Shown here piece after piece: positions 1-10,928 of a stretch of 10,928 nt of DNA. The first letter of the stretch is position 1. Each line of letters opens with the position of its first letter. This stretch comes from Turicibacter sp. Lineage in GTDB: Bacteria > Bacillota > Bacilli > MOL361 > Turicibacteraceae. Position numbers and translations under genes: made by a program. Under the pieces are notes generated by a model, which was not told the DNA's origin, did not search any database, and worked only from the letters and a program-made list of their open reading frames with translations. Location of the stretch: assembly GCA_030531025.1 (NCBI GenBank), contig JAUMTV010000100.1, positions 1 through 10,928 of the forward strand, written 5' to 3'.

Positions 1-10
1 TATATATATA

Positions 11-54
11 AGTAGCGATAAGTTTTTCATAGCGGAAAAACTTTTAGCGCTACT
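11..54. repeat. Long imperfect inverted repeat (hairpin) at window edge
   Basis: AGTAGCG (11-17) pairs with CGCTACT (48-54), and AGTTTTTC (21-28) pairs with GAAAAACT (35-42). The two arms are joined by a small asymmetric internal loop, and the hairpin loop is about 6 nt. No T-run follows on the plus strand; on the minus strand only an alternating TA stretch follows, so it is not a convincing intrinsic terminator. It could be a weak terminator for something left of the window, a structured RNA fragment, or a decayed mobile-element end. Function is unknown. Confidence 0.5.
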
Positions 55-167
55 ATAATTAGCCTTTCTACCAAAAAGACTAATCAACTAAGACTGTTTC
101 TTAAAATGTGAAATATATTTCGCTATTTATATACATTAATTTTTGAAAAAATCTAATTTTTAATCAA

Positions 168-203
168 AAAAAGAATTCAACCATGTCGTGTTGAATTCTT
201 TTT
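168..203 (-). terminator. Rho-independent terminator of the two-component operon
   Basis: A 14-bp perfect stem, with arms at 168-181 and 190-203, encloses an 8-nt loop. Read on the minus strand it is followed by a run of seven T. The first arm overlaps the TAA stop codon (202-204) of the sensor kinase, so the operon ends directly in its terminator. Confidence 0.85.
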
Positions 204-1242
204 ATTGTTTTGGTAACGAAACGGTAAAAGTCGTTCCTTTAAAAACGGTACTTGCACAATGAATACTTCCTTTATGTAGCGTCACAATTTCATAAGCAAT
301 AGATAATCCAAGTCCATTTCCCATCGTCGCATGTGATCGATCTTCTTGATAAAATTTATCAAATATTTTAGGAAGTGCTTGCGCGTCAATTCCACAGCCT
401 GTATCACTGATTTTAACGATGACCTGATCATCTTTTTCTTGCGTACTAATTTCAATGATTCCTTGACTCGGTGTAAACTTAATCGCATTATCTAATAAGT
501 TTAGCCACACTTGATTGAGCATCTCCTTATTTCCAAAAATAATATCATCATGAATATCGGCTTGAAGAAGAATTTCTTTTTTCTCAAGTTTAGAATCTAG
601 CATTAATACACATTGACGGATTTGCTCCCCTAAATTAAAGTATTGTTGATGACTTAAAATAGCTTGCCCCTCTACTTTAGATAGCGTAAGCACATTGGTT
701 GCTAACGAGGCAAGTCTAGTGGACTCTTCAATGACAATATCTAAATATTCATCACGTTCTTCTTGAGAAAGTGTCGGATCTTTCAAAATTTCAGCAAACC
801 CTTTAATAGAAACAATGGGTGTTTTAAATTCATGAGAAAAATTATTAATAAAATCGGTACGTAACACTTCAATCCCAGCAAGCTCCTCTGCCATATGATT
901 AAAATTTTCAGATAAAAGCTTATATTCTGGTGGATGAGTAATGTTTAAACGGGCTGAAAAATCACCACTCGCTAATTGATTCGTAGCCTCGATAAACTGA
1001 CGAATTGTAGCGACCATCTTTCGACTCGCCACAGCAAAAATGATAAATCCAATGATGATACACGATAAGATTGTAATGCCGATGACAATAAATGGCTTAT
1101 CTTGCATCGTTTCACTAATCCAATCAAATGAAATCCCCATATAAAGAAGAACCCACGTCACGGCTAACGTAATGAGATGAATAATGAATAAACATAACGC
1201 GACATATAAGCTTAAACCTATTTTATTGAGTAAATTTCTCAT
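202..1242 (-). CDS. Membrane sensor histidine kinase (EnvZ/PhoR-like, HAMP-HisKA-HATPase)
   Basis: This is the sensor half of a two-component system. It autophosphorylates on a histidine and passes the phosphate to the regulator encoded just upstream. The 346-aa protein has two membrane helices (about 12-37 and 50-72) with only a dozen residues between them, so there is almost no external sensor domain. A HAMP linker follows (about 73-125), then the HisKA dimerisation region with SHEFKTP and His137. The ATP-binding domain has an N box (NLLDNAIKF, about 248), G1 (DTGCGI, about 280), F box (FDKFYQ, about 294) and G2 (GNGLGLSI, about 308). All key residues are present. The start codon overlaps the regulator's stop in an ATGA, which indicates translational coupling. 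With so short an extracellular loop, sensing is probably within the membrane or through a partner protein. The family is certain; the signal is unknown. Confidence 0.95.
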   Translation of the reverse strand: MRNLLNKIGLSLYVALCLFIIHLITLAVTWVLLYMGISFDWISETMQDKPFIVIGITILSCIIIGFIIFAVASRKMVATIRQFIEATNQLASGDFSARLNITHPPEYKLLSENFNHMAEELAGIEVLRTDFINNFSHEFKTPIVSIKGFAEILKDPTLSQEERDEYLDIVIEESTRLASLATNVLTLSKVEGQAILSHQQYFNLGEQIRQCVLMLDSKLEKKEILLQADIHDDIIFGNKEMLNQVWLNLLDNAIKFTPSQGIIEISTQEKDDQVIVKISDTGCGIDAQALPKIFDKFYQEDRSHATMGNGLGLSIAYEIVTLHKGSIHCASTVFKGTTFTVSLPKQ

Positions 1243-1913
1243 ACATGTTTCACCGCTTTATATCCAAGGCCTCGAACGGAGATGAGCTCAAATTCTGGAT
1301 AGTCTGAGAATCGTTTTCTTAAGCGATTAATATGAACATTAACAGTCGTGTCCGTACTTTCTGTTTGAAGCCCCCAAATTTCATCCATCAGTTGAATGCG
1401 CGTAAAAACACGTCCCGGATAAGATAACAGTTTATAGAGTAAATAAAACTCTTTTTGGGGAAGGGCTTGAATATCGTCTTCACGCATGACTGTTAATGAA
1501 TCATAATCTAACGTCACTTTTCCAAGTGTTAACTTTCGTTCATTCACAATTTGTGAGCGACGCAAAAGTGCTCGAACTCGTAAAAGCATTTCTTCTATAT
1601 CAATTGGTTTGGTCATATAATCATCGGTTCCAACGATAAACCCTTTTTTCTTATCTTCTGGTAATTGTTTAGCAGAGGCCATTAAAATCGGTAAGTTAAA
1701 GTTTGCTTCTCTTAATTGTCTAGCCACCTCATATCCATCTAGTTTTGGCATCATAATATCTAAAATCATTAAGTCAATATGGTGACTTTCTAAAATAGTA
1801 AAAACTTCCTTACCATCTTGTGCTGTGACGACATGGTAGCCTTCACGCTTTAAAACGGTCTCAAGTAGCTTTCTTGCATGTTTATCATCCTCTGCCACTA
1901 AAATATGAATCAT
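1239..1913 (-). CDS. OmpR/PhoB-family response regulator
   Basis: This is a DNA-binding response regulator of 224 aa, the normal length for the family. The receiver domain (1-118) has the acidic pair D9/D10, phosphoacceptor D52 in LDIMMP, switch residue S80, and K102 in TKP. The C-terminal winged-helix domain (about 128-222) contains the recognition-helix region DTTVNVHINRLRKRF and ends with the typical VRGLGYK hairpin. I chose the ATG at 1913 because GGAGGTG sits 5 nt upstream and the protein then begins directly with MIHILVAEDD. The frame is open further upstream to 1988, but that adds a non-conserved 25-aa leader lying over the promoter. It is the first gene of the operon, overlaps the kinase by 4 nt, and is expected to be its partner. 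Its target genes cannot be read from this sequence. Confidence 0.95.
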   Translation of the reverse strand: MIHILVAEDDKHARKLLETVLKREGYHVVTAQDGKEVFTILESHHIDLMILDIMMPKLDGYEVARQLREANFNLPILMASAKQLPEDKKKGFIVGTDDYMTKPIDIEEMLLRVRALLRRSQIVNERKLTLGKVTLDYDSLTVMREDDIQALPQKEFYLLYKLLSYPGRVFTRIQLMDEIWGLQTESTDTTVNVHINRLRKRFSDYPEFELISVRGLGYKAVKHV

Positions 1914-1974
1914 CCTCACACCTCCATCACAATTTCTTAAAGAAGAGAGAATCCCCTCATTCAAACAGATTAGG

Positions 1975-2008
1975 ATTATAGCAAACAAAAATAAACTCTA
2001 CATAAACT
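1975..2008 (-). promoter_or_regulatory. Extended -10 promoter with tandem AGTTTAT repeats upstream of the two-component operon
   Basis: On the minus strand TGC-TATAAT (1983-1975) is a perfect extended -10 element, and no good -35 is present. Two identical AGTTTAT heptamers lie at 2008-2002 and 1997-1991, 11 bp apart. One helical turn is the spacing expected for OmpR/PhoB-family dimers, and the repeats cover the -35 region. The likely reading is autoregulation by the downstream regulator; this is inferred. Confidence 0.55.
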
Positions 2009-2045
2009 GTAGCTACAAAGTGATTACAAATCTTCTGAATTAAAC

Positions 2046-2375
2046 TTACGATAAAATCACATATGGCGTAAAGATTTGTTCCACGCTTTGAATAAAATCT
2101 CGTCCACTCCCTAAATCACTCAGTAAAGGACTCACCCCTCCTCCTGTATTTGAGAGTTTAATCAAAGTCGTTCCTGTTGTATTTTCACAAATGACTAATA
2201 AGCCCGCTGCACTACAGCTTCTTGAATAAAATTTTTCATAAGCTGTGACAAAAATATATTTTCCCTCTCCTAACTCATAGGCATCAGAAAATGTCATCGC
2301 TTCAGCAATATTTTGTTCTAATAACCATTGTGCTTCAAGTGGTGATAAATTCACCTTTAACGTAATAGTTGCCAT
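2046..2375 (-). CDS. DUF6054-like small protein
   Basis: This 109-aa protein has no signal peptide or membrane helix and is probably cytoplasmic. It starts with MATITLKVNLSPLEAQWLL and has a central region of alternating strands with a Gly/Ser-rich loop (KLSNTGGG, about residues 73-80). It closes with a helix (GRDFIQSVEQIF). The N-terminal strand-helix pattern, the length and the GSGRDF-type motif resemble the uncharacterised DUF6054 proteins of Clostridia and relatives, judged from memory and not from a search. The ATG is preceded by AAGGGGG at a normal spacing. It appears to have its own promoter (extended -10 near 2406-2413), and no terminator separates it from the two-component operon, so read-through into that operon is possible. 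Function is unknown. Confidence 0.8.
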   Translation of the reverse strand: MATITLKVNLSPLEAQWLLEQNIAEAMTFSDAYELGEGKYIFVTAYEKFYSRSCSAAGLLVICENTTGTTLIKLSNTGGGVSPLLSDLGSGRDFIQSVEQIFTPYVILS

Positions 2376-2405
2376 TTTTTATCCCCCTTTTTCCTATTTA
2401 ACATG

Positions 2406-2414
2406 ATTATAACA
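2406..2414 (-). promoter_or_regulatory. Extended -10 promoter of the DUF6054-like gene
   Basis: The minus strand reads TGT-TATAAT, an exact extended -10, about 30 bp upstream of the start codon. I see no clear -35 hexamer. Confidence 0.5.
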
Positions 2415-2512
2415 TAATCTACGACTGATTAGATTCGAATACCTTTTCACTTCTCTCTTATCGGGAAACCTTTTTTATCTTTAACATGAGGAGGTTTTTT
2501 TATTTGAATACC

Positions 2513-2553
2513 ACGCTAAAAGCTTTTTAGAACCACCTGCATAGCAGGTGGTT
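2513..2553. repeat. Two adjacent palindromes; perfect 10-bp hairpin
   Basis: AACCACCTGC (2531-2540) and GCAGGTGGTT (2544-2553) form a perfect 10-bp stem with a 3-nt loop. Immediately upstream is a second near-palindrome, CTAAAAGCTTTTTAG (2516-2530). The plus-strand tail is only TTCATTT and the minus-strand tail is CTAAAAAG, so it is a weak terminator in either direction. Paired sub-terminal hairpins of this kind occur at ends of IS200/IS605-type elements and in REP-like repeats. No transposase lies nearby, so this is only a possibility. Confidence 0.5.
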
Positions 2554-2571
2554 TTCATTTATACAATAAAA

Positions 2572-2602
2572 AAAGTGACCTTCTGTTATGAAAGGTCACT
2601 TT
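2572..2602 (-). terminator. Terminator of the glycosyltransferase/membrane-protein operon
   Basis: An 11-bp perfect stem (2572-2582 with 2592-2602) has a 9-nt loop and is followed on the minus strand by a T-run. The TAA stop codon (2586-2588) of the membrane protein lies inside the loop, and its last codons form the upstream arm. Confidence 0.85.
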
Positions 2603-3371
2603 CTACTGTTTGTTTTGCTTGTTGATGTTTAATCCATACACTAGTTAACCACGCAAAAATACCTGGGCCAATTAGATAGCAGAGGGTTGATAGTAACGTA
2701 TACGCCACTTGGCTTTTAGCTTGAAGCTTATGAACGAATAAAAATGGCACATTAAATGGTTCGCGTAAAACCATTAAATTTGAGCCATAAATACTATTTA
2801 AAATAATACAAATGACAGCCGATAATAAAAAATAAAGGCTAAAATAAAAATAGGTTGTTCGATTTAATGGAATGCGACGATGACCAATGTACATAACTCC
2901 TAAATAAATCATGAGCATATGAAATAAGAGGCTATACAAACATAAGAAATGCCAGATTGGATATCGCATCAGCGATGTTGTTGGGATGAGTAAAAAAACT
3001 AGTCCTCCAAGTAAACTACCAATAACTATATAAGCATCTCCTACTTTTTTCAAAGTCCCTTTTCCATATCCACTGAGCCATGTGGCGTAAATGAATAATG
3101 AACAAAAGGAAATTGGAAGCCAAGCATCCAATCCTGTGTATCCGTAGTAAAAATTATAGGCAATTTTAACCCCTTCTAAAAGCGTGATAACAATTGCAAT
3201 GAGTCGTGTTATTTTAAGAACAGAATCCCATGATAATTGCTTAGAAACCTTTAAAGCATACCAGACAATTGGAAGACAAATTATTAATGAAATAAAATGA
3301 GGCAATGTAAACATACCTGCTGGTTTGTAAGCATCAATGGGAGCAAAAAATAGTTCGACACACCACTTCAT
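2586..3371 (-). CDS. YwaF/TMEM164-like multispanning membrane protein (TIGR02206 type)
   Basis: This is a polytopic membrane protein of 261 aa with about seven hydrophobic segments. They lie at roughly 25-41, 55-73, 84-100, 112-131, 141-163, 175-195 and 226-249. The signature-like stretches LPISFCSLFIY (third segment) and FLCLYSLLFHMLMIYLG (fifth segment) match the pattern of the YwaF/TMEM164-type family, whose biochemical role in bacteria is not established. Start: the ATG at 3371 has AGGTGA 5 nt upstream. An in-frame GTG at 3380 directly abuts the upstream glycosyltransferase stop (TAG, 3383-3381) and would add three residues with a poorer site. The zero-gap arrangement means co-transcription and probably translational coupling with the glycosyltransferase. 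A role in presenting or moving that enzyme's lipid-linked product is conceivable but only inferred. Confidence 0.85.
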   Translation of the reverse strand: MKWCVELFFAPIDAYKPAGMFTLPHFISLIICLPIVWYALKVSKQLSWDSVLKITRLIAIVITLLEGVKIAYNFYYGYTGLDAWLPISFCSLFIYATWLSGYGKGTLKKVGDAYIVIGSLLGGLVFLLIPTTSLMRYPIWHFLCLYSLLFHMLMIYLGVMYIGHRRIPLNRTTYFYFSLYFLLSAVICIILNSIYGSNLMVLREPFNVPFLFVHKLQAKSQVAYTLLSTLCYLIGPGIFAWLTSVWIKHQQAKQTVESDLS

Positions 3372-3380
3372 AGGATTCAC

Positions 3381-4622
3381 CTAACCTTCTTTTATTTCTG
3401 CTAATGTTTTAGCGCGACTATGTTCAATCGGATGCCATTCCACTTTCTTAAAGAACGCCACAATTGTAATTGGAATATAAGTAAACATAAATAGTGGGAA
3501 CGTGAATATATACGCAATTTTCTTAGCTGAAGTGGTATGGATACTTTTCCATTGAGTAGCCGTTGTTAACGCCCCAATTAAGGCAAGCGTTAAATAGATA
3601 TTCGCAATCATACGACCTAACATCGATAAAATCATCTCTTCCTGATAAATCGTATAATTTCCAAATAAAATAACACTTCCGTTAAAGACTACTGTAAATA
3701 ACGTTAAAACAATAGCTGGCATAATTACCATTAGCATATCATAACATGACGTACTACGTTGTAAGGAACCTTTAAACAAGTCGCGCCCATAACGATGAAA
3801 GACTTGAAAAAATCCTTTAGCCCAACGCATACGCTGTCTAAATGATTGTTGGAATGTCACCGGTTGTTCATCATATAACATAGCGCCTTGACAATAACCG
3901 ATTTTTTCTCCACTCAAAACATTATCTACAGTAAATTGAATATCTTCTGTTAATAAGAAAAATTTCCAGCCTCCATATTTTTCAATAATACGGCGACTAA
4001 AGAAAAATCCAGTCCCTGAGACCGCACAACTTGTTCCAAGTAACATACGCCCACGATTTAAAAATTCCGATTCCCATAAAAACCATAATGCATAACCTGC
4101 TGTAATCCAATTATCCCCGTAATTTTTTGAATTTCGATAACTTGTGATGATATCATATCCATTTGAAAATGTCTTATTCATTTCTAAAATGTAGTTTTGA
4201 TCTAAGAGATTATCGGCATCAAATACAAAATATCCATCAAATGGCTCATAATCATGTTCCATTTTGTCTAGCAAATAATCCATCGCATACCCTTTTCCAA
4301 CCTTTGTTTGGTTGAATCGTTCATAAACAACAGCTCCCATATTTCGAGCACGCTTTGCTGTTGAATCGGTACAATTATCTGCTACCACAAATACGGTTAC
4401 TTCACCTTGATCATATGTCTGTTTATTGATACTATCAATTAAATGTTCGATGACCGCTTCTTCATTACGAGCAGCAATTAATACAGCAAAACGATGTGGC
4501 TTTGCTTCTTGATATGGTTGCTCTTTTTTTAAAAATGATGCAATCACATACAAAAACTGATAGCTATAACAGATGAAGAAAATGATAGCAATCAATAAGT
4601 TAATCAAAATAATCTTTTCCAT
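3381..4622 (-). CDS. Processive-type family 2 glycosyltransferase, membrane bound
   Basis: This 413-aa GT-A enzyme would transfer a sugar from a nucleotide donor at the inner face of the membrane. It has an N-terminal membrane helix (about 5-28) and a cytoplasmic GT2 domain (about 44-285). The C-terminus has two or three further helices (about 297-321, 333-355, 367-391). The full catalytic set is visible: LIAARNEE at 48, D82 in VVADNC, the metal-binding DAD at 135-137, TED at 225-227 and QxxRW (QRMRW, 263-267). This combination is typical of BcsA/IcaA/hyaluronan-synthase-like processive enzymes, but also of glycolipid synthases of similar build, so the product cannot be named. AAGGAG lies 6 nt before the ATG. 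It is the first gene of a two-gene operon and is divergent from a large LTA-synthase-like gene, which suggests a cell-envelope role. Confidence 0.92.
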   Translation of the reverse strand: MEKIILINLLIAIIFFICYSYQFLYVIASFLKKEQPYQEAKPHRFAVLIAARNEEAVIEHLIDSINKQTYDQGEVTVFVVADNCTDSTAKRARNMGAVVYERFNQTKVGKGYAMDYLLDKMEHDYEPFDGYFVFDADNLLDQNYILEMNKTFSNGYDIITSYRNSKNYGDNWITAGYALWFLWESEFLNRGRMLLGTSCAVSGTGFFFSRRIIEKYGGWKFFLLTEDIQFTVDNVLSGEKIGYCQGAMLYDEQPVTFQQSFRQRMRWAKGFFQVFHRYGRDLFKGSLQRSTSCYDMLMVIMPAIVLTLFTVVFNGSVILFGNYTIYQEEMILSMLGRMIANIYLTLALIGALTTATQWKSIHTTSAKKIAYIFTFPLFMFTYIPITIVAFFKKVEWHPIEHSRAKTLAEIKEG

Positions 4623-5237
4623 AGTACTCTCCTTAAATTGACCTAGCAGTCGTTATTATCTGTTTAAAACTCACTCATTTATCTTTCTCACTATTTCAAT
4701 TTAGTCTCTTTATATACAAAGGTAACAAGACAACATTATAGCAGTATTTTTAAAATTTGACATCTATTTTAAAGCATTATGACAGTTTTGTAATATTTGA
4801 ACCGCTTTCCTTTTAGATCTCTTTTTTGTCCATTGCTAAGTCTATTTCCAACTTTAACAGTTGATGGAAACAATGCAGGTATATGTTGTCAAATCTCCTA
4901 TATCTATTTAAAGAGATAGCGTTCTTTTTATCAAGTCATTGGGCTACATCTATACAAAAAATTCATGTTCTTATGATATTTTTTCACATTTACTCCACGT
5001 TTTTTTCGACAAAAAGGACACACCTATTTGTTATTTAAACATATGAGAGACTAATCACAACTGTCTCATTCCAGTCATTAACAAAGATAGAGCTTTTTTT
5101 CGTTAATTATCTGTATAATTCGCTATTTTTCTATCTTTTTTATTAAAACTGGTTTAAAATAAATGAACAAGACCAAATCTAAATGATTCGCATGATACAT
5201 ACGAATTTTATATTTTAATTTGAGCGAGGGAATGACA
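4623..5237. other. Divergent intergenic region, about 615 bp, no gene seen
   Basis: The region lies between the divergent glycosyltransferase and LTA-synthase-like genes and is very AT-rich. I find one convincing promoter (minus strand, 4735-4763). For the plus-strand gene only weak candidates exist, for example an isolated TATAAT at 5114-5119 with no -35. A modest inverted repeat, TTTCCA (4845-4850) with TGGAAA (4865-4870), is present. No ORF with a ribosome site and no tRNA-like fold was recognised. A long 5' leader or a small RNA is possible but unsupported. Confidence 0.5.
4735..4763 (-). promoter_or_regulatory. Sigma-A-type promoter of the glycosyltransferase operon
   Basis: On the minus strand the -35 is ATGTCA (4763-4758), followed by a 17-nt spacer ending in TGC and a consensus -10 TATAAT (4740-4735). 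It is therefore also an extended -10 promoter. It lies about 115 bp upstream of the start codon. Confidence 0.65.
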
Positions 5238-7955
5238 ATGAAAAATAAATTACTATCTATACTACTTGGAGGGTTATCCGCCTATGGGATTTTATCTTGG
5301 ATGACCAGCCAAACACAATCACTTGTATTAGGCGTCACTGTAACACTTCTATGGATTTCTCTTTATGTGTTAGTTGGTCAAAAAACAAAGACCTATGACC
5401 CACTCACAAAAGTTGAGAAAATGATAACCTTGTTATTAACTATTGGTCTTCTCAGCTACACTAACTTGACCATCGAACGACCTCTTTCATTTTTAACTCG
5501 TCCGTATACGATTAGTATTGTCTCAAATGATGAAGCTCATCCTATTGAAATTACTGAAATTAGTGTCAATAATGACAATATCAGTCTAGATGTATTTAAC
5601 GATACTCCTGATTGGAGTTATCAAGAAACATTAGCAACAACTTCTACCTCACCACTTGTTCTTAATGATTTAACCAATGAATCTGTTAGTCTCTCATTTT
5701 TAAAAAATCACCGAGCTGGTAGTGTGTCCATTTATCGAAATGATCAATTAATAAAAACGTTAGACTTATCAAGTGCTGCTGAGTATTCAGTCAAAATCAA
5801 AGCTTCAAAAGATTTTCTTTTCCTTTTAATTCCTGCTTATATTGGAATGTTAGGAACGATTTATCTTTGTTTAACAAAGCTTCTTCAATTTTACCAACGA
5901 AAAATCAACTCATCCAATCTATGGATGAATCGACTGTCTACTGCGAAACTATCCACTCAGACCATCATGTACGGTAGCTTACCTATATTATTCTTAACAC
6001 TCTTTAAGTGGATTGGACTTGCTAACTTAAGCATTCGTCCTCATCTACTAGTAGGCTTTTTTGTTGTAATGCCAATCATCGAAGTTATTTTATTCAAAAG
6101 AAATAAAAACGGTCACTCTGAAAACATTTTCAACTGGTGTCGTACGATTTTTTATCTTTTTTATTGTTCCTTGCTAACGTTTATTGGTATGCAAATCATT
6201 TATTTCTTCCCGAACTTAGATGTGACAATGACATGGATTGCTCATCACGTGAATCTCATGTTTCTATCTTCAACCATTATTTTAAGTATTAGTATCCTAT
6301 ATTATTGTTTATTTAATAATTTAATGTTAGCCATCAGTTTATCTTCAGTATTTATGATCATTGTTGCGATTGCTAACTTCTATAAAATGATGGTCGTTGG
6401 TGAACCGATTTATCCATCAGATGCCTCAATGTTATCCAACATGGAGGATATTATTGGCTACGTTAAAAATATTTTATCGCCTACTCTTTTAATCGGACTA
6501 TTTAGCGGGATTGCTTTACTTGCAATTCTTTCATTCATTTGTCGTAAAGGCTTTAAATTAACAATGAAGCAACGTCTCATTTTCTTTGCTGGGTTTAGCG
6601 TCTACTTAGGATCGATTTTCTATTATGATAAATCACCTCTTCAGCCGCTTGTTAATCAGACAGTCTATTTTACAAAATGGAATCAATTAAATAACTATCA
6701 ACAAAATGGATTTTTATTTGGTTTTATTACGAATCTTCAAAATGACTTAATGATTAAAAATGAGAACTATACAAAGCAAAACATGCAAACTCTCATTGAT
6801 TATTACACTCAAAAAGCAGAAGATTATAATCCATCTAAAGAGCTGACAAATCAACCGAATATTATAACGATTGTTAGTGAATCATTAAGTGATCCACTTG
6901 TTTTTGATCAATTAACATTCAGTGAAGACCCTCTTCCAAATCTTCATCAGTATATGGAAACCTATTCATCAGGAAATTTCTTATCACCATTTAAAGGGAA
7001 TCGTACGGCAAATGTTGAATTTGAATATTTAGTTGGATTCACTAATTCATTATTACTAGAAGGAACGATTCCATTTCAACAAGCACTAAGCACTAAAGAT
7101 CAAATGCCGTCGTTCATTTCCTTTATGACTAACTTAGGTTACTCATCGGTTGCTATCCACCCAAATAACCCGGCATTTTATAAACGAAATATTGTTTATC
7201 CAGCTATCGGCTTCCAACAATTTTTATCAATTAACTCGATGAAAAATCTTGAATATATTGAGAGTCAAAAATATGTGAGTGATCAAGCGGTCTTTGATGA
7301 GCTTTACGATGAACTCACAGCGTCTGAACAACCGATTTTTGCTTATGGATTAACAATGGCAAATCATATTGCAATTTTTGATCAAAAGTTTGGTGAAAAT
7401 ACGATTGAAGTCATCGATTCAACGGGTGAGCATAGTACAGAAATGGAAACATACGCTGAAGGATTAAAACAAAGTGATCGTGCCTTAAAAGAGTTCATCA
7501 CAAAGATTGAAAATTATGATGAACCAACGATTGTCATCTTCTTTGGTGATCACTTAATTAACTTCCAATCTGATATTCATGAACAACATGGATATATTGA
7601 AAAAGATACGGATGCGGCTCGTGCAAAAATGTTCTTTGAAACACCGCTTCTTATTATGTCAAACATGGAAAACTTCAGCATTGAAAACATTGATGATGTG
7701 AGTCCTATCTTTATTGCGCCACTCATCTTAAAGGAGCTAAACTTACCATTATCACCGTTTTATGTCCTCTTACTAGATGTATATGAGCAATTTAGCGTCT
7801 TACACAATAACTTCAAGCTAGACCCTAACCAAAATCAAATTCATGAACTTTCAGACAAACAAGAACAGCTACTACTAGCTCTTGAACTTATTCAATATGA
7901 TATGCTAGAAGGAAAAGAATATACTTCATCAACCTTCTTTAATATTCCTAACTAA
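5238..7955 (+). CDS. LTA synthase-like phosphoglycerol transferase (sulfatase fold), large form
   Basis: This membrane enzyme belongs to the alkaline-phosphatase/sulfatase superfamily, in which LtaS-type members move glycerol phosphate from phosphatidylglycerol onto a growing polymer outside the cell. It has 905 aa against about 650 for classical LtaS. Three N-terminal helices (about 5-22, 28-47, 62-77) are followed by an external strand-rich insert (about 84-190). Then come a helix at about 192-212 and six or so more membrane segments to about 464. The catalytic domain (about 540-835) has E548 (VSES), nucleophile T590 (NRTANVEF), H710 (ANHIAIF) and D771-H772 (FFGDH). These correspond to the metal and catalytic residues of LtaS. 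I chose the ATG at 5238 because GAGGGA lies 6 nt upstream; alternative starts at 5220 (TTG) and 5232 lack a suitably spaced site. Related enzymes also modify glycolipids or other surface polymers, so the exact substrate is open. Confidence 0.9.
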   Translation: MKNKLLSILLGGLSAYGILSWMTSQTQSLVLGVTVTLLWISLYVLVGQKTKTYDPLTKVEKMITLLLTIGLLSYTNLTIERPLSFLTRPYTISIVSNDEAHPIEITEISVNNDNISLDVFNDTPDWSYQETLATTSTSPLVLNDLTNESVSLSFLKNHRAGSVSIYRNDQLIKTLDLSSAAEYSVKIKASKDFLFLLIPAYIGMLGTIYLCLTKLLQFYQRKINSSNLWMNRLSTAKLSTQTIMYGSLPILFLTLFKWIGLANLSIRPHLLVGFFVVMPIIEVILFKRNKNGHSENIFNWCRTIFYLFYCSLLTFIGMQIIYFFPNLDVTMTWIAHHVNLMFLSSTIILSISILYYCLFNNLMLAISLSSVFMIIVAIANFYKMMVVGEPIYPSDASMLSNMEDIIGYVKNILSPTLLIGLFSGIALLAILSFICRKGFKLTMKQRLIFFAGFSVYLGSIFYYDKSPLQPLVNQTVYFTKWNQLNNYQQNGFLFGFITNLQNDLMIKNENYTKQNMQTLIDYYTQKAEDYNPSKELTNQPNIITIVSESLSDPLVFDQLTFSEDPLPNLHQYMETYSSGNFLSPFKGNRTANVEFEYLVGFTNSLLLEGTIPFQQALSTKDQMPSFISFMTNLGYSSVAIHPNNPAFYKRNIVYPAIGFQQFLSINSMKNLEYIESQKYVSDQAVFDELYDELTASEQPIFAYGLTMANHIAIFDQKFGENTIEVIDSTGEHSTEMETYAEGLKQSDRALKEFITKIENYDEPTIVIFFGDHLINFQSDIHEQHGYIEKDTDAARAKMFFETPLLIMSNMENFSIENIDDVSPIFIAPLILKELNLPLSPFYVLLLDVYEQFSVLHNNFKLDPNQNQIHELSDKQEQLLLALELIQYDMLEGKEYTSSTFFNIPN

Positions 7956-7989
7956 AAAATCGGAGTGCCACTTGGCCTCCGATTTTTTT
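7954..7989 (+). terminator. Rho-independent terminator after the LTA-synthase-like gene
   Basis: The stem is AAAAAATCGGAG (7954-7965) with CTCCGATTTTTT, extended by GCC/GGC around an ACTT loop and followed by seven T. It starts within the TAA stop codon. The A-run on the other side would also let it stop minus-strand transcripts. Confidence 0.9.
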
Positions 7990-8553
7990 AAAAGCATGAT
8001 GACCCTATTTACTTACACTGTGTTAAACATTTCTTTTAATAAGTTCAATAGAGCTCTCTAACTATAATAAGCTGACTGTAAAAACATTCAAAGTAAGTTT
8101 ATAACAACGTCAAGTTCCATCAAACCCGATAATTTAGCTTTAACCATGAATAACAACTAATCGATTAAATGATATTTCTTTAATTTCATCACTTATCCTT
8201 ATTATTATAACGAATTGTTTGAAAACTCATTTGTCTAAGGGAACGATTTGACTTCATTACGAAAGTCATGACATTTGTCAGTCTAGCATTGCACATGACA
8301 AATAGCAATTTATGATATCGCACCGTCCTACCAAGACAATTAATGTGAGCATATCCTGTTTGTATTCTATCAAAAGTAATCACAAGGTCCTTGTAGGACA
8401 AACTAAATAAAATTACAATTGATTGAGAGAAACTATTTATTATCTTTTCGTATTCAATAATATTATGTATAACCCCTCTAATAAAGGATATCTATTGATA
8501 TTAACTAATTTAATCAGAATCATTTATTAATAATTGGAAAATTTCATGAAATA
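7990..8553. other. Gene-poor AT-rich region before the IS element
   Basis: About 560 bp without a gene I can support. A 70-codon minus-strand frame (8189-8401) begins with TTG, has no ribosome site and resembles nothing I recognise; it may be a decayed gene. Small palindromes occur: ATTTGTCA (8273-8280) with TGACAAAT (8296-8303), and the perfect 12-bp ATTTCATGAAAT (8541-8552), which abuts the deduced left end of the IS. Confidence 0.45.
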
Positions 8554-8567
8554 GGCCTTGTCAAGTT

Positions 8568-8580
8568 AAGTGTGTAAACT
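8568..8580 (+). repeat. IS left inner inverted repeat
   Basis: AAGTGTGTAAACT is perfectly complementary to 9964-9976 at the other end of the element. The deduced ancestral transposase stop (8591-8593) is only 10 bp inside it. Confidence 0.85.
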
Positions 8581-8612
8581 TTTTTAAAAATTATAGAAAT
8601 AGTGTTAATCTA

Positions 8613-9863
8613 TCAGGATATAAAATTAATAATTGGTTTAATATTTGACCCCAGTTTGATAGTTGTCTTTTCCATTTCTTTGTAACCTCCATTCCCTAGC
8701 AGTTGAGGATGGTTCACTTCGTTCTCTGCCAGGGGACTCATGGTTTGAAGATAGATTAACTTCATGACAGCTGTGTCATTTGGAAAGGCTCCTTTGCCTT
8801 TTAACACTTTTCTCAATTGACTATTATAGCTTTCAATTGAGTTCGTTGTATCAATCATTTTTCTAATTTCTTTCGGAAAATTAAATAATTGGTAGATTTC
8901 CTCAATGTTATTTTCCCAAACCCTAACAGCTAATGGAATAAGTGGTGTCCACTTCGTTTTAAAGGACTCAAATGCTTGTTCAGCCGCCACTCGATTAATC
9001 GCTTGATAGATTTGTTTCAGATCATAACAGAACGGTTTACGATCTTGATAGGATACAAATTGAGTTGATTGCCGAATGAGATGGACCAAACACCGTTGGA
9101 CTAAGGCATGCGGAAAAACAGCTTGAATTGCTTGTTTAAAACCACTTAATCCATCAACACAAGCAATACAGATGTCTTGAACTCCACGAGCCTTTAATTC
9201 ATCTAACAAACTCATCCAATATAAGGCACTTTCAGCTTCTCCAATGGAAATGCTTAAGACGTCTTTACGACCATCTAAAGAGACTTCGATGATGCAATAA
9301 ACAGCCTTATTTGCTGCGCCCATCCCTTCTTTAACTTTGACATGAAGTGCATCTAAATAAATAATAGGATAAACGGATTCAAGCGAACGTTGTTGCCATT
9401 CTTGAATGAGTGGAATAATTTTATCTGTCACGTTAGAAATGGTTTCATGTGATGTTTCAAACCCATAAATTTCTTCTAATGTTTTTGAAATATCTCGTGT
9501 TGATAATCCCTTCGCATAAAGGCTTAGAATCTTATCCTCAATTCCAATGACGTTTGTTTGACGTTTAGATACAATTTGTAGCTCAAAAGAACCATCACGA
9601 TCTCTGGGAGTTTGAATGGTTGTCTCACCCAATCGTGTCTGAATAGTTTTATTCTTACGTCCATTTCTAGAATTTGAAGTTGATTTATTACGAAAGTCAT
9701 ATCGACTATATCCTAAGTGTTGATCTAACTCAGCCTCGAGTGCTTGTTCAATAAAACCACCAAACATGTCTAATAAAGCTGATTCAACATCACTAGCTGA
9801 TTTAAGGTCATACTCTTCTTGCATTAAGTTAAATAATTGATTTATTGCAGCTCTTCGTGTCAT
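8613..9863 (-). CDS. IS256-family (mutator-type) transposase, C-terminus altered by a 49-bp insertion
   Basis: This DDE transposase reads as 416 aa from the ATG at 9863 (AAGGGAG lies 7 nt upstream; the TTG six bases earlier is too close to that site). The catalytic residues are visible: D171 in YLDALHVKV, D237 in CVDGLSGF and E344 in NSIESYNSQLRK. The family's C-x-x-H pair (RCLVH, about 258-261) is also present. From residue 376 onward the sequence stops resembling the family. If the bases between the two CAT triplets at 8690-8692 and 8739-8741 plus one CAT (49 bp) are removed, the frame continues MEVTKKW, then NWGQILNQL and LYPDR. It ends at TAA 8593-8591, giving about 407 aa with the canonical IS256 tail. 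The gene is therefore broken near its 3' end, and activity of the altered protein is doubtful because the conserved terminal W residues are lost. Confidence 0.92.
   Translation of the reverse strand: MTRRAAINQLFNLMQEEYDLKSASDVESALLDMFGGFIEQALEAELDQHLGYSRYDFRNKSTSNSRNGRKNKTIQTRLGETTIQTPRDRDGSFELQIVSKRQTNVIGIEDKILSLYAKGLSTRDISKTLEEIYGFETSHETISNVTDKIIPLIQEWQQRSLESVYPIIYLDALHVKVKEGMGAANKAVYCIIEVSLDGRKDVLSISIGEAESALYWMSLLDELKARGVQDICIACVDGLSGFKQAIQAVFPHALVQRCLVHLIRQSTQFVSYQDRKPFCYDLKQIYQAINRVAAEQAFESFKTKWTPLIPLAVRVWENNIEEIYQLFNFPKEIRKMIDTTNSIESYNSQLRKVLKGKGAFPNDTAVMKLIYLQTMSPLAENEVNHPQLLGNGGYKEMEKTTIKLGSNIKPIINFIS
8690..8741. repeat. 46-bp palindromic insertion in the transposase gene, flanked by CAT
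   Basis: The segment 8693-8738 begins TCCCTAGCAG and ends CTGCCAGGGGACT. Its ends are complementary apart from one bulge and one G-T pair, and it is bracketed by CAT at 8690-8692 and 8739-8741. Its excision with one CAT restores the transposase reading frame exactly. Bases 8689-8710 recur perfectly, in inverted orientation, at 9929-9950. The centre (8711-8727) differs from the second copy. Confidence 0.75.
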
Positions 9864-9895
9864 ATGCAAACTCCCTTATTAATAGTTAACTTATT

Positions 9896-9949
9896 ATGGG
9901 TCACCTGGCGATTATCGTAGATAATCTAATCCTCAACTGCTAGGGAATG
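9896..9949. repeat. 48-bp palindromic repeat in the transposase leader, second family member
   Basis: The segment 9899-9946 lies between two ATG triplets (9896-9898 and 9947-9949). It shares 22 bp perfectly with 8689-8710 in inverted orientation. The opposite arm including its flank (minus strand GCCAGGTGACCCAT) matches the first copy at 12 of 14 positions. The centre is unrelated and forms its own perfect hairpin, GATTATC-GTA-GATAATC (9910-9926). It lies 33 bp upstream of the transposase start, so it could fold in the mRNA leader. Confidence 0.7.
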
Positions 9950-9963
9950 GTAACTGTTCCAAG

Positions 9964-9976
9964 AGTTTACACACTT
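9964..9976 (-). repeat. IS right inner inverted repeat
   Basis: AGTTTACACACTT is the exact complement of 8568-8580 and lies about 100 bp upstream of the transposase start. Confidence 0.85.
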
Positions 9977-10201
9977 TATCTTACAACCTCAATTACTTGC
10001 TAAAGTTAATGACATCACTGAAATCATCAATTTCTTTATCATATCAGTCACCTCGTATCATAATTTGCGAAGTTATCATACAATGTATGATTAAAGCTTT
10101 TATTAACTTAGGTACGTTAATATCATTAAATAAAACCCTTTATATTACCTATAATAAAAATCTATTTAGATTAACTATATTTTAAATAAAGGTTGCTACT
10201 C

Positions 10202-10245
10202 ATAAAAAATAAAGGAGCTCTTCTACATTTTAGAGGAACTCCTTT
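10202..10245 (-). terminator. Terminator of the split membrane-protein gene
   Basis: AAAGGAG (10211-10217) pairs with CTCCTTT (10239-10245). After one mismatch the stem extends by six pairs around an ACATTTT loop. Read on the minus strand it is followed by ATTTTTTAT. It lies about 9 bp past the stop codon of the downstream frame. Confidence 0.75.
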
Positions 10246-10253
10246 GTTTGTGC

Positions 10254-10444
10254 TTAAATTTCTTTTGTTGTCGTATTTTTGTTATCTAAAAAATGTTTAA
10301 TGATAAAAATAATCGTAAAGAAAATTAACAATCCAAAGCAAAGCTTTGTTGATGCCCATTGAAAATAGTCATTATATCCGATAGCAATCGAGCTGATTGT
10401 TAGCATCAGTGTTTTGAAACCCAAGCTGCTATATTCCACTTTTT
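10254..10444 (-). pseudogene. C-terminal half of small membrane protein, out of frame
   Basis: This 60-odd-codon frame holds two hydrophobic helices (TLMLTISSIAIG and CFGLLIFFTIIFII) and a charged tail ending TTKEI. Its only start is a GTG at 10439 with no ribosome site. It is in the -1 frame relative to the upstream half, and two in-frame stops lie just before the A5 run (10440-10444 on the minus strand). Restoring one A to that run would join DNKK directly to VEYSSLGFK and give a protein of about 134 aa with four helices. The terminator lies just past this half, which supports a single ancestral gene. Confidence 0.65.
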
Positions 10445-10657
10445 ATTATCAGATGGAAATCCAATTCCACTGATTAATAAAGAAAGCCAGATTAGAATTG
10501 CCATAGACCAATTAACACTATCAATTCCTGTGGCTGAGGTAATGAATAAAATAAACATTGTCTTTAAAACCAATGGGAATAAAGACACAATTGTTAATCC
10601 TTTATATCGATGTTCAGCATAAAAAAAACCTTTTTCTTTTGAATAGAATATATTCAT
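10406..10657 (-). CDS. Small membrane protein, N-terminal half, frameshifted
   Basis: This frame gives 83 aa from the ATG at 10657, which has AAGGAGG 6-7 nt upstream; an in-frame TTG directly before it is less likely. It contains two hydrophobic segments (LTIVSLFPLVLKTMFILFI, about 21-39, and WSMAILIWLSLLISGIGF, about 50-67), then DNKK, after which the frame runs into an early stop at 10408-10406. The missing half continues in the -1 frame. Strong promoter, ribosome site and terminator all flank the combined region, so the break looks recent, or is a slippage site, or is a sequencing error. I do not recognise the family; small four-helix proteins like this are common and uncharacterised in Bacillota. 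Confidence 0.65.
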   Translation of the reverse strand: MNIFYSKEKGFFYAEHRYKGLTIVSLFPLVLKTMFILFITSATGIDSVNWSMAILIWLSLLISGIGFPSDNKKWNIAAWVSKH

Positions 10658-10697
10658 CAAACCCCTCCTTCATATTAAAATAGATTCTCTTCACATT

Positions 10698-10726
10698 ATT
10701 ATATAACCTTTACCAAATAATAACAA
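10698..10726 (-). promoter_or_regulatory. Sigma-A-type promoter of the small membrane-protein gene
   Basis: On the minus strand TTGTTA (10726-10721), a 17-nt spacer and TATAAT (10703-10698) precede the start codon by about 40 bp. The -10 is perfect and the -35 matches four of six. Confidence 0.7.
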
Positions 10727-10928
10727 TATTTTGAGATGGAGGTATATAGACTTATTCAAATAAAGGATTTCTTGACAGAATATCTTTAATTGAACAAGTT
10801 GAATAAGTTGGTTGAGCGTGAATATACGCCTTTTGAAATACTTAAAAAGTTTAATCATCAAATTCACCGATATTAACAAAGTTTCAGCATTTTTATCTAA
10901 CATATATAAGTCCAGATAAATTTTCTTC
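10727..10928 (-). other. Possible remnant of a gene entering from the right edge
   Basis: A minus-strand frame is open from the window edge to 10691 but has no recognisable domain, runs over the promoter at 10698-10726 and is low in complexity. In another minus frame, the stretch ending at a stop at 10754-10752 reads AYIHAQPTYSTCSIKD and then RNPLFE, which looks more protein-like but is interrupted upstream by stops. This may be the decayed 3' end of a gene outside the window. No function can be given. Confidence 0.25.

Follow-up and report, generated by a model that had tools for sequence, protein, structure and literature searches.

Two related hairpin-like segments of 46 and 48 bp in one IS256-family insertion sequence of a Turicibacter contig

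The insertion sequence and its surroundings

The window, meaning the whole stretch of DNA analysed here (10,928 nucleotides of a contig from Turicibacter sp.), carries on its minus strand an insertion sequence (IS) of the IS256 family with approximate bounds at 8558-9986 and aligned terminal inverted repeats TTGTAAGATAAAGTGTGTAAACT / TTGTCAAGTTAAGTGTGTAAACT. The transposase frame of this IS (8613-9863, minus strand) spans 416 amino acids from the ATG at 9863; it is family-like up to M375 and then continues as a shifted, unrelated tail of 41 residues. In a Pfam search the transposase matched PF00872 (Mutator-type, E 1.6e-104, residues 19-376), and it is this Mutator-type transposase inside terminal inverted repeats that places the element in the IS256 family. 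Members of this family are usually flanked by a short target duplication. The flanks of the present copy, GGCCTATTTCA and AGTAATTGAGG, taken at IS ends whose positions are approximate, differ from each other, and because no matching duplication is present the IS is either old or had one flank rearranged.

Relatives of the transposase and of the whole IS were searched for in several collections. In a scan of public genomes for close transposase relatives, 28 stretches fitted the search pattern and one of them encoded a relative (47% identical, from a Saprospiraceae MAG); two scans of viral contigs gave 4 and 22 fitting stretches, none of which encoded a relative. Distant blastn with the whole IS returned short stretches of 60-80% identity in four plasmid records and one phage record, and at the protein level all relatives of the transposase in phages and plasmids were below 60% identity. 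A scan of the transposase against anti-phage families gave no match. Among the families found in the window, no Y1 transposase, nor any transposase besides the IS256 one, was seen. Elsewhere in the window, the regions 202-1988 and 2586-7955 encode a histidine kinase, a response regulator, a TMEM164-like membrane protein, a family-2 glycosyltransferase and a large sulfatase-domain protein, which we take to be 'LTA-synthase-like'; together they look like a cell-envelope locus.

A 46-bp segment interrupts the transposase gene

The segment of interest, called element A, lies at 8693-8738 on the minus strand, is 46 bp long and reads AGTCCCCTGGCAG...CTGCTAGGGA. In the orientation of the element it is flanked by ATG (CAT on the plus strand) on its 5' side at 8739-8741 and on its 3' side at 8690-8692, so that the transposase strand reads ATG-AGTCCCCTGGCAGAGAACGAAGTGAACCATCCTCAACTGCTAGGGA-ATG; the initial annotation had placed the segment and both CAT triplets at exactly these positions. 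The net insertion amounts to 49 bp after codon 375 (46 bp plus one CAT) and shifts the frame, so that the transposase, usually 407 residues long, has its final 32 residues replaced. Deletions of 0-119 bp around the site were scored against the uninterrupted relative P0007, and the best fit was obtained with the 49-bp deletion (score 194), followed by a length of 46 bp (183). Once the 49 bp are taken out, the reading across the join shares 37 of 41 residues with P0007 and 36 of 41 with P0005. Removal of the 49 bp thus restores the transposase, as had been proposed from the reading frame, with an insertion point that can be placed at five neighbouring positions equally well at the protein level.

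The protein comparison covers 120 listed proteins from a total of 5636 matches; their identity to the query is 87-100%, and two of them, P0035 and P0059, come from sources named Turicibacter. In 116 of the 120 listed proteins the sequence runs uninterrupted through the junction, reading MKLIYLQ followed by T(I/M/V)E.TKKW or TIDVT.KW, which bears out the earlier observation that the window's frame leaves the family after M375. Insert A is present in three of the 120 (P0001, which is the window's own protein, P0003 and P0004), while one, P0002, has a different tail of 17 residues. The objection that close relatives might all carry or encode the segment is therefore answered in the negative for the proteins listed, and a region search with the window's shifted tail returned P0001, P0003 and P0004 and nothing else. 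Since uninterrupted proteins read through the site and the 49-bp deletion restores the fit, these alignments render it well supported that A was inserted into the transposase gene.

The flanking triplet is less easily assigned. The initial annotation had interpreted CAT as a 3-bp target repeat, and the triplet is indeed found on both sides of A. At the position of the window's Met (ATG), however, the 116 uninterrupted listed proteins have Ile in 111 cases, Met in four and Val in one, and the two closest of them, P0005 and P0006 (93-95% identical), have Ile. Because Ile is the usual residue in relatives, a target duplication at A is unproven and the ATG is possibly the element's own; judged from these residues, A may itself have brought in the flanking CAT/ATG.

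The four deviant proteins P0001-P0004 have five residues in common (D90, S160, E193, T306 and I309) which occur in none of the 116 other listed proteins. As these residues are private to the four proteins, we regard the four as one lineage, and by this pattern A most likely entered one lineage, once. At residues 160 and 193, P0005 and P0059 have P and G, as opposed to S160/E193 in the deviants, a pattern that is consistent with a decaying lineage. The proteins carrying A are encoded on contigs of 9.4, 10.9 and 16 kb, i.e. three of three exceed 9 kb as compared to five of the 116 uninterrupted listed proteins (Fisher p 0.0002; hand counts, one of the three A contigs being the window, and P0002 on its 1411-bp contig left out). 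This comparison, which is confounded by sequencing depth, suggests that the interrupted IS copies are single and immobile rather than multicopy.

A second, related segment in the IS leader

A second related segment in the same IS had been overlooked in the initial annotation. Element B (48 bp, GGTCACCTGGC...GCTAGGGA) occupies 9899-9946 of the plus strand, lies within the IS leader and is oriented opposite to A. It is flanked by ATG at 9896-9898 (5') and 9947-9949 (3'); the stretch 9896-9949 thus reads ATG-GGTCACCTGGCGATTATCGTAGATAATCTAATCCTCAACTGCTAGGGA-ATG and is followed by CATAATAAG. From the conserved TGTGTA at the IS end to the start codon of the transposase we counted 104 bases in the window. 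Among seven named plasmid IS256 relatives, the five having this motif gave 48, 49, 56, 61 and 67 bases (the 56 is that of L020, which has another TGTGTA at 70), and two were without TGTGTA. The leader of the window's IS is therefore over-long by about 51 bp (104 minus 51 gives 53), in a comparison that relies on annotated start codons and on distant relatives whose leaders vary by 19 bp among themselves; four of the five measured relatives are 48-51% identical to P0059, and the fifth (L026) was taken from the whole-IS blastn. Because of the excess length relative to the measured relatives, B looks inserted too.

By eye, a -10-like stretch (TATAAT, GATAAT or TAATAT) follows shortly after TGTGTA in L020, L023, L024 and L026. 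B puts a -10-like CATAAT hexamer 51 bp farther from the IS end and may in this way have split the IS promoter. A promoter scan gave no minus-strand match in the region. We also considered that B brings a sigma-70 promoter of its own, but both scan matches lie on the plus strand within the gene, and a role as Rho-independent terminator was likewise dismissed, the sole terminator-like site in 8540-10050 lying elsewhere.

A and B share their ends, not their middles

The relationship between the two elements is most evident at their right ends, which together with the flanking ATGG form a block of 22 nt present as an exact inverted repeat (I1) at 8689-8710 (minus strand, A) and 9929-9950 (plus strand, B). 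Within the elements the right ends are identical at 18 of 18 bases and the left ends at 9 of 11, giving a consensus of RGTCMCCTGGC (11 bp) on the left, a free middle of 17-19 bp and ATCCTCAACTGCTAGGGA (18 bp) on the right. The middles (17 bp in A, 19 bp in B) align no better than shuffled sequence, their alignment being matched by 478 of 2000 shuffles. In P0003 and P0004 the protein reads MGP where the window has MSP, and back-translation indicates that the left end of A in these two is probably GGTC, as in B.

Local alignment of the A region with the B region scored 30.5, compared to a maximum of 15.5 over 2000 random window stretches outside the IS region. A 15-base core, CCTCAACTGCTAGGG, which was picked with the sequence already in view, has two occurrences in the window (8694-8708, minus strand, and 9931-9945, plus strand) where 0.06 are expected when three mismatches are allowed, and the pattern CCTGGC-N(5-35)-GCTAGG, chosen with both copies already known, is found at these two sites only in the 10.9-kb window (shuffle mean 0.00). 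ATG is present on both sides of both elements; by simple arithmetic with equal base use, the chance of the same triplet at two independent 3-bp targets is about 1 in 64. The possibility that A and B are the terminal repeats of a 1.26-kb inner unit was rejected, since the fits at A and at B favour two separate short insertions. Taken at sequence level, constrained ends with unlike middles would fit two family members better than one locally copied piece.

Hairpin potential

Both elements can form a near-terminal stem with an unpaired foot on one side only. The stem of A has 9 pairs when G-T is allowed, which is reached by 4 of 5000 dinucleotide shuffles and agrees with the complementary ends pointed out in the initial annotation; the stem of B has 7 pairs (125 of 5000 shuffles), which is weak evidence by itself. 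The same G-T pair is kept in both stems. To the left of the stem lies an unpaired foot, AGTC in A (four bases) and GGTC in B, with five unpaired bases before the stem in B, and the loops inside the outer stems measure 23 nt in A and 29 nt in B.

Bare A folded with z -1.8 as RNA (9 of 200 shuffles as good) and z -1.2 as DNA, and bare B with z -1.6 in both cases. Folding of the bare complementary DNA strands was poorer (z -0.3 for A and -0.8 for B), and the complement of B with flanks gave z -1.7 as RNA, so that a strand preference of folding is only suggested and not clear-cut. With its flanks, A was unremarkable (RNA z -0.9, 31 of 200 shuffles; DNA z -0.35, 78 of 200). What distinguishes the two elements is accordingly the combination of constrained ends with free middles and not the folding energy, which only modestly beats shuffles. 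Rfam gave no match in the window at the gathering score.

Search for further copies

No third copy was found elsewhere in the 10.9-kb window. In IMG/VR the 15-base core matched 10 stretches, whose flanks were unlike the element by eye. The pattern CCTGGC-gap-CAACTGCTAGGRA matched 6 stretches, five being variants of one sequence and one lying on a contig of 62% GC; judged by eye, all six lacked both the RGTC foot and a flanking ATG. Three further element patterns gave no match in IMG/VR, and plasmids and phages queried by BLAST with A and with B yielded only short matches with E 0.8 or worse. Overall, no convincing copy outside this IS lineage was found in IMG/VR (five element patterns), plasmids or phages. 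A protein search from the translations of A and B (11 candidates) returned only P0003 and P0004; this search is of low sensitivity (28 bits for 19 exact residues) and is confined to proteins of about 155-491 aa. P0001, with one residue changed in the queried stretch, was missing from its output. Literature searches combining Turicibacter with repeat, MITE, insertion sequence or RAYT brought up no description of such a repeat among the matches listed.

Interpretation and rival explanations

Our favoured explanation, which we consider probable, is that one IS256 copy in a Turicibacter-like bacterium received two insertions from a single family of very small, non-autonomous, hairpin-forming repeats. 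The idea of a non-autonomous mobile repeat had already been put forward for A; it is now strongly supported by a related segment within that IS which is itself an apparent insertion, but no convincing third copy turned up in the window or in the IMG/VR, plasmid and phage searches. We infer both the mobility of the repeat and its mechanism. The repeat would be mobilised in trans, its ends or its single-strand hairpin being what the responsible enzyme recognises, and the fixed ends with a free middle argue for end recognition by an enzyme supplied elsewhere. Single-strand transposition by Y1 enzymes is known from the IS200/IS605 and RAYT/REP systems. The likeliest mover would be such a Y1 transposase (IS200/IS605 or RAYT type) acting beside ATG, and a DDE transposase leaving a 3-bp duplication would be less likely; provided that the repeat is mobile at all, this is a tentative preference, held because of the unpaired foot, the asymmetry of the ends and the recurrence of ATG as flanking triplet at both sites. 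The shared triplet would be explained just as well by a preferred target site, or by ATG being the element's own end, as by a 3-bp duplication. The IS copy itself is probably dead, because A replaces the end of its transposase and B displaces the -10-like hexamer, and it would be a bystander host of the repeats and not their mover. Going further, A and B might belong to a hitherto undescribed kind of minimal mobile hairpin of Bacillota that prefers certain sites, namely a single stem-loop of 46-48 bp whose ends are fixed and whose middle can be exchanged and which is inserted beside ATG by a Y1-type transposase in trans, without the two-hairpin architecture of REPINs; this we regard as speculative and rather unlikely.

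A variant within the mobile reading, which does not exclude the favoured explanation, takes A and B as very small MITEs that a DDE transposase would have inserted, duplicating a 3-bp target, ATG. The triplet on both sides of both copies and the partly complementary ends speak for it, but the ends are asymmetric, with four unpaired bases in A and five in B preceding the stem on the left, the same triplet at two targets requires luck (about 1 in 64, as above) or a target preference, and no parent transposon with these ends was found. Moreover, where ATG should pre-exist, 111 of 116 uninterrupted listed relatives have Ile, the closest two included, and this recount of Ile and Met made us lower our estimate of the variant a little, leaving it unlikely. 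Also unlikely is that B is native to the IS leader and that part of it (the right end) was copied by template switching, in inverted orientation, into the other end of the IS as A. This would account for two elements lying inverted within one IS with 22 exact bases in common, and it agrees with the lack of copies elsewhere in the window, IMG/VR, plasmids and phages searched. However, the left ends match too (9 of 11 bases plus ATG) while the middles of 17-19 bp do not, which argues against one copying event, as this would carry the middle along; the leaders of five relatives also leave no room for B, although these relatives are distant, so that B could be native to the Turicibacter lineage.

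We consider it improbable that A and B are a conserved regulatory RNA or DNA hairpin of this IS group that is not mobile. Their complementary ends and the same G-T pair kept in both would be expected of such a hairpin, but A breaks a coding sequence through which 116 of 120 listed proteins read, the two elements are oppositely oriented relative to the gene, folding is modest and Rfam at the gathering score is silent. Ribosomes might also bypass A, leaving the message at the ATG that precedes A and resuming at the in-frame ATG beyond, in which case the transposase would still be made. A possible hairpin is indeed bracketed by two matching in-frame ATG codons at a spacing of 49 nt, and precedents are described in parts of PMC5009743 for T4 gene 60, where 50 nt are skipped between matched GGA codons, and for Magnusiomyces mitochondria, with 81 skipped inserts. 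The gap in T4 gene 60, as portrayed there, resembles A in its size of about 50 nt, the identical codons and the stem-loop; the stop codon beside its take-off site, however, has no counterpart at A, where the frame stays open for 41 codons. Since B lies outside the transposase frame, a third of all 3-bp repeats are in frame by chance and the clade-private residues of the deviant proteins are consistent with decay, we give bypassing almost no credence. The same applies to an assembly artefact: the window is a short contig, but P0003 and P0004 carry the same insert on two other contigs (9.4 and 16 kb).

Comparison with known small repeats

REPs are portrayed in PMC3733652 and PMC3116915 as very short hairpins with a four-base unpaired foot and stems of 5-13 bp, in which G-T pairs are frequent and some of which lie within ORFs. 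A and B resemble this portrayal in being short hairpin DNA with an unpaired foot and a G-T pair, and A in lying inside an ORF. One REP group has the foot GTAG; another has CGTC, TGTC or CCTC with a stem of 8-9 bp, a loop of 4-5 bp and a short unpaired tail (PMC3733652, in its description of the groups). The feet of A and B are AGTC and GGTC and therefore neither GTAG nor one of the CGTC type, their loops of 23 and 29 nt are longer than the 2-20 or 4-5 given there for the two groups, and only the 9-pair stem of A fits the CGTC type. By sequence, A and B would thus be REP-like or MITE-like in look and not members of the GTAG or CGTC REPs; the word 'Firmicutes' is absent from the main text of PMC3733652 on REPs. 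A REPIN system comprises two inverted REPs that move jointly and a RAYT gene in the genome, and it is such a hairpin pair that is suggested to be mobile (PMC3116915, in its treatment of REPINs). In the window, A and B are single units more than 1 kb apart.

RUP is introduced in PMC2229807 as a pneumococcal MITE of 107 bp that inserts at TA, has terminal repeats like those of IS630-Spn1 and inactivates transposase genes of more than six IS families. Bacterial MITEs, as outlined in PMC2229807 and PMC10969869, have terminal inverted repeats, a target-site duplication and multiple dispersed copies, together with a parent transposase. Of the present repeat two copies are seen, A and B, both in one IS; they have what may be inverted ends and an apparent short duplication and would, like RUP, be non-autonomous. 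Unlike RUP, they measure 46-48 bp, lie beside ATG and have no known parent IS. Repeats like A and B may disable IS copies, in the way that is reported for RUP. The Rickettsia palindromic elements mentioned in PMC2229807 (105-146 bp) are inserted in genes and fused in frame; A is likewise palindromic and in a gene, but shifts the frame.

Two insertions in one IS, as proposed for A and B, would also illustrate that transposons are safe places to land. Elhai et al. 2008 reportedly dealt with the small dispersed repeats (SDR) of cyanobacteria. These repeats are very small, and one of them, SDR5, goes into HIP1 precisely at one fixed position, according to short accounts in PMC4390886 and PMC3116915; A and B are similarly tiny, differ in host phylum and target and are likened to SDR by description only. 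If A and B proved to be dispersed in Turicibacter, their conserved ends and free middles would reveal which features the transposing enzyme needs to recognise, and the family would raise the question of whether a single hairpin can move. To our knowledge, the family would then, with copies elsewhere in Turicibacter genomes, be among the shortest mobile DNAs in Bacillota.

Further observations on B and P0002

The middle of B (9910-9926) is a perfect 7-bp inverted repeat, GATTATC-GTA-GATAATC, and none was seen by eye in the middle of A. The body of P0002 is 99% identical to the window's transposase, and its tail, ILGHLAQCQQLKGNHND, follows LQ at the same place (residues 374-390). When this tail was tried as a third variant of the element, GHLA and QLKGN, read in the frame of the element, resembled its ends, but an equally good alignment was reached by 335 of 5000 shuffles and the idea was set aside; the back-translated tail had no match in IMG/VR. 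The tail may represent a third variant or an assembly join.
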